This document shows positions 1 through 64,000 of a stretch of DNA of 64,000 nt, one piece after another. Both the position numbers and the translations under genes were made by a program. The notes beneath the pieces are model-generated. The model was not told where the DNA came from. It ran no database searches and saw only the letters and a list, made by a program, of their open reading frames with translations. Each line of letters opens with the position of its first letter. The first letter of the stretch is position 1. Source of the stretch: Parvibaculum sp. (GTDB taxonomy: Bacteria > Pseudomonadota > Alphaproteobacteria > Parvibaculales > Parvibaculaceae). The DNA is taken from NCBI GenBank assembly GCA_030645235.1, contig JAUSMV010000012.1, positions 434,001 through 498,000 on the forward strand, written 5' to 3'.

Positions 1-1
1 T

Positions 2-388
2 CAATTGCTGCAGGTCGCGATGCTGACGCTCAATGGTGAATTTCTCGCAGGTTCCATCGCGCATGTGTTTCGCGGGCATGCGACGCTGATGGTTCACACT
101 TTTGAAGGCCATCCGCGCCAGTCGCCGGGCCGCTTGCATCTGCTCAGGCTGATGGAAACCAGCATTGAAGCGGGACATCTCTTTTATGATCTCTCCATCG
201 GCAAACTTCCTTTTAAAGAAAGCTTCTGTGCTGAGCCGATGGCGCTCACCAATTTTGTCGTTGCGACAAAACCATGGGGACTTGCGGCGGCGAACGCGAC
301 GCGCGCGAAATTTGCGCTGAAGCGCCGTGTTAAAGCGAGTGCCCGATTGATGCAGTGGCTGCGCAGCTTCAGGCTGATGCTGAAGTGA
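2..388 (+). CDS. GNAT/CelD-like acyltransferase, C-terminal part (5' end outside window)
   Basis: The reading frame is open to the left window edge, so only the last ~128 codons are present; the TTG and ATG codons near position 5 are probably internal. The fragment contains a segment with HLLRLMETSIEAG, then FYDLSIG and PFKESFC, a pattern I associate with the C-terminal half of Acetyltransf_6/CelD-type GNAT proteins, which use acyl-CoA or acyl-tRNA donors, often in envelope polysaccharide or capsule modification. A basic tail (KRRVKASARLMQWLRSF) ends the protein. It is followed by the palindromic repeat at 417, which may act as a transcription end. Substrate unknown; family call moderate. Confidence 0.55.
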   Translation, partial: QLLQVAMLTLNGEFLAGSIAHVFRGHATLMVHTFEGHPRQSPGRLHLLRLMETSIEAGHLFYDLSIGKLPFKESFCAEPMALTNFVVATKPWGLAAANATRAKFALKRRVKASARLMQWLRSFRLMLK

Positions 389-416
389 AAGCAGAAGACG
401 CGTTGCTTTCTTTGTC

Positions 417-572
417 TCAACCCTCCCCTTGAGGGAGGGTCAAAAAAGCTCCTTCAGATTTTTTGGGGCGGGGTCGCGGTCTGTCGTCAGAACACGGCCA
501 TGCATTGAACTTCGTTCCCCCTCCCCAAACGGCGAAGGCGCCGTTTGACCCTCCCTCAAGGGGAGGGTTGAA
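417..572. repeat. Inverted pair of palindromic intergenic repeats
   Basis: Positions 417-444 and 545-572 are exact reverse complements of each other over about 27 bases (core CCCTCCCCTTGAGGGAGGGT), separated by about 100 bases. Each core is itself a hairpin. The first copy continues into an A-run/T-run palindrome and a GGGGCGGGG tail, the same architecture seen at 43012-43070. No convincing gene lies in 389-613; the short reading frame across it is explained by the repeat. Confidence 0.75.
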
Positions 573-613
573 GGATTCTTTGGGCGGCGATTATCCCGCA
601 ATGACGATAACGA

Positions 614-1177
614 CTATTTCGGCCGTCTCTCCCAGGGCTCCAGCACACCTGCCACCAAGCGCGGCTGAGGGTGCTCCATCTGCGCAATTGCGGCGGCTGA
701 AATTTCGGCATGGGTGAGCCAGCGTGATGACGCACCTTCCAGCATAAAGCCCAAAATCACCTGCGCATAGGTGAATTCATCCTGCAGGCCAAGTGCCTGT
801 GCGCGCCGCTCGGCAATGGACGCTTCGCCGTCCTTGCCCAGAAGCAGCGAGCGGCTGCCCATCACTTCAACAAGCCGTCCCTGCGGCGCAATCATCCCGT
901 CAAGCGCCGCGCGCAAAATATCGGCAGGCGGGTGGAGCCATGTCAGCGCCAGATCAAACGGCGCATGGCGCTCCAACGCATCGAGAAACGCGGCCTCATC
1001 ATCGTAAGACACATTGATCGGTGTGATCTTGTGATCGAGCACGTCATTGTTGAACGAGAATGCATCGGCATTGCGCGAGACGAGCACAGCTTTCTTCGAG
1101 CGCGCGACAGCATGCGCCGCTGCGGCAGAGAGCATGCCGGTGGTGCCGAGGAGGAGGGTGGTGGTCATGGGATTCAA
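614..1177 (-). CDS. Rossmann-fold short-chain dehydrogenase-like protein
   Basis: A 187-residue protein (184 if the ATG at 1168 is used). It begins with a beta strand and a glycine-containing loop (LLLGTTGMLSAAAAHAVA) followed by a strand ending VLVSRNA, as in NAD(P)-binding folds. There is no clear YxxxK catalytic pair and the protein is shorter than a classical SDR, so catalysis is uncertain; it may be an atypical SDR or nucleotide-binding protein. Its start overlaps the stop of the upstream membrane-protein gene by four bases, so the two are probably co-transcribed. The family is only loosely recognised. Confidence 0.6.
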   Translation of the reverse strand: MNPMTTTLLLGTTGMLSAAAAHAVARSKKAVLVSRNADAFSFNNDVLDHKITPINVSYDDEAAFLDALERHAPFDLALTWLHPPADILRAALDGMIAPQGRLVEVMGSRSLLLGKDGEASIAERRAQALGLQDEFTYAQVILGFMLEGASSRWLTHAEISAAAIAQMEHPQPRLVAGVLEPWERRPK

Positions 1178-1893
1178 TTCGCACTTTGGAGTTCTCTGAA
1201 TACTCCTTCCGGTGGTTTACGCCAAATCTTCCATATGGTTCGAGATGCATCCCAAATGGCGATTCCTAACGTAATTGAGAATGCCCCCACTATTGTACGG
1301 AACGTCAAAACCAATGATGAAAAGAAAAAATTCTTGTCGTTGTTTCTGAGTTCGCCCACAAAGAGATTGAAAACTTCCGGATAGTCCAGCAGTGAGCCTT
1401 GTATGATTTGGTTGGTAACAAACCACATGAGCTGCCAATAAGTTGTGTTGGTTGCAGGAAGTCCGTCGTGTAGCCCAATCAGAGCTATTCCCGTTTCATC
1501 AAACCAATAGTAGTTGGTGCAAAATAGGAATAACCCGACCGCCGGAACTGCAAGTCCGAATACAATAATGACCAGAAAGTCTTGAGAAAAACCGAGCCAA
1601 GCAAGCTTCTGATGAGCTTTCATAGCCGTTATCCGAGTTCTTATTGCATCTCTTCGAGTTGGAGATCTGCCTCGATATTTTCGACCAAATGCTTCGTACT
1701 TTAAGTCGCGTATTCTTTCTTTGGCTCTATAGGCTATCCACAAGGATATGAAAATTATGATCAGTGCAGAGAGGAATGCATAGATGCGAATTGCAGTGTC
1801 GGAGACTAGGTAGGGCCATAGTGTGGCCCACCAAGCTCTCACCTGATCCGCCATCCAATAGAAATCACGATAGATGCTGTCGTTCATGCTCAT
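1174..1893 (-). CDS. Uncharacterised membrane protein (about three helices)
   Basis: A 239-residue protein with hydrophobic segments near residues 38-58, 100-125 and 192-212, separated by a basic cytoplasmic-looking loop (RAKERIRDLKYEAFGRKYRGR begins it) and a polar loop with several Trp and Tyr residues. The coding sequence is clearly more AT-rich than uvrB or the downstream dehydrogenase-like gene, which suggests acquisition. It ends overlapping the next gene's start by ATGA-type overlap. I do not recognise a family; no enzymatic motif is visible. A role in envelope or defence functions would be guesswork. Confidence 0.6.
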   Translation of the reverse strand: MSMNDSIYRDFYWMADQVRAWWATLWPYLVSDTAIRIYAFLSALIIIFISLWIAYRAKERIRDLKYEAFGRKYRGRSPTRRDAIRTRITAMKAHQKLAWLGFSQDFLVIIVFGLAVPAVGLFLFCTNYYWFDETGIALIGLHDGLPATNTTYWQLMWFVTNQIIQGSLLDYPEVFNLFVGELRNNDKNFFFSSLVLTFRTIVGAFSITLGIAIWDASRTIWKIWRKPPEGVFRELQSAN

Positions 1894-2071
1894 CCCCCCG
1901 AATGAGTTTTACGTGGGGGACATCATCCCTGTTCGGAGCGTTTGGCGCAAGATAATTGCCGGGTGGTTGTCTGTGTGGTGCGTTTTCTGTTTTCGGTGTC
2001 TTGCAGATATGGAAACGCCCCTGTCTGCCAATGGCATGCAGGGGCGCATCCGTTCACTGAGGGTATTTCAC

Positions 2072-3742
2072 TCAGCCGCCGATGGCGCTGGCCTCGGCTG
2101 CTGCGATTTGCATGCTGCTCGACATTTCGTTGGTGACGGCGCTTTGTTCTTCGACAGCGGTGGCTGTCGATGTCACATATTCACGCACCGCTTCAATGGC
2201 GTTTTTGATGTTGTGCAGGCCATTCACAACGTCATTCGATACGCTGCGCATGCCGTCGATTTCTTCAGAAATCCGCTCAGTTGCGCTCTTTGCCTGATTG
2301 GCGAGATTTTTCACTTCGTTGGCCACGACCGCAAAGCCGCGTCCTGCTTCACCGGCGCGCGCCGATTCAATGGTGGCATTGAGGGCGAGAAGATTGATCT
2401 GGCTGGTAATGTCCGAGATGATCTGGACAATGCCGCCCATGGAAGCGCCGACTTCGGAAAGGCGCTGCGTTGCGCGATCGGCATCTTCGACGCAGTTTGC
2501 GGCATCATTCGCCTTGTCGCGGGATCTCAGCATTGCTTCGGAAATTTCACGCACCGATGCATTGAGTTCTTCTGCACCGGAGGCAACGTTTTCCATCATT
2601 GAGCGCACATGTTCGCTCTTTTTGCGGGCGACGACCTGCTTTGTCACATCGGTGGCGAACTTGACGATTTTGAAGGGCTTGTTATTCAGATCGAGAATGG
2701 GGTTGTAGGATGCCTGAATCCAGACCTCGCGACCGCCCTTGCCAAGACGCATATATTCTGCGGCCTGGTATTCGCCACGGTTGAGCGCTGCCCAGAACTG
2801 GCGATACTCGTCGCCGTCGCGGACGTCGGACGGGACGAACATCGAATGATGCCGGCCCTGAATTTCAGACAGCTGATAGCCGAGCGTATCGAGGAAATTC
2901 TTGTTGGCTGTGATGATCGTGCCGTCGAGGTTGAATTCGATCACGGCCTGTGACTTGTGAATGGCGTTGATCTGGCCGATATAGTCGGCGGCTTCAAGCT
3001 TTTCTTTCGTTACATCGGTGGCGAATTTGACAACTTTGAAGGGTTTGCCGTTGAGGTCGAGGATGGGATTGTAAGATGCCTGAATCCAGACTTCGCGTCC
3101 GCCTTTGCCGATGCGCTTGTATTCGGCCGATTGATATTCGCCGCGATTGAGCGCCGCCCAGAATTCTCTGTATTCGGTGCTTTCACGCAGGTGAGGCTCG
3201 ACGAACATGCTGTGATGCTTGCCCTGAATTTCGGACAGCTGATAGCCGAGCGTATCGAGGAAATTCTTGTTGGCTGTGATGATTGTGCCATCGAGTTTGA
3301 ATTCGATCACGGCCTGCGATTTGTTGATGGCGTCAATCTGGCCGATGTAATTGGCGGCTTCCAGCTTTTGCTTCGTCACGTCGATCGCGAATTTGACGAC
3401 TTTGAAGGGTTTGCCATCGCGGCCGGCGATCGGATTGTAAGACGCCTGAATCCAGACCTCACGACCGCCTTTGCCGAAGCGCTTGTATTCTGCAGACTGG
3501 GGTTCGCCCCTGCTGAGGGCCGCCCAGAATTCTCTGTATTCGCTGCTGTTGCTATAGGCCGGATCGACAAACATGCTGTGATGTTTGCCCTGAATTTCTT
3601 CAAGGCTATAGCCGAGCGTGTTGAGGAAGTTCTTGTTGGCTGTAATGATTTTGCCATCCAAAGCAAACTCAATTGTCGCCTGGATATTATGGACGGCGGC
3701 AAGTTCAGCGGCCTGATTGAAAGCTTTGGGTGAGAAAATCAT
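2072..3742 (-). CDS. Soluble methyl-accepting chemotaxis protein with three PAS domains
   Basis: About 556 residues from the ATG at 3742. Three near-identical PAS modules of ~122 residues run in tandem; each has the [17 protein letters not shown] opening and ends with the PAC-like pattern [12 protein letters not shown]. The C-terminal ~190 residues are an MCP signalling domain with the conserved hairpin tip ([21 protein letters not shown], then [12 protein letters not shown]). No membrane segment is present, so it is a cytoplasmic energy or redox receptor, probably haem- or FAD-dependent like Aer/soluble PAS-MCPs. The longer start at 3805 is rejected because it would translate through a perfect 15-bp hairpin. 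No che genes are in the window. Confidence 0.88.
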
Positions 3743-3754
3743 TTTTGTGTTCCA

Positions 3755-3791
3755 CTTCTGCGCATTTTGCTCATGACAAAATGCGCAGAAG
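3755..3791. promoter_or_regulatory. Perfect inverted repeat in the chemoreceptor leader
   Basis: Arms CTTCTGCGCATTTTG (3755-3769) and CAAAATGCGCAGAAG (3777-3791) are perfectly complementary with a seven-base spacer. It lies 13-49 bases upstream of the likely ATG of the PAS-MCP gene on the minus strand. It could be a dimeric-repressor operator or a leader hairpin governing translation. The adjacent upstream stretch also holds ATACGT-cttttt-ACGTAT (3933-3950). Confidence 0.6.
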
Positions 3792-3868
3792 CTTTGAATG
3801 ATCATTTAATGAAAAAAATTAGATTTTTAAGACAAATTCCTACATTCGGGCGTCTTTATCGCAGAAGG

Positions 3869-3892
3869 GCCCCGCAGGTTCGTCGGGGCTTT
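3869..3892 (-). terminator. Weak hairpin terminator candidate
   Basis: GCCCCG (3869-3874) pairs with CGGGGC (3884-3889) around a nine-base loop. It lies 160 bases beyond the stop of the minus-strand periplasmic protein gene. The T-tract on the minus strand is poor, so the call is tentative. Confidence 0.3.
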
Positions 3893-4053
3893 GCGACAGA
3901 AATGCGCACAAATTAAAGGTATTTTTCTCCTGATACGTCTTTTTACGTATATTGAGGACGGCCAAAGAGCTTGTTTGGGCGTTAATCTTGTCGGGCGTGC
4001 GATTGAAAAAATCGGAAAATAGCACCCGGCTGTCGCGGTGAAAGCACTGTGCT

Positions 4054-4395
4054 TTATTCGCCGCGCAGGCCTCTGCCGATACCGCGGAAAAAGTCACGCG
4101 TTGTATGGCCGATGGTCTTGGTTGTGTCGCGGACACCATGGCCCACGGCCTTGGCACCGTCACCCACGGCGCGCCCGGCGTCAGCGGCACCTTCACCGAT
4201 GGTCTCTCCGACTTCTTTGGCAGGCGGCAAGCGGCCATCGGATTTGGGTTCGGTGTGTATTTCCGGCTTCATGTCGGATTTTTCGGCCTGTTCCGCCTCG
4301 TATTTCTTCTGTGCCTGCTCATAGTCATAGGAGTCCGCCAGCGCGGCGCTTGTGCCAAGCATCAGGCTGAGGGCAAGGACTGTGACGATACGCAT
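4054..4395 (-). CDS. Small exported protein of unknown function
   Basis: A 113-residue protein. The start ATG at 4395 is preceded by GGAGA at a good distance, which favours it over an ATG six codons earlier. Residues 1-20 (RIVTVLALSLMLGTSAALA) form a clear Sec signal peptide with an Ala-x-Ala cleavage site. The mature part is acidic and polar at first (EQAQKKYEAEQAEK), then Gly/Ala-rich with repeated short motifs (GEGAADAGRAVGDGAKAVGHG), which resembles amphipathic repeat proteins of the periplasm. No catalytic motif; function unknown. Confidence 0.7.
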   Translation of the reverse strand: MRIVTVLALSLMLGTSAALADSYDYEQAQKKYEAEQAEKSDMKPEIHTEPKSDGRLPPAKEVGETIGEGAADAGRAVGDGAKAVGHGVRDTTKTIGHTTRDFFRGIGRGLRGE

Positions 4396-4468
4396 AGCGG
4401 TCTCCATATTCATTGGGTCTTGCTCTTAAGATGACAAGCAATTGCGGCAAAACCATGCCGTTGCATTA

Positions 4469-4969
4469 TCAAAATTCGTCAGGGAAATCAGCCGGATTTT
4501 TCGGTTTTTTCTTTTTTGGCCGCTCAAACATCACGCCGGGAAAGCCTTTGAGCGGCTTCAACTCAGCGCCTGTATAGGCCCAGTCCTGCTGCTCGCCGAT
4601 GCGCAAATGATAGCGCGGCTCGCGGCCCGTGCGGCTTTCAAACAGCGCGCGCGGAATGTTGACCATATGGGGTGAGCGCGCGGTTTCATAAAAAAGCGGT
4701 GTGCCGCATGTGCCGCAAAACGAGCGCGTGATGCCCGCCTTGCCGTTTTCAAATTGCGAGATGTCGTCTTCGCCTTTGAGGATGCGAAACCGTTTGCGCC
4801 AGCTCCCCACATAAGTCGCGTAAGCCGCGCCATGCGTGAGGCGCGCCGCCTTGCCGTGATCGTGAAAAGCCCAGCGCGCGGGGACGTCGATTTCGAGCGT
4901 CACCGCCCCGCAAAGGCATTTGGCTTTCGCGGTTTTGGGTGTGGCGAGGGTCTTTGGTTTGGTGGTCAT
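4469..4969 (-). CDS. GFA-domain (CENP-V/glutathione-dependent formaldehyde-activating) protein
   Basis: A 166-residue protein with the GFA zinc-binding arrangement: CLCGAVTLEI near residues 18-28 and the CGTCGTPLF pair of cysteines near residue 98. The family binds zinc through these cysteines; some members catalyse S-hydroxymethylglutathione formation but most are uncharacterised. The C-terminus is Lys/Pro-rich (RPKKKKPKNPADF). It lies 15 bases downstream of uvrB on the same strand and could be read through from it. Family firm, function open. Confidence 0.82.
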   Translation of the reverse strand: MTTKPKTLATPKTAKAKCLCGAVTLEIDVPARWAFHDHGKAARLTHGAAYATYVGSWRKRFRILKGEDDISQFENGKAGITRSFCGTCGTPLFYETARSPHMVNIPRALFESRTGREPRYHLRIGEQQDWAYTGAELKPLKGFPGVMFERPKKKKPKNPADFPDEF

Positions 4970-4984
4970 ACGCGTTGATGCGGG

Positions 4985-7315
4985 CTACCGCTTCTTCCCG
5001 CGATACTTCCCAGCCCGCGTGCCGGGCTTGCCGCTTTGTGAGCGGCCTTTGACGTTGGCGCGGGCGACGCTGTCTTCAATTGCGGATTGCCGCGCCATCG
5101 GGTCGTCGGCAATGGCAAGCTCTGTTGCTTCCAGCCGTTTGATTTCGTCGCGCAGGCGGGCGGCGGTTTCAAATTCGAGATCGGATGCTGCTTCCTTCAT
5201 CTTGTTTTCGAGTTCGGCAATGTGGCCGCGCAGATTGTGGCCGATGAAGGACTCGTCGGCCACGCCTGTATCGACGCGGACATGGTCGCGCTCGTAGACG
5301 CTGTCGAGAATATCGCCGATGTCGCGGCGGATCGATTCCGGCGTGATATTGTGTTCGATATTATAGGCGTGTTGTTTTTCGCGGCGGCGGTTGGTCTCGG
5401 CAATCGCGCGCTCCATCGAGCCGGTCATTTTGTCGGCGTAGAGGATGACGCGGCCATCGACGTTACGCGCCGCGCGGCCGATGGTTTGGATCAGCGATGT
5501 TTCCGAACGGAGGAACCCTTCTTTATCGGCATCGAGAATAGCGACGAGTGCGCATTCGGGAATGTCGAGGCCTTCGCGCAGCAGGTTGATGCCGATGAGC
5601 ACGTCAAAAGCGCCAAGCCGCAGATCGCGCAGAATTTCAATGCGCTCCAGCGTGTCGATGTCGCTGTGCATATAGCGCACGCGGATGCCTTGCTCATGCA
5701 TATATTCGGTGAGGTCTTCGGCCATGCGTTTCGTGAGCGTCGTCACGAGAATACGCTGACCCTTGGCCGCCACTTCTTTGCATTCGGCGATGAGATCGTC
5801 GACCTGCGTGCCCACCGGACGAATGAAAGTCGGCGGATCGATCAGGCCGGTCGGGCGGATCACCTGTTCGGTGAAGCTGCCGCCGGTCTGTTCCATTTCC
5901 CACGGGCCGGGCGTCGCGGAGACGAAGACCGATTGCGGCCGCATCGCGTTCCATTCTTCAAACCGCATCGGGCGATTGTCCACGGCGGAGGGCAGGCGGA
6001 AGCCATATTCGGCCAGCGTTGATTTGCGGCGATAGTCGCCCCTGAACATGCCGCCGATTTGCGGCACGGTCACATGGCTTTCATCGGCGAAGACCAGCGC
6101 ATTGTCGGGCAGATATTCAAACAAGGTCGGCGGCGGCTCGCCGGGTTTTCGGCCTGTGAGGTAGCGCGAATAATTTTCGATGCCCGCGCAGCTTCCCGTC
6201 GCTTCCATCATCTCAATGTCGAATTGTGTGCGCTGCTCAAGGCGCTGCGCTTCCAGCAATTTGCCCTGCCCCTTCAGTTCCTGAAGGCGCACTTGCAGAT
6301 CGCGCGTGATTTCTTCAATCGCCTGATTGAGCGTCGGCTTCGGCGTCACATAATGCGAATTGGCATAGAGCTTCACGCTCTCATATTTATCGGTCTTGTG
6401 GCCCGTCAGCGGATCGAACTCGGAAATTTCCTCGATCTCATCGCCGAACATGGCAATGCGCCAGGCGCGGTCTTCATAATGCGCGGGGAAGACGTCAATC
6501 GTATCGCCGCGCACGCGGAAGGTGCCGCGCGTGAAGGCCTGATCGTTGCGTTTGTATTGCAGGGCCACGAGATCGGAGATGAGTTGCCGCCGGTCGATCT
6601 TCTCACCGACCTTGAGCTGAAACGTCATGGCCGAATAGGTCTCGACCGAACCGATACCATAGATGCAGGAGACCGACGCGACGATGATGACGTCATCGCG
6701 TTCCAGCAGCGAGCGCGTCGCGGCGTGGCGCATCCGGTCGATCTGTTCGTTGATCGAGCTTTCTTTTTCAATGTAAGTGTCGGTGCGCGGCACATAGGCT
6801 TCGGGCTGGTAGTAGTCGTAGTACGAAACGAAATACTCAACCGCGTTGTTCGGAAAGAAACTTTTGAACTCGCCATAGAGCTGCGCGGCCAGTGTTTTGT
6901 TCGGCGCGAGGATGAGGGCAGGGCGCTGCGTGCGCGCGATGACCTGCGCCATTGTATAGGTCTTGCCGGAGCCTGTGACGCCGAGCAGCACCTGCTCTGT
7001 CTCGCCCTCGTTGATGCCGGCGACAAGCTCTTTGATCGCGGCGGGCTGGTCGCCTGCGGGTTCATATTCGGAGACGAGTTTAAAGGCGATGCCGCCTTCG
7101 GATTTTTCGGGCCGTTCGGGACGGTGCGGTTCAAACAGCGGCCAGTTTTCCGGATCGCCCTGCAAGGCGCCTGCCCAATGATCGCGATCCGCGATGGCGC
7201 TTTCGGCGGAGAAAATGCCGGATGCTTCCGCGAATCCCGCCGCGACCTTCGCCTCTTTCGACGAAAGCGGCTTGTCGCCCGCGCGACCGAATGATTTGAA
7301 ACCCTTGCTTGCCAT
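4985..7315 (-). CDS. uvrB: Excinuclease ABC subunit B
   Basis: UvrB, the damage-verification helicase-like subunit of nucleotide excision repair. Walker A is [14 protein letters not shown], followed by the beta-hairpin region with [10 protein letters not shown], a DES-H box ([11 protein letters not shown]), and helicase motifs V/VI ([18 protein letters not shown]). A UVR motif for UvrC contact lies near the C-terminus ([20 protein letters not shown]). From the ATG at 7315 the protein is 776 residues; the extra ~80 N-terminal residues before the conserved core are common in alphaproteobacterial UvrB. A TTG at 7345 with AGGGG upstream is the alternative start. Confidence 0.96.
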
Positions 7316-7364
7316 GGACCCAATATGGAGCGTCGGGGAGGCCAAGAAAAGACCCCTGCTGACA

Positions 7365-7389
7365 CCTCCTGACAGCCGGTGTCAGGAGG
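7365..7389. terminator. Strong 10-bp hairpin between the EamA gene and uvrB
   Basis: CCTCCTGACA (7365-7374) and TGTCAGGAGG (7380-7389) are perfectly complementary around five bases. It starts just past the EamA stop codon and precedes uvrB, both on the minus strand. No U-tract follows, so it could be a terminator, an mRNA-stabilising hairpin or an operator in front of uvrB. Confidence 0.5.
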
Positions 7390-7392
7390 CCC

Positions 7393-8301
7393 CTATCTGC
7401 GCCGCATAAGCGGTCCCAATTGCACGATGAGCACGGCGGCGAGCACGCAAGCCGCGCCCGTCCAGCCGCTCAGTGTCAGGCGCTCGCCCAGCAGCAGAGC
7501 GCCGAAGGCGGCGGCGAAGAGACCTTCTGACGAGAGGATGATGGCGGCGTCCGAGGCGGGCGTATGCGCCTGCGCCACCGATTGCAATGTGAAGGCGAGG
7601 CCGCCCGATATGATGCCGGTATAGAGCAGTTCCATCCAGGCATCGCCGACGCCGCCCCATGTCGGGGCTTCAAAATAAATGCCGAAGGCCAGGCCGAGCG
7701 CGGCGACGACGATGAATTGAATGAGCGAGATGACCATCGGGCGGCGCAGATCATAAGCGATCCAGCCCAGCGCCAGAATCTGAATGGCCCAGAAGAATGC
7801 GCCGAGAATAATCAGCCAATCGCCTGTGTTGAGCCCTGCGATGCTGCCGCCACCCAGAAGGAACGTGCCGATGAGCGACAGCGCGGCGGCGGGCCAGATG
7901 GCGGCGTGGAGTTTCGCATGTTGCTTGTCGGCCTCCGATGTCGTGCGGAATTTTGTGACGACATAGGCAAGCGCAGGCACCATCACAACATAGAGCGCGG
8001 TGAGAAACCCCGCATTGCTGACGCTGGTGGTGAGCAGCGCGGTTTGCTGAAGCGCAACGCCGAGGAAAAACGCGACGCCGATGCCGACGATCTGCATCAG
8101 GCGCTTTTTCGGGATCACAGGCAGATTGCGGCGGCTCTCGGCAAAGGCAAAAGGCGCGACGACAAGCGCGGCCATCAGAAACCGTGCGCCGGAAAAAGTC
8201 AGCGGCCCCATATGCTCCATCGCGGTCGCCTGCCCGACAAAAGCCAAGCCCCAGATAAGGGCCGCTGCAAGCAGCAACAGATCGGCAGTCGCGCGGGTCA
8301 T
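7393..8301 (-). CDS. EamA/DMT-family transporter
   Basis: About 302 residues from the ATG at 8301. Two tandem EamA repeats give ten predicted membrane helices; the N-terminal repeat begins LLLLAAALIWGLAFVGQA and the second contains GGLAFTLQSVAQAHT and LLLGERLTLSGW, both typical of RhaT/YdcZ-like drug/metabolite exporters. The longer reading frame to 8370 adds a Pro/Arg-rich stretch not seen in the family, so the internal ATG is preferred although no strong Shine-Dalgarno is visible. Substrate cannot be inferred; members export amino acids, metabolites or drugs. Confidence 0.87.
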   Translation of the reverse strand: MTRATADLLLLAAALIWGLAFVGQATAMEHMGPLTFSGARFLMAALVVAPFAFAESRRNLPVIPKKRLMQIVGIGVAFFLGVALQQTALLTTSVSNAGFLTALYVVMVPALAYVVTKFRTTSEADKQHAKLHAAIWPAAALSLIGTFLLGGGSIAGLNTGDWLIILGAFFWAIQILALGWIAYDLRRPMVISLIQFIVVAALGLAFGIYFEAPTWGGVGDAWMELLYTGIISGGLAFTLQSVAQAHTPASDAAIILSSEGLFAAAFGALLLGERLTLSGWTGAACVLAAVLIVQLGPLMRRR

Positions 8302-8616
8302 GGAGTGTGGGTCTTTGCTGCAAAGGGGGCGGGCCGCGCGGACCCTAGCACCGGCCCCCGTGCCCGTCACCGGCCATTGATTTGATTGACGAGGCAGTTC
8401 TCGCCACGATCTGAGAAATCCCCGCCTAAAAACTTATCCCCATGTGGTTTTCCGCCCCCATATTGATTTCATTGCCGCCACGAAGGGATATTCCGGACCA
8501 TCCGAAGTGTGGGCGGTGAGCGACATCTGAAACGAACGGGATTAATGGACCCGCTGCTGAAGTCAGACGCCCGATGAGTACAGCAATGGAAAACGGAGAA
8601 GACGCAAAAATGTCGC

Positions 8617-8737
8617 GCGCGGGGTCGGAGTTCCTTCGCCCCAATACGTGTTAACGCGTCACGCGTTGGATCGCGTGCGTTGGAGTTCTGCCCCGCGCCC
8701 CTTCACCTTTCGAGGTGGCACCTTTTAAGGCGCCTTT
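8617..8737. other. Structured gene-free region, possible non-coding RNA
   Basis: The stretch 8302-8843 has no convincing gene. Within it GCGCGGGG (8617-8624) pairs perfectly with CCCCGCGC (8691-8698), enclosing an unpaired zone and an imperfect arm in which CCAA (8641-8644) pairs with TTGG (8680-8683). Two further hairpins follow: CACCT-TTCG-AGGTG and GGC-CCTT-AAGG-GCC. A long stem, bubble and apical arm is reminiscent of 6S-type RNAs, but I see no sequence I can match to a known family, and the strand is undetermined. Confidence 0.25.
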
Positions 8738-8843
8738 GGTAAATGCGTGTCTCACCCTTGCGGGCTTCAGCCCGGCGAGGTTTTTGCCGCATCACCTGCA
8801 ATGGCCTCTTTCCCTTCGGCGCTGCCTCTGCAATCCTCCCCTC

Positions 8844-9332
8844 ATGTCACAGCCCATGATCTATTCCCCCATTCCGCGTGTCGCGCGGGCGCATTGGACG
8901 ATCTATCTGCCCTCGGGCGTTGTCGCGCTTGTCTGGGCGGCGATCTATGGCTGGGCCGCCGCGCATGAGCCGCAGCTCGGCGCGCTCAAGGCGCTGGCCC
9001 TTGCGGTCGAGGCGTTGGGTGTGCCGCTTCTGTTGTTCTTTGCCGCCGTGCGGGCGCGCGTGCTCTCGGTGGAGGTGCGCGGCGACGGGGTGCTTTCCAT
9101 GCGGTTTGGCTTTTTGCGTCCGCGCGAGGTCAGCATCGGCTTGCATGAGATTGCCTCGGTGCGCGTCCGGCGTTCCTTTGTGCAGGCGCTGCTGGGCGGC
9201 GGGGCGCTGGATGTGAAAACCCTGTCGGGCGAGCGCCTCTTTGTCACGGACCTTGATCATCCCGATGACATTGCCGCTGCGCTTGTCGTGCCGGTGCGCG
9301 ATGATTTCGGTCACACAGACACGCTCCACTAA
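8844..9332 (+). CDS. Small membrane protein with PH-like domain
   Basis: About 162 residues from the ATG at 8844; the upstream in-frame 43 codons look non-coding. Two hydrophobic segments (WTIYLPSGVVALVWAAIYGW and LALAVEALGVPLLLFFAAV) are followed by a ~80-residue soluble beta-rich part (VLSVEVRGDGVLSMRFGFL, REVSIGLHEIASVRVRR, GALDVKTLSGERLFV). This order matches bacterial PH/DUF304-like proteins whose PH domain sits at the membrane. The methyltransferase gene follows after 22 bases, so they may be co-transcribed. Confidence 0.65.
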   Translation: MSQPMIYSPIPRVARAHWTIYLPSGVVALVWAAIYGWAAAHEPQLGALKALALAVEALGVPLLLFFAAVRARVLSVEVRGDGVLSMRFGFLRPREVSIGLHEIASVRVRRSFVQALLGGGALDVKTLSGERLFVTDLDHPDDIAAALVVPVRDDFGHTDTLH

Positions 9333-9354
9333 TCAGAAAAAGAGACCTCAGAAA

Positions 9355-10146
9355 ATGAGCAGCATGCTGGAATTTGACGAAGCCGCCGCGCGTTCGATGG
9401 AGGCGATGTATATGACGCCCGATGTGGTCGGTCAGCGCGCCCGCGTGATCGACATGCTGTGTCCGCGTCCGGGCGAGCATATTCTCGATGTCGGCGTCGG
9501 GCCGGGTCTCCTCGCGCATGATCTCGCGCGGATGGTCGGCGAGGCGGGTCGTCTCGTCGGGTTGGACCCCGCACCCGCCATGCTCAAGATGGCGCGCACG
9601 CGTCTGGCCGCCATGCCTTATGCCGAATGTGTCGAGGGCGATGCGGGCAATCTTGCCTTTGCCGATGCGTCGTTTCACGCGGTCGTGTCCACGCAGGTTT
9701 ATGAATATGTGGCGGCTCTGCCCAAGGCTTTGTCGGAGCTTCACCGTGTGCTGAAGCCCGGCGGTCGTGTGCTGATCCTTGATACCGACTGGCGCAGCAT
9801 TGTCTGGCATTCGTCTGACGCGAAACGCATGGAGCGCGTGCTCGCCGTTTGGGATGATCATTTGAGCAATCCGCATCTGCCCGCCACGCTCGGCGCGGCG
9901 CTACGGCGTGCGGGGTTCAGCGTTACGCGTGTCGAGATCGTGCCGATGCTCTCGCCCCATTGGCAGCCGGTGAGCTATGCGGCGGGCATCATGCGCTCGA
10001 TCCGTGGTTTCGTCGCGGCCAATTGCGAACGGCACGGGTTGGCGGCTGAGGAGGTGCAGGCCTGGTATGATGATCAGCTGCGTCTGGCCGAGCGCGGCGA
10101 ATTTTTCTTCAGTCTCAATCGCTATGCGTTTGTGGCGACGCGCTAG
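9355..10146 (+). CDS. Class I SAM-dependent methyltransferase
   Basis: 263 residues from the ATG at 9355, which agrees with the family's N-terminus better than the upstream start within the previous gene. Motif I is HILDVGVGPGLLAHDLA, the acidic ribose-binding residue lies in LVGLDPAPAML, motif II region is CVEGDAGNLAFADASFHAV, and the post-motif reads LKPGGRVLILDTDW. This is the Methyltransf_11/UbiE-like group acting on small molecules; an isoprenoid, quinone or lipid substrate is possible but not shown. It ends convergently with the TetR gene that follows. Confidence 0.85.
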   Translation: MSSMLEFDEAAARSMEAMYMTPDVVGQRARVIDMLCPRPGEHILDVGVGPGLLAHDLARMVGEAGRLVGLDPAPAMLKMARTRLAAMPYAECVEGDAGNLAFADASFHAVVSTQVYEYVAALPKALSELHRVLKPGGRVLILDTDWRSIVWHSSDAKRMERVLAVWDDHLSNPHLPATLGAALRRAGFSVTRVEIVPMLSPHWQPVSYAAGIMRSIRGFVAANCERHGLAAEEVQAWYDDQLRLAERGEFFFSLNRYAFVATR

Positions 10147-10155
10147 TATCCCGCT

Positions 10156-10827
10156 TTAGTTGCGCAACCACACGACATTGGTGAGTTCCGGTGCGGTGAC
10201 GCTGTGGCGGTTGAGGAAGAGTTCCACAATCGTGCGGATGCGGCGGCCGTCTTCATCGTCGGGTGCCACGTGGTCCGCGCGGAACAGGCCTTCCCAAAGG
10301 AAGGTTTCCTTGATCATGCCGATCAGAAAGCGCGCGCTCATTTGTGTGTTATGCGGCTTAAGCAGGCCTTGCGCGATGAGATCGTCAATGGTGCGGATCG
10401 TTTCATTGTACCAGTGCTGCGTCATGCGCGCGTAGGTCGTGCGGGCCAGTTCCGGCGCGAAGGGCACTTCGGCGATGACAATGCGCATCAGCGATTGCAT
10501 GTCACTGGCGAGGTAGGACTGGATGCCCGATTTGGCGGCGGCACAAAAACTGTCCACGAGTGAGCCGCCGTCGCCTGTCGGCTGGGTGAATTCAAACCGG
10601 AACATGTTGGAGGTTTCTTCAACAATTTCCGCAAACAGAATGTCTTTGGAGCGGAAATGTTTATAAAGCGTCGCGGTCGAGACGTCAGCATCACAGGCAA
10701 TGTCTGTCATGCCCGTATGCGTGAATCCGTTGCGCAAAAACTGTGCGCGGGCGGCTCGCAGGATGGCGGCGCGCTTTGCTTTGGCGACGGTGCTGCGATA
10801 AGTGTCCAATTTTGTCTCCACGGGCAA
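10156..10827 (-). CDS. TetR-family transcriptional regulator
   Basis: 223 residues. The N-terminal HTH is canonical: ILRAARAQFLRNGFTHTGM, then DIACDADVSTATLYKHFRSK. The C-terminal ligand domain is of the TetR_C type found in AcrR-like and fatty-acid/aromatic-sensing members. It lies downstream of, and in the same orientation as, a paralogous TetR gene (10848-11462) with nearly the same recognition helix (VSTATLYKHF), so the two may share operators and have arisen by duplication. Target genes unknown; the region upstream of the pair (11463-11876) is the likely site of autoregulation. Confidence 0.9.
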   Translation of the reverse strand: MPVETKLDTYRSTVAKAKRAAILRAARAQFLRNGFTHTGMTDIACDADVSTATLYKHFRSKDILFAEIVEETSNMFRFEFTQPTGDGGSLVDSFCAAAKSGIQSYLASDMQSLMRIVIAEVPFAPELARTTYARMTQHWYNETIRTIDDLIAQGLLKPHNTQMSARFLIGMIKETFLWEGLFRADHVAPDDEDGRRIRTIVELFLNRHSVTAPELTNVVWLRN

Positions 10828-10847
10828 ACCTCAGAGGCGTGATGTGA

Positions 10848-11462
10848 TCAGGCTGCGTAGCGCGCGAGATAAGTGTCGATGACTTCGTAGATAATCTCAT
10901 CAGCGTCGGCGGGCAGTTTGAAATCCGCGTCGAAGAGGGCAGGCCAGATCAGCACTTCTTTGATCATGCCGGAGAGAAGGTCGATGCCGGTATCGGTGTT
11001 GTGCGGCTTCAGCAATTTGCGCTCAATGAGCTTGTCGAGCGTGCGCTTCAGATGGCCGTGGCGTTGCTCGGACAAAGCGGCATGTGTGTCGATGGCGACC
11101 TGCGGCGCCGTCGGCACTTCGGCGATGACGATGCGCAAAAGCGCGTTTGCGCCATGGTCAAATTGTGCGGCCAGATAGCCCTGGGCGAGATCAAAGAGGA
11201 TTTGGCGTACGTCGTTGCTTTCGCTCACCTGCGAAAATTCACTGCCAAAGCCGGAACAAATTTCGCGCACGACAGTGGCGAAGAGTGCTTCTTTGGATGA
11301 AAAATGTTTGTAGAGCGTCGCTGTTGAAACATCGGCATCGCGTGCAATGTCGGCGACGGCGGCACGGTTGAACCCGTGTTTCAGGAAACTTTCGCGACCA
11401 GCCACAAGGATAGACGCTCTCTTATTCTCACTGACTGAGCGGCGATACTGTTCGAGACCCAA
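10848..11462 (-). CDS. TetR-family transcriptional regulator (paralogue of neighbour)
   Basis: 204 residues with HTH at residues ~15-60 (ILVAGRESFLKHGFNRAAV, DIARDADVSTATLYKHFSSK). The two tandem TetR proteins share the recognition helix and similar spacing through the C-terminal domain (IVIAEVP and EVP-A-P-A patterns). The gap to the downstream paralogue is only 20 bases, consistent with an operon. A role as paired or heterodimeric repressors is possible but inferred only from the tandem arrangement. Confidence 0.9.
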   Translation of the reverse strand: MGLEQYRRSVSENKRASILVAGRESFLKHGFNRAAVADIARDADVSTATLYKHFSSKEALFATVVREICSGFGSEFSQVSESNDVRQILFDLAQGYLAAQFDHGANALLRIVIAEVPTAPQVAIDTHAALSEQRHGHLKRTLDKLIERKLLKPHNTDTGIDLLSGMIKEVLIWPALFDADFKLPADADEIIYEVIDTYLARYAA

Positions 11463-11876
11463 TGTACTATTCCTCTACTTAGAAACCCGTGCCAATTCGT
11501 TTGGTGAAGTGACACCGGCGTTGGTTGAGTCCGCATGCAAGTCAATTTATTTAAAAAACCACAAGTTCATCTTGCGTTCAACCAAACGTGATCAGCCTTT
11601 ACTTTTGCAAGATTGGTATATGTGAAAGTATATCATTATTCATAAGTAACATGCGTGGGGAGATCGGGTGGTTATTACTGATGATTGATCAATAGCCGTT
11701 TGATTAGCTTTAGACATCTTGATCTAGTCTTGCCAGTTTGCAGGCAAATTGCGCGCTCATGCAATCCTTAATTATAGGTCATTCGGTCAGGGTGGGGTGC
11801 TGCATCAGGCGGCATACATCATTGTAAATAACAGATGCCTGTGCCCTCGTGTGCCCGCGTGATGCACGTGGTCCGT
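11463..11876. other. AT-rich intergenic region upstream of the TetR pair
   Basis: About 410 bases without a supportable gene, noticeably more AT-rich than its flanks. It separates the two TetR genes from the 3' end of the MocR-type gene, all minus strand, so it should hold the TetR promoter. I see scattered AT-rich direct repeats (GTATATGTGAAAGTATATC near 11613) but no perfect operator palindrome. Confidence 0.5.
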
Positions 11877-13385
11877 TCAGCGCCGCGATGGCAGTTTTGC
11901 TGATTGGAACGCGTCGGCGAGCCGCTTTGCCGCTCTTTTGATTTGCGCTTCGGGAATGGCCGAGAAGCCGAGATAAAGCCCTTTGGGTGGCTTCGGCGCG
12001 AGACTATAGGTCGAGAGCGCCGACAAATGGATGTCTGCGCGTGCGGCAATGCTGACGGCATGTTTGTCGTCCGCGTCGGGATGCAGATAGGCCGCCATTT
12101 GCATGCCGCCATCGCCGGGGGAGGCTTCCAGCCATTCGCCCAGCTCTGTTTCAATCGCTGCAATCAGCGTGTCGCGCCGTGTCGCATAGACGCCGCGCAT
12201 CCGGCGCACATGCGTGCCGTAATGGCCCTCGGTCATAAAGTCGGCAAGCGCCGCCTGCATCGAGGCGGGCGGGATGTGTCCGGTGAGGCGGATCGCGGTG
12301 CGGAACGCCTCGATCAAGCCGTCGGGCACGATGAGATAACCGATGCGCAAAGCCGGAAAGAGCGTCTTGGCAAAGGTGCCCATATAGAGCACATGGCCGG
12401 AGCGATCGAGACCCTGCAAGCTCGCGAGCGGGCGGCCCGTATAGCGATATTCGCTGTCGTAATCGTCTTCGAGAATCCATGAATTTGCGCTGCGGGCAAA
12501 GTCGAGAAGTGCCAGGCGACGTTGCAGCGACAGCGTGACGCCGAGCGGATATTGATGCGACGGCGTCACATAGATGAGTTTCGGTTTTGCCGCGCGCTTG
12601 CGTCCTTCGTCCACGTCAATGCCTTCGGCGTCCACCGGCACCGGCACGAGCTTTGCGCCCGCACCGAGAAAAGCGCCGCGCGCGCCCAAGTAGCCCGGAT
12701 CTTCAATCCAGACTTCGTCGCCGGGATCGGTCACCATCTGCGCGGCAAGCGTCAGCGCGGCTTGTGCGCCCGTTGTCACGATCACCTGATCGGGTGTGCA
12801 GACAACGCCGCGCGCAGCACCTGCATGGGCCGCAATCGCTTCCTGTAACGGGCGAAAGCCTGCGCCGGTTTCATAGCCGAACAGGCTTCCCGCATGGTCA
12901 CGCGCGCGCCGCGCGAGAAGGCGGCTCCAGAGTGTCATCGGAAAAAGATCAATCGCGGGCAGCCCGTGTTGAAAGGCGCGTCCGTGTCCGCGTTCATAAG
13001 GCACGGCCACGCGTTTGACGGAGGCGAGCGCTAGCCCACGCGCCGAGATCGTTGTGCCCGCGACCACGGGCTTTGCCCGCGCGCTCACTTTGTCTTTGGC
13101 AATTTCGAGCAAATCATCGGGCAGACTTTTCGCAACGCAGGTGCCCGCGCCCACCACCGCTTCGAGATAGCCTTCAGCGGTGAGTTGTTCGAATGCGGCG
13201 AGCACCGTGTTGCGCCCGACGCTGAGATCGCTCGCCAACAAGCGCGATGAGGGCAGCCGTGCGCCTGCCGCCAAGCGACCGTCAAGGATCGCGCTGCGCA
13301 AGCTGTCATAGAGCTGGCGATAAAGCGGCGCTTCCGCGTCAGGGTCCAGATCAAGCGTGCCAAGCGGCAGGGGCGAGCGAAGCAT
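11877..13385 (-). CDS. MocR/PdxR-type GntR regulator with aminotransferase domain
   Basis: 502 residues. Residues ~20-90 are a GntR winged helix (PLYRQLYDSLRSAILDGRL, RLPSSRLLASDLSVGRNTV), followed by a long linker and a fold-type I aminotransferase-like domain with the PLP lysine region MGTFAKTLFPALRIGY and upstream VTPSHQYPLGVTLS and ILEDDYDSEYRY. MocR proteins sense PLP or amino-acid adducts and usually regulate a divergent gene. Here the divergent operon contains a pyridoxamine-phosphate-oxidase-like flavoprotein, consistent with a PdxR-like role in B6 or related metabolism; that link is inferred. Confidence 0.92.
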   Translation of the reverse strand: MLRSPLPLGTLDLDPDAEAPLYRQLYDSLRSAILDGRLAAGARLPSSRLLASDLSVGRNTVLAAFEQLTAEGYLEAVVGAGTCVAKSLPDDLLEIAKDKVSARAKPVVAGTTISARGLALASVKRVAVPYERGHGRAFQHGLPAIDLFPMTLWSRLLARRARDHAGSLFGYETGAGFRPLQEAIAAHAGAARGVVCTPDQVIVTTGAQAALTLAAQMVTDPGDEVWIEDPGYLGARGAFLGAGAKLVPVPVDAEGIDVDEGRKRAAKPKLIYVTPSHQYPLGVTLSLQRRLALLDFARSANSWILEDDYDSEYRYTGRPLASLQGLDRSGHVLYMGTFAKTLFPALRIGYLIVPDGLIEAFRTAIRLTGHIPPASMQAALADFMTEGHYGTHVRRMRGVYATRRDTLIAAIETELGEWLEASPGDGGMQMAAYLHPDADDKHAVSIAARADIHLSALSTYSLAPKPPKGLYLGFSAIPEAQIKRAAKRLADAFQSAKLPSRR

Positions 13386-13502
13386 TACGAAACCTCATCA
13401 GTTTTATGGCTCCATCATATTGTCTTAAATGGACCTTTTGACAGGGCCAATTTTGCATCAAATATGCCGCCACTAGCCCCATGCTTTGACGTGAGTCCCG
13501 CC

Positions 13503-13682
13503 ATGCTTGAAATGCGAACCGAATGTGAGAAATGCAAAGCCCCGACGCCCAAGGCGGGTGAGGCCTGTATCTGCAGTTTTGAATGTACCTTTTGTCCGTC
13601 CTGCGCTGAGGCCATGAACAAGACCTGCCCCAATTGCGGTGGTGAATTGCTGGCCCGGCCCAAGCGGACGCTCGACGCTTAA
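13503..13682 (+). CDS. DUF1272 small cysteine-rich protein
   Basis: 59 residues from the ATG at 13503; the family normally begins M-L-E-[ML]-R. Cysteines occur in four pairs (TECEKC, ACICSFECTFC, CPSC-E, CPNCGGEL), giving two zinc-binding knuckles. DUF1272 proteins are uncharacterised but often sit beside MocR regulators and small transport or flavin genes. It is the first gene of a plus-strand operon divergent from the MocR gene; 11 bases separate it from the next gene. Confidence 0.85.
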   Translation: MLEMRTECEKCKAPTPKAGEACICSFECTFCPSCAEAMNKTCPNCGGELLARPKRTLDA

Positions 13683-13693
13683 GGAATAAAATC

Positions 13694-14308
13694 GTGAGTG
13701 ACTATGAAACAATGGCGGCCCATCGGGTTCGCCAATCGGCGGCGCGCGCCCGTTACGATCATGAGACCGTGCACGCCATTCTTGATGCAGGCCTTGTCGC
13801 CCATGTCGCCTTTATGAGCGAGACGGGACCGGTCTCATTGCCCATGTTTTATGTACGCGACGATGAGCGCGTGCTCGTTCATGCCTCACGCAAAAGCCGC
13901 TTCATGCGCACGCTGGCTGCCGGTGCGCCGCTCTGTCTCACGGTGACGCTGATCGATGGTCTCGTCATGGCGCGTTCGGCTTTTCACCATTCCATGAATT
14001 ATCGCTCCGTCATGGTACATGGTCAGGGCAGTGTCTTGCCGCTCGAACAAAAGCCTGCGGCGCTTGATCTCTTTGTCGAGCGGGTGGAGAAGGGGCGGTC
14101 AGCACATGTCCGCGCGCCCAATATTCAGGAAATGAAAGCAACGGATGTGCTGGCGATCCCGCTTGAGCAGGTCGTCGCCAAGATGCGTGTCGGTGGTCCC
14201 AATGATGATCCGGAAGATATGACCTTGCCCGTCTGGGCCGGCGTCATCCCGCTCACGCAAAGCGAAGGCACGCCGGTCGCCTATCCGCATAACGCTGTCA
14301 CGGAGTAA
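13694..14308 (+). CDS. Pyridoxamine 5'-phosphate oxidase-like FMN-binding protein
   Basis: 204 residues, GTG start at 13694 with AAGGA upstream. The split-barrel pattern is visible: AHVAFMSETGPVSLPMFYVRDDERVLVHASRKSRFMRTL (FMN-contact segment around HASRKSRFMR), then LTVTLIDGLVMARSAFHHSMNYRSVMVHG. This is the Pyridox_ox_2/flavin-nucleotide-binding group, which often lacks true PNPOx activity. Located between the DUF1272 gene and a membrane protein in an operon divergent from a MocR regulator. A role in B6 or redox metabolism is plausible but not shown. Confidence 0.85.
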   Translation: MSDYETMAAHRVRQSAARARYDHETVHAILDAGLVAHVAFMSETGPVSLPMFYVRDDERVLVHASRKSRFMRTLAAGAPLCLTVTLIDGLVMARSAFHHSMNYRSVMVHGQGSVLPLEQKPAALDLFVERVEKGRSAHVRAPNIQEMKATDVLAIPLEQVVAKMRVGGPNDDPEDMTLPVWAGVIPLTQSEGTPVAYPHNAVTE

Positions 14309-14312
14309 GCCC

Positions 14313-14681
14313 ATGGACATCGCGATCACACTCATCATGCTGGTGGTTGGTTACATCAATTTCCATCCGCTTATCGGCATTGTGAGTGTAGCGCGGCTTC
14401 AGGCACTTTACGGTCCACCGATTGAGGGCGCGGATATGGCGATCCTGATGCGCCACCGCGCGCTCCTTTTCGGCATTCTCGGTGGCTTCATTATGTACGC
14501 GGCTTTTGTGCCGGAGTTGCGTGTTTTGGCCTTTGTCGCGGGCTTCACCAACATGCTCGGTTTTGTCGTCATCGCGCGTCTTGTGGGCGGTTATCGCTCG
14601 CGTGTTGCCAGGGTGGAACGCATCGACATGGTGGCGTCCGCTCTCCTTGCCGTGGCTCTGGTGTTACATCTGGTCCGATAG
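14313..14681 (+). CDS. Four-helix membrane protein, unknown function
   Basis: 122 residues with four hydrophobic segments (ITLIMLVVGYINFHPLIGIV, ALLFGILGGFIMYAAFV, LRVLAFVAGFTNMLGFVVIA, MVASALLAVALVLHLV) and short polar loops. Homologues are frequently mislabelled phosphopantetheine adenylyltransferase in databases, to my knowledge without biochemical support; nothing here resembles a nucleotidyltransferase. It starts four bases after the flavoprotein stop, so it is the last gene of the MocR-divergent operon. Confidence 0.7.
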   Translation: MDIAITLIMLVVGYINFHPLIGIVSVARLQALYGPPIEGADMAILMRHRALLFGILGGFIMYAAFVPELRVLAFVAGFTNMLGFVVIARLVGGYRSRVARVERIDMVASALLAVALVLHLVR

Positions 14682-14753
14682 GGGCCACTTATCGTATCGG
14701 GCGCGGCGTTTTGGCTGAGATAGCCTGTTGCGCCCCGGCCCGCACGGGCATAG

Positions 14754-16016
<1,263 letters not shown>

Positions 16017-16046
16017 TCCATAAGTATAACTGCGTAAACCGATTGG

Positions 16047-16083
16047 AAAAGGCCCTGACGTTTTTGCGTCGGGGCCTTTTTCT
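16047..16083 (+). terminator. Rho-independent terminator after the aminotransferase
   Basis: AAAAGGCCC..GACG pairs with CGTC..GGGCCTTTT around a T-rich loop, followed by TTTTTC. Stem and T-tract are both good; it ends the plus-strand aminotransferase transcript 30 bases past the stop. Confidence 0.9.
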
Positions 16084-16203
16084 TGCCCAATTTTTCTTAA
16101 AGACTGTTTGATACAAACGCGGGTCGCTATACGCTTACCCCAGCGATGCAACATCAGGCCGATGATGTGCATAAGGCCAATGTACCAAAAGCAGGATAGT
16201 CAA

Positions 16204-16686
16204 ATGAGCAAAGCCCCCATGCAGATCGATATTGGCATTTCCGAAAAAGACCGCAAGAAAATCGCAAATGGTCTGTCGCATTTGCTGGCCGATACCTACA
16301 CGCTCTATCACAAGACGCATTATTACCATTGGAACGTCACCGGCCCGATGTTCAACACGCTGCATCTGATGTTTGAGACGCAGTATAATGAATTGTGGCT
16401 CGCTATTGATCTCGTCGCCGAGCGTATTCGCTCGCTGGGCTTTCCGGCTCCAGGTGGCTACAAAGCCTATGCCAAGCTCACCAAGATTGAAGAAGACGAA
16501 GGTGTGCCCTCGGCGCAGGACATGATCAAAAATCTCGTCAAAGGCCATGAGACCGTCACGCGCACCGCGCGCGGTATCTTTGCCTCCGCCGACGCCGCTC
16601 ATGACGAGCCGACCGCCGACCTTCTGACGCAGCGCATGGAAGCCAGCGAAAAGACCGCCTGGATGCTGCGCTCGATGCTGGGTTGA
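16204..16686 (+). CDS. dps: Dps-family ferritin-like DNA-protection protein
   Basis: 160 residues from the ATG at 16204 (AGGA upstream); an in-frame extension to 16108 is untypical. The ferroxidase signature is intact: [15 protein letters not shown] with the two His, then [19 protein letters not shown] with Asp and Glu from the partner subunit. Dps dodecamers oxidise and store Fe(II) with H2O2 and protect DNA in stationary phase or oxidative stress. It sits near trxB and a peroxiredoxin, a small oxidative-stress neighbourhood, though each has its own orientation. Confidence 0.92.
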
Positions 16687-16744
16687 TACACGCTGTCATC
16701 AAACGTGAATTGCGAAAAACGCCATGCCGGTCGATAAGGTCAGC

Positions 16745-17416
16745 ATGGCGTTTCCGTTAAGCACTCCCCCATCACTGGTGATCTTCGATTGCGACGGCGT
16801 GCTCGTTGATACCGAAGCCTTGGCCAATCAGCTTCTCGTCAAAGTGCTGGCCGAAGACGGATTCGTGATTTCATATGAAGAGTGCCGTCGCCTTTTTGTC
16901 GGCAAAACACTCGAAGCCGTTATGGTCCATGTCGAGGCGTCCATCGGTCGTCGGCTCGACCCGCAATGGCCGGACTATATCCGCGACGAAACACTGAAAG
17001 CCTTTTCCACCGGCATCAATGCCGTGCCCCATGTGCGCGAGGTATTGATCGCGCTTGAAGGGCAGCGCATTCCTTTCTGCGTCGCCTCATCCGGCAAATT
17101 CGACAAGATGCGCTTCACGCTCGGCAATTCCGGTCTGCTGCATTTTGTGGAAAGGGCGCTCTACAGTGCCGAGCAGGTTGGCCGCGGCAAGCCATGGCCG
17201 GACCTCTTTCTTTTCGCCGCAAAATCAATGGGCTATGCGCCTGCCGATTGCGTCGTGATTGAAGACAGTGTGCCGGGCGTCGAAGCCGCGGTTGCCGCAG
17301 GCATGCCTGTTCTCGGCTATGCCGGTGACCCGCATACGGAGGCGAATGTGCTCAAAGAAAAAGGCGCTCATGTGTTTCACGACATGAACGCCTTATTGAA
17401 ATTGCTCGGCCTCTGA
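16745..17416 (+). CDS. HAD-superfamily phosphatase/phosphoglucomutase-like
   Basis: About 223 residues from the ATG at 16745, which has AAGG seven bases upstream; a start at 16724 is possible. HAD motif I is IFDCDGVLVDTE, motif II is CVASSGKF, motif III/IV is GKPWPDLFLFAAKSMG and CVVIEDSVPGVEAAVAAGM. The helical cap lies between motifs I and II, subclass IA, as in beta-phosphoglucomutase and YieH/YniC-type phosphatases. Substrate is not predictable. It ends two bases from the convergent trxB gene. Confidence 0.88.
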   Translation: MAFPLSTPPSLVIFDCDGVLVDTEALANQLLVKVLAEDGFVISYEECRRLFVGKTLEAVMVHVEASIGRRLDPQWPDYIRDETLKAFSTGINAVPHVREVLIALEGQRIPFCVASSGKFDKMRFTLGNSGLLHFVERALYSAEQVGRGKPWPDLFLFAAKSMGYAPADCVVIEDSVPGVEAAVAAGMPVLGYAGDPHTEANVLKEKGAHVFHDMNALLKLLGL

Positions 17417-17417
17417 T

Positions 17418-18386
17418 TCACTCAGCAGCCTGCGCGTGGCCTGCTTCTTCGGCTGCGAGGAAACGCTCTGTTTCCAGTGCCGCCATGCAGCCCATGCCGG
17501 CAGCCGTCACGGCCTGACGATAGACGTCATCGGTCACGTCACCGGCGGCGAACACGCCCTTGATATTCGTGGTCGTAGTCCCCGGCACAACTTTCAGATA
17601 GCCGCCGGGCTTCATATCAAGCTGGCCTTCAAAAAGTTCGGTGGCGGGCTTATGGCCGATGGCAACAAAGATGCCGTGGGCGGGCAAAGTCGTGATCTCA
17701 CCCGTCTTGATATTTTTCACGCGCGCGCCGGTGACGCCGAGGGGATCGCTATCGCCGACGATTTCCTCGACAACGCTGTCCCAGACAACACTGATCTTCG
17801 GATTCTTGAAGAGGCGTTCCTGCATGATCTTTTCTGCGCGGAAATGATCCTTGCGGTGGATGACTGTGACCTTCGAGGCGAAGTTCGTGAGGAACAAGGC
17901 TTCCTCAACAGCGGTGTTGCCGCCGCCGACAAGGAGCACTTCTTTGTTGCGATAGAAAAATCCGTCGCAGGTCGCGCAGGCTGACACGCCGAAGCCCTGA
18001 AAATGCTGTTCAGACGGCAGGCCGAGCCATTTGGCTTGTGCGCCCGTCGCGATGATGACGGCGTCGGCCGTGTAGATCGTGCCGCTATCGCCGGTGAGGC
18101 GGAAGGGACGGCTCCCCAGTTCTGCTTTGGTGATGGTGTCCGCGATGATGTTGGTGCCGACATGGCGCGCCTGCGCCTCCATCTGCTCCATCAGCCATGG
18201 GCCCTGGATCGCTTCGGCAAAGCCCGGATAGTTTTCAACATCCGTGGTGATCGTGAGCTGACCGCCGGGCTGAATGCCCTGAATAAGCGTCGGTTCCAGC
18301 ATCGCGCGCGCTGCGTAAATCGCAGCTGTGTAGCCCGCTGCGCCGCCGCCGATGATGATGACTTTTGAATGTTTGGTGTCGGACAT
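17418..18386 (-). CDS. trxB: Thioredoxin-disulfide reductase
   Basis: 322 residues, normal length. FAD-binding GGGAAGYTAAIYAARA at the N-terminus, redox-active CATCDGFFYR (Cys-Ala-Thr-Cys), NADPH-binding GGGNTAVEEALFL, and the C-terminal FAD loop GVFAAGDVTDDVYRQAVTAAGMG. It transfers electrons from NADPH to thioredoxin, which supports the peroxiredoxin encoded just upstream on the same strand. The two genes are separated by a strong hairpin, so independent transcription is likely. Confidence 0.96.
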   Translation of the reverse strand: MSDTKHSKVIIIGGGAAGYTAAIYAARAMLEPTLIQGIQPGGQLTITTDVENYPGFAEAIQGPWLMEQMEAQARHVGTNIIADTITKAELGSRPFRLTGDSGTIYTADAVIIATGAQAKWLGLPSEQHFQGFGVSACATCDGFFYRNKEVLLVGGGNTAVEEALFLTNFASKVTVIHRKDHFRAEKIMQERLFKNPKISVVWDSVVEEIVGDSDPLGVTGARVKNIKTGEITTLPAHGIFVAIGHKPATELFEGQLDMKPGGYLKVVPGTTTTNIKGVFAAGDVTDDVYRQAVTAAGMGCMAALETERFLAAEEAGHAQAAE

Positions 18387-18440
18387 GATCTTTACTCAAG
18401 GCTCTGACGGGGAGTGGCGGGGTGGTCTTTGGTTCGAGTC

Positions 18441-18473
18441 TGGCCGTCCCTTAATATAGGAAAGGGACGGCCA
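18441..18473 (-). terminator. Perfect 12-bp hairpin between peroxiredoxin gene and trxB
   Basis: TGGCCGTCCCTT (18441-18452) pairs perfectly with AAGGGACGGCCA (18462-18473). It is 17 bases after the peroxiredoxin stop on the minus strand and upstream of trxB. No long U-tract follows, but the stem is strong enough for termination or processing. Confidence 0.65.
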
Positions 18474-18489
18474 TTCTCAAAGGTGTGGT

Positions 18490-19095
18490 TTAGAGAGCTT
18501 CGGCGTGGTTGCCGAGGTATTTGGCAACGCCTTTGGCGTCGGCGACCATGCCTTCATCGCCTTTGTTCCAGCCGGCGGGGCAGACTTCGCCGTTTTCTTC
18601 GTGGAACTGCAGTGCGTCAACCATGCGGAGCGCCTCGTCGGCATTGCGGCCGAGCGGCAGGTCGTTCACGAGCTGGTGACGGACAATGCCGTCGCGGTCG
18701 ATGAGGAAGGTGCCGCGCAGCGCCACACCGTCTTTTTCGATCAGCACGTCATAATCGCGCGCGATCTGCTTGGTCATATCGGCCACCATCGGGAATTTCA
18801 CCGGGCCGAGGCCGCCGTCATTCGGCGCCGTGTTGCGCCATGCGGCATGGGTGAATTGGCTATCCACGGATACCGCAACCACCTTTACATTGAGCTTTTC
18901 AAACTGCGGCACGCGGTTTGAGTAAGCGAGAATTTCGGACGGGCAGACGAAGGTGAAATCGAGCGGATAGAAGAAGACGAGGCCGTAAGACCCTTTGAGA
19001 TGGGCCTTCAGGTTGAAATCTTCGACAATGTCGCCGTTGGCAAGCACGGCTGCGGCGGTGAAATCGGGGGCGGCTTTGCCGACGAGAACGCTCAT
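18490..19095 (-). CDS. Typical 2-Cys peroxiredoxin (AhpC/Prx1 class)
   Basis: 201 residues. The peroxidatic cysteine lies in PLDFTFVCPSEILAYS and the resolving cysteine in NGEVCPAGWNKG near the C-terminus, the spacing of typical 2-Cys Prx enzymes. It reduces H2O2, organic peroxides or peroxynitrite and is recycled by thioredoxin or AhpD/AhpF-type donors; adjacency to trxB suggests the thioredoxin route. The 210 bases upstream contain ATAG-N6-CTAT around 19155 and a repeated CCAATCT element, possibly peroxide-responsive control, but the spacing does not fit the OxyR consensus. Confidence 0.94.
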   Translation of the reverse strand: MSVLVGKAAPDFTAAAVLANGDIVEDFNLKAHLKGSYGLVFFYPLDFTFVCPSEILAYSNRVPQFEKLNVKVVAVSVDSQFTHAAWRNTAPNDGGLGPVKFPMVADMTKQIARDYDVLIEKDGVALRGTFLIDRDGIVRHQLVNDLPLGRNADEALRMVDALQFHEENGEVCPAGWNKGDEGMVADAKGVAKYLGNHAEAL

Positions 19096-19307
19096 AATCT
19101 GGCTCCTGAACTGACTTTATAGGGTTTGTTTGGAATTGATCCAATCTGTGAGTGATAGTTAGAGCTATTCCAATCTTGTTGCAAGGGTCTTTACTGCACT
19201 GCGACAATCTTTCCGTGGATAGGCTGCGCTGATATGGGCAATGGCAAAAATCAAAATCATCACGCTTGCTAGCATGGCGCATGTGACGTGAGCGGAACGG
19301 GTGCCCA

Positions 19308-20327
19308 ATGGCGGTGAAGCGGCTGAAGATCGTGCAGGCGATTTTCACACAAGGGTTTGCGGGGTCCGAGCGCATCTGCGTCGAGCTTTGCAATGAACTG
19401 TGTCTGCGTCATGACGTTCTGCTGCTCGTCGCGGATGATTGCGATGCCTATCCGGGCCATTCGATTCTTGAGCACGTGTCGCCGCTGGTGAAAGTCAAAA
19501 AGATCCCGCGCGGGTTTCGTCCGCTGCGCGTCGCGCTGGCGGCATGGCGGTTCGGGGCGGATATCTATCACGGACATTTGGGACGGGCGGTGGACTATGC
19601 GCGCTTCATGCCGCCCGGCATTGCGCGCATCGCGCATTGGCATATGGGCCGCGCCATCAAAGCGGCATGGCTCGACGGCGTTGTGCTGATTTCAGAATGG
19701 CAGACGGAATTGCTGCCCGCGAAAACAAAGATGGCCCATGCGGTGGTGCCGAATTGGGTGTCAGACTTCAAACATCCGCCAGCGGAGCGTATCGCGGCGC
19801 TGCGCGCTGAGTTCAATATCGGCGCGGATGATTTCGCCATTGGCCTTGTCGCGCGCCCTGCGCCCAATAAAGGCATTGAGGAGGCGGTCGAAGCCTTCCG
19901 CCGCTGGAACAAGGCGGACGCGCATTTCCTCGTTGTCGGCGGCACGGCGGCGGGACTTCAATATAATATCGAAACGGGCAATCCGCACATCCGCTTCACC
20001 GGCTACCGCACCGATGTGCGCGATCTCTACTCAGCTTTTGATTGCATGGTCGCGCCAAGCTACGCCGAACCCTTCGGCCTCGTCGTCATCGAAGCGATGC
20101 GCGCGGGCACGCGCGTGCTGGTGCGCAACACAAGCGGGCTCAAGGACATCGCGGCGAAAAATGCCGATGTGCTGGTGCTGCCGACGAGCGAGCCGGACGA
20201 TATTCTGGAAGGCTTCAAACGCGCTTACGATCTGCGCCTCGTGCCGCCGCGTTATGACATGGCCCCTTACGAACGCGTCGCCCGCATCGCGGATGTGGAG
20301 CGGTTTTATCGGGAGTTGGTGGGGTAG
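19308..20327 (+). CDS. Family 4 glycosyltransferase
   Basis: 339 residues with a GT-B architecture. The N-terminal domain starts IVQAIFTQGFAGSERICVEL (glycine-rich acceptor loop); the C-terminal donor domain contains GLVARPAPNKGIEEAVEAF, HIRFTGYRTDVRDLYSAFD and the E-x7-E motif in AEPFGLVVIEAMRAGTRVL. Such enzymes transfer nucleotide-sugar residues in LPS, exopolysaccharide or glycolipid synthesis. It stands alone with no other polysaccharide genes nearby, and an intergenic repeat follows its stop. Confidence 0.9.
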   Translation: MAVKRLKIVQAIFTQGFAGSERICVELCNELCLRHDVLLLVADDCDAYPGHSILEHVSPLVKVKKIPRGFRPLRVALAAWRFGADIYHGHLGRAVDYARFMPPGIARIAHWHMGRAIKAAWLDGVVLISEWQTELLPAKTKMAHAVVPNWVSDFKHPPAERIAALRAEFNIGADDFAIGLVARPAPNKGIEEAVEAFRRWNKADAHFLVVGGTAAGLQYNIETGNPHIRFTGYRTDVRDLYSAFDCMVAPSYAEPFGLVVIEAMRAGTRVLVRNTSGLKDIAAKNADVLVLPTSEPDDILEGFKRAYDLRLVPPRYDMAPYERVARIADVERFYRELVG

Positions 20328-20349
20328 GGCTTTCGCCTTTTCTTAAAGT

Positions 20350-20430
20350 CCTCTACCGCTTGCGGGAGAGGCGGAGGTGGAATGGAAATTAGTCCGGTGG
20401 ACTAATTTCCCGCCGACGGGTGAGGGTCTT
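20350..20430. repeat. Palindromic intergenic repeat with 12-bp perfect stem
   Basis: GGAAATTAGTCC (20384-20395) and GGACTAATTTCC (20399-20410) are perfectly complementary around three bases; CTCTACCGCTTGCGGGAGAG lies just before. The arrangement (gagaggcggaggtgg..palindrome..cccgccgacgggtgaggg) looks like a dispersed intergenic element. It marks the left border between the glycosyltransferase gene and the AT-rich retron island. Confidence 0.6.
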
Positions 20431-20567
20431 TCTTTCTGCTTTTGTGATTGCTGGACTTGATCGGTAACCCATCTCTGAACCTGTGGGTACATTAAGTATG
20501 TTGCTGTTAGAGTTGCTACAACATCTTGTAAGGTTCAAAAATTTAGTTCACCTACAGCGAATTTATA

Positions 20568-20596
20568 TTGACAATGAGAGGTGCGCTCTCTAAATT
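20568..20596 (+). promoter_or_regulatory. Sigma-70 promoter of the retron, with palindrome in the spacer
   Basis: TTGACA (20568-20573), a 17-base spacer and TAAATT (20591-20596): a near-consensus promoter, predicting transcription from about 20603. The spacer contains GAGAG-gtgcg-CTCTC (20576-20590), a possible operator for a dimeric repressor such as the XRE-type protein encoded in the same operon. Confidence 0.7.
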
Positions 20597-20602
20597 TTCT
20601 TT

Positions 20603-20797
20603 ACGCTTGGTGGAACATCATGCCTCTCAGCTGGACGACGAAATTCGTCCTAGGGGTTCGAAAGAACCCTCCATTTCTTGGGCGCATGCGTGTGGCTTCT
20701 TATGCACGCACTGTCTCTCAGGTTAAGCGAGTATCGGAAGGCTTCGATACTCGCTGGGGTGCTTAGAAGTTCTTCCGCTCGAGATGTCCTTTCTCGA
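20603..20797 (+). ncRNA. Candidate retron msr-msd non-coding RNA
   Basis: The leader between the promoter and the first coding gene folds into a series of hairpins. Putative msr: GGACGA..TCGTCC (20633-20650) and GGGTTC-GAAA-GAACCC (20654-20669, a GNRA-type loop). Putative msd: TGCGTG..CACGCA (20687-20710) and an 11-bp perfect stem AGCGAGTATCG..CGATACTCGCT (20726-20755). A possible a1/a2 pairing joins 20608-20619 with 20766-20777 (two mismatches, two G-U). An AGC before the first hairpin could supply the branching guanosine. Position directly upstream of a retron-type RT is where msr-msd is expected. Boundaries and the priming G are inferred. Confidence 0.6.
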
Positions 20798-20858
20798 AGG
20801 CGCCGGTTCATGCCGCAATCTTGGATTTTCCGAGTTGGGTTAGGCCGGTGAGAAAGGA
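20787..20858 (+). promoter_or_regulatory. Shine-Dalgarno-sequestering helix with a competing hairpin
   Basis: TCCTTTCTC (20787-20795) is a perfect nine-base complement of GAGAAAGGA (20850-20858), which holds the Shine-Dalgarno of the 55-residue protein. Just inside, CGCCGG (20801-20806) can pair with CCGGTG (20845-20850), extending the helix. The anti-SD strand overlaps another stem, TCGAGA (779-784 of 20 kb) with TCTCGA (20792-20797), so the two folds exclude each other: one hides the SD, the other frees it. The element directly follows the putative a2 of the retron RNA. The complementarity is directly visible; the switching role is inference. Confidence 0.55.
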
Positions 20859-20864
20859 ATGGTT

Positions 20865-21032
20865 ATGTCGCTTCTGACTGACCCCCCAAGCGTTGCGCGG
20901 AAGTTTGTTGGGCTCTGGAATCGGGTGCGTGGATTTTTCCGCAAACTTGTAACTAGGCGGACGTTGCTGATTGCTATCAAGGCCATTTATTGGATGGCTA
21001 AGATTTTGGCGCTTCTGAAAAATTTTGTCTGA
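20865..21032 (+). CDS. Small cationic hydrophobic protein, candidate retron effector
   Basis: 55 residues (57 if the in-frame ATG at 20859 is used); AAGGA lies six bases before the ATG at 20865. Eleven Lys/Arg and one Asp give a net charge near +10. Residues 10-30 are an amphipathic basic/aromatic stretch (VARKFVGLWNRVRGFFRKLV) and 34-55 a hydrophobic segment broken by lysines (LLIAIKAIYWMAKILALL). This resembles membrane-disrupting type I toxins and cationic pore-forming peptides. It lies between the retron RNA and the HTH-RT genes, all co-directional. No family is recognised; toxicity is inferred from composition and context. Confidence 0.6.
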   Translation: MSLLTDPPSVARKFVGLWNRVRGFFRKLVTRRTLLIAIKAIYWMAKILALLKNFV

Positions 21033-21080
21033 CGGCTTTTAAGCAAAATCCCCCAATGTTGGAGAAAGCGAAGGAAAGTT

Positions 21081-21401
21081 ATGTACCATCGCGCATTAAA
21101 ATTAATCCGCCAATATCATCGGCTTTCGCAAGTGGAGCTTGCTGCTTCGCTTGGGCTATCGAAGTCTTTCATTTCGGAAATCGAAAAACAGGATGGAAAA
21201 AGGCCAAGCATCGATGTTTTGGAGCGGTATGCTTCTTATTTTCAAATACCTCTATCTTCGTTGTTGTTGTTTGCCGAAGAGACGGAGGCCGAAGGTTTTA
21301 ATGATCGAGCACGTATTTATGCGGTTGGGAAGGTTTTGAAGATGCTTGAATGGATTGAAGAAACCACAAAGCCGGAACATTCGTCAGAGACTGTCGAATG
21401 A
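21081..21401 (+). CDS. XRE-type HTH protein of the retron operon
   Basis: 106 residues, strong SD (GAAGGAAAG). Residues ~8-62 are an HTH_3/XRE domain: QYHRLSQVELAASLGLSKSF, SEIEKQDGKRPSIDVLERYA. The remaining 40 residues are helical and acidic with no known enzymatic motif. The stop overlaps the RT start (ATGA), so the two proteins are translationally coupled. HTH-associated retrons are a recognised class (type VI in the Mestre scheme, as I recall it). It may repress the promoter at 20568 through its spacer palindrome, or bind msDNA. Confidence 0.85.
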   Translation: MYHRALKLIRQYHRLSQVELAASLGLSKSFISEIEKQDGKRPSIDVLERYASYFQIPLSSLLLFAEETEAEGFNDRARIYAVGKVLKMLEWIEETTKPEHSSETVE

Positions 21402-22342
21402 CAAATGGTCGTCCAAAGAATCAAAAAAAATCGGACAATTATTTGTTCGCCATTGATTCGAAAAAAGATTTGGCTAGGAGATTATCTACGAAACATTTTT
21501 CTATTAGTGAAGATGAATTAGACGCACTCGCGGGTGACACAGGTAATTTCAAACTCTTTCCTAAGACGATTAAGGGCAAGGTGCGCGAAATTCAGGAGCC
21601 GAAGCGTGCTCTGCAACGCTTACATGTTCGCGTTCATAAAATACTCTCTCGGTTGGAGGCTCCGGAGTATTTGCATTCGACCGTTCGTGGGCGCTCTTAC
21701 CTTTCGAACGCGTCAGCACACAGAGGTGATGTGCCTGTTGTGAAGATCGATGTAAAAAAATATTTTGCATCTGTCCCGCGTGTTGCCGTTTTTAAATTTT
21801 TCTTAGAAGTGATGCGCTGCAGGCGAGATGTAGCAGGGTTGCTTGCTAACATGTTGACGTTCGATAAACATCTGGCGACTGGCAGTAGTGCTAGTCCTAT
21901 CTTGGCATACTACGTATTTCAAGGGATGTTTGATGAGATAGAAAAATTGGCGACATCCAAAGGTCTTACAATGACCTGCTATGTTGATGACATTACGTTA
22001 AGCGGCGCGGGCGCTAATCGTGGTGTGCTTAACGACGTGCGTAAAATAATTGCTCGTTACGGCCTTCGTTCGCACAAGATGTGCAAATTTGAAGCGATGC
22101 AGCCAAAAGTGATAACTGGGGTTTGTAACTCTTCTACTGGTAAGCGCGTACCAAATAGTTTGCATTTGAAAATTGCTGATGGGTTTAAAGAGCTAAAGGA
22201 ACTGCGTGCTTACGAAAATGCAGAAACTGTTTTGAAGCCGTTGCTTGGCAGGCTTGAAGCGGCGGGACAAATTGATCCAGCGTTTCGTGATCAAGCGAGA
22301 ACGCTGCGTACGCAGTTCAAAGCAGGTAGTTGGGTTTTTTAA
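21398..22342 (+). CDS. Retron-type reverse transcriptase
   Basis: 314 residues. RT motifs in order: KGKVREIQEPKRALQRLHV (RT1-like), VVKIDVKKYFASV with the first catalytic Asp (~residue 116), GSSASPILAYYVF, the catalytic box YVDD at residues 195-198, and KVITGVCNSS. Two retron-specific signatures are present: NASAH at residues 104-108 (region X, NAxxH) and ITG at 239-241 (region Y, VTG-like). YVDD replaces the commoner YADD. No maturase or endonuclease domain follows, so group II intron and DGR origins are unlikely. Codon usage and GC are lower than in neighbours, indicating transfer. The product should be msDNA made from the upstream RNA. Confidence 0.93.
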   Translation: MTNGRPKNQKKSDNYLFAIDSKKDLARRLSTKHFSISEDELDALAGDTGNFKLFPKTIKGKVREIQEPKRALQRLHVRVHKILSRLEAPEYLHSTVRGRSYLSNASAHRGDVPVVKIDVKKYFASVPRVAVFKFFLEVMRCRRDVAGLLANMLTFDKHLATGSSASPILAYYVFQGMFDEIEKLATSKGLTMTCYVDDITLSGAGANRGVLNDVRKIIARYGLRSHKMCKFEAMQPKVITGVCNSSTGKRVPNSLHLKIADGFKELKELRAYENAETVLKPLLGRLEAAGQIDPAFRDQARTLRTQFKAGSWVF

Positions 22343-22492
22343 AGATTAGCAGAGTTTTTAATTTGGCGTCATCTAATGCCAGAAAATAATCAAAGAAGAA
22401 TCTCTTTATTAATTAGAGGGCTAAAAATTAAATCGCACGTGATTGCGAGTGTTTAAAAAGATTGGGCGTGTGTATTTCGGAGCGTGGTTATT

Positions 22493-22954
22493 TCAGGGAC
22501 AAGGAGCACTCAGGTAGTGAGTTAATAGCGCACCTGCGATGGCACCAACTAAAGCACTTGCCGCGCCAATTGTGCCGGAAATTTTAGTGGTTTTATTTGA
22601 TAAAGATTCTACACGTGCCACTTCGCGTCGGTCTTGTTCAGCTTGTGCTAGTGCAATCTTATTACGCGTATGAGTGTTTGTAGCATTTAAGGTTTCTCGC
22701 ATCACAAGAAACAAATGCAGTTCGTATTCAGAAACACTCTTCATTCGCTCTAGAGCTATTTCTACTTCGGCTTCAGAACTGAAGTTTGTCTTAGCGGCAA
22801 TATCGTCTATTTTCACTTTCTGCCTCGCTTGCGTTGCGTATTTTAAAACAGGCACTAGAAAGTCTTCTGAGAAGAGAAAAATATTAGGAATTGTCGTACT
22901 TAAGGCGCTTCTAAAACCCGAACATATGATCCAGGCAGAAGCTTTCATCGCCAT
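22493..22954 (-). CDS. Uncharacterised protein with C-terminal membrane anchor
   Basis: Up to 153 residues. The first ~33 codons overlap the 3' end of the upstream gene in another frame, so a start at the GTG at 22855 (about 120 residues) is possible. The middle is helical and charged (SEAEVEIALERMKSVSEYEL, TRNKIALAQAEQDRREVARV) and the C-terminus is one membrane helix rich in Gly/Ala (TIGAASALVGAIAGALLTHYL). AT-rich like the retron, which lies 150 bases away tail-to-tail. No family recognised; it may be part of the same acquired island. Confidence 0.55.
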   Translation of the reverse strand: MAMKASAWIICSGFRSALSTTIPNIFLFSEDFLVPVLKYATQARQKVKIDDIAAKTNFSSEAEVEIALERMKSVSEYELHLFLVMRETLNATNTHTRNKIALAQAEQDRREVARVESLSNKTTKISGTIGAASALVGAIAGALLTHYLSAPCP

Positions 22955-24893
22955 TCGTCATGCCGTGAAAGCCGAACAGGCGGCATGTCGTGTCGCGGAT
23001 GATGACATAGCCTGCGCCGCCCATGCTAGCGCGTTCGGCATCAGTGAACATTTCTGACAGGCGCCAGAAGTGTGAGCCGCCGCAGGCGATTTCGATTTTT
23101 TTCTCAGTGACGGGTTGGCCTTGCGCATTGTGCAGGATGAGGCTCGTTGCGCTTTTTGCATGCCATTGCGTTGAGGCTGGGTAGATCAGGTGGCAGATCG
23201 TGTCGAGGCCGCCCGCTTGCATATCCGCTGTGCCGAGGCGCAGGAAGAGGCGCGTCGTCAGTCCCGGTGGTTTGTTGGTGTAGGATTGCGGTTCGTCTTT
23301 GTAGATGATCGCTGTGTTGTAGATATGCGCACCGAAAATCGTTTCGGCGCGGTGGCCGCTCGACTTCTGCTCGAAGCGGCCGAGCGCATGAAGCCAGCCG
23401 TCGCCGTCGCCGCCGTCGCGGAAGTCGTAGAGGAATTCGACGTGGCCGTAGCCCGAGGGCAGCGTCAGCGATGCGTCTTTGAGCCAGGCTTCGATGTTGA
23501 TTTCAACACTGTCGCGGCGCTGGAGGCGGCCTAAGAATTTCGAGGCGACGAGTTGGCCTGAGCCGTCGATCAGGTCGGCGCGGATCGGCAATTCGTGCTG
23601 CTCGGTTGCCATGGGTGTCGGCAACATCACGGAAGCAAATTCGCTGCGCGGCAGGACGGGCAGCGGCATGATGTAGCCTTTGCCCATATGCTCTGCGAGT
23701 TTGGCGATTTCCGGATTGGGTTTCAAATCCGTGCGTTCGACATTTGCGTGCGCCATGCGCCGTGCGCCGCCCGCGCGTTTCACTTCATAGCGGGGGCGGA
23801 CGAAATAGCGTCCGGCGACGATCTCGATCTGGTCGGGCCATTTGGCCTGCGGCAGAAGTTCGTTCACCGAAATCGCGCGCGTGGCAAAAGGCGCAATCGC
23901 CTCGCCGAACCATGAAATGTCCTGTGCGCCCATGATGTTGAGGCCGACAGAGTGCGGCGGAATGGGCATCGGGTGCGAGTTCTGGATGAAGAGCGTCACC
24001 TGCTCGTCATCGTCGCCTGCGGGCATGCCGGCATAGAAGTCTGCGGGCCAGGCATTGGCGTCATGGCTGCAGGTGAGTGCCTTGCCATTCTCGCCATACA
24101 TGTCGAGCGCATATTTGACGACGTCGTGGCCCTTGATGCGGATCGCATGGATGAAAAGCGAGCCGGTGAAATCCTGCAAGCCGAAGCGGGCGCGGATCTC
24201 GGCGCTGTCGAGTTTGAACGGCGCACCGGCAACGGGCATGGCTTCGCGCCAGCTTGCGAGTTCCGTTCCGTCCTCGCCAAAGAGGCAGAGCCAAAGCTCA
24301 GGCGCGGCCGCGCCGTGCAGGCCCCAATAGTTGGCGCTGTTGACGCGTGTGTGCAGACCGTCTTTGCCGTTTGCGCCTTTCACTTCGCGCATCAGGGCAA
24401 AGTTTGTCGCGAAATTCATCGGGTCGAGATAGTTCGATTTGTTGGTCAGCATGTCGTCGGGGATGCGCATGGCATCGAGGCTGACGATTTTTGCGCCCTT
24501 GGGGAACAAATGCAGGAAGGGCGCGATGATCTTTTCAGCGTCGAACAGGAGGACGAGCACGGTTTTGGCACCGGACGCGGCAAGCGCGCTCAGGGGGCGC
24601 ACAGCCTCGCCCATCACTTTGCCACCGAGGTCTTCGACGCGCTGCACATAGGTGCCGACAACATTGAGACGCTTTAAGTCGTAGTAAGCATGGAAATTGC
24701 CGACTGCATTGGTCGGGTCGAAGACGGCGACGGGACCGGCTTGGGCGAGTTCGTCGATCAGCTTGTGACCGAGGGGGGCTGCCAGCGGATGGCCGAGCGC
24801 CTTGAACAGCGTCGCGCCGCCCGCATTGTTGCCGGGGCGCCATCCGTGAGCCAGATCAGCGTTTTTGAAAGTCTCAATCGCAAGCGTCGTCAT
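22911..24893 (-). CDS. Large uncharacterised protein
   Basis: 660 residues, no signal peptide or membrane helix. The N-terminal ~170 residues have alternating strands and helices resembling a nucleotide-binding fold (AVFDPTNAVGNFHAYYDL, KTVLVLLFDAEKIIAPFLHL, AKIVSLDAMRIPDDML); the rest is beta-rich with repeated segments such as ELWLCLFGEDGTELASW and VEFLYDFRDGGDGDG. I do not recognise a family. It is followed on the same strand, at spacings of 7 and 12 bases, by genes for a 2OG-Fe(II) oxygenase and an ELM1-like protein read before it, so the three probably form an operon with the order ELM1-like, oxygenase, this gene. Confidence 0.7.
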   Translation of the reverse strand: MTTLAIETFKNADLAHGWRPGNNAGGATLFKALGHPLAAPLGHKLIDELAQAGPVAVFDPTNAVGNFHAYYDLKRLNVVGTYVQRVEDLGGKVMGEAVRPLSALAASGAKTVLVLLFDAEKIIAPFLHLFPKGAKIVSLDAMRIPDDMLTNKSNYLDPMNFATNFALMREVKGANGKDGLHTRVNSANYWGLHGAAAPELWLCLFGEDGTELASWREAMPVAGAPFKLDSAEIRARFGLQDFTGSLFIHAIRIKGHDVVKYALDMYGENGKALTCSHDANAWPADFYAGMPAGDDDEQVTLFIQNSHPMPIPPHSVGLNIMGAQDISWFGEAIAPFATRAISVNELLPQAKWPDQIEIVAGRYFVRPRYEVKRAGGARRMAHANVERTDLKPNPEIAKLAEHMGKGYIMPLPVLPRSEFASVMLPTPMATEQHELPIRADLIDGSGQLVASKFLGRLQRRDSVEINIEAWLKDASLTLPSGYGHVEFLYDFRDGGDGDGWLHALGRFEQKSSGHRAETIFGAHIYNTAIIYKDEPQSYTNKPPGLTTRLFLRLGTADMQAGGLDTICHLIYPASTQWHAKSATSLILHNAQGQPVTEKKIEIACGGSHFWRLSEMFTDAERASMGGAGYVIIRDTTCRLFGFHGMTNGDESFCLDHMFGF

Positions 24894-24900
24894 ACTGTAC

Positions 24901-25548
24901 TCAGGAGGATTGTCGCGCGGCGACGCTGCCGAACGGATTGATCCGCTTCAGGAACATCGTGAAGCGGTGGCGGCGTTGTTCATGGGTGACAACATCTTCG
25001 TCGCGTACCCAGTTCAATTGGATCGCGCGGCGCGGGCCTTCGAAAGGTTCGTGGCCGTGCCATGAATTGTCTGAGCGGCGAAACACAAGCAGCGTGCCGC
25101 CATTGGGCGAGACTTCTTCGGCAGCGTCATTGAGGTCTGTGCCGGAGCGCAGGATGCGCAGGCGTCCGCCATCCTTGTCCCATTCCTGATTCATATAGAG
25201 CAGGACAGTGATGATTTTGGATTCAGTATCCGTGTGAATCTTGCCGTTGTTTCTGGCGCAATTGCCGCGGACCGTGATCATGGTCGGGCGGTCGGAGAGA
25301 TCGAGATCGAACTTCTCTTCAATCGCTTTGCGAAATTCCGGCCCTTCGAGTTCTTTCAGCAGCTGATCGAATTCGCCTTTGATCGGCAATTCGCTCGGTG
25401 GGATAGACCCTGTCGAATTGATTTCCGGAAAGTCGGCAATGACGCCGTCAAATTTTGACGCGCGGATAAAATTCGGCACCACGAAATAATCGTAAGGGTC
25501 CGTTTTCAGCGGCGTGGCGCGCAAGGCTTCGATGTCGAGCAGGCTCAT
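24901..25548 (-). CDS. 2-oxoglutarate/Fe(II)-dependent oxygenase (prolyl-hydroxylase-like)
   Basis: 215 residues with a double-stranded beta-helix pattern. The iron triad appears as HTDTESK (His and Asp, ~residue 105) and SWHGHEPF (distal His, ~residue 163), followed by the 2OG-binding Arg in GPRRAIQLNWV. LLYMNQEWDKDGGRLRIL lies between them, typical of P4Hc/2OG-FeII_Oxy_3 proteins that hydroxylate proteins or small molecules. It overlaps nothing and sits between an ELM1-like gene and a 660-residue orphan in a likely operon. Confidence 0.85.
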   Translation of the reverse strand: MSLLDIEALRATPLKTDPYDYFVVPNFIRASKFDGVIADFPEINSTGSIPPSELPIKGEFDQLLKELEGPEFRKAIEEKFDLDLSDRPTMITVRGNCARNNGKIHTDTESKIITVLLYMNQEWDKDGGRLRILRSGTDLNDAAEEVSPNGGTLLVFRRSDNSWHGHEPFEGPRRAIQLNWVRDEDVVTHEQRRHRFTMFLKRINPFGSVAARQSS

Positions 25549-25560
25549 ATCTTGTCCATG

Positions 25561-26484
25561 TCAGCGGTTGGCGAAGCGCGTTCGGATCGCTTCGGCGATG
25601 TCATGGGTAGCATTTAATGGCGCGTACTCCCAGCTTTCAAGCGTTCCGGTGAATGGTCGGGCTGCGGCTTTTTCGTACATCGCGTCCAGAAAACGGCGGA
25701 ATTTGGCCGAGTGGCCGCTCAGTTCGACGACATATACGGGTTTTCCCGTAAAGGCGGCTTCGCCCACCATGTTCACAGAATCAGATGTGACGATGACGGC
25801 GTCGGCCTGTCCGAGGAAGCCGAAATAGGGGTTGTCGCCGGTGCCGTCCCAGACATAGGCGGGTTTATCGGCGAGGGCATCTTTGATGATTTTGGTTTGC
25901 GCCTCGCCCGTGCGGCGTGACGGCGTGACCATCAGGCTCACGCCTTTCTTGTCGGTGAGTGCGGCGAGCTGTGCGCCGAGTTTTGCGGCGGCGGCTTCAT
26001 CAAAATCATAGATCGCGTTTTTGCCACCGACGAGAACGGCGACGCGCGGGCGTGGCAGATGCGCGAGCTTGGGTTCCCAAATCGCGGCTTCATCGCGCAG
26101 GCGTTCACGCGTCAACCGATGCGGTGAGACAAGGGTCGAAATGACATTGGGGCCGGTGAGCTCATCATGCGCCGGTGCCCAGACGAGATCGAATTGAGCG
26201 GGGCTCACGCGCGGGTTTTGCAGGATGACGACAAAAGTTTTGCCCTTCGAGGCGCGCTTAATCATGCGGGCATAGGGGATCGATTGGCGGCCCGAAGCGA
26301 TGAGGAGATCCGGCCAGGGGGCTTTGATGTTGGCGTCCGGTGCGGCGGGGCCGTGGGGGGCGAGCCAGCGATAGGGCGCGGGGGGTGTGACGCGTTTCAC
26401 CACGGGCGTCAGGCCCAGCGCGTCAGCAATGCCGATGCCCTGCGTCTCAAAGCCTGCCATGCCGTTGGTGAGGACCCAGCACAC
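25561..26484 (-). CDS. ELM1-like protein (DUF1022 family)
   Basis: About 307 residues from the GTG at 26484, which has GGAGG ten bases upstream. The family core begins VCWVLTNGMAGFETQGIGIA and contains LLIASGRQSIPYA, RVAVLVGGKNAIYDF and SDSVNMVGEAAFTGKPVYVV, a GT-B-like arrangement. Plant ELM1 acts in mitochondrial fission; bacterial members are uncharacterised and may be glycosyltransferase-like. The frame stays open to an ATG at 26646, but the added 54 residues (SPLEGEVGARLSATGG..) are a translated intergenic repeat, so I prefer the GTG. Confidence 0.8.
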   Translation of the reverse strand: MCWVLTNGMAGFETQGIGIADALGLTPVVKRVTPPAPYRWLAPHGPAAPDANIKAPWPDLLIASGRQSIPYARMIKRASKGKTFVVILQNPRVSPAQFDLVWAPAHDELTGPNVISTLVSPHRLTRERLRDEAAIWEPKLAHLPRPRVAVLVGGKNAIYDFDEAAAAKLGAQLAALTDKKGVSLMVTPSRRTGEAQTKIIKDALADKPAYVWDGTGDNPYFGFLGQADAVIVTSDSVNMVGEAAFTGKPVYVVELSGHSAKFRRFLDAMYEKAAARPFTGTLESWEYAPLNATHDIAEAIRTRFANR

Positions 26485-26491
26485 TATTTTT

Positions 26492-26612
26492 TCCCCTCCC
26501 CCCTTGAGGGGGAGGGTTAGGGAGGGGGGTGAGCCCAGCAAAGAGTCTTGCAAAGAAGCCCCCCCACCCGTCGCGCTAAGGCGCGCGCCGACCTCCCCCT
26601 CAAGGGGGGAGG
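26492..26612. repeat. Inverted pair of palindromic intergenic repeats
   Basis: CCCCTCCCCCCTTGAGGGGG (from 26493) and CCTCCCCCTCAAGGGGGGAG (from 26591) are inverted copies of the same palindrome as at 417-572 and 43012-43345. The intervening stretch contains CGCGCTAAGGCGCGCG. In the minus-strand frame it reads SPLEGE-GAR-L--GGG-SPPSLTLPLKGGG, the well-known translated form of such repeats. Confidence 0.75.
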
Positions 26613-26739
26613 GGGTAGAAGGTGAAGGAGTGTTCTTTTCGGTCATTATCTTACGCGTTTGGGTAATAATCTTGCTGAAATCTAGCAGGTATCAGGTTAA
26701 ATAAGGCCATATGCCACGCAAGTCACCAACGGATAAAAC

Positions 26740-27222
26740 ATGAAGCGGGCCAAGCTCGACGCCATCGACCTGCAGATTTTGGCGACGCTGCAAGCCGACG
26801 GGCGCATCACCAATGTCGATCTGTCCGAACGCGTCGGCATTTCCGCGCCGCCCTGTCTGCGCCGTGTGCGCGCGCTGGAAGAGGCGGGCTTCATTCAGGG
26901 CTATCACGCAGACCTCAACGGCAAGGCGCTGGGCTTTGAGGTGACGGTGTTTGCGATGGTCGGATTGCACTCTCAGGCCGAGGCCGACCTCAAATCATTT
27001 GAGGCGCTGGTCGGCTCATGGCCGCTGGTGCGTGAGTGTCATATGCTCAACGGCGACATCGACTTCATTCTGAAATGCGTCGCGCCGGACCTCTCGACGT
27101 TTCAGAATTTTTTGACAGGCCTGCTCACGCCCGCGCCGAATGTCGCGAGCGTGCGGACGTCGCTGACGATCCGCCAGAGCAAGCATCAGCCCGGTGTGCC
27201 GCTTGAGGCGCTGGAGGGGTAG
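26740..27222 (+). CDS. Lrp/AsnC-family transcriptional regulator
   Basis: 160 residues. N-terminal HTH: LDAIDLQILATLQADGRITN, then LSERVGISAPPCLRRVRALE; C-terminal RAM/AsnC ligand domain: VRECHMLNGDIDFILKCVAP. Members form octamers and respond to amino acids. It is divergent from the ELM1-like gene with a short intergenic region, but AsnC regulators often control a distant or divergent gene and no amino-acid gene is adjacent. Target unknown. Confidence 0.93.
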   Translation: MKRAKLDAIDLQILATLQADGRITNVDLSERVGISAPPCLRRVRALEEAGFIQGYHADLNGKALGFEVTVFAMVGLHSQAEADLKSFEALVGSWPLVRECHMLNGDIDFILKCVAPDLSTFQNFLTGLLTPAPNVASVRTSLTIRQSKHQPGVPLEALEG

Positions 27223-27379
27223 GCGTCTCAGCTAGAAAAGATCGTCATCCCGGCCTTGTGCTGGGGTCTAGGAGCCGTAACACTCTTCGTATGCTGAGTG
27301 TCGAGATCGTGCATCTGGTCGTGTTGAGTTTGTTTAGATATTCAACTTATCGCTTCAATTTCATCTGCAGGATTTTGAT

Positions 27380-27859
27380 ATGACGATTGATCTTCACGAT
27401 TGGGCCAGAGAAGTATTTGGAAAGCATGAGCGACGTGCGGAGTCGATGGAAAAAGCTTCCATTGAATCCGCCAATCTTGCGTTGAAGTCTTTGCTGCTAC
27501 TTAATGGAGGAGCCTGTATCGCTCTGCTTGGTTTTCTCGCCAGTGTCTTTTCATCGGATGCACAATACGCCGATAAAGTAAGTGCATTGCAGCCATTTAT
27601 ATCAGCGTTAATCAAGTTTACTTGGGGGGCTGCGTTCGCGGTTCTCGCCACTGCCGTCGCATATTTTGTCAATTCCTATTATGCGCGAGGTTTAATGGCG
27701 TACGATAAGAGTTTTGAGTGGCCGTATGTTAAATCGAACGATCAAGCTGATCGAGAATGGCGAATTGGTTCGAGATTAAATCTAGCTGCGGTACTCGTGG
27801 CGGCCGTGTCTATGGGCATGTTTGTTTGGGGAATAATTTCGGTGAGTTTAGCGTATTGA
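27380..27859 (+). CDS. Uncharacterised three-helix membrane protein
   Basis: 159 residues with hydrophobic segments at ~36-58 (SLLLLNGGACIALLGFLASV), ~78-100 (FTWGAAFAVLATAVAYFV) and ~132-155 (LNLAAVLVAAVSMGMFVWGI). The N-terminus is polar and charged (WAREVFGKHERRAESMEKAS). AT-rich relative to core genes. Its pattern recalls small two/three-helix proteins found as orphans or near phage-related loci, but I cannot assign a family. Confidence 0.6.
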   Translation: MTIDLHDWAREVFGKHERRAESMEKASIESANLALKSLLLLNGGACIALLGFLASVFSSDAQYADKVSALQPFISALIKFTWGAAFAVLATAVAYFVNSYYARGLMAYDKSFEWPYVKSNDQADREWRIGSRLNLAAVLVAAVSMGMFVWGIISVSLAY

Positions 27860-27910
27860 AAATGCAACGTACCCATGTTTTGAGTTTGATCGAATAGACG
27901 CCAAGATAAA

Positions 27911-28369
27911 TTATTCTGGAGCGGGCAATGGAATGTTGTGCTTAGCCAGCACTTGCTTGGCGCGATCAACCGCGTCAATGGGAAATTCACGTGCAAAACG
28001 CGCAACGATGAACTCACCAGTATATTGATATAGGCCTTTATCAACTAATGCTTCGAAGCCTGTTGTGCGCCCGTCTTGCATAGTCCAGTCGATCAGCGTT
28101 TGTCGAACGCCTTTGCGACTAACCTTCTGCCGTGTTCTACCAGCTTGCTGATTGCGCCCGTTTTTTTCGGACAACAATTGTTCATATGCGGCGAGAGTTT
28201 CGTAAAAAGCTACGACGACGGGGTCGGACGGGTCGTCAATCGCGCGACCAGAAATTTCACATGAGCGGATAAAGACATTTCGATAGAGATCGTCATCGCC
28301 AAGCTTCTTGGCGCGCTCCATAACGATGCGACATTGTTCAACTGTCTTTAGGACGCCAATGTCGTACAT
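27911..28369 (-). CDS. Uncharacterised soluble protein
   Basis: 152 residues, mostly helical. Opening VEQCRIVMERAKKLGDDDLY, then a polar/basic linker rich in Gln, Arg and Lys (NGRNQQAGRTRQKVSRKG) and a C-terminal half with LIDWTMQDGRTTGFEALVDK. The arrangement could be two small helical domains joined by a basic linker, possibly nucleic-acid binding. No family recognised. Lies between the membrane orphan and greA; convergent with the former. Confidence 0.55.
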   Translation of the reverse strand: MYDIGVLKTVEQCRIVMERAKKLGDDDLYRNVFIRSCEISGRAIDDPSDPVVVAFYETLAAYEQLLSEKNGRNQQAGRTRQKVSRKGVRQTLIDWTMQDGRTTGFEALVDKGLYQYTGEFIVARFAREFPIDAVDRAKQVLAKHNIPLPAPE

Positions 28370-28398
28370 GCGAGCTATGCCAATGCTAGTTGCGTGCC

Positions 28399-28872
28399 TT
28401 ACCCGAACGACACTTTCATAATCTCATATGATTTGCCGCCGCCGGGTGTCGTCACTTCGATTGTGTCGCCGACCGATTTGCCGATCATCGCGCGCGCAAT
28501 CGGGGACGTGACCGAGATCTTGCCCTTTTTCACATCGCCTTCCATCTCGCCGACGATCTGATATTTCACTTCGTCTTCGGTGTCATCGTCGATGAGTGTC
28601 ACGACCGCGCCGAATTTCACCGTGTCGCCGGAGAGCTTCGAGACGTCGATCACTTCGGCGCGTGACAGCTTGTCTTCCAGTTCCAGCACGCGGCTTTCGT
28701 TCAGACCCTGCTGTTCCTTGGCGGCGTGGTATTCGGCATTTTCCGACAGGTCGCCATGCGCGCGCGCCTCCGCAATCGCCTTGATGATACGCGGGCGCTC
28801 AACGGATTTGAGAAATTTGACTTCCTCGACCAGATTTTGATGGCCTTCGGCGGTCATCGGAATGCGTTCCAT
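28399..28872 (-). CDS. greA: Transcription elongation factor GreA
   Basis: 157 residues. N-terminal coiled coil with the acidic tip ([21 protein letters not shown]) that enters the RNA polymerase secondary channel and stimulates cleavage of backtracked RNA; C-terminal FKBP-like domain ([18 protein letters not shown]). In many alphaproteobacteria greA follows carB directly; here a plus-strand methyltransferase gene and ~440 bases separate them, indicating an insertion or rearrangement. Confidence 0.96.
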
Positions 28873-29315
28873 AGCGGATCGTCTCTCTTATGTTATCGGT
28901 CTTGCGTTACCTGTCTGTCCGGCGGGAGCGCCGGTGCAGAACTCACAAACTTGCGAAATAAAATCCCGCCGGGGGCAACTGGGATCGCTCCGGTCGGCGG
29001 GTGATGAACCCTGATTGTGGGGGAGGGAAGGCCCCAAGGTCAAATCCTGAATTTACGGGTTTGGATTCAAACGTCTTGTATCTCCCCTGCTTATGTCGCA
29101 GCCCTGCATTTTACGCTGTTGGCGGGCATGAAGACAGGCAATATTTCAAGGGTTGATGGTGCCGGACGTATAGCCGGTGTGATTATTGTACGGGAGCGGC
29201 ATTGCTGCCAGTCTGAGTTGTTTGCAGCCTGCCTGCGTAGCCTGAAACTTTACTGTCTGTGTGCGCCTGACTTGCTTGCCATATCGTGTTGTTTGTCAGC
29301 CCATTGGAGAAGCTC
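28873..29315. other. Gene-free region between greA and a methyltransferase-like gene
   Basis: About 440 bases with divergent promoters expected (greA to the left, methyltransferase-like gene to the right). A CCGGCGGGAGCGCCGG hairpin lies at 28918-28933 and GATCGCTCCGGTCGG near 28982. A reading frame at 29017-29397 overlaps the real gene in another frame and shows no coding features. Confidence 0.5.
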
Positions 29316-30056
29316 ATGTCGTTTGCCAGCTATATTGAAAAACTGCTCGAAACGGCAAATTCAAAGGAAGAGGCCAGGCACGCAGCCCAGCAGCTGATTT
29401 GCCTCTATGAAGAGGCTTGCAAGCATCCCAACGGCTTGTTTCTTGAACTGGGCACTGATCGTGGTCAGGGGTCGCGCGCCATGCTCGCCGCTTGTGAAAA
29501 GAACGGTGCGTCGCTTGTTTCTATTGATATTCGTGATTGCTCCGGCGCGGTCACAAGCGATCGCTGGACTTTTGTTCAGGCCAGCTCAACCGACAGAGAT
29601 TATATCGTAACGCAGGCACCGGCTCTCCTCGGCGGCATTGATCTTGTCTATGTGGACAGTCTTCACACGCCTGAGCATGTGGAGAAGGAGGTTTATGCGT
29701 GGTTCGATCTGCTCAAACCGGGCGGGGTGATGTTTTTCGATGACATCGACTCAGGCCCCTATCTGCCCGCCGCGCGGAAAGATAATGCGATGATGGAAAT
29801 TGCCAATGCGCGGATCAGGCGAAAGATTGAAGATATTTTCTACGCCAATGTCGATGTTATGGATCTTTCAATGATCTATGGCAGCACGGGGCTCGGCGTT
29901 ATCCGCAAGCGCAATGGTGCGGGCGAAGGTCTGCGTCCGCTGCCGCCAAGTCGCCGACGGCAGAACATATTTATGGCGAAGATTTCACGCAGGCTCTTTC
30001 CAAACCAGTATCGCAATACCGGAGACGGTTCGGATTTTCTGATACCGCTGTCTTAG
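29316..30056 (+). CDS. SAM-dependent methyltransferase-like protein (Methyltransf_24 type)
   Basis: 246 residues from the ATG at 29316, preceded by GGAGA at 5-6 bases. LFLELGTDRGQGSRAMLAA is a motif I-like loop, SLVSIDIRDCSG the acidic strand, IDLVYVDSLHTPEHVEKEV and LLKPGGVMFFDDIDSG the distal motifs. This is the cephalosporin-hydroxylase/Methyltransf_24 group, often acting on sugars or small molecules. A basic C-terminal extension (PPSRRRQNIFMAKISRRLF) is present. It interrupts the usual carB-greA linkage and converges on carB. Confidence 0.78.
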   Translation: MSFASYIEKLLETANSKEEARHAAQQLICLYEEACKHPNGLFLELGTDRGQGSRAMLAACEKNGASLVSIDIRDCSGAVTSDRWTFVQASSTDRDYIVTQAPALLGGIDLVYVDSLHTPEHVEKEVYAWFDLLKPGGVMFFDDIDSGPYLPAARKDNAMMEIANARIRRKIEDIFYANVDVMDLSMIYGSTGLGVIRKRNGAGEGLRPLPPSRRRQNIFMAKISRRLFPNQYRNTGDGSDFLIPLS

Positions 30057-30068
30057 CCGTTCGTTTCG

Positions 30069-33000
30069 CTATTCAGCCGCCGCCGTTGCCGCGTAGGACT
30101 GCAAGGAGGCCACTTCCAGCTGGCCGGTCATGATGGCTTCGATGCCCAGCACAGCCGCGCGCGAGCCTGCTACGGTTGTGTAATAGGGCACTTTCATCAT
30201 CAGCGCGGCGCGGCGCAGCGATTTGGAATCCTCAATCGCTTTTGCCCCCTCGGTCGTGTTGAAGACCAGTGCGACATTGCCGTTTTTGATCTCGTCGACA
30301 ATATGCGGACGGCCTTCGAGCACCTTGTTGATGGTGCGCACCGCAATCCCTTGCTCGCGCAGGAACGTCGCCGTGCCGCCGGTGGCGATCAAGTCAAAGC
30401 CCAATTCGAGGAGCTTCTTTGCCGGTCCCACGACCTTGTCTTTGTCGCTGTCTTTCACCGACACAAACACTGTGCCCGATGTCGGCACTTTCGTGCCGCC
30501 TGCGATCTGGCTTTTGGCGAAGGCAACGGCGAAGCTTTTATCAAGTCCCATTACCTCGCCGGTTGAGCGCATTTCCGGCCCGAGCAATGTGTCAACGCCG
30601 GGGAAGCGCGCGAAGGGGAAAACGGCTTCTTTGACGGCCACATGATGCGCGCGGAAGGGTTGCAGGTCGAAGCTTGCCAGCGGCACACCGGCCATGATTT
30701 TCGCCGCGATCTTTGCCACTGGTTCGCCGATGACTTTGGCGACGAAGGGCACCGTGCGCGAGGCGCGCGGGTTGACTTCGAGCACATAGATCGTGCCGTC
30801 CTGCACCGCGAACTGCACATTCATCAGCCCGATGACATTGAGCGCCAAAGCCATCGCGCGCGTCTGCGCTTCGATCTCTTTGATCGTTTCTTTGGGCAGT
30901 GAATAAGGTGGCAGCGAACAGGCTGAGTCACCGGAATGGACGCCCGCTTCTTCGATATGTTCCATGATGCCGCAGACGAATACGTCCTTGCCGTCGCAAA
31001 GTGCGTCAACGTCCACTTCGATGGCATCACGCAGATAGAGGTCGATCAGCACGGGGCTTTTGCCCGACACGACAACGGCCTCTTTGATGTAGCGTTCGAG
31101 ATGCGCCGTATCGCGCACGATTTCCATGGCGCGGCCACCCAGCACATAAGACGGGCGGATGACGACCGGATAGCCGATGCGTTCGGCAATGGCGATGGCT
31201 TCCTGATCGGTCCGCGCGATGCCGTTGGGTGGTTGGCGCAGGTTGAGGCGTTCCAGCAAATCCTTGAAGCGGTCGCGGTCTTCGGCAAGGTCGATCATGT
31301 CGGGCGAGGTGCCGAGGATCGGCACGCCTGCGCGTTCCAAGTCGTTTGCGAGTTTCAGTGGCGTTTGTCCGCCGAACTGCACGATGACACCGGCAAGCGT
31401 GCCTTTGCGTGTTTCAACGTCGATGAGTTCGAGCACGTCTTCGGCCGTCAGCGGTTCAAAGTAGAGGCGGTCCGAAGTGTCATAGTCGGTGGACACGGTT
31501 TCGGGATTGCAATTGACCATGATGCTTTCGATGCCGATTTCATCAAGCGCGAAAGCGGCGTGGCAGCAGCAATAGTCAAACTCGATGCCCTGACCGATGC
31601 GGTTGGGGCCACCGCCAAGGATGATGGCCTTCTTCTTGTCGGTCGGATCGCTTTCGCATTCGGCTTTGCCGGCAAAGTCGGTCTCGTAGGTCGAGTACAT
31701 ATAAGGCGTGCGGCTTTCGAATTCGGCGGCGCATGTGTCGATGCGTTTGAAGACGGGGCGCACGCCCATCGCGCGGCGTTTGGCGCGGATGGTTTCTTCG
31801 TCCGAGCCGGTGAGCGTTGCAAGACGTGCGTCCGAGAAGCCCATGGACTTCAACCGGCGCAGACCATCTTTCGTTGTCGGCAGGCCTTTTTCTTTGATGA
31901 TCACTTCGGCGTCTATGATGCCCTGCAACTGCTCAAGGAACCACGGATCATAGAAGCAGGCGGCATGGATCTGATCGTGGCTCATGCCGTGACGCATCGC
32001 CTGCGCGATCACGAGGAGGCGATCCGGCGTCGGGCGACCGAGCGCGGCGCGAATGGCCGTTGTGTCATCGCCCTGACCGATGCCGGGAATGGCAATGTCA
32101 TCGAGACCTGTGAGACCTGTCTCAAGCGAGCGCAGCGCCTTTTGCAAGCTCTCCTGAAACGTGCGGCCAATGGCCATGGCTTCGCCGACCGACTTCATCG
32201 CCGTGCCAAGCAGCGGCTCGGACCCTGCAAATTTCTCGAATGCAAAGCGCGGAATTTTCGTGACGACATAGTCGATGGTCGGCTCGAAGGAGGCGGGCGT
32301 CACCTGCGTGATGTCGTTTTGCAATTCGTCCAGCGTGTAGCCCACTGCAAGGCGCGCGGCGACCTTGGCAATCGGGAAGCCTGTGGCTTTTGACGCAAGC
32401 GCAGACGAGCGCGAAACGCGCGGGTTCATTTCGATGACGACGAGGCGGCCGTCTTTCGGGTTCACCGCAAACTGCACATTGGAGCCGCCGGTCTCAACGC
32501 CGATTTCGCGTAAGACCGCAATCGAGGCGTTGCGCATGATCTGATATTCTTTGTCGGTGAGCGTCAGGGCAGGGGCGACCGTGATCGAGTCACCCGTATG
32601 CACGCCCATCGGGTCGATGTTTTCAATCGAGCAGATGATGATGCAATTGTCCGCCGTGTCGCGCACGACTTCCATCTCATATTCTTTCCAGCCGAGCACG
32701 GATTCTTCGATCAGCACTTCGGTCGTGGGCGAGGCGTCGAGACCGCGCTCAACAATCTCGGTAAATTCCTGACGGTTATACGCAATGCCGCCGCCGGTGC
32801 CGCCCATCGTGAAGCTGGGGCGGATGATGGCGGGCAGGCCGACGAAATCGAGACCGGCCAGCGCCTCTTCCATATTATGCGCGGCTTTGGAGCGCGGGCT
32901 TTCAAGCCCGATCTTGTCCATCGCGTTGCGGAACAACAGACGGTCTTCGGCCTTGGCAATGGCGTCGCGTTTCGCGCCGATCATTTCCACGTTGAATTTT

Positions 33001-33326
33001 TTCAGGATGCCCATCTCGTCAAGCGCGAGCGCGGTGTTCAGCGCCGTCTGTCCGCCCATCGTGGGCAGCAACGCGTCGGGGCGTTCTTTCTCGATGATCT
33101 TGGCGACCACTTCCGGCGTGATCGGCTCGATGTAGGTCGCATCGGCGAGATCAGGGTCCGTCATGATCGTCGCGGGGTTCGAGTTCACCAGAATGATCCG
33201 GTAGCCCTCTTCCTTCAGCGCCTTGCAGGCCTGCGTGCCCGAATAGTCAAACTCGCACGCCTGCCCGATGATGATGGGACCAGCGCCGATGATGAGGATG
33301 CTTTTAATGTCTGTACGTTTGGGCAT
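30069..33326 (-). CDS. carB: Carbamoyl-phosphate synthase large subunit
   Basis: 1085 residues from the ATG at 33326 ([18 protein letters not shown]); an ATG eight codons earlier overlaps carA. Two homologous ATP-grasp halves are evident ([41 protein letters not shown]), each with an E-x-NPRxSRSS/T-type metal-binding motif ([38 protein letters not shown]), then the MGS allosteric domain at the C-terminus ([20 protein letters not shown]). It makes carbamoyl phosphate for arginine and pyrimidines with CarA. Four bases separate it from carA. Confidence 0.97.
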
Positions 33327-33330
33327 TGCT

Positions 33331-34491
33331 TCAGCCGCGGCCTTCTTCAATCATCTTCACAAACCGCTCGAACAGATAGTGGCTGTCCATCGGTCCCGGT
33401 GATGCTTCGGGGTGGTATTGCACGGAGAATACCGGTCTATCTTTCAGGCGGATGCCTGCGTTCGTACCGTCGAAGAGCGACACATGCGTTTCTTCAACAT
33501 CCGCAGGCAGGCTTTCGCGCGCGACGGTGAAGCCGTGGTTCATCGAGGTGATTTCGACTTTGCTTGTCGTATAGTCTTTGACCGGATGATTGGCGCCGTG
33601 ATGGCCCTGATGCATCTTTTCGGTTTTGGCACCGAGCGCAATCGCCAGCATCTGGTGGCCGAGGCAAATGCCGAAGACGGGCTTGCCGCTCGCGACGAGC
33701 TTTTTGATTTCCGGCACGGCGTAGATGCCTGTGGCGGCCGGATCGCCCGGACCGTTGGACAGAAACACGCCATCGGGCTTCATCGCCAGAATATCTTCAG
33801 CCGATGTCGAGCCGGGCACGACCGTTACATCGCAACCGACAGAGGTGAGGCAACGCAGGATGTTGCGTTTGATGCCGAAGTCGAGCGCGACCACTTTGTA
33901 TTTCGCCGGTGTTGTCGTGTAGCCTTCGCCCCAGACCCAGCTGCTCTCGGTCCAGCCATAGGACTGCGTGCAGCTCACGTCTTTGGCGAGATCAAGGCCC
34001 AGCAGGCCCGGCCAGGCGTTGGCTTTTTTCACGAGCGCGGGAATATCAAACTTGCCGTCGGGATCATGCGCGATGATGCCATCGGGCATGCCTTTTTCGC
34101 GGATGAGGCGCGTCATTGCGCGCGTATCGACGCCCGCGATGCCGATAATGTTGCGGGCGCGGAGCCAGCGGTCGAAATGTTTGACGGCGCGGTAGTTCGA
34201 CGGGTTGGTGATGTCGGCTTTGAGCACCACGCCCTGCACGCCGGAGGACGATGCGAGGTTCGAGGTTTCAATGTCTTCGTCGTTCGTGCCGACATTGCCG
34301 ATATGGGGGAAGGTGAAGGTGATGATCTGACCGGTATAAGACGGGTCGGTCAGGATTTCCTGATAGCCGGTGATCGAGGTGTTGAAGCAAACCTCGCCCA
34401 CTGCGTCGCCCGTTGCGCCGAGCCCCATGCCTTCGATGACGGTGCCGTCTTTGAGGACGAGGAGGGCGGTCGGTTTCTTGCGATCTGTCAT
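33331..34491 (-). CDS. carA: Carbamoyl-phosphate synthase small subunit
   Basis: 386 residues from the ATG at 34491; the longer frame to 34635 adds residues without similarity to CarA. N-terminal domain begins [20 protein letters not shown]; the glutamine amidotransferase domain carries the nucleophile Cys in [16 protein letters not shown] and the catalytic His/Glu in [15 protein letters not shown]. It channels ammonia to CarB. Operon order carA-carB on the minus strand. Confidence 0.97.
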
Positions 34492-34832
34492 GCTGGCACC
34501 CGTTTGGCGCGCGCAGATTCTTCCTCGGAACGTTGCGTGGCTTGTTGCCCGCGCCATTCCGTGGCGGCCTTCGTCGTCACCTTCATATTGATACTCCAGG
34601 GGAGTTTTGGCCCGCCAAAAGCCGTCGGGGCGCAAACCCCGTTCAGGCAGACTCAGTATCCCGTCGAATTTCGCGGAAGCTAAAGGATGGGGCGCGGCAC
34701 GTCAAGCCAAGGCACAAGCGAAAATCGTCTAATAAATACAATGTGTTATGGCTCATTTGCCGCATTGGGACAAATTTGCGCAGGCGGCCATGCTGGTTTA
34801 GCTTGTCGCCACTTGAACAAGGAGAGATTCCG
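34492..34832. other. Divergent promoter region of carAB and the YqeY-like gene
   Basis: 340 bases without a gene. On the carA side CGGGG-cgcaaa-CCCCG (34626-34641) forms a short hairpin in the presumed leader, which could be part of attenuation-type control by pyrimidine or arginine; no leader peptide is evident. Toward the plus-strand gene the sequence becomes AT-rich (AAATACAATGTGTTATGG near 34735), consistent with a promoter. Confidence 0.45.
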
Positions 34833-35297
34833 ATGAGCGATGGATTGCGGGCCCAGATCACGCAGGCGATGAAAGATGCCATGAAGTCCGGCGACAAGCC
34901 GCGGCTTTCCACCATCCGTCTGATGCAATCAGCCATTAAAGACAAGGATATCGCCTCGCGCACCGATGGCCGCAATGACGGCGTGGCCGATGCCGACCTG
35001 CTTGAGCTGTTTTCCAAAATGGTGAAACAGCGCCGCGAAAGCGCCGATATGTATGAAAAGGGCGGCCGCGCTGACCTCGTGGCGTCGGAGAAGGCGGAAA
35101 TCGCCGTGCTCGAAGAGTTCATGCCGAAACAAATGAGCGACGCCGAGACCAAAGCCGCCGTTGAGGCCGTGGTGGCTGAAGTGGGTGCCACGTCTGTGAA
35201 AGACATGGGCAAGGTGATGGCGGCGCTGAAGACGAAATATGCGGGTCAGATGGATTTCGGCAAGGCGGGTGCTGTGGTGAAAGCGGCGCTGGGGTAG
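34833..35297 (+). CDS. GatB/YqeY domain protein
   Basis: 154 residues from the ATG at 34833 with AAGGAGAG upstream; the longer frame runs into the carA promoter. All-helical YqeY pattern: LRAQITQAMKDAMKSGDKPR, STIRLMQSAIKDKDI, ISPMAKQ-like region FMPKQMSDAETKAAVEAVVA and DMGKVMAALKTKYAGQMD. YqeY resembles the tail domain of GatB and may bind tRNA or tRNA-dependent amidotransferase, function unproven. Near dnaG and rpoD in many alphaproteobacteria, as here. Confidence 0.93.
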   Translation: MSDGLRAQITQAMKDAMKSGDKPRLSTIRLMQSAIKDKDIASRTDGRNDGVADADLLELFSKMVKQRRESADMYEKGGRADLVASEKAEIAVLEEFMPKQMSDAETKAAVEAVVAEVGATSVKDMGKVMAALKTKYAGQMDFGKAGAVVKAALG

Positions 35298-35309
35298 AGG
35301 CCGCGAGCC

Positions 35310-35708
35310 TCACCCCTTCTTCGCCAACTGATGCTTCATGTAAGTGCGCAGCACCTCATTGATCCGCGTCTGGTAGCGCGGGCCTGAGCCTTTGAAGAAT
35401 TCCAGCACATCTTCATCCAGCCGGATGCTGAGGGCCATTTTGCGCACGGGGATGACGACTTCCCAATCTGAAAAATCATCAATAGCGGGCATGGCGTCGG
35501 GATCAGAAGCAATCGCGGCTTCAATCTCTTCATCTGTCAGTTTGAGCACGTGCTCCCAATCGGTTTTATCCGTCGGTGCAAGCGCCTTCAGCTCTTCACG
35601 CGTATAACGCACGATATGCGGCTCGCTCAACTCGCCGCGCGCGACGGACGGAGATGATGCGGCAACTGTTGCCGCGCTCTTGGAATGCGATTGAGATTTC
35701 TTTGTCAT
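35310..35708 (-). CDS. brnA: BrnA-type antitoxin (DUF4415)
   Basis: 132 residues. The C-terminal ribbon-helix-helix-like region is diagnostic of BrnA: VVIPVRKMALSIRLDEDVLE, then FKGSGPRYQTRINEVLRTYM. The middle segment VRYTREELKALAPTDKTDWE is also family-typical. The N-terminal ~38 residues overlap brnT in another frame over 113 bases; the true start may be a downstream GTG near the VRYTREE segment (~35610). BrnA neutralises BrnT and represses the operon. Confidence 0.88.
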   Translation of the reverse strand: MTKKSQSHSKSAATVAASSPSVARGELSEPHIVRYTREELKALAPTDKTDWEHVLKLTDEEIEAAIASDPDAMPAIDDFSDWEVVIPVRKMALSIRLDEDVLEFFKGSGPRYQTRINEVLRTYMKHQLAKKG

Positions 35709-35907
35709 CCAGAAGACCTATAGCGAGGTAACGAGCTTCATTGTTTGTGGGTGATAATCGCCGGACCATCGGACCATCAAATGCAGCAAGCACCCGGATA
35801 AAGTCGATCCTGTGCTTCTCCAGATTTTTCTTACGCTTGGCTTCATCCCATTCGAAATCCACATATTGCGGAATGAACTTTTCAAAGGGCGGGCCGTTCG
35901 ATGGCAT
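35596..35907 (-). CDS. brnT: BrnT-family ribonuclease toxin
   Basis: 103 residues with the BrnT fold: YVDFEWDEAKRKKNLEKHRI at the N-terminus, then RYLAIGLLDDKEISIAFQER and IISVRRARRVERAAYRAL. BrnT is a RelE-like ribonuclease that inhibits translation until bound by BrnA. Toxin-first order and overlap with the antitoxin are normal for this system; the start codon lies in one arm of a perfect inverted repeat (35904-35922). Confidence 0.9.
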   Translation of the reverse strand: MPSNGPPFEKFIPQYVDFEWDEAKRKKNLEKHRIDFIRVLAAFDGPMVRRLSPTNNEARYLAIGLLDDKEISIAFQERGNSCRIISVRRARRVERAAYRALYA

Positions 35908-35936
35908 AGGTTGATCCTATGCAATTGTATATACAA
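35904..35936. promoter_or_regulatory. Two palindromes at the brnT promoter/start
   Basis: GCATAGG-ttgat-CCTATGC (35904-35922) is a perfect inverted repeat whose left arm contains the brnT start codon; TTGTATATACAA (35925-35936) is a perfect 12-base palindrome immediately upstream. BrnA is a DNA-binding antitoxin that autoregulates, so these are its likely operators; the first could also act as an mRNA hairpin over the start codon. Confidence 0.65.
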
Positions 35937-36081
35937 ACGTATCTACAAACAAGGCTTTCCGATGCGGACACAAACATGTCTCTTACGGAAGCAAACCACA
36001 TTCCGTAATATAGAACATAACAAGAACAAAACATAGAGATTTGAGCTTTTCGGCGCGCTTTCGCGATGACTTGAAAGCGGC

Positions 36082-38676
36082 TCACGCCGACTGTTTGCAA
36101 CGGATCAGTGTGTCGCGGAGTTTGCGCAGCTGCGGCGGTTTGCCGAGCACGAAGTCGGCTTCGTTTTCGTTGTTGCGGTCGCCGCCCTGGCGTTGGCCCC
36201 AGCCGGTGAGCAGGATCACGGGTGTCGAGGCTGACATTTCCTTGATCGCATGGGTCACTTGATTGCCGTCGAGATAAGGCATGCCGAGATCGGTGATGAC
36301 GACGTCAAAGGGTTGGCCTTCCTCCAATGCGGTTTTGAAAGCATTTAATCCGTCCCGCGCATCGATGATGCCGGTGACTATGTGTTTGTCCATTTCAAGC
36401 ATGGCGACAAGCGCTTCCAGCACGTAAGGATCATCGTCGATCATCAGCAGGCGCATCGCGTCGGGTTTTTGCTGGGTCTCAGTTTTGCGTTCGGGGATTG
36501 TGGCGGCCAGCGGCAGCGGAAATTTCAGATAGAAGGTCGCGCCTTCCCCTTGCTTGCTTTTTATGTCGATCGTGGCGTCATGGCGTTTCAGAATGCCATG
36601 GACCATAGCGAGGCCAAGGCCGGTGCCGCGCTCGCCTTTCGTTGTGTAGAAGGGCTCCATGCAACGCAGAACCGTATTTTCGTCCATCCCTATGCCGGTG
36701 TCTGAAATTTCCAACGTGGCAAAGCGGTAGTGATTGAGGCCATCCGGTGTCGGGCCGTCTTCGGTGACTTTGGTGCGAATGGTAATCGTGCCGCCATCGG
36801 TCATGGCGTCAACGGCGTTGAAAATCAGATTGACCATGACTTCGCGCAGCTCATTGTCCTTACCCATGATGATCGGTGGTGTGCTGGCGAGTTCGGTCTG
36901 GACGGTGATGGTGATGCCGTCGCGCCGCGCTATGTCTTTCCAGCGTGCCTCCGAGAGTTCGATGACTTCTTTCGCCAATGCGTTGAGGTCAACAGGTGCA
37001 AGATCTGTTGTGGTTTCGCGCTCACGGTAAAATTCGCGCAAGCGCCCGATGGTGGCAGCGACATCATTGATCTGCCGGTTCACCATCGTCAGATAGGTCA
37101 TGACGGGTGCGCTCAGATTTTTCTCAAATTCCATGATGGATTGCGTTTGAATCGAGATCGGCGAAATGGCGTTGTTGACGTCATGGGCAATGCCACTTGC
37201 CATCTGACCCAGCGCACGCAGTCTTTCATGCTGCATGACCGATTTTTGGGTGTCCCGCATGTCGTCATAGGCGCGTTGCAGATTGTTCAGAAGCTGCGCC
37301 TGGTGTGTTGCGACAGCGACGTGTTCGCTGAGTTGACTGAGAAATTCGCAATCAGCTTCGCTGAACGCTTCGGGCTTGATGCGTCCGGTTACAATGATGC
37401 CGAAGACCTCGTCGCCTGATGTCATGGGGGCCATGACGAGTGAGCCAAGGCCGCTATGGGCCAGTCGTTGCGGGAAAGGAAAGTTGAGCGCCGCAATTTT
37501 GGGCTCATAGATCAGGCGGCCCTGCACGCATTTGGAAAGGCCGTTCCCTTCTATTTCGATCTGTGTGTGTTCGCTCAGGCCTGCCGTGCGCGCCAGTGCC
37601 ACGGAGTTCCGGCTGACATTGCAGATTGTGATGGAATTGGAAGCAATGTCGAACTGAGCGATGAAGGCGAGATCGAGAGGCAGGTTGTCTTCCAGTTTCC
37701 GCAGCACCACCTGATAGATGCTTGATATGTCCTGCCGTTCGCTGATGGCCTGTGTGATTCCGTTGAGGAGGTTCAGTCGCTCCAATTGTTCGAGAAGACT
37801 TGATTCCGCCTGTGTCCGTCGTACGACTTCGTCCAATAGTCCGGCTTCACGTATGCCGAGCAGTCGCGACACAAGATAAGTGATGATGCCGAGAACAACG
37901 GCGGCGATAATAGCCCCGGCTGCAAAGCCGAATGACACCGGAATGATGCCGTGCTCTACGAGTGAAAGCACAGTCCCGGACAAAACGACGGGAAGGATAA
38001 GGACAAGCGGTAGAAATTGTCGTGCTGCGGCGCTGCCGCTGTCACGTCCGACAATACGGGCGGTCCAGCCGAGTTGCGGTCTGGAGAAAAGCGCGGCGCA
38101 AAAAAGCAGGGCGAAGCAGATGGCGGTCGGTAGCGACCAGGGCGCAAATAGTGTCACGCGGCGGACGGCTTCGGCGTCGAACGCATAGCCGACAAGTGCG
38201 AGGCTTGTTGTGGTCAGGCCGCATAGGAGGAGGATAGCCGAGGCATGCCCTGTGTGCGGGGTTTTGCCGATGAAAGCGGCGAGGGCAAAGAAAATGAAAT
38301 TGACCGCTGTTGCCAGTGCGATTTGTTCTTCCTTCGGGCCGCTTGCCAACAGGGTGCCGTCAACAATCTGGCCGGCAATGGCCATAAGGTTGATGGCCAG
38401 AATGATTGCGGCGGCGGCGCGCAGGGTCAAAAGCTGATAGGGCTTTTGCGTTTCGGAAAAGCTGAGAAGTCCTATGACAAGGCTGCCGAGCCCGAAACTG
38501 ATAATTGTCAGAACCGGCGGCATGGGGGCGAGGCCGGGATAGAGGCTGGTCAGATTGTCCGGCTCAAATGTCAGATAGGTCAGCGACACCAGACACCAAA
38601 TAAAAATGAGTCCGGCGCATATCCTCGACACTTTTTTCAAGGTGGGAAAAGTCTGAAATTCATCCTGATAAATCAT
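36082..38676 (-). CDS. Hybrid sensor histidine kinase/response regulator
   Basis: 864 residues. Residues ~15-290 hold about eight membrane helices, a polytopic sensor. A GAF-like domain follows (~300-460), then a HisKA dimerisation box with phospho-acceptor His in GQMASGIAHDVNNAISPI, HATPase motifs N (VMVNLIFNAVDAM), G1 (ISDTGIGMDENTV), F (MEPFYTTK) and G2 (GERGTGLGLAMVHGI), and a C-terminal receiver with Asp796 in VVITDLGMPYLDG. Missing an HPt domain, so phosphotransfer must go to a separate protein. The IAHDVNN variant of the H-box is typical of CckA/NtrB-like and photoreceptor-type kinases. Signal unknown. Confidence 0.92.
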   Translation of the reverse strand: MIYQDEFQTFPTLKKVSRICAGLIFIWCLVSLTYLTFEPDNLTSLYPGLAPMPPVLTIISFGLGSLVIGLLSFSETQKPYQLLTLRAAAAIILAINLMAIAGQIVDGTLLASGPKEEQIALATAVNFIFFALAAFIGKTPHTGHASAILLLCGLTTTSLALVGYAFDAEAVRRVTLFAPWSLPTAICFALLFCAALFSRPQLGWTARIVGRDSGSAAARQFLPLVLILPVVLSGTVLSLVEHGIIPVSFGFAAGAIIAAVVLGIITYLVSRLLGIREAGLLDEVVRRTQAESSLLEQLERLNLLNGITQAISERQDISSIYQVVLRKLEDNLPLDLAFIAQFDIASNSITICNVSRNSVALARTAGLSEHTQIEIEGNGLSKCVQGRLIYEPKIAALNFPFPQRLAHSGLGSLVMAPMTSGDEVFGIIVTGRIKPEAFSEADCEFLSQLSEHVAVATHQAQLLNNLQRAYDDMRDTQKSVMQHERLRALGQMASGIAHDVNNAISPISIQTQSIMEFEKNLSAPVMTYLTMVNRQINDVAATIGRLREFYRERETTTDLAPVDLNALAKEVIELSEARWKDIARRDGITITVQTELASTPPIIMGKDNELREVMVNLIFNAVDAMTDGGTITIRTKVTEDGPTPDGLNHYRFATLEISDTGIGMDENTVLRCMEPFYTTKGERGTGLGLAMVHGILKRHDATIDIKSKQGEGATFYLKFPLPLAATIPERKTETQQKPDAMRLLMIDDDPYVLEALVAMLEMDKHIVTGIIDARDGLNAFKTALEEGQPFDVVITDLGMPYLDGNQVTHAIKEMSASTPVILLTGWGQRQGGDRNNENEADFVLGKPPQLRKLRDTLIRCKQSA

Positions 38677-38907
38677 GCAGACCTTTTCACAGCCAATTTA
38701 TTTTCACTGCTCTTGTTTGGATTCTTTATTATTTTCCGATACTGGGGATTTAATCTCAGGTACTTGGTCCTGTTTGTCGATATGGGTAGATTTACTCACG
38801 ATCACCTGTTTGGGCCGGTTCTCCACAGGTTCGGGCAGGGGTAAGTCTCGCTATCGGCCCCCCGCTCATGCGACAATGGGGAAACCACCAATTGCGGCGT
38901 AAAATAG

Positions 38908-40827
38908 ATGAGCTTCCCCAAGTCTTTCCTCGACGAGTTGAAGGCGCGTATCCGCGTCTCTGATGTCGTTGGGCGCAAGGTCAAGCTCATCCGGCGGGGC
39001 CGCGAATTTGTCGGTCTCTCGCCCTTCAGCAATGAAAAGTCGCCGTCCTTCACCGTGAATGACGACAAGCAGTTCTGGCATTGCTTCTCGTCCGGCGAGC
39101 ATGGCGACGTCATCAAGTTCCTTGAGAAGGTTGAGAACCTCTCTTTCCTCGAAGCCGTCGAGCGGCTGGCAGGTGAGGCGGGGCTTGAAATGCCCCAGCG
39201 CGATCCGATGAACATCGAGCGTGAGCGCGAGGCGGCGACGCTGATCGAGGTCATGGAAATGGCGGCTGCGTTTTTCCGTCAGAAGCTTCAAAGCGGGGCG
39301 GGGGCGGAAGCGCGGCGCTATCTGGAACGGCGCGGGCTTCGTGCGGAGACCATTGAGCGTTTTGGCCTTGGCTATTCGCCGGGGCTTGATCGCGGCGACC
39401 GTCACCAGTTGATGGGACACCTCACCGCCAAAGGCGTTTCTGTCGCGCAAATGGCCGAGGCGGGACTCATCATCCATGGCGAAGATATCCCTGAGCCCTA
39501 TGACCGGTTCCGAAATCGGCTGATGTTTCCGATTGCCGATGCGCGGGGCCGTGTCATTGCCTTTGGCGGTCGGGCGCTTGATGCCGAGCAGAAGGCGAAA
39601 TATCTCAACTCGCCGGAAACGCCGCTCTTTCACAAAGGCCGTGGTCTCTACAATCTCCATCAGGCGCGCAAGCCCGCTTACGATCTCGGCACGGTCATTG
39701 CCGTTGAAGGCTATATGGATGTCATCGGCATGGCGCAGGGTGGCATCGACAATGCCGTGGCGCCCTTGGGCACGGCGCTCACCGAAGACCAGATCGGCCT
39801 CATGTGGCGCTTGGCGCCCGAACCGATCCTCTGCTTTGACGGCGACCGCGCCGGTCTCAAAGCCGCTTTCCGCGCGGTCGAGCGTGTGTTGCCCTTGTTA
39901 AAGCCCGGCCATTCACTCCGCTTCGCTCTCCTGCCCGATGGCAAGGACCCTGACGATCTGGTGCGCGAAGAGGGCGGCGAGGCGATGCATGAGGTGCTCA
40001 ATGCTGCGCGGCCTCTGGCTGATATGGTCTGGGAGAAAGAATTTCAGGCGGGCACATGGGACACGCCGGAGCGCCGCGCCGCGCTTGAGGCCCGGATTGA
40101 GGAAGTGATCGGGATGATCGCGGACCCGAAGGTGAAGGGCTACTATGCGCAGGACCTCCGTGGCCGCATCGCGAAGATTTTCGGGCCCAAACAGGGCGCG
40201 CGGGGCGCGTTCCGGGGCCAAACGGGCGGCAATTTCCGTAAAACCCCGTGGAAACCGGGCCAGCGCTTTGACCCGCGCCTCCAGCCTGTGACGCCGGAAT
40301 TGCGCAATTCGGCGCTCGCCCGCAGCGACAAAGGCGGGGCGGCGCGGGCGGAAGAGGGCATTCTCGCTGTCTTACTGAACCATCCCGAGCTTCTGGAGAC
40401 CTATTGCGAGGAGCTTTCGCGGCTCGACATCAAAACCGCGGCACTTGACAAATTGCGCAATGAAATCATAGATATAGCCGCGCTTCACACGCCTCTTGAA
40501 AGAGAGGCGCTGATGAACCATTTGGATTCTAGGGAATTGGCGGATATAGCACAGCATCTCAGCGGGCGGGTGGCAGGCCGGACAGGCGCCTTCGCAAAGG
40601 CGGATGCGTCTCAGGATGAGGCCGAAGCAGGCTTTCTCCGGCTCATCTCCGATCACCGGCGAACCATTACGCTAGAGGCGGAGTTTCGGGCGGCAGAGCG
40701 CGCGCTCGCGGCTGAAATGAACGACGAGAACTGGGCGCGGCTGCAGGCTATCCACAAGCAATTGCAGAGCGAGCGACCGGAACTTGAAGCAGAACTGCCG
40801 GACGGTGCATCCGGCATGAGGAATTAG
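38908..40827 (+). CDS. dnaG: DNA primase (zinc ligands degenerate)
   Basis: 639 residues. Primase core includes YLNSPETPLFHKGRGLYNL and the TOPRIM acidic motifs VIAVEGYMDVIG and ILCFDGDRAG; the DnaB-binding C-terminal domain ends the protein. In the N-terminal zinc-ribbon (LSPFSNEKSPSF, WHCFSSGEHGDVIKF) the usual Cys, His and one Cys of CPFH..CFGCG are replaced by Ser, leaving one Cys; similar loss occurs in some other alphaproteobacterial primases. It synthesises RNA primers for replication and precedes rpoD as in many bacteria. Confidence 0.95.
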   Translation: MSFPKSFLDELKARIRVSDVVGRKVKLIRRGREFVGLSPFSNEKSPSFTVNDDKQFWHCFSSGEHGDVIKFLEKVENLSFLEAVERLAGEAGLEMPQRDPMNIEREREAATLIEVMEMAAAFFRQKLQSGAGAEARRYLERRGLRAETIERFGLGYSPGLDRGDRHQLMGHLTAKGVSVAQMAEAGLIIHGEDIPEPYDRFRNRLMFPIADARGRVIAFGGRALDAEQKAKYLNSPETPLFHKGRGLYNLHQARKPAYDLGTVIAVEGYMDVIGMAQGGIDNAVAPLGTALTEDQIGLMWRLAPEPILCFDGDRAGLKAAFRAVERVLPLLKPGHSLRFALLPDGKDPDDLVREEGGEAMHEVLNAARPLADMVWEKEFQAGTWDTPERRAALEARIEEVIGMIADPKVKGYYAQDLRGRIAKIFGPKQGARGAFRGQTGGNFRKTPWKPGQRFDPRLQPVTPELRNSALARSDKGGAARAEEGILAVLLNHPELLETYCEELSRLDIKTAALDKLRNEIIDIAALHTPLEREALMNHLDSRELADIAQHLSGRVAGRTGAFAKADASQDEAEAGFLRLISDHRRTITLEAEFRAAERALAAEMNDENWARLQAIHKQLQSERPELEAELPDGASGMRN

Positions 40828-41027
40828 GGTTCAAGGGGACCTGAGCGGGACGAGAGTTTAAGAGCCGCGGGGCGGTGGTCGGTTTTTGCCGGACACCGGC
40901 GCGGGCTTGTGCGTTTGTGATTGCGTAAGGTTTCTTGCGCAAAACAAGCATCGGCCAAAAGACATATCGGAAAGACGGCCTGCACATCTTATGTGTAGGG
41001 ACCAGTGACAAGACGGAGTGCCACTCT

Positions 41028-43007
<1,980 letters not shown>

Positions 43008-43345
43008 TCTTCACCTCCCCCTTGTGGGGAGGTCAAAAAATTCTCTTAGAATTTTTTGGGTGGGGGTTCTTCCTTCCCTGCGACAAAACAAAAAGCCCGG
43101 ATCAGATGATCCGGGCTTTTTCGTCATCTAGCCCCCCACCTCCTTGTTGTTCGCGCCTATGCGCGCGTGTGGGGAGGTCGAAACGCATCTCCCTTCGCCT
43201 CCCCCTCGTGGGGAGGCCGAAACGCTTCGCGTTTCGGGTGGGGGGCGCAGTCGCAAATACGGCGTGAAATTTCGACGCAAAAACACCCCCACCCAAAATA
43301 TTCGAAGGTGAATATTTTGACCTCCCCACAAGGGGGAGGTGAAGA
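43008..43345. repeat. Cluster of palindromic intergenic repeats
   Basis: At least three copies of a CTCCCC-TTGTG-GGGGAGG core lie here, each joined to a second palindrome: AAAAAATTCT-ctt-AGAATTTTTT (43035-43057), GAAACGC-ttc-GCGTTTC (43219-43235) and AAAATATTC..GAATATTTT (43296-43318), ending GGGTGGGGG. The copies alternate orientation. The rest of 43346-43576 is gene-free, with GTCATGGCCGGACTTGATACGGCCATCC-like text typical of other dispersed elements. Confidence 0.75.
43091..43120 (+). terminator. Rho-independent terminator of rpoD
   Basis: AAAAGCCCGGATC (43091-43103) pairs perfectly over 13 bp with GATCCGGGCTTTT (43108-43120) around a four-base loop, followed by TTC. It is a classic bidirectional-type terminator about 85 bases past the rpoD stop, just beyond a palindromic repeat. 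Confidence 0.92.
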
Positions 43346-43576
43346 TCATCGTGGCGATCTTTCGACTTCAACCACACACCACCAAATCCGCCTTGCCCCG
43401 ACTTGATCGGGGCATCCATCTTCCTTCATGCGTTGCCGCAAAGATGGATCGCCCGGTCGTGAAGCTTGCCCTTGGGCGCGTCTTGTCGCGACCCGAGGGC
43501 CGGGCGAAGTCGAACTTTTAGAGTGAGACAAGTACCACACCCGTCATGGCCGGACTTGATACGGCCATCCACGTCC

Positions 43577-44251
43577 TCAATCGTCAGGATACTCTCTTCT
43601 GAGGCGGTCCCATTCACTCTTAATGTGATTGTATTTTCTTATGAATAACTCTCGTTCATTTCCCTCGAATGGGCAATCTGTAACCCCATACGAAGTACTT
43701 CTGAGAATATCCAACATTCGCAAATCTTCGACTTCATAGTCGCTAATTGTTTCATTAAGCACCCACAGTCCCAGCCTCGCTGCCTCTCTCGAAAGCGCGG
43801 GCGTTTCGCTGAAATAGGGGTAGATCGCTCTGTTGGAACCGCCCTCAATGTGTAACGCGAGGAGATTTTCAACTCTGACGGTTAAACCTATTTCTTCAAT
43901 AGGAAACAGACCTGACGGACTTCTCTCAGCGATTGTAAATGCTTCGTTGCGCCATCTGCGTTTTTCGTTCCACCAGTTTAGAAAACCATCTTGTAGCAGA
44001 GGATATAATCTCCGCCTGAGGCGGTTGCTTTCAATTCTTTCCGCTGTCGCCGCATGAAGGTCAATTTCATTCGCCGCGAATTTTTTTGCGTCGCCCCAGA
44101 AGGGGCCGAAAAAGTCGCCCCCGCCTGATTCTTCGTCAGGCTTTCTGCTAATCTCTTCGCGAATGTCATTCCTCAACGCGCCAACTAGTTCAGATCTGTC
44201 GAGGTAAAAGAACTTAAGTAACTTGCGAAGTTGAATTTTTTCGAGCGACAT
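43577..44251 (-). CDS. Uncharacterised protein of a putative two-gene defence module
   Basis: 224 residues, soluble and helical with many Trp and charged residues. Segments: KLLKFFYLDRSELVGALRND at the N-terminus, GGGDFFGPFWGDAKKFAANE, LLQDGFLNWWNEKRRWRNEA and a C-terminal KYNHIKSEWDRLRREY. No motif I recognise. It follows the AIPR-like gene on the same strand after about 100 bases and shares its lower GC, so the two may function together. Partner or effector role is inferred from adjacency. Confidence 0.6.
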   Translation of the reverse strand: MSLEKIQLRKLLKFFYLDRSELVGALRNDIREEISRKPDEESGGGDFFGPFWGDAKKFAANEIDLHAATAERIESNRLRRRLYPLLQDGFLNWWNEKRRWRNEAFTIAERSPSGLFPIEEIGLTVRVENLLALHIEGGSNRAIYPYFSETPALSREAARLGLWVLNETISDYEVEDLRMLDILRSTSYGVTDCPFEGNERELFIRKYNHIKSEWDRLRREYPDD

Positions 44252-44349
44252 CTCTAGATTCCTTCTAGGAAACTATTGTGAGTGCAACCAATCGTTGTTT
44301 CGAAAAGTAGAGTCCGGATCAATGGATCCGGACTCCTAAATTTACAGAT

Positions 44350-45690
44350 TTAGTGACGACTAAATTCAACGGCCATGAATTGGTAAACAGAAAGATTTTT
44401 ACCGACTTTCTGTGGATCCCATTGTGCGGTTTCCATAAAGAAACGATACGTGCGCATGATATCTGTCAAATTCTTACGCAAGAATTTTTCTGGATCTTTT
44501 GTCCACTTTACGCCGCTGGCGGTTTCTTCGATTAGAGCGGAAAGACCAAAAACTAGCGGCATGATGAAGCCATCGGGGCATGTGTATGAGCACGGCCTCT
44601 CGTAAAAAGGTGTTTTTGGTTGGCGCTTGAGATAGCGCGACCGTTTTTCTGCACCTTTTTCATCTGTTTTATCGGGGTCATACATTTTTACGGCGCTGAT
44701 CTTACCAAAAGCGCCACCGGCCTTATTATAGGCTTCGGGAAACAGTTCATAAATGAGATCGAAGAGTTCAGGAATTTCTGCGACCAAAGAGAAAGCCTTC
44801 AAGATCTTTGGGTTGAAGACTTCTCGTTTATATCCGTCGCGTTGCCTTGAAACGGTTTTGAGTTCCATTACCCGATTGAATTGCTCTACGCATATGGCTT
44901 TGTTGCGATAAATTTGATTTGGCAACACGTTAATTCCCTTTGTTTCGGACAATTTGGGAAACACAATCCAAGCTAGAGCGAGTATGTCGCGTACTTTTAT
45001 TTTTCCACCATCATTAGTTTTCCATTCAACTCTTGAGGAGAGGTCTTCAGGAAGCGCTTCCTGAAGACTTGCATAAAATCCCATCTGGTTTGCTTTAGCT
45101 TCTTCAGTAAGTTGAACATTGTTGTTTCTAGCGGAACAAATTTCCAGAAGGTGTGATGTGAAGTCGGCTATTCCATCTTCGTCTGAAGGATCTGCTGGAA
45201 CTAGAAGTTCAACCGGTACCAGAAATTCAATTTGTTCTTGGCATTCTGTGACGTCGTCTCTGTGCTTCAGCCAGATCTCTTTGAAGTCAGTCCAAGTGCG
45301 AATGCTTCTGATGATTCTATCTTCGACTCCGGCTAATTCGAGCAAATAGATTCCGATCGCCAAAGCGTTGTGTCCGCCATCTAAAATTCCTTCGAGTTCT
45401 GGGTCCCGAAATGCGACTTCGTACCTTTGCCGTTCTAAGGCGCGGTAGGACGAAGACCCGATCAATAGCCCCTTTGTTTTGAAGGGGAAAAGTTCAGGAT
45501 CCTGCTCAAGGCTGCGGATGATTTCAGTGGTGACAGAGCCGGTTTTTGCTGATCGTGGATTTGCTGATAGCTCGCTTGCATCGAGCAGAGCAGGCATCGA
45601 TTTTCCATCGACGAATCCAACGACGCGACGCAAACCATCTTGGGTTTGTTCGGCACATTGTTCAAATTTAAGGATAAGTTTTTTCTTCAA
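44350..45690 (-). CDS. AIPR-like protein, candidate phage-defence factor
   Basis: 446 residues from a TTG at 45690, chosen because GGAGAG stands seven bases upstream; the frame is open further to 45825 but that part looks non-coding. The segment FPFKTKGLLIGSSSYRALER followed by LEGILDGGHNALAIGIYLLE resembles the N-G-(I/L)-DGGH region of AIPR (abortive-infection phage resistance) proteins. RNNNVQLTEEAKANQ is also reminiscent of that family. AIPR proteins occur in defence islands and with modification systems; mechanism poorly known. The assignment is from pattern memory, not a search. Confidence 0.6.
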   Translation of the reverse strand: MKKKLILKFEQCAEQTQDGLRRVVGFVDGKSMPALLDASELSANPRSAKTGSVTTEIIRSLEQDPELFPFKTKGLLIGSSSYRALERQRYEVAFRDPELEGILDGGHNALAIGIYLLELAGVEDRIIRSIRTWTDFKEIWLKHRDDVTECQEQIEFLVPVELLVPADPSDEDGIADFTSHLLEICSARNNNVQLTEEAKANQMGFYASLQEALPEDLSSRVEWKTNDGGKIKVRDILALAWIVFPKLSETKGINVLPNQIYRNKAICVEQFNRVMELKTVSRQRDGYKREVFNPKILKAFSLVAEIPELFDLIYELFPEAYNKAGGAFGKISAVKMYDPDKTDEKGAEKRSRYLKRQPKTPFYERPCSYTCPDGFIMPLVFGLSALIEETASGVKWTKDPEKFLRKNLTDIMRTYRFFMETAQWDPQKVGKNLSVYQFMAVEFSRH

Positions 45691-45888
45691 TTTACTCTCC
45701 AGATAAATGGAGAGCCGCTTCAGCCAAACGAATGGCGCTGACGTCAAGAAGACCTGACGAACTACATTATTTTGCCTGAACCAGCCCTGGTTCTTTTCAG
45801 CTTCCGTCCGGAAGCAGGAAAACATTGGGTGATTCAGTCCTAAATGTCAATGAACACGCTTCACAGAAAAATAACACTCCTTTCCCCC
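45691..45888. other. Leader of the AIPR-like gene with two small hairpins
   Basis: GAACCA-gccc-TGGTTC (45778-45793) and GCTTCC-gtcc-GGAAGC (45800-45815) are adjacent perfect 6-bp hairpins about 90-125 bases upstream of the TTG start on the minus strand. They may be a leader structure or an upstream terminator protecting the module from read-through. Confidence 0.4.
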
Positions 45889-46010
45889 CTACCTCCTCGC
45901 CCCGTCAATCCGTACCCTGATCGCCCGCGCGTCACATCCCGCGCTTCGGCTTCATCCACGTCCGGCACATCCCTGAACACCGTCATCGCCCCGTGCCGAC
46001 GATGAGGGTG
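45889..46010 (-). pseudogene. Degenerate copy of the 3' end of a tetR gene
   Basis: About 121 bases align, by eye at roughly 85-90 percent, with 46558-46678, the 3' end of the intact TetR gene (46557-47219). The copy has a one-base deletion and many substitutions; its translation still shows VDEAEARDVTRG. Both copies have the same orientation, so they form a direct repeat that brackets the orphan gene at 46103-46525. Confidence 0.75.
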
Positions 46011-46102
46011 ATTTTCCCTTTGTAAGCGTAAGGCCGGTCTGACTTGTCCGGCCATTCGTGCAACTATTACACTTGGCGCAACGGGGCGTGGGCGGAACTC
46101 AA

Positions 46103-46525
46103 ATGATCAAAGTGCTTTGTAAGATCAACGATCTTGAGCAGCTCCCCTTGGGACCTGCGCGGAGCCGGATTGAAAAACTGATCCGCATTGAAGGTCCGAT
46201 TGATCCGTTGATGATCGGAACGATCTATCCGGTTTGTGCCGTGAGCCGCTGGGATGACGGAGGGACTTGGGTTTATATTTTCGAGAATTCTGAAAGCGAT
46301 TGGCCGACACCATTACCGGCGGAGTTCTTTGAATTTGTTGAAACGAGTATTCCTGAAGGTTGGCTTGTCACGTTTTCTCAGGGCGAGAACGGAACGGCCA
46401 TCGAGACAATATGCTTTCCTGAATGGATTCAAGAAGAGCACTTTTACGAGCGATTGCTGGACGGCGACAGTGCGGCGGCGAATATCTTTGAACGATGGAA
46501 AGTGAAGTTGCTGGGGTCACTTTGA
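46103..46525 (+). CDS. Uncharacterised protein between duplicated tetR ends
   Basis: 140 residues from the ATG at 46103; the in-frame extension to 46058 has no SD. Acidic, with several Trp residues (AVSRWDDGGTWVYIFENSES, DWPTPLPAEFFEFVETSIPE, CFPEWIQEEHFYERLLDGD). The small acidic, Trp-rich composition recalls immunity proteins of polymorphic toxins, but I recognise no family. It lies within the interval delimited by a ~120-base direct repeat of the tetR 3' end, so it may have arrived by insertion with target duplication or by recombination. Confidence 0.55.
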   Translation: MIKVLCKINDLEQLPLGPARSRIEKLIRIEGPIDPLMIGTIYPVCAVSRWDDGGTWVYIFENSESDWPTPLPAEFFEFVETSIPEGWLVTFSQGENGTAIETICFPEWIQEEHFYERLLDGDSAAANIFERWKVKLLGSL

Positions 46526-46556
46526 TAAACTCGCTTTCCTATGGTCGATTTACTCC

Positions 46557-47219
46557 CTACCTCCTCGCCCCCTCAATCAGTACCCTGATCGCCCAGCGCG
46601 TCACGTCGCGCGCTTCCGCCTCATCCACTTCCAGCACGTCCTTGAACACCACCATCGCCTCCGTGCCGATGATGAGGGCCAGCGCTTTTTTTAACTTGTC
46701 GAAGTCGCCCGGTTTGAACTCCTTCTTCGCCGGTGCCAGCGCCGCGTCGATCAGCGGTGAGCGGCGGTTTTGCCGCGCGGGCATCTTGTCGTTTCCACCT
46801 CCCCTTGACCCAACAGAGAGGCGCCGCTCCATCGACGTTGCCAGCATCATGCGCAGCGGCACTTCGTTGGCTGACATCATGTCGTGAAAGGCCGTGTCCA
46901 CGCGCGTCATGCGCGCGACGGGGTCGCGTGTCTCTGGCGTGCCGGACATCATGTCGGCTTTGAACAGGGTCTCGGCGTCGGGCGAGGAGAGGTCGAGCGC
47001 GGCTTCCAGCAGCAGCGCTTCGACTTTCGGGAAATAGCGATAGGCGGTCGCGCGCGAGATATGGGCTTCTGCCGCCACTTCGTCGAGTGAAGGTTTGCGG
47101 CCTTCGTTCATCAGTTTGGCGGCGGCCTGCAACAGGTCTTTGCGCGTGCGCCATTTCTGGTTGGGGCGGCCTGCGGGTTTCTTCGCGGCGGATTTTTTGG
47201 GTTCCATCTGCGCGCTCAT
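46557..47219 (-). CDS. TetR-family transcriptional regulator
   Basis: 220 residues. A basic Lys/Ala-rich N-terminus (KKSAAKKPAGRPNQKWRTRK) precedes an HTH (LLQAAAKLMNEGRKPSLDEV, EAHISRATAYRYFPKVEALL). The start overlaps the stop of the SnoaL-like gene (ATGA), so it is second in that operon. The C-terminal 40 residues are duplicated as a degenerate fragment at 45889-46010. Probable autoregulator of the SnoaL-like gene; ligand unknown. Confidence 0.87.
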   Translation of the reverse strand: MSAQMEPKKSAAKKPAGRPNQKWRTRKDLLQAAAKLMNEGRKPSLDEVAAEAHISRATAYRYFPKVEALLLEAALDLSSPDAETLFKADMMSGTPETRDPVARMTRVDTAFHDMMSANEVPLRMMLATSMERRLSVGSRGGGNDKMPARQNRRSPLIDAALAPAKKEFKPGDFDKLKKALALIIGTEAMVVFKDVLEVDEAEARDVTRWAIRVLIEGARR

Positions 47220-47638
47220 TGGGCGGGGAGTTGCTGAATGATGCCGGCCAAATCAACCCAGACATTTTCGCGCGCGATGTCGCCATTGCCTGCAAATTCA
47301 ATAATATGCAGGAGGCGGAACGATAGCGGGCGGTTGCGACCCTCAATGCCGAAGGGGCGGCCCGGCGCGCGGCCGGACCAGAGGCTTTCATCGACGAGAA
47401 AGTCCGCGCCATAGAGGCGGCGTTGTGTTGTGACGTGACCATCGGCGAGGTCGGCAAAGAGCGCCTCGTAAAAGCCGCGCGCGCCTTCGCGTCCATGCGC
47501 GGGGCCTGAGGGCCAGCCGACAATGTCGTGCTCCACATCAGGCGTCAGCGTGGCGAGCACGCCCGCGACATTGTCATTGGCTTCATAGGCAAAATGTTCG
47601 TCGATTTTGGCGTCCATCTCGGCGCGGCTGAGGGGCAT
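47216..47638 (-). CDS. SnoaL/NTF2-like protein
   Basis: 140 residues with the cone-shaped NTF2-like pattern: EMDAKIDEHFAYEANDNVAG helix, VLATLTPDVEHDIVGWPSGP with a conserved His-Asp, and GREGARGFYEALFADLADGH. SnoaL-like proteins are polyketide cyclases, dehydratases or isomerases acting on small hydrophobic substrates, or non-catalytic. First gene of an operon with a TetR regulator, the usual context for a small catabolic or detoxifying enzyme. Substrate not predictable. Confidence 0.82.
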   Translation of the reverse strand: MPLSRAEMDAKIDEHFAYEANDNVAGVLATLTPDVEHDIVGWPSGPAHGREGARGFYEALFADLADGHVTTQRRLYGADFLVDESLWSGRAPGRPFGIEGRNRPLSFRLLHIIEFAGNGDIARENVWVDLAGIIQQLPAQ

Positions 47639-48093
47639 GGGGCGTTCCTTTCGCTTAGGTCTCCTGTGCGGCGGAAATCATATAATGAGATTTTTGTCTC
47701 ATTACAATAGTTTTGTTTTATTTGAGTTTTGCGGGGAGGGGACAAGTTTTGCTGTCCCCGTACCCGAAAGACACGGGGATTGTTTCTTTTGGGGTGCCGC
47801 GCCCCCAAAGCGGGGATAGGGCAGGGGGCGGCAGAGAAATACCCCCCTGGGTATTTCGCATTTTCGCTCTCCGTCTGTTGCTCGACGAAGTGACTAACGA
47901 TCTCTGCATGGAAACCTCGAATCTCTTGCAAGAAACACATGAAAACGACATGAAAATCGAGCCCGATTACCCGCGGATAAACGGCTTTATCCCCGCTTCT
48001 TAACAATTTGAACATTTCTGTTACGGGACCCTTAAATCCCCTCCGGCGACAATCGGGGTTAGGATTCGGGATCAGAAACGGAGCTTGAAACGG
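47639..48093. other. Gene-free region rich in hairpins upstream of the ParA-like operon
   Basis: 455 bases without a supportable gene. Hairpins seen: CCCCG..CGGGG (about 47757-47779), GAAATACCC-ccct-GGGTATTTC (47836-47857, perfect 9 bp) and GGATAAA-cggc-TTTATCC (47975-47992). The last two lie in the presumed promoter region of the ParA-like gene. No DnaA-box cluster or origin-like AT-rich repeat array is evident. Confidence 0.5.
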
Positions 48094-49230
48094 ATGCAGA
48101 TCGTCGTGTTGGCATCGCAAAAAGGCGGATCGGGCAAGACGACTTTGTCGGGTCATTTGGCCGTCGAAGCCGAGCGCAAAGGCTTCGGTCCCGTCGTGTT
48201 GATCGACACCGATCCGCAAGGTTCTCTGTCGGATTGGTGGAATGCGCGCGCCTCAGAAACGCCCGCGTTCGCGCGGGTGGCGATTGATGATCTTGCTGAG
48301 TGTCTCGCCCGTTTGGAAGAGATGGGTGTGAAGCTCGCCGTCATCGACACGCCGCCCGCGATCACTCATTCGATTGCGCGCGTTGTCGCCCATGCCGATC
48401 TCGTCGTCATTCCCGCGCGGCCTTCGCCTCATGATCTGCGTGCCGTCGGTGCGACGATTGACATTGTTGAGCATTTTCAAAAGCCGCTGATCTTCGTCAT
48501 CAATGCGGCCACCGCGCGCGCGAAGATCACAGGCGAGAGCGCGGTCGCACTCTCGCAGCACGGCACTGTTGCGCCGGTGACGCTGCATCACCGCGTTGAT
48601 TTTGCGGCCTCGATGGTTGACGGAAAAACCATTGGCGAGATCGACGGCAAATCGAAATCGGCGAAAGAAGTGTCGGATCTATGGGCCTATATTGCCGCTC
48701 GTCTCGCGCGTCTCGTCGGTGTTGATGCGCCCCGTGCCCGGACCAATCTTGATGTTCTGTCGCCGCTGAGTGGCGCAGAGAAGTTTGAAGCGCCGGTGAT
48801 GGTGGCCGCTGCACCTGTTGAGATTGAAGCCGAAGCGGAGCCCGAAGAAGACATTGAAATTGCGGCGTCCGCGGATATTGATTTTGAAGATGATGCGCCC
48901 GCCGAAGACGAGCCGATTGAAGATGTGATGAGCGCCATCCGCGATGGTGTGTCGGTGGCCTTCTCGTTTGATCCGTCTGAGGGCTTTCCTGTCGTGCCGC
49001 AGCGCTTGCACGCGGCTCACTCTATTGCACCGGCGCCTGTGCCCGCATGGTCGCCGCCACCGCCGCCGCCGCAACCGCTCTCGCCCAACGCGCCGCGTCC
49101 GCCGCTCTCTTCGTCTTCCTTGGCGTCTGAAGATCGCGCCGAGAAAGCACTGGTACATAAGCCTTTCAGCGTCTTCGGTCGTCGTCGCGCCGAGAGTGCG
49201 CCGCATGCACTTGCGGAGAAACACAGATGA
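48094..49230 (+). CDS. ParA-family ATPase with disordered C-terminal tail
   Basis: 378 residues from the ATG at 48094 (a TTG three codons earlier is possible). The deviant Walker A is ASQKGGSGKTTLSGHLA, Walker A' DTDPQGSLSDWW, Walker B VIDTPPAITHSIA. The ATPase part ends near residue 215; the remainder is acidic and then Pro/Ala/Ser-rich (APAPVPAWSPPPPPPQPLS), a likely disordered linker. ParA-like proteins position DNA, chemoreceptors or other cargo by ATP-driven gradients. No parB or parS is adjacent, so cargo rather than chromosome segregation is possible. Overlaps the next gene by ATGA. Confidence 0.88.
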   Translation: MQIVVLASQKGGSGKTTLSGHLAVEAERKGFGPVVLIDTDPQGSLSDWWNARASETPAFARVAIDDLAECLARLEEMGVKLAVIDTPPAITHSIARVVAHADLVVIPARPSPHDLRAVGATIDIVEHFQKPLIFVINAATARAKITGESAVALSQHGTVAPVTLHHRVDFAASMVDGKTIGEIDGKSKSAKEVSDLWAYIAARLARLVGVDAPRARTNLDVLSPLSGAEKFEAPVMVAAAPVEIEAEAEPEEDIEIAASADIDFEDDAPAEDEPIEDVMSAIRDGVSVAFSFDPSEGFPVVPQRLHAAHSIAPAPVPAWSPPPPPPQPLSPNAPRPPLSSSSLASEDRAEKALVHKPFSVFGRRRAESAPHALAEKHR

Positions 49231-49610
49231 GCCAGCCGAAATTTTCTGCAGTCACGAGTGATCTTTTGTCGCGCAAGGGCGAGGCGGTGCCGTCGGCGGC
49301 GCGTCAGTCGTTCGATGAACGCTGGCAGAAAGTGACGCCCGCGCCGCCGGTGCAGTTGGCGATGCCGACAGCACCCGCGCCGGTCGTTGCGTCAGCGCCG
49401 GTCGCTGAACCATCGGTGAAGATCGCGTTGCGTCTCACTGAAGCGCAGCATTTCCGGATGCGCGTTGCCGCCGCGCAATTGCAGGTGACGCGGCAGGCGC
49501 TCATGTCGGCGGCGCTCGATCATTATCTCAAGACCGTCTGCGCCGCCGGTGTGCCGCAATGCCGATGCTTATCGGGTGCTTCGAAAAGTGCCGACTGCAA
49601 AGGCTGCTGA
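49227..49610 (+). CDS. Small RHH-like partner of the ParA-like ATPase
   Basis: 127 residues. An N-terminal conserved stretch (SAARQSFDERWQKVTP) is joined by a Pro/Ala linker (PTAPAPVVASAPVAEP) to KIALRLTEAQHFRMRVAAAQ, LQVTRQALMSAALDHYL, which looks like a ribbon-helix-helix domain, and a Cys-rich tail (GVPQCRCLSG..CKGC). Translational coupling to the ATPase gene suggests a functional partner, possibly the DNA- or cargo-binding element. Family unrecognised. Confidence 0.65.
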   Translation: MSQPKFSAVTSDLLSRKGEAVPSAARQSFDERWQKVTPAPPVQLAMPTAPAPVVASAPVAEPSVKIALRLTEAQHFRMRVAAAQLQVTRQALMSAALDHYLKTVCAAGVPQCRCLSGASKSADCKGC

Positions 49611-49612
49611 GT

Positions 49613-50389
49613 TTACTCAATAGCAATTGTCAGCGAGACGTTGGCGGTCAGTTGTTGTGTGCCAGCGGCCATCGGCACTGAGGCGCTGTCGGCCATCGAC
49701 ATGGCTTTGGCCATATACATGGGCTGCTGATAGCCGCCGCCTTCTGTGATGTTCATCACCGCGCCGAGCGCGACGCCGGAGGCATTGGCATAGAGTTTTG
49801 CTTTGCGCAGCGCGTCGATGACGGCGGCTTCGCGCGCCTTGTCGAGCAGGGGTTCGGGCTTTTCGATTTCAAAGCGCACGCTGTCCACGCGGTTCGATCC
49901 GACCGTCACGAGCTTGTCGAGGACGGCGCCCAGCGTATCAAGTTTGCGGACTGTTACCGTCACCTGGTTCGTCACCTGATAGCCGCGAATGGTGGCGGGC
50001 TCCTGTGTGCCGTCGGGGCGCTGGGGTGGTTGTGTGTAGAGCGGGCTCACGGAGAATTGCGAGGTGCGGATGTCGTCTTTGGCGATTTTCATTTCCGTGA
50101 GAGCGGCGAAGATGGCGTTCATCGCTTTGGTGTTGGCCGCGAGCGCTTCGGCTGCCGTTTTGCCTTCGGAGATGACGCCGCCATCGAGATAGGCGATGTC
50201 GGGTCTTGCGCTGACATCGCCCGTGCCGGTGATGGTCATGGAGCGCTTGGGCGCGGTCGTCGCGTCTTCCGCATAGGCCGCCCGCGTCATGACAGGCGAA
50301 AGCATTGTTCCGAAAGCGAGACCAAAAGCGAGTGACAATGCAAGCGGTGATGCAACTGACCGGAATTTCTTTGAATATGTGGGGGACAT
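49613..50389 (-). CDS. Exported SIMPL-domain (DUF541) protein
   Basis: 258 residues. A signal peptide precedes the cleavage region TRAAYAED (~residue 40). The SIMPL domain reads SMTITGTGDVSARPDIAYLD at its start, with ALAANTKAMNAIFAALTEMK, IKDIRTSQFSVSP-type strands and TVGSNRVDSVRFEIEKPEP. The family (Oxidative stress/BP26-like) forms periplasmic channel-like oligomers of uncertain function. Convergent with the ParA operon, two bases between stops. Confidence 0.88.
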   Translation of the reverse strand: MSPTYSKKFRSVASPLALSLAFGLAFGTMLSPVMTRAAYAEDATTAPKRSMTITGTGDVSARPDIAYLDGGVISEGKTAAEALAANTKAMNAIFAALTEMKIAKDDIRTSQFSVSPLYTQPPQRPDGTQEPATIRGYQVTNQVTVTVRKLDTLGAVLDKLVTVGSNRVDSVRFEIEKPEPLLDKAREAAVIDALRKAKLYANASGVALGAVMNITEGGGYQQPMYMAKAMSMADSASVPMAAGTQQLTANVSLTIAIE

Positions 50390-50581
50390 GGTGTCCGTTC
50401 TCCTGTTGCCGTACCCGGGGCCTAACGTACCTTGAGTCCCAGCATCAAGCGCGAATTGGACGAAATTGCGGCCAGTTTTTCGAAGGCGTGCGATTTCGTG
50501 ATTTCGGGCTTTTGGCGGGCGATGAAAATCTGTTATAGGGCGTCTGTCCGGTGCGTTTTGGCGCGGCGGGCGATGCGTCGG

Positions 50582-50658
50582 GGGCCTGTAGCTCAGTTGG
50601 TTAGAGCGGACCGCTCATAACGGTTTGGTCGCAGGTTCGAGTCCTGCCGGGCCCACCA
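50582..50658 (+). tRNA. tRNA with CAU anticodon (Ile2 or elongator Met)
   Basis: 77 bases including encoded CCA. Acceptor GGGCCTG/CGGGCCC, D-arm GTAGCTCAGTTGGTTAGAGC, anticodon stem GACCG/CGGTT with loop CTCATAA (anticodon CAT), T-arm CGCAGGTTCGAGTCCTGCC (T-loop TTCGAGT). Acceptor and anticodon arms fit tRNA-Ile2 whose C34 is modified to lysidine by TilS, rather than elongator Met, but sequence alone does not settle it. No integrase lies beside it. Confidence 0.93.
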
Positions 50659-50704
50659 CGCGCTTCTTTCTGGAAGCTCATGTGTCTCTCCTCCTGAATG
50701 TGCC

Positions 50705-51346
50705 TTAAGCGACTTCTTCTCTTTCAACTTCCGCGCCGCGAATGCCTTCTTCCGTGCTGATGCCATCGAGGAGCATCAGGCATACATGTTCGGTCATGGC
50801 GTGGATGGATGTCTTGCCGGGCTTGTGCCATTCGACCGACCAGTTGAGTGCGCCGAGCAGCAGCAAGCGCACCATGCTGAGATTGACATCGTTGCGCAAC
50901 GCGCCGGCTTTCTGCGCCCTGCCGAGAATGCGCCGCCAGAGCGCGGAGAAGGCGTCGCGCTTGGGAATCTGACGCTGCCGGATTTCTTCTGGTATCTGGG
51001 CAAAGATGCTGATGCTGGCCGACGTATAGTCGCCATGCTTCAGAAGCGTGGTGAGATGGGCGTCCACGGCCGCGCGGATGCGTTCGCGCTGCGAAGCCCC
51101 GGCAGGCATGTTTTCCTGACTTTCCTCGACCGCTTCGTGAACCCGGTTGATGCCGATGTCGAGAACTTCCTCCAGCAACTCATCTTTCGAATTGAAATGA
51201 TAATAAAGGCTGCCTGCCTGCATGTCCGCAACTTTGGCGATCTCGTTCAGCGTCGTGGCGGCGTAACCCTTTTGACGGAAGGTTTTGGCGGCGGCGTCGA
51301 GAATACGCGTGCGACTGATGTCCGATTTGCTTTGCTCGGTTGCCAT
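50705..51346 (-). CDS. TetR-family regulator of the badHI-like operon
   Basis: 213 residues from the ATG at 51346. HTH: ILDAAAKTFRQKGYAATTLN and VADMQAGSLYYHFNSKDELL; the SLYYHFNSKDELL recognition helix is typical of TetR regulators of acyl-CoA and sterol catabolism (KstR2-like). Divergent from the SDR-badI-aliB genes across 237 bases that contain perfect inverted repeats (51465-51490), so it is the probable local repressor. Ligand likely an acyl-CoA intermediate, inferred from context. Confidence 0.9.
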   Translation of the reverse strand: MATEQSKSDISRTRILDAAAKTFRQKGYAATTLNEIAKVADMQAGSLYYHFNSKDELLEEVLDIGINRVHEAVEESQENMPAGASQRERIRAAVDAHLTTLLKHGDYTSASISIFAQIPEEIRQRQIPKRDAFSALWRRILGRAQKAGALRNDVNLSMVRLLLLGALNWSVEWHKPGKTSIHAMTEHVCLMLLDGISTEEGIRGAEVEREEVA

Positions 51347-51464
51347 AGAGGGCCTCATGAAAATTAATCACTGTGTAGACTTGCATGATGATCCGATGTC
51401 CGTCTCGAACCAGGCCGTTATTCTCGAACCGAATAGATATTAGAATGAAAATATGGGTTTGTCC

Positions 51465-51490
51465 AATTTTCTAATTATCATTAGAAAATT
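51465..51490. promoter_or_regulatory. Perfect 11-bp operator-like palindrome
   Basis: AATTTTCTAAT (51465-51475) and ATTAGAAAATT (51480-51490) are perfectly complementary around TATC. A related half-site, GTTAGAAAA, follows at 51520. Located between the divergent TetR and SDR genes, at a distance suited to controlling both. Confidence 0.7.
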
Positions 51491-51583
51491 ACTTGTACAC
51501 TTTCAGGAATTGAATTAGCGTTAGAAAAACAAGGTCGGCCCGTCTCGAGATGCCGGTCAATGAGGGAACGTGAAGGAGGAGAC

Positions 51584-52339
51584 ATGTTGGGACTCAGCGA
51601 CAGGCCTGTCGTCGTGACCGGCGCCGCCAGCGGCATCGGCAAGGCCATTGCGCTCAGACTCGGCGAGGAAGGCTGCAAGGTCGGCATCTTCGATCTGAAC
51701 GAGAAGGGCGGTGAGGACGTTGCGGCGGCCATTCGTGAGAAGGGCGGCCAGGCTTGGGCCTATAAGGTCGATATCACCGACTACGATCTTGTTGCGCGCT
51801 CCGTCGATGCTTTCGAAAAAGTCGCAGGTCCTGTTTTTGGTCTCGTGAACAACGCAGGCTGGGATGTCGCCATGCCCTTTGTCCAGACGGAACCAGATTT
51901 CTGGAGGAAGGTCATCGACATCAATCTCTACGGGCCGTTGAACCTCATACATATCATCGCGCGCCGTTTGGCCGAACGCGGCGCCGGACGCGTCGTGAGC
52001 ATTTCATCCGATGCAGGTCGCGTGGGTTCTTCGGGCGAGGCGGTCTATTCGGCCGCAAAGGGCGGCATCATCGCCTTCATGAAGACCATGGCGCGCGAAT
52101 TCGCAAAGCAGCGGATTACCTTCAACACGGTCTGTCCCGGACCGACGGACACGCCATTCCTCGCTTCTTTCGATACGGGCGGACGTCTCACTGAAGCGCT
52201 GACCAAAGCCATGCCGATGCGTCGGCTGGGACAGCCGGAAGATTATCCCGGCATGGTCGCCTTCTTCCTGAGCGACGACGCAAGTTTCATTACCGGCCAG
52301 ACGATCAGCGTCTCGGGCGGCCTTTCAATGCACGGCTAA
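51584..52339 (+). CDS. badH: BadH-like 2-hydroxycyclohexanecarboxyl-CoA dehydrogenase (SDR)
   Basis: 251 residues, ATG at 51584 with a strong GGAGG. Classical SDR: VVTGAASGIGKAIALRL (TGxxxGxG), NNAGWDVAMPF, catalytic Ser in VSISSDAGRVG, YSAAKGG (YxxxK). FabG-like proteins are hard to separate, but the next gene is unmistakably badI-like and the pair occurs together in the cyclohexanecarboxylate/benzoate pathway of Rhodopseudomonas. It would oxidise 2-hydroxycyclohexanecarboxyl-CoA to the 2-keto compound. Role inferred from neighbour. Confidence 0.8.
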   Translation: MLGLSDRPVVVTGAASGIGKAIALRLGEEGCKVGIFDLNEKGGEDVAAAIREKGGQAWAYKVDITDYDLVARSVDAFEKVAGPVFGLVNNAGWDVAMPFVQTEPDFWRKVIDINLYGPLNLIHIIARRLAERGAGRVVSISSDAGRVGSSGEAVYSAAKGGIIAFMKTMAREFAKQRITFNTVCPGPTDTPFLASFDTGGRLTEALTKAMPMRRLGQPEDYPGMVAFFLSDDASFITGQTISVSGGLSMHG

Positions 52340-52350
52340 GGATTATCGCA

Positions 52351-53142
52351 GTGGATTACAAAGACATTCTCTATAGTGAAAAGGACGGCGTCGCGACGAT
52401 CACCCTCAATCGTCCGGAGGTCTACAATGCCTTCCGTCCCCAGACCTGCCTCGAACTCATCGATGCCTTTCTGAAGGCGGGATGGAAGAGCGACATTGGT
52501 GTCATCGTGCTGACCGGCGCAGGCAATAAGGCCTTCTGCACCGGCGGCGACCAGTCCGATCATGAAGGTGGATACGGCGACGGCACGACGCGCGGCGCCA
52601 TAGGCATGCCGCTTGAGGAACTGCACACGGCCATTCGCGATGTGCCCAAACCCGTGATTGCAAAAGTGCGGGGTTATGCGATCGGTGGCGGCAATGTACT
52701 CGCGACATTGTGCGATATGACGATCGCCGCCGAGAACGCGATCTTTGGTCAGGTGGGCCCCAAGATGGGGTCGGTCGATCCGGGCTTTGGCACGGCTTAT
52801 CTTGCGCGCGTTGTGGGGGAAAAGAAGGCGCGCGAGATGTGGTACATGTGCCGGCGCTATCCCGCGCGTGAAGCCATGGCGATGGGCCTCGTCAACGCCG
52901 TCGTTGCCGATGACCAGCTTGATGCGGAAGTGGATGCCTGGTGCGCCGAACTGGTCGAGCGCAGCCCGACCGCGATTGCTATCGCCAAGCGCTCGTTCAA
53001 TGCCGACAGCGACAATATTCGCGGTATCGGTGGCCTCGGCCTTCAGGCATTGCGCCTCTTCTATGATACGGAGGAGTCCAAAGAGGGTGTGAGGGCGCTC
53101 AGTGAGAAGCGCAAGCCGGAATTCCGAAAGTATATGAAGTAG
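52351..53142 (+). CDS. badI: BadI-like 2-ketocyclohexanecarboxyl-CoA hydrolase
   Basis: 263 residues, GTG start at 52351 with AAGGA upstream. Crotonase fold with strong resemblance to BadI along its length: AFCTGGDQSDH (oxyanion hole), PMEELHTAIRDVPKPVIAK-type stretch, YAIGGGNVLAT, IFGQVGPKMGSVDPGFG, ARVVGEKKAREMWYMC and a C-terminal EGVRALSEKRKPEFRKYMK. BadI hydrates and cleaves the alicyclic ring to pimeloyl-CoA. Follows badH-like gene after 11 bases; precedes an acyl-CoA dehydrogenase after 10. Confidence 0.9.
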   Translation: MDYKDILYSEKDGVATITLNRPEVYNAFRPQTCLELIDAFLKAGWKSDIGVIVLTGAGNKAFCTGGDQSDHEGGYGDGTTRGAIGMPLEELHTAIRDVPKPVIAKVRGYAIGGGNVLATLCDMTIAAENAIFGQVGPKMGSVDPGFGTAYLARVVGEKKAREMWYMCRRYPAREAMAMGLVNAVVADDQLDAEVDAWCAELVERSPTAIAIAKRSFNADSDNIRGIGGLGLQALRLFYDTEESKEGVRALSEKRKPEFRKYMK

Positions 53143-53152
53143 GAGCGCGCTT

Positions 53153-54310
53153 GTGGACCACGCCTTCTCCTGTGAACAGGATGCTATTCGTGCGACAACC
53201 AGACGGTTTGTGCACGAAAGGGTCGCTCCTGACTACCGAACGCGTGAGGTCGATGGAAAGATCGATCGCGCGCTTATTCGGGAAATGGGTGAGCTTGGCC
53301 TGATCGGCGCGGACTTGCCTGAGGAACTCGGCGCGCCCGGCCTCGACAGTGTGACCGTCGGCGTCATCATGGAGGAGATGGGGCGAGGCGACATCAACGT
53401 CGCCTATGTTCAACTGCTCGGCTCCCTTATGGGATCGATTATTGCCTCTCATGCGAGACGCGAAGTGGCAGAAGATATCGTGCCGCGCATCTGCTCGGGC
53501 GAGATTGTCGTCGCTCTCGGACTGACCGAGCCGGGCGGCGGCTCGGACGCTGCGCATCTCAAGACGAAGGCGAGGCGGGATAGCGACGATTACATTCTGT
53601 CTGGCGAGAAGACTTCGATCTCAATGGCGGAACAGGCGGACTATGTTGTTGTTCTTGCGCGCACGGATGAGACCAAACCCGGCGCCGGTGGTGTGTCGGC
53701 CTTTCTGACACCGCTCGACAGCCGGGGCATTACCCGTTCGAGCTTTGACGATGTCGGTTCGAGGGCAGTGGGACGCGGTTCGATCTTCTTTGATGATGTA
53801 AGGGTTCCGGCGCGATGTCTGATCGGCGCGGAGGGCAAGGGCTTCGCTCAGGTGATGCAGGGTTTCGATTATTCCCGCGCGCTGATCGGCCTGCAATGTC
53901 TCGGATCGGCCGCGGCTTCGCTGGAGGAGACCTGGAAATACATCACCGAACGGACGGCCTTCGGCAATCCGCTCGCGAAATACCAGGGCGTGACGGAACC
54001 GCTTGCGGAAGCCGAGACCTTTCTCGAGGCCGCAAGACTGCTCTGCTACAAGACGCTCTGGCTTAGGGACCATGGACTGCCGCATACCGCGGAGGCGGCG
54101 ATGTGCAAATGGTGGGCGCCCAAGACCTCTTTCCAGACGATCCACCGCTGCCTGTTGACGCATGGCCACGGAGGCTACAGCACCGATCTTCCGCATCAGC
54201 AGCGAATGCGCGATGTCATGGGCCTTCAGATCGGTGATGGCACCGAACAGATTCAGAAGATGATCATTGCGCGCGAGAAGGTCGGCCGCGTGGCCGTGCC
54301 TTACGCATGA
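53153..54310 (+). CDS. aliB: Acyl-CoA dehydrogenase, AliB-like (cyclohexanecarboxyl-CoA dehydrogenase)
   Basis: 385 residues, GTG start at 53153 behind AGGAG. ACAD fold: ALGLTEPGGGSDAAHLKTKA (FAD-binding), GEKTSISMAEQADY, ITRSSFDDVGSRAVG, and the C-terminal HGHGGYSTDLPHQQRMRDVM segment where most ACADs carry the catalytic base region. Position after badHI suggests AliB, which makes cyclohex-1-ene-1-carboxyl-CoA. The AliA ligase and AliA/BadK hydratase genes are not in the window. Catalytic assignment is inferred from context. Confidence 0.82.
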   Translation: MDHAFSCEQDAIRATTRRFVHERVAPDYRTREVDGKIDRALIREMGELGLIGADLPEELGAPGLDSVTVGVIMEEMGRGDINVAYVQLLGSLMGSIIASHARREVAEDIVPRICSGEIVVALGLTEPGGGSDAAHLKTKARRDSDDYILSGEKTSISMAEQADYVVVLARTDETKPGAGGVSAFLTPLDSRGITRSSFDDVGSRAVGRGSIFFDDVRVPARCLIGAEGKGFAQVMQGFDYSRALIGLQCLGSAAASLEETWKYITERTAFGNPLAKYQGVTEPLAEAETFLEAARLLCYKTLWLRDHGLPHTAEAAMCKWWAPKTSFQTIHRCLLTHGHGGYSTDLPHQQRMRDVMGLQIGDGTEQIQKMIIAREKVGRVAVPYA

Positions 54311-54321
54311 GGGAGGGCGAC

Positions 54322-54720
54322 ATGTTTGGCGATAAAGCATCTCATGTTCTGCTCTCGGTCAGGGAGGGGGCGGTATCGTCGAACTCAACAGGCCGGACAA
54401 GTTCAACTGTCTGTCTTTCTCGGTCATGTCCGGATTGGTGCAGGCGATCACGTAATGTGAGGGCGGCGCCAATGTTCGCGTCGTTCTGATCCGCGCGTGC
54501 GGCAAGCACTTTTGCATGGGCGCCGATCTCGATGAGGTACTCGACGTTCGTCAGGATCGTGGGCGGCTCGAAGGGTTCATTTCGGGCGGTCATCGCGCAC
54601 TGCGTCGCTTCGAGACTTCCTCGCTGCCGGTCATCTGCGAGGTGACCGGGCTCTGCCTTGCTGGCGGCCTTGAACAGATGATGGTCTGCGACGTGGTGTT
54701 TGCGAGAGCCGGAAGCATTC
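54322..54720 (+). pseudogene. Broken enoyl-CoA hydratase/isomerase gene
   Basis: Translated pieces read SHVLLSVREG, then after a frameshift near 54368 GGIVELNRPDKFNCLSFSVM, then an in-frame TAA at 54454-54456, and onward RACGKHFCMGADLDEVL and VICEVTGLCLAGGLEQMMVC before the frame meets the end of the TetR gene at 54721. This is the N-terminal half of a crotonase (oxyanion region CMGADLDEV) truncated where the next gene begins. The missing function may be the pathway hydratase (BadK-like). Confidence 0.85.
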
Positions 54721-55326
54721 CTAGCGTGCCCGCCCCAGGCCCGCTATGCCCTCAAACAATAAATCCGTAGCCATTGCGGCGAGCTGATCGGCAGTCACAG
54801 GCCCGTCAGGGTGAAACCATGTATGGGTGAAGTTGATGGTGCCGAAGAAGAGCATCGTCGCAGGGCGCAGAAATTTGCGTTGACGTCGGAAGCGGGGCTG
54901 AAGTTCCAGAAAGAGTTTTTCGATCACTTCAACAAGCTGGCGCTGTTGCTTCACGATCTTTTTGCGGCGCTGTGCGGGAAGCCCTCTGAGTTCGTTCAGC
55001 AGCACTTTCTGGTGTGCCGCCGCGTCGGCATAGAGGCTCATGAAATCAGCGATGAGCCGGCGCAAATGGTCTTCGGCTGTTAAATTCAATTCACTGATTT
55101 TCTCGGCCGCTTCCGTCAGCTTGTCGAGATGCGTCCGCATCACGTCATACAGAATGTCATCTTTTGACGGGTAGTAGTGATAGAGAAGCGCCTTTGAGGT
55201 GCCGCAGGCTTTGGCGAGATCGGCGATGGACGCGCCCGCGAAACCGCGCTCGGCAAAGAGGCGGGCGGCTGCGTCCACGATGTCTTTCCGGCGCTCATCG
55301 TAATTTGCCGCCTGCGGCCGTGCCAT
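54721..55326 (-). CDS. TetR-family transcriptional regulator
   Basis: 201 residues. HTH: IVDAAARLFAERGFAGASIA, DLAKACGTSKALLYHYYPSKDDI; C-terminal domain with DFMSLYADAAAHQKVLLNELR, QRRKKIVKQQRQLVEVIEKL and TINFTHTWFHPDGPVTAD, a pattern seen in TetR regulators of acyl-CoA and phenylacetate catabolism. Convergent with the broken hydratase, divergent from the AraC gene. It is a candidate for the palindromes before the dioxygenase genes. Confidence 0.9.
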   Translation of the reverse strand: MARPQAANYDERRKDIVDAAARLFAERGFAGASIADLAKACGTSKALLYHYYPSKDDILYDVMRTHLDKLTEAAEKISELNLTAEDHLRRLIADFMSLYADAAAHQKVLLNELRGLPAQRRKKIVKQQRQLVEVIEKLFLELQPRFRRQRKFLRPATMLFFGTINFTHTWFHPDGPVTADQLAAMATDLLFEGIAGLGRAR

Positions 55327-55499
55327 GAAACCCCGGGTCCTTTGTGTTAACCGACTCAGCTTTGTCGGTCATCCTGTTGCTCTAAGTCATAGTCGCAATG
55401 GGTGGCTGAGGGCAATGACGATCACGTGTCGGCCCCTCGTGTTGCTCTTGACAGTTTGGCGGTTCTTGATTGCAGATGGGAGGTCCGGGGAGGGATGAG

Positions 55500-56426
55500 A
55501 TGGATATCGACGCGCAAATTATGCTGGCTGACATTCGGATGGATGGTGTTGAGTTCTCAATCGCCAGGCTGACCCCACCTTTTTGTGTGAGTACACCAAG
55601 TGGTGCGATCAGCTATTGCTACCTGCTGCGCAAGGGGAGGGTGTGGCTGGAGATTGACGGCACGAATCCCGTCAATATTGAGCTGGACGCCGGCGATGTT
55701 GTCGGATTAACGGGGAGCATCCCGCATCGGTTCAGGAGCGCTGCGCAACTCAAAACCGTGAAGGAAAAGCCCATCGAAACTACGAGCTTTGATACGCCGG
55801 CGCGGGGCGATGCCGAGGTTGAGCTGATTGTCGGTCATATTGAAGAAGAGGCCCTCGCTTTTTCGGGACTCTTTACAAATGCGATGGTGATCACGCCCGC
55901 AAAGGCCGAAAAAATCAGCCGCCGTATCTGGCGTGCGGCAGAAGCAGTGGAAGAGGAATTGAGCGACCGGCAATCGCTGGGTGGCAGCGCGATGGTTGTG
56001 CGGCGTCAGGCGGAGATCATGCTTTTGAATATTGTTCGATGGGTTATTTCTCAGGCCACAAGCGCAGAAACGGGGGGGATGCGGGCGATGCTAGATATGC
56101 GCATTCTGCGCGCCATGGCCGCCTTCGCTCAAGCACCCATGAAACCCTGGACAGTCAGAGAACTGGCGGATATTGCAGGCATGTCGCGCACCGCTTTTTC
56201 CGAACGATATCACGCTCTTGTCGGTTCATCTCCGCTCCAGAGTGTGACCCAGCTAAGACTCCGTCTTGCTGCGACAGCCCTGATGCGCAGCAGGCAGAGC
56301 ATCGACGAAATCGCCGCCGCATCCGGCTATGGTTCGGCAGCAGCCTTTATCCGGGCTTTTCAGCGAGAGTTTCATATGACGCCGGCCCGCTGGAGGGCGA
56401 GCAGGGGACAATCAATACCGCATTAG
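55500..56426 (+). CDS. AraC-family transcriptional regulator
   Basis: 308 residues from the ATG at 55500 behind GGGGAGGG. N-terminal cupin-type sensor (ISYCYLLRKGRVWLEIDGTN, LDAGDVVGLTGSIPHRFRSA) and C-terminal double HTH (TVRELADIAGMSRTAFSERY, SIDEIAAASGYGSAAAFIRA, FQREFHMTPARWRASRG). AraC_binding_2/Cupin_6-type members commonly activate adjacent aromatic catabolic operons. The dioxygenase cluster begins 126 bases downstream in the same orientation, so it is the probable activator; effector unknown. Confidence 0.9.
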   Translation: MDIDAQIMLADIRMDGVEFSIARLTPPFCVSTPSGAISYCYLLRKGRVWLEIDGTNPVNIELDAGDVVGLTGSIPHRFRSAAQLKTVKEKPIETTSFDTPARGDAEVELIVGHIEEEALAFSGLFTNAMVITPAKAEKISRRIWRAAEAVEEELSDRQSLGGSAMVVRRQAEIMLLNIVRWVISQATSAETGGMRAMLDMRILRAMAAFAQAPMKPWTVRELADIAGMSRTAFSERYHALVGSSPLQSVTQLRLRLAATALMRSRQSIDEIAAASGYGSAAAFIRAFQREFHMTPARWRASRGQSIPH

Positions 56427-56440
56427 GTTTATTCATATAA

Positions 56441-56464
56441 TTAATTGAACGATCGATCAATTAA
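56441..56464. promoter_or_regulatory. Palindromic element upstream of the first dioxygenase alpha gene
   Basis: TTAATTGA-ACGATCGA-TCAATTAA forms an inverted repeat (8-bp arms; core TTGAWCGATCGWTCAA with two mismatches to perfect symmetry). It lies 88 bases before the alpha1 start and shares TTGAACGATCGATCAATTAA with the element at 57896. Likely operator of a dimeric regulator, probably a TetR-type protein by its symmetry. Confidence 0.7.
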
Positions 56465-56551
56465 TAGGGATGATCGGGAAAGTACCCTAGGCCCGGTTGG
56501 GTTAGTCTTGCCTCGGGTCAGAAATGGCGGCGGATAGAGAGGCTGAGATAA

Positions 56552-57856
56552 ATGGCTACGGATCCGTGGAAAAGTCCGGCAGACCTGTTCGATGAGGCGG
56601 CAGGCATAATCAGCCCGTCGATTTTCGCAGACCGGGACATCTATAAGCTCGAGCTGGAGCGTGTCTTCTCCAAGTCATGGCTCTTCATAGCGCATGAAAC
56701 GCATATCCCGAAGACAGGCGACTATTTTGCCACCCATATGGCGGAAGATCCGGTTGTTGCGGTGCGACAGAAAGATGGAAGCGTTCGGGTTTTTATGAAC
56801 CAGTGCCGCCATCGCGGTATGAAAATCTGCCGGACGGATGGCGGTAACGCCAAGGCGTTTACCTGTACCTATCACGGTTGGGCCTATGACATTGGCGGCG
56901 ATCTTGTGTCTGTGCCGCTTGAAGAAAAATCTTTTGTCGGTCTCGACAAGTCGCAATGGGGTGCGCGGCAAGCGCGGGTTGAGAGTTACAAAGGATTGAT
57001 TTTTGCGACCTGGAATATGGAAGCGCCATGTCTATCGGATTATTTGGGTGATGCGGCCTTCTATCTTGACGCCGTTCTTGACCGCTCGGCGGCAGGCACG
57101 GAAGTGATTGGCGGCATCACGAAATGGGTCATTCCGTGCAACTGGAAGCTGGCGGCAGAGCAATTCTGCAGCGACATGTATCATGGTCTTTTTTCGCATG
57201 GCTCCATTTTTACCGCGGCCAGCATACCGCCTTCATCTCTTAATACCGGCCGACAATTTCGTGCAGCCCGGGGTGGTCACGGCACGGGATTCTTCGTGCG
57301 CTCTGTTCCGGAAATGAAAATCACCAATGCCGGTGAGCGGGTGGCAGGTTATGACCCTGTGGCGGATGAAAAAGCGGCTGTTGCGCGGCTTGGCACGCGC
57401 GGCGGTCTCTTTGTTCAGCATATGACGATATTTCCGTCATTCTCATTTTTTGCCGGCTTCAATTCATTGCGCGTTTGGCACCCCCGCGGACCTGACAAGG
57501 TTGAGGTTTGGGCCTTTACGATTGTTGAAAAAGACGCAAGCGCAGCCACCAAAGAGCAATTGCGGATATCGAGCACGCGCACTTTCAGTCCTGCCGGAAC
57601 ATGGGAGCAGGATGATGGCGAGAATTGGGTTGAGATTCAGCGTGTGCTTCGGGGCCACGAGGCCCGCCGCACCTCTTTCAATATTCAGATGGGGATGGGA
57701 CGGGACTACGGCACCGATCCGGACCTGCCGGGCAGTAAGCGTCAGGCGCTCTCCGAAGACGCGGCACGCGGTTTCTATGCTCATTGGCTTACATTGATGA
57801 CGCAGCCGGATAAGGCATATGCCAAAGGCGGCAACCCTTTGCAGGCGGCGGAATAG
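56552..57856 (+). CDS. Aromatic-ring-hydroxylating dioxygenase alpha subunit (copy 1)
   Basis: 434 residues. Rieske [2Fe-2S] ligands: CRHRGMKIC (Cys-x-His) and CTYHGWAYD (Cys-x2-His) near residues 88-113. Mononuclear iron: SDMYHGLFSHGS (two His) and the carboxylate in WEQDDGENW. Overall similar to the biphenyl/benzene/naphthalene-type alpha subunits. It has its own promoter-type element and is followed, after 133 bases, by a second alpha gene; no beta gene follows directly. It probably shares the single beta subunit with copy 2. Confidence 0.93.
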   Translation: MATDPWKSPADLFDEAAGIISPSIFADRDIYKLELERVFSKSWLFIAHETHIPKTGDYFATHMAEDPVVAVRQKDGSVRVFMNQCRHRGMKICRTDGGNAKAFTCTYHGWAYDIGGDLVSVPLEEKSFVGLDKSQWGARQARVESYKGLIFATWNMEAPCLSDYLGDAAFYLDAVLDRSAAGTEVIGGITKWVIPCNWKLAAEQFCSDMYHGLFSHGSIFTAASIPPSSLNTGRQFRAARGGHGTGFFVRSVPEMKITNAGERVAGYDPVADEKAAVARLGTRGGLFVQHMTIFPSFSFFAGFNSLRVWHPRGPDKVEVWAFTIVEKDASAATKEQLRISSTRTFSPAGTWEQDDGENWVEIQRVLRGHEARRTSFNIQMGMGRDYGTDPDLPGSKRQALSEDAARGFYAHWLTLMTQPDKAYAKGGNPLQAAE

Positions 57857-57895
57857 GGCTCCCGATTAGGAGGCCTCAAGTCTGACGTAAGTTAT

Positions 57896-57916
57896 TTGAA
57901 CGATCGATCAATTAAT
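57896..57916. promoter_or_regulatory. Repeat of the palindromic element before the second dioxygenase alpha gene
   Basis: TTGAACGATCGATCAATTAA recurs here, identical over 20 bases to 56446-56465, with slightly weaker outer symmetry. It is 74 bases upstream of the alpha2 start. The repetition before two paralogous genes implies coordinated control, and the inter-alpha gap may be a second promoter. Confidence 0.7.
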
Positions 57917-57989
57917 TAGTACACGCGGACATCAGAGGTACGTTGGTTGCGTGATAAGCAGAAGAGAAGCAATAAGATAAAGGGATGGA

Positions 57990-59348
57990 ATGATGACGGT
58001 CATTATCCGTAGGAACGAAAAGCGTTCGCCGAATGTCGATTTGTCAGATGTTTTTGATGAGCAGGCCGGCACAATAAGTCCTGTTATCTACAGTGATCCC
58101 GATATCTATCAGATGGAGCTGGAGCGCATTTTTTCGCGGTCATGGCTTTTTATTGCTCATGAAACGCATATCCCGAAAGCAGGCGATTATTTTTCGACCT
58201 ATATGGCGGAAGACCCTGTTATCGCGGTGCGACAAAAAGATGGAGGCGTGAGGGTTTTTCTCAATCAATGTCGTCATCGCGGCATGAAAATATGTAGGAC
58301 AGATAGTGGCAACGCCAAGGCGTTTACCTGCACCTATCACGGTTGGGCTTATGATATTGGTGGCAATCTTGTGCAGGTTCCTCTCGAAGAGCAATCCTTT
58401 CCCGGCCTCGACAAATCGAAATGGGGTGCGCGTCAGGCGCGGGTTGAAAGTTACAAGGGGCTCATCTTCGCCACATGGAATGAAGAAGCACCGGCGCTCG
58501 CTGAGTATCTTGGCGATTTCCGTTATTATCTCGACACAGTTCTCGATGCGTCGGAAGGCGGCACCGAAGCCATTGGCGGCATCGTAAAATGGATCATTCC
58601 CTGTAACTGGAAGTTTGCTGCGGAACAGTTCTGCAGCGATATGTATCACGGCACCATGTCGCATACGTCGCCCATTACGGCCGCGATCACTGAAGAATTT
58701 CCGGCCCTTGATCCGACAGCACTTTCCGGCTTTCAGTTTCGTGCGTCAAATGGCGGTCATGGTACGGGGTTCTTTGAAGCCCCGGCGGGTACGTCATGGG
58801 GCTTTCGAATTGTTCAGGCAGCAGGGCTCGTCGAAGGCTTTGACCCTGAAGCAGCACATAGCAGGCAGGCTGCGCATTTGGGAGACAAGCGCGGAACAAT
58901 TTTTTCGCAGCATCTTAGCATTTTTCCGAATTTCTCTGTCTTTAACGGCGCATCGACTGCACGTGTGTGGCATCCGCGCGGACCGAACGAGATAGAGGTT
59001 TGGGCATTCGGGTTGGTCGATAAGGCGGCAAGTGACGCAGAAAAAGAACAGGTCCGTCTGATGACGCTTCGCACCTTTAGTGCTGCCGGAACATGGGAGC
59101 AGGATGACGGTGAGAACTGGGTTGAAGTGCAGCGTGTACTGAGGGGTCACGAAGCACGGCAAACAAAATTCAATATTCAGATGGGCGCCGGCGCGACGCG
59201 CAATGAGGGTGCAGACTTCCCGGGCACGATTTCCAATGCTTACGCAGAGGAAGCGGCTCGGGGCCTATACGCCCAGTGGTTCAAGCTGATGTCGGATGAA
59301 GAAGGTACATCATCCAAACGGGGAGCTTACGTCCATGCCGCAGAATAA
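57990..59348 (+). CDS. Aromatic-ring-hydroxylating dioxygenase alpha subunit (copy 2)
   Basis: 452 residues, ATG at 57990 (a second ATG follows immediately). Rieske motifs CRHRGMKIC and CTYHGWAYD and catalytic SDMYHGTMSHTSPI plus WEQDDGENW are intact. Clearly paralogous to copy 1 throughout, differing most at the N-terminus and in the substrate-pocket region after the second His (TSPITAAITEEFPAL versus GSIFTAASIPPSSL), which suggests altered substrate range. Overlaps the beta-subunit gene by 14 bases, so alpha2-beta are translationally coupled. Confidence 0.93.
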   Translation: MMTVIIRRNEKRSPNVDLSDVFDEQAGTISPVIYSDPDIYQMELERIFSRSWLFIAHETHIPKAGDYFSTYMAEDPVIAVRQKDGGVRVFLNQCRHRGMKICRTDSGNAKAFTCTYHGWAYDIGGNLVQVPLEEQSFPGLDKSKWGARQARVESYKGLIFATWNEEAPALAEYLGDFRYYLDTVLDASEGGTEAIGGIVKWIIPCNWKFAAEQFCSDMYHGTMSHTSPITAAITEEFPALDPTALSGFQFRASNGGHGTGFFEAPAGTSWGFRIVQAAGLVEGFDPEAAHSRQAAHLGDKRGTIFSQHLSIFPNFSVFNGASTARVWHPRGPNEIEVWAFGLVDKAASDAEKEQVRLMTLRTFSAAGTWEQDDGENWVEVQRVLRGHEARQTKFNIQMGAGATRNEGADFPGTISNAYAEEAARGLYAQWFKLMSDEEGTSSKRGAYVHAAE

Positions 59349-59895
59349 TGTTGCGACCAATACACAGTTGCCTAAGGCAATTGTCTCTCCTGAGTTACAG
59401 CAAGAAATTGAGCAATTTCTTTATTTTGAAGCTTCATTGCTTGATGACCATCTGATCGCCGACTGGATGAGTTTGATGGCCGCTGACATCCGTTACTTCA
59501 TGCCTTTGCGTACCAATCGTGGCCCGCGCGAGCGCGATCGTGAATTTTCTGGATCACGCGACATTGCCTATTTTGATGAGAGCAAAGCGTCGCTTGATCT
59601 GCGTCTTCGCAAGCTCCAGACAGGTCTTGCATGGGCGGAAGAGCCGCCGTCTCGTACCAGACATATGGTGACGAATGTGCGGATTACCGCCTTAGCAAAT
59701 CCGACTGAGTATGAAGTGAAGTCAGCCTTTCTGCTCTATCGAAATCGCGCCGAGACTCAGACCGATATTTTTGCAGGCGAGCGTATCGACGGGTTAAGAC
59801 GAATTGAAAGCGTTGCGGGGTTTGAGATTTTCAAACGTCATATTCACCTCGATCAATCGACGCTTCTCGCTAATAACCTTAGCATTTTCTTCTGA
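59335..59895 (+). CDS. Dioxygenase beta subunit
   Basis: 186 residues from the ATG at 59335 (GGGGAG eight bases upstream). SnoaL-like small-subunit fold: EQFLYFEASLLDDHLIADWM, DIRYFMPLRTNRGPRERDRE, RKLQTGLAWAEEPPSRTRHM, EIFKRHIHLDQSTLLANNLS. It is the structural partner of an alpha subunit in an alpha3beta3 oxygenase, corresponding to bphA2 in the biphenyl system. Only one beta gene serves two alpha genes in the cluster. Confidence 0.92.
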   Translation: MPQNNVATNTQLPKAIVSPELQQEIEQFLYFEASLLDDHLIADWMSLMAADIRYFMPLRTNRGPRERDREFSGSRDIAYFDESKASLDLRLRKLQTGLAWAEEPPSRTRHMVTNVRITALANPTEYEVKSAFLLYRNRAETQTDIFAGERIDGLRRIESVAGFEIFKRHIHLDQSTLLANNLSIFF

Positions 59896-59904
59896 GTGTA
59901 ACTG

Positions 59905-60227
59905 ATGACATTTGTCCGAGTTTGTTCTGAAAATGAAGTCCCGCCCGGGGAGGCTCTTCGCACGGAGAGCGCAGCCGGGCCGGTGGCTTTGTTCAATGTC
60001 GATGGTGAATTTTTCGCCATTGAGGATACGTGCTCGCACGGGCAGTGGTCGCTTGCTGACGGCTATCTGACGGGCGATAAAATCGAGTGCACGCTCCATA
60101 TGGCGAAGTTCTGTGTGCGCACAGGCAAGGCTTGCACGCTGCCAGCCACAAAGCCTGTGAAAATTTTTCCGGTCGAGCGGCGCGGCGAGGATGTGCTGGT
60201 TGATTTCGATGGCGGCCGGTACGCAGC

Positions 60228-60231
<4 letters not shown>
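59905..60231 (+). CDS. Rieske-type ferredoxin of the dioxygenase
   Basis: 108 residues. [2Fe-2S] ligands CSHGQWSLADG (Cys-x-His) and CTLHMAKFC (Cys-x2-His) sit at ~residues 43-66, the arrangement of BphA3/BedB ferredoxins that carry electrons from the reductase to the oxygenase. Starts nine bases after the beta-subunit stop and overlaps the reductase start by four bases (ATGA). Confidence 0.93.
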
Positions 60232-62287
<2,056 letters not shown>

Positions 62288-62341
62288 ACATGAAAATCTT
62301 GACCTTCGAAATTGGGGGCAATGAAACGGGAGGGGTGCGGC

Positions 62342-63223
62342 GTGGCTGAATTGTCAAATCTGGGTTACGTGGTTTTCGGGGTCAGTGACCTTGTCGCCTG
62401 GGAAGATTTTGCCGTCAACATTGCGGGATTACAGGTAGGTCGCAAAACTGACAACGCATTGGCGCTGCGGATGGACGAATACGAGCAACGTATCGTACTT
62501 GAAAAGAACGCGGCGGATGACATTCTGGCTGCGGGCTGGGAACTCGGTAGCGAAGATGAGCTTGCTGAATATGTCGGACGCCTGCGTGCCTCAGGCATCA
62601 CGGTCATGGATGGCGGGGAGGAGCTTGCCGCGCGACGTTTGGTTGAGAAGATTTATGTCTGCGATGATCCTATTGGTTTCAAACATGAGTTCTTCTACGG
62701 GCCGCGCATCGCTTCGATCTCAAATCCGTTCCGTTCAAACATGTTGCGCGGTACCGGCTTTGAAACCGGCTCTCTCGGTATGGGGCACATCCTGCCCGGA
62801 ACGAGCGACTACGCGGGCTCGGTTGGTTTCTATAAAAATGCCCTTGGGCTGAAAGTGACGGATTATATCCGCGAGGAAGTCGCGCCCGGTTTTGTGGTTG
62901 ATGCCACTTTCTTTCACGCTGCTACGGGGCGACATCATTCAATTGCGACCGCAATGATCCCCGGTCCGAAACACCTCAATCATTTCATGATTCAAGTGAA
63001 GGACTTTGACGACGTGGGCCTTGCCTATGATCGTGTCCTGAAAGCGGGATTGCCCATCGTACTGACACTCGGCCACCATCCCAATGACAGGATGTTTTCA
63101 TTCTACGTCATGACGCCGTCGGGCTTCGCGATGGAGTTTGGCTATGGCGGCATCGTGGTCGATGAAGACTGGAAAATTGTTTCCTATTCCCAGCTCAGCG
63201 ATTGGGGACACAAGCGCGCCTGA
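62342..63223 (+). CDS. bphC: Extradiol ring-cleavage dioxygenase, BphC-like
   Basis: 293 residues from a GTG at 62342 behind GGGAGGGG, giving the N-terminus VAELSNLGYVVFGVSDLVAW that fits the family better than the upstream ATGs. Two VOC domains; Fe(II) ligands His in GMGHILPG, His in LNHFMIQVKD and Glu in AMEFGYGG, with the active-site His in RHHSIAT. Type I extradiol enzymes cleave the dihydroxylated ring next to the diol (meta cleavage). Substrate probably a biaryl-type or alkyl catechol, from context. Confidence 0.92.
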   Translation: MAELSNLGYVVFGVSDLVAWEDFAVNIAGLQVGRKTDNALALRMDEYEQRIVLEKNAADDILAAGWELGSEDELAEYVGRLRASGITVMDGGEELAARRLVEKIYVCDDPIGFKHEFFYGPRIASISNPFRSNMLRGTGFETGSLGMGHILPGTSDYAGSVGFYKNALGLKVTDYIREEVAPGFVVDATFFHAATGRHHSIATAMIPGPKHLNHFMIQVKDFDDVGLAYDRVLKAGLPIVLTLGHHPNDRMFSFYVMTPSGFAMEFGYGGIVVDEDWKIVSYSQLSDWGHKRA

Positions 63224-63280
63224 GCAACAAACAGATTCCAATAATAATTTTCAATTTGAAATTCATAGAGGGAGAAATCA

Positions 63281-64000
63281 ATGCCTGACACACACGTTTT
63301 GACAGAAGCCGCAACGAGCAAGTTCGTTGACGCTAATGGTGTTCGGATTCACTACAATGAAGCCGGATCCGGCGCGCCTGTGATCCTCATTCATGGTGGT
63401 GGTCCCGGCGCCGGTGGCTGGTCGAACTACAATCGAAATATGGAACCGCTGTCCAAGCAATTTCGCGTCATTTGTCCCGACCTGCCGGGCTTTGGCAAAT
63501 CGGATATGAAGCCGCTCGGCAGCGCTATGCCCGGTTGGTATGCCGAGAAGATGGCAGATTTCATGCGCGCCATCGGATTGAAGAAAGCTCACTTCATCGG
63601 CAATTCTCTGGGTGGCATGGTGACGCTTAAGCTCGCGCTTGAACATCCCGAGATGGTGGACAAGATGGTGCTGATGGGAACGGGCGGTAGCCTGCCTGTG
63701 TTCAGCACTTTCCCGACTGAAGGCATCAAAACGTTGCTCTTCTTTTACGATGGTCCCGGCCCGTCGTTGCAGCGCCTCAAAGGCTTTATCAATCAGTTTG
63801 TTTATGACCCGTCGCAGATCACTGATGAATTGCTTGAACAGCGGATGAAGGTTGCGCTTGATCCGCGCATTGTCGCCAATCCGCCTATGCGTCCCAATCC
63901 CAATGTGCCACTGGATGAGCTTTGGCGCGATGCGCGCCTGACCAAACTGCCGCATGAAACGCTGATGATCTGGGGGCGCGAAGATCGCGTCATGCCGATC
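63281..64000 (+). CDS. bphD: C-C bond hydrolase, BphD-like (3' end outside window)
   Basis: At least 240 residues; begins at ATG 63281 with GGGAGAAATCA upstream and stays open to the right edge. Alpha/beta hydrolase: ILIHGGGPGAGGWSNY oxyanion loop, nucleophile elbow GNSLGGMVT, catalytic Asp in IWGREDRVMPI near the edge (the His lies beyond). The GGGPGAGGWSN and MKVALDPRIVANPPM segments are typical of meta-cleavage-product hydrolases, which split 2-hydroxy-6-oxo-dienoates into an acid and a hydroxypentadienoate. It follows bphC, as expected for the pathway. Confidence 0.9.
   Translation, partial: MPDTHVLTEAATSKFVDANGVRIHYNEAGSGAPVILIHGGGPGAGGWSNYNRNMEPLSKQFRVICPDLPGFGKSDMKPLGSAMPGWYAEKMADFMRAIGLKKAHFIGNSLGGMVTLKLALEHPEMVDKMVLMGTGGSLPVFSTFPTEGIKTLLFFYDGPGPSLQRLKGFINQFVYDPSQITDELLEQRMKVALDPRIVANPPMRPNPNVPLDELWRDARLTKLPHETLMIWGREDRVMPI

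Follow-up and report, generated by a model that had tools for sequence, protein, structure and literature searches.

The 64 kb stretch of DNA analysed here (the window) carries a type VI retron with the order ncRNA, small ORF, HTH_VI and RT_VI, as typed with PADLOC. The alignment of the reverse transcriptase (RT) contains YVDD, and the HTH_VI gene adjoins the RT gene, overlapping its start. The small ORF gave no match up to E 0.1 in PADLOC, Pfam or NCBIfam, and no relative was found in viral contigs searched by sequence with the small protein. Similar small ORFs precede the HTH gene in relatives; in the 35 loci compared below, the small proteins have 33-67 aa and a charge of +2 to +14. Judging from the sequence, ATG 20865, which lies 6 nt from the Shine-Dalgarno (SD) sequence, is a likelier start in the window than ATG 20859, which touches it. 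Downstream of the RT gene, a 153 aa ORF on the minus strand (22493-22954) reached a best E of 0.027, below the model's cut-off.

Table 1 Features of the retron locus, in positions of the window.
Feature	Position	Strand	Basis or remark
Probable HTH operator	20547..20561	.	TTCAC-N5-GCGAA; one mismatch to the consensus TTCGC-N5-GCGAA
Probable promoter	20568..20596	+	TTGACA 20568-20573, TAAATT 20591-20596, spacing 17 nt; read from the sequence
Probable retron ncRNA (msr-msd), approximate borders	20603..20786	+	Strong upstream fold
Hairpin nearest upstream of the SD lock, taken as msd hairpin	20726..20755	+	Automatic hairpin call
GAAGGC at the tip of the msd hairpin	20737..20742	+	Same word as the lock bulge
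Alternative hairpin, SD-open	20779..20797	+	TCGAGA 20779-20784 / TCTCGA 20792-20797; not conserved in the family
Anti-SD arm of the lock	20787..20795	+	TCCTTTCTC
One-sided bulge of the lock, GAAGGC, proposed msDNA target	20796..20801	+	6 nt
Inner stem-loop of the lock	20802..20849	+	Folding
SD strand of the lock	20850..20858	+	GAGAAAGGA
Small cationic ORF, hydrophobic C-terminal part, proposed toxin	20859..21032	+	57 aa; 55 aa from ATG 20865
HTH protein of type VI retrons	21081..21401	+	PADLOC HTH_VI, E 2.3e-30; Pfam HTH_3
Retron reverse transcriptase, type VI	21398..22342	+	PADLOC RT_VI, E 9.8e-75, 249 bits; next model 118 bits

A palindrome, TTCGC-N5-GCGAA, recurs upstream with at most two mismatches in 31 of the 35 loci (19 exact) and in 1/35 shuffled regions, a count made in the same loci from which the consensus was derived. 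It is often followed by TTGAC, and we take it as the probable operator of the HTH protein. The half-site resembles GCGA, a word found in the msd loop of 10/30 loci. Just upstream of the retron, the intergenic stretch 20340-20440 appears palindromic and repeat-like by eye.

The region 20580-20900 folds with a z of -5.39, and none of 100 shuffles was equally stable. The upstream RNA gave no score reaching the Rfam gathering threshold, and an a1/a2 helix sought by complementarity did not exceed those of mismatched loci (p 0.31). The position of a2 could not be settled, and the placement given in the sequence-only reading of this DNA, in which the anti-SD strand of the SD-hiding hairpin (the lock) follows the retron RNA immediately, is therefore tentative. 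The hairpin nearest upstream of the lock was assumed to belong to the msd. Close to the probable start of the transcript, ACGCTTGG (20603-20610) is the exact complement of CCAAGCGT (20886-20893) inside the small ORF; the two are paired in the MFE fold, a possible long-range closure.

The nine-base helix between TCCTTTCTC and GAGAAAGGA, which the sequence-only reading had proposed to cover the SD of the small protein, was confirmed. Each arm occurs once on the plus strand of the 64 kb, and the nine pairs have probabilities of 0.72-0.99 in the predicted transcript 20605-20900. The hairpin folds at -33.2 kcal/mol, against -19.9 +- 4.4 for shuffles, 0/15 of which were as stable. The helix does not continue directly into the CGCCGG/CCGGTG extension suggested earlier; past a 6 nt bulge, 20802-20808 instead pairs with 20843-20849.

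For comparison, the RT was used to find related loci in whole genomes, plasmids, phages, viral contigs and E. coli genomes; one archaeal locus was recovered and left unused. The 44 loci with a small ORF and an HTH gene were folded at their assigned starts (two of them, in L081 and L086, shifted following a first round of folding), and 35 distinct ones were tested, nine near-duplicates being left out (L048, L064-L068, L070, L072 and L083). Earlier exclusions were L042 (cut at the record start), L049 (no HTH match), L056, L057 and L092 (other ORFs, weak HTH match), further loci without an HTH match and further duplicates. The family tests took ATG 20859 as the start in the window, whose SD-pairing score is thus that of a shifted hexamer; the word-occupancy test used ATG 20865. 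L056 and L057 are RT_VI-like and have a longer, different ORF (read as 168 and 137 aa) before a weakly matching HTH gene, possibly an exchange of effectors.

Of 40 genomes from the taxonomic order of the window, 2 yielded relatives. Further searches led back to loci already in the collection, and scans of viral contigs with single RTs gave either nothing or, in one case, 17 loci of an enterobacterial clade. DNA resembling the version in a Klebsiella P2-like phage, a type VI retron of P2-like prophages, occurs in 99 of 5,426 complete E. coli genomes, at 100 places, all of them chromosomal.

Across the 35 loci, the mean paired probability of the SD was 0.77, compared with 0.55 when the upstream sequence was shuffled (p 1e-8), 0.66 at the HTH starts (p 0.007) and 0.56 at 34 RT starts (p 3e-5). 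It exceeded 0.8 at 17/35 SDs, 7/35 HTH starts and 5/34 RT starts. Mean hairpin energy was -22.1 kcal/mol, against -13.9 for shuffled sequence (p 3e-9) and -9.7 at HTH starts. Of the 525 shuffles, 70 reached the stability of their own locus, and in 14/35 loci none of the 15 did; the hairpins of L038 and L071 were no more stable than shuffles, and those of L032, L035, L037, L045 and L074 hardly more so. With pairing and stability above those of shuffles, the lock is stable and a feature of the family. Its plan is an outer stem that includes the SD, a bulge of 5-9 nt on the 5' side and then an inner stem. In six loci (L024, L035, L039, L050, L052 and L054) the loop of the inner stem starts with AAT followed by pyrimidines, as seen by eye.

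Many pair types occur at every position of the outer stem. Swapping arms between loci lowered outer-stem pairing from 6.0 to 2.6 of 6 (28 loci), a result that describes rather than proves, the arms having been selected by folding. In the enterobacterial clade the outer stem is invariant and hence shows no covariation. Its inner stems have three pairs changed on both sides, which 52/500 shuffles reach, and a covariation score of 0.174, reached by 2/500; further pair types were not above shuffles.

The second, SD-open fold is real in the window: the TCGAGA/TCTCGA hairpin and the lock are mutually exclusive, as had been claimed. Folded by itself, the stretch 20775-20858 reaches -33.5 kcal/mol in the open form, nearly equal to the -33.2 of the closed hairpin 20787-20858 alone. 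In transcripts ended at tested points from 20797 to 20854, the six alternative pairs have a mean probability of 0.86-0.96, which drops to 0.01 once the SD strand is complete; in the transcript 20605-20900 it stays at about 0.01, and forcing the hairpin costs 4.3-6.1 kcal/mol. These properties in isolation and before the SD strand is transcribed are what one would expect if the anti-SD arm alternated between the SD and this hairpin, with retron activity or infection selecting the fold. Two of the six bases of the bulge are also part of this hairpin; msDNA would therefore be its competitor and, once bound, would hinder the SD-open fold as well. We regard such a switch as very improbable, given its probability in the longer transcript and the outcome in the family. 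There, hairpins joining the anti-SD arm or the bulge to upstream sequence showed no excess (mean -7.7 vs -8.1 kcal/mol for shuffled sequence, p = 0.74, 35 loci), and in 2/35 loci at most 1/30 shuffles was as stable. Some loci have an SD-open hairpin (the window and the enterobacterial prophage group), not above chance, and a conserved two-state RNA switch through the anti-SD arm was discarded for the family.

The bulge of the lock shares its sequence with the apical loop of the nearest hairpin upstream, the probable msd, and loop and bulge vary together from locus to locus. The window has GAAGGC at both sites. Elsewhere the matching words are TGCTAACG (L044), TCGGATGC (L012), CGATGGCG (L037), AGACGACC (L075), TGGCGTGA (L053), ACGAGGC (L009), CCGAAAGGA (L081) and GGGAAGGCCC (L024). 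The window alone is weak evidence, as mismatched pairs reach 6 nt in 5.7% of cases; the case rests on the family. Loop and bulge were called automatically and the match was not used in calling, but the idea itself came by eye from the same loci, which are therefore not an independent test set.

In 30 loci, the longest word common to loop and bulge averaged 6.0 nt within loci and 3.6 across them, and the observed mean was reached by 0/100,000 permutations. Words of at least 5 nt were found in 24 loci (15% across loci) and of at least 6 nt in 18 (5.7%). This test left out L008, L032, L038, L055 and L079, in which no bulge was called; with these restored, 26/35 loci had a word of at least 5 nt, against 14.5% of mismatched pairs. 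When each cluster of 50% RT identity was represented by one locus, the figure was 17/22 against 13%, and for bare bulges 17/22 against 6.7%. The match is confined in position: along the upstream RNA, at least 6 nt were shared at the msd loop in 18/30 loci and in 0-3 loci beyond 6 nt from the loop centre, and on the lock side the match peaked 15 nt from the 5' end, the bulge region. With the match limited to these two sites, a duplicated msd hairpin was judged an unlikely origin of the repeat. A structure-free version was weaker (6.6 vs 5.7; at least 8 nt in 10/35 loci vs 4.5%), still beyond 20,000 permutations.

Nine loci fell below 5 nt in the 35-locus test (L003, L008, L031, L032, L035, L038, L052, L074 and L085). 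By eye, matches missed by the automatic caller can be seen in L031 (GGTGGA), L085 (GCGAGAG), L038 (CGAGGC) and L074 (TGTGG), and L052 matches in 5/6 positions; L003, L008, L032 and L035 remain weak. In the 17-locus enterobacterial clade, GGGCGA occupies both the msd loop and the bulge in every variant extracted (the incomplete L103 gave none).

Direct RNA-RNA pairing of msd loop and bulge was considered and rejected. In the reverse-complement control the mean was near chance (3.5 vs 3.2), at least 5 nt were reached in 5/30 loci (6.9% across loci), and the upstream profile was flat, with at least 6 nt in 0-2/30 loci. Identical RNA words do not pair with one another, but reverse transcription of the first yields a DNA complementary to the second, which makes msDNA the candidate partner. 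Being the complement of the msd, the msDNA would carry in its loop an antisense to the messenger of the proposed toxin. The earlier link between the lock and msDNA thus gains support in a different form, through a bulge that equals the probable msd loop and co-varies with it, and loses the SD-open switch in which it had been cast.

A protein could read such a repeat too. If the RT or another retron protein bound the same RNA word in the msd loop and the SD hairpin, its docking would repress translation, and loop and bulge would be expected to be the same RNA sequence, as they are, rather than complements; the GCGA of some msd loops (10/30) would fit a binding site. The words nevertheless differ widely between loci while matching within them, also in loops without GCGA, where 14/20 loci share at least 5 nt against 9.7%. 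Moreover, L045 has AATGG and L071 GATGG in both places, so that two loci whose RTs are 89% identical changed the same base twice. We consider protein docking unlikely. Unrelated words that are identical within loci are, in a comparison of sequences like this one, the mark of a base-pairing partner.

Sequestration of the SD is significant by itself, and the lock could simply limit a toxic small protein, much like the leaders of type I toxins, while the repeat serves some other role, for example in template switching by the RT. That account leaves the co-variation of bulge and msd loop unexplained, and we give it little credence.

Pairing of msDNA with the bulge could in principle act in either direction. 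When the matched word was treated as occupied, SD closure was unchanged or rose in 20/24 loci and fell in 4/24 (mean 0.74 to 0.76), which makes repression likelier than activation, weakly so. With only the bulge blocked, closure rose in 24/29 loci, a rise that is partly built in and was left out of the judgement on direction. Were msDNA instead to open the hairpin and switch translation on, the four loci with lower closure would be accounted for, as would matched words that extend into the stems (10 nt in L024). The other 20 loci speak against this, as does the effector held back by msDNA in other retrons (per an excerpt of PMC12948488); activation seems improbable to us.

We think it probable that type VI retrons are a natural antisense-DNA system, in which the msDNA loop pairs with the messenger of a protein encoded in the same transcript. 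That the retron is a toxin-antitoxin module, with an antisense-DNA antitoxin keeping translation of the small protein off, we hold to be slightly favoured by the sequence comparisons. At that comparative level the operon, the SD hairpin, the co-variation of loop and bulge and the operator palindrome are established. A single transcript would comprise the msr-msd RNA, the SD-hiding hairpin, a small cationic and probably membrane-active protein, the HTH protein and the RT. The RT would copy the msd into msDNA with a hairpin loop complementary to the lock bulge, and this msDNA, probably with the RT attached, would pair with the bulge and hold the SD in the closed state. Bound msDNA may in addition recruit RNase H, with cleavage of the msDNA-messenger hybrid as a possible further step. 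A phage that destroys, modifies or titrates the msDNA would release synthesis of the small protein, and the infected cell would stop growing; the HTH protein would probably repress the promoter. We infer that msDNA is made at this locus, that it pairs with the messenger and represses by pairing, that the small protein is toxic and that phage infection relieves the repression. At 5-8 nt the matched words offer little length for stable pairing, which counts against the antisense reading.

If the antisense reading is true, the equality of msd loop and lock bulge tells what the msDNA is for, and the target can be predicted from sequence. The retron would then be a compact, reprogrammable antisense-DNA device occurring naturally, and natural antisense DNA would be a new mode of regulation, even in an element of known retron type.

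Type VI retrons, a type defined in a 2020 classification that PMC8541194 cites, are described in excerpts of the latter as having genes for an RT, a DNA-binding protein and a small auxiliary protein; the same excerpts give their gene layout in phages. The locus in the window agrees with them in having RT_VI, HTH_VI and a small ORF within one operon, and differs in the SD lock, the loop-bulge rule and the operator, which are absent from those excerpts. In the literature searched (titles and openings of abstracts, few subscription papers, and without the defining 2020 paper), we found no mechanism for type VI and no natural antisense msDNA. For the tripartite retrons Ec86 and Ec83, an excerpt of PMC12948488 describes how msDNA and RT hold an effector in check as long as no phage interferes with them. 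In those retrons msDNA binds the effector protein itself, whereas the target proposed here is the effector's messenger, reached by base pairing.

Engineered antisense sequences in the msDNA loop have been reported to regulate or silence genes (PMC4569332 and PMC6868368, in excerpt), among them one against an outer-membrane lipoprotein (Mao 1995, as cited in those excerpts). As far as these excerpts go, the antisense is likewise carried by msDNA and aimed near the translation start of the messenger. Those constructs are man-made, whereas the type VI case would be natural and self-directed. The use of msDNA as antisense is thus an old idea; what is new here is a natural target with co-variation.

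The arrangement also has a counterpart among toxin-antitoxin systems, in a small cationic protein and an SD-hiding leader. Type I systems combine a small toxic protein, cationic or hydrophobic and usually membrane-active, with a structured leader that hides the SD and with antisense control. The antisense proposed for the retron is reverse-transcribed DNA. Because the candidate antitoxin is msDNA and not an antisense RNA, we do not file the retron as type I; if the proposal is true, type VI retrons are the DNA counterpart of type I antisense RNA.
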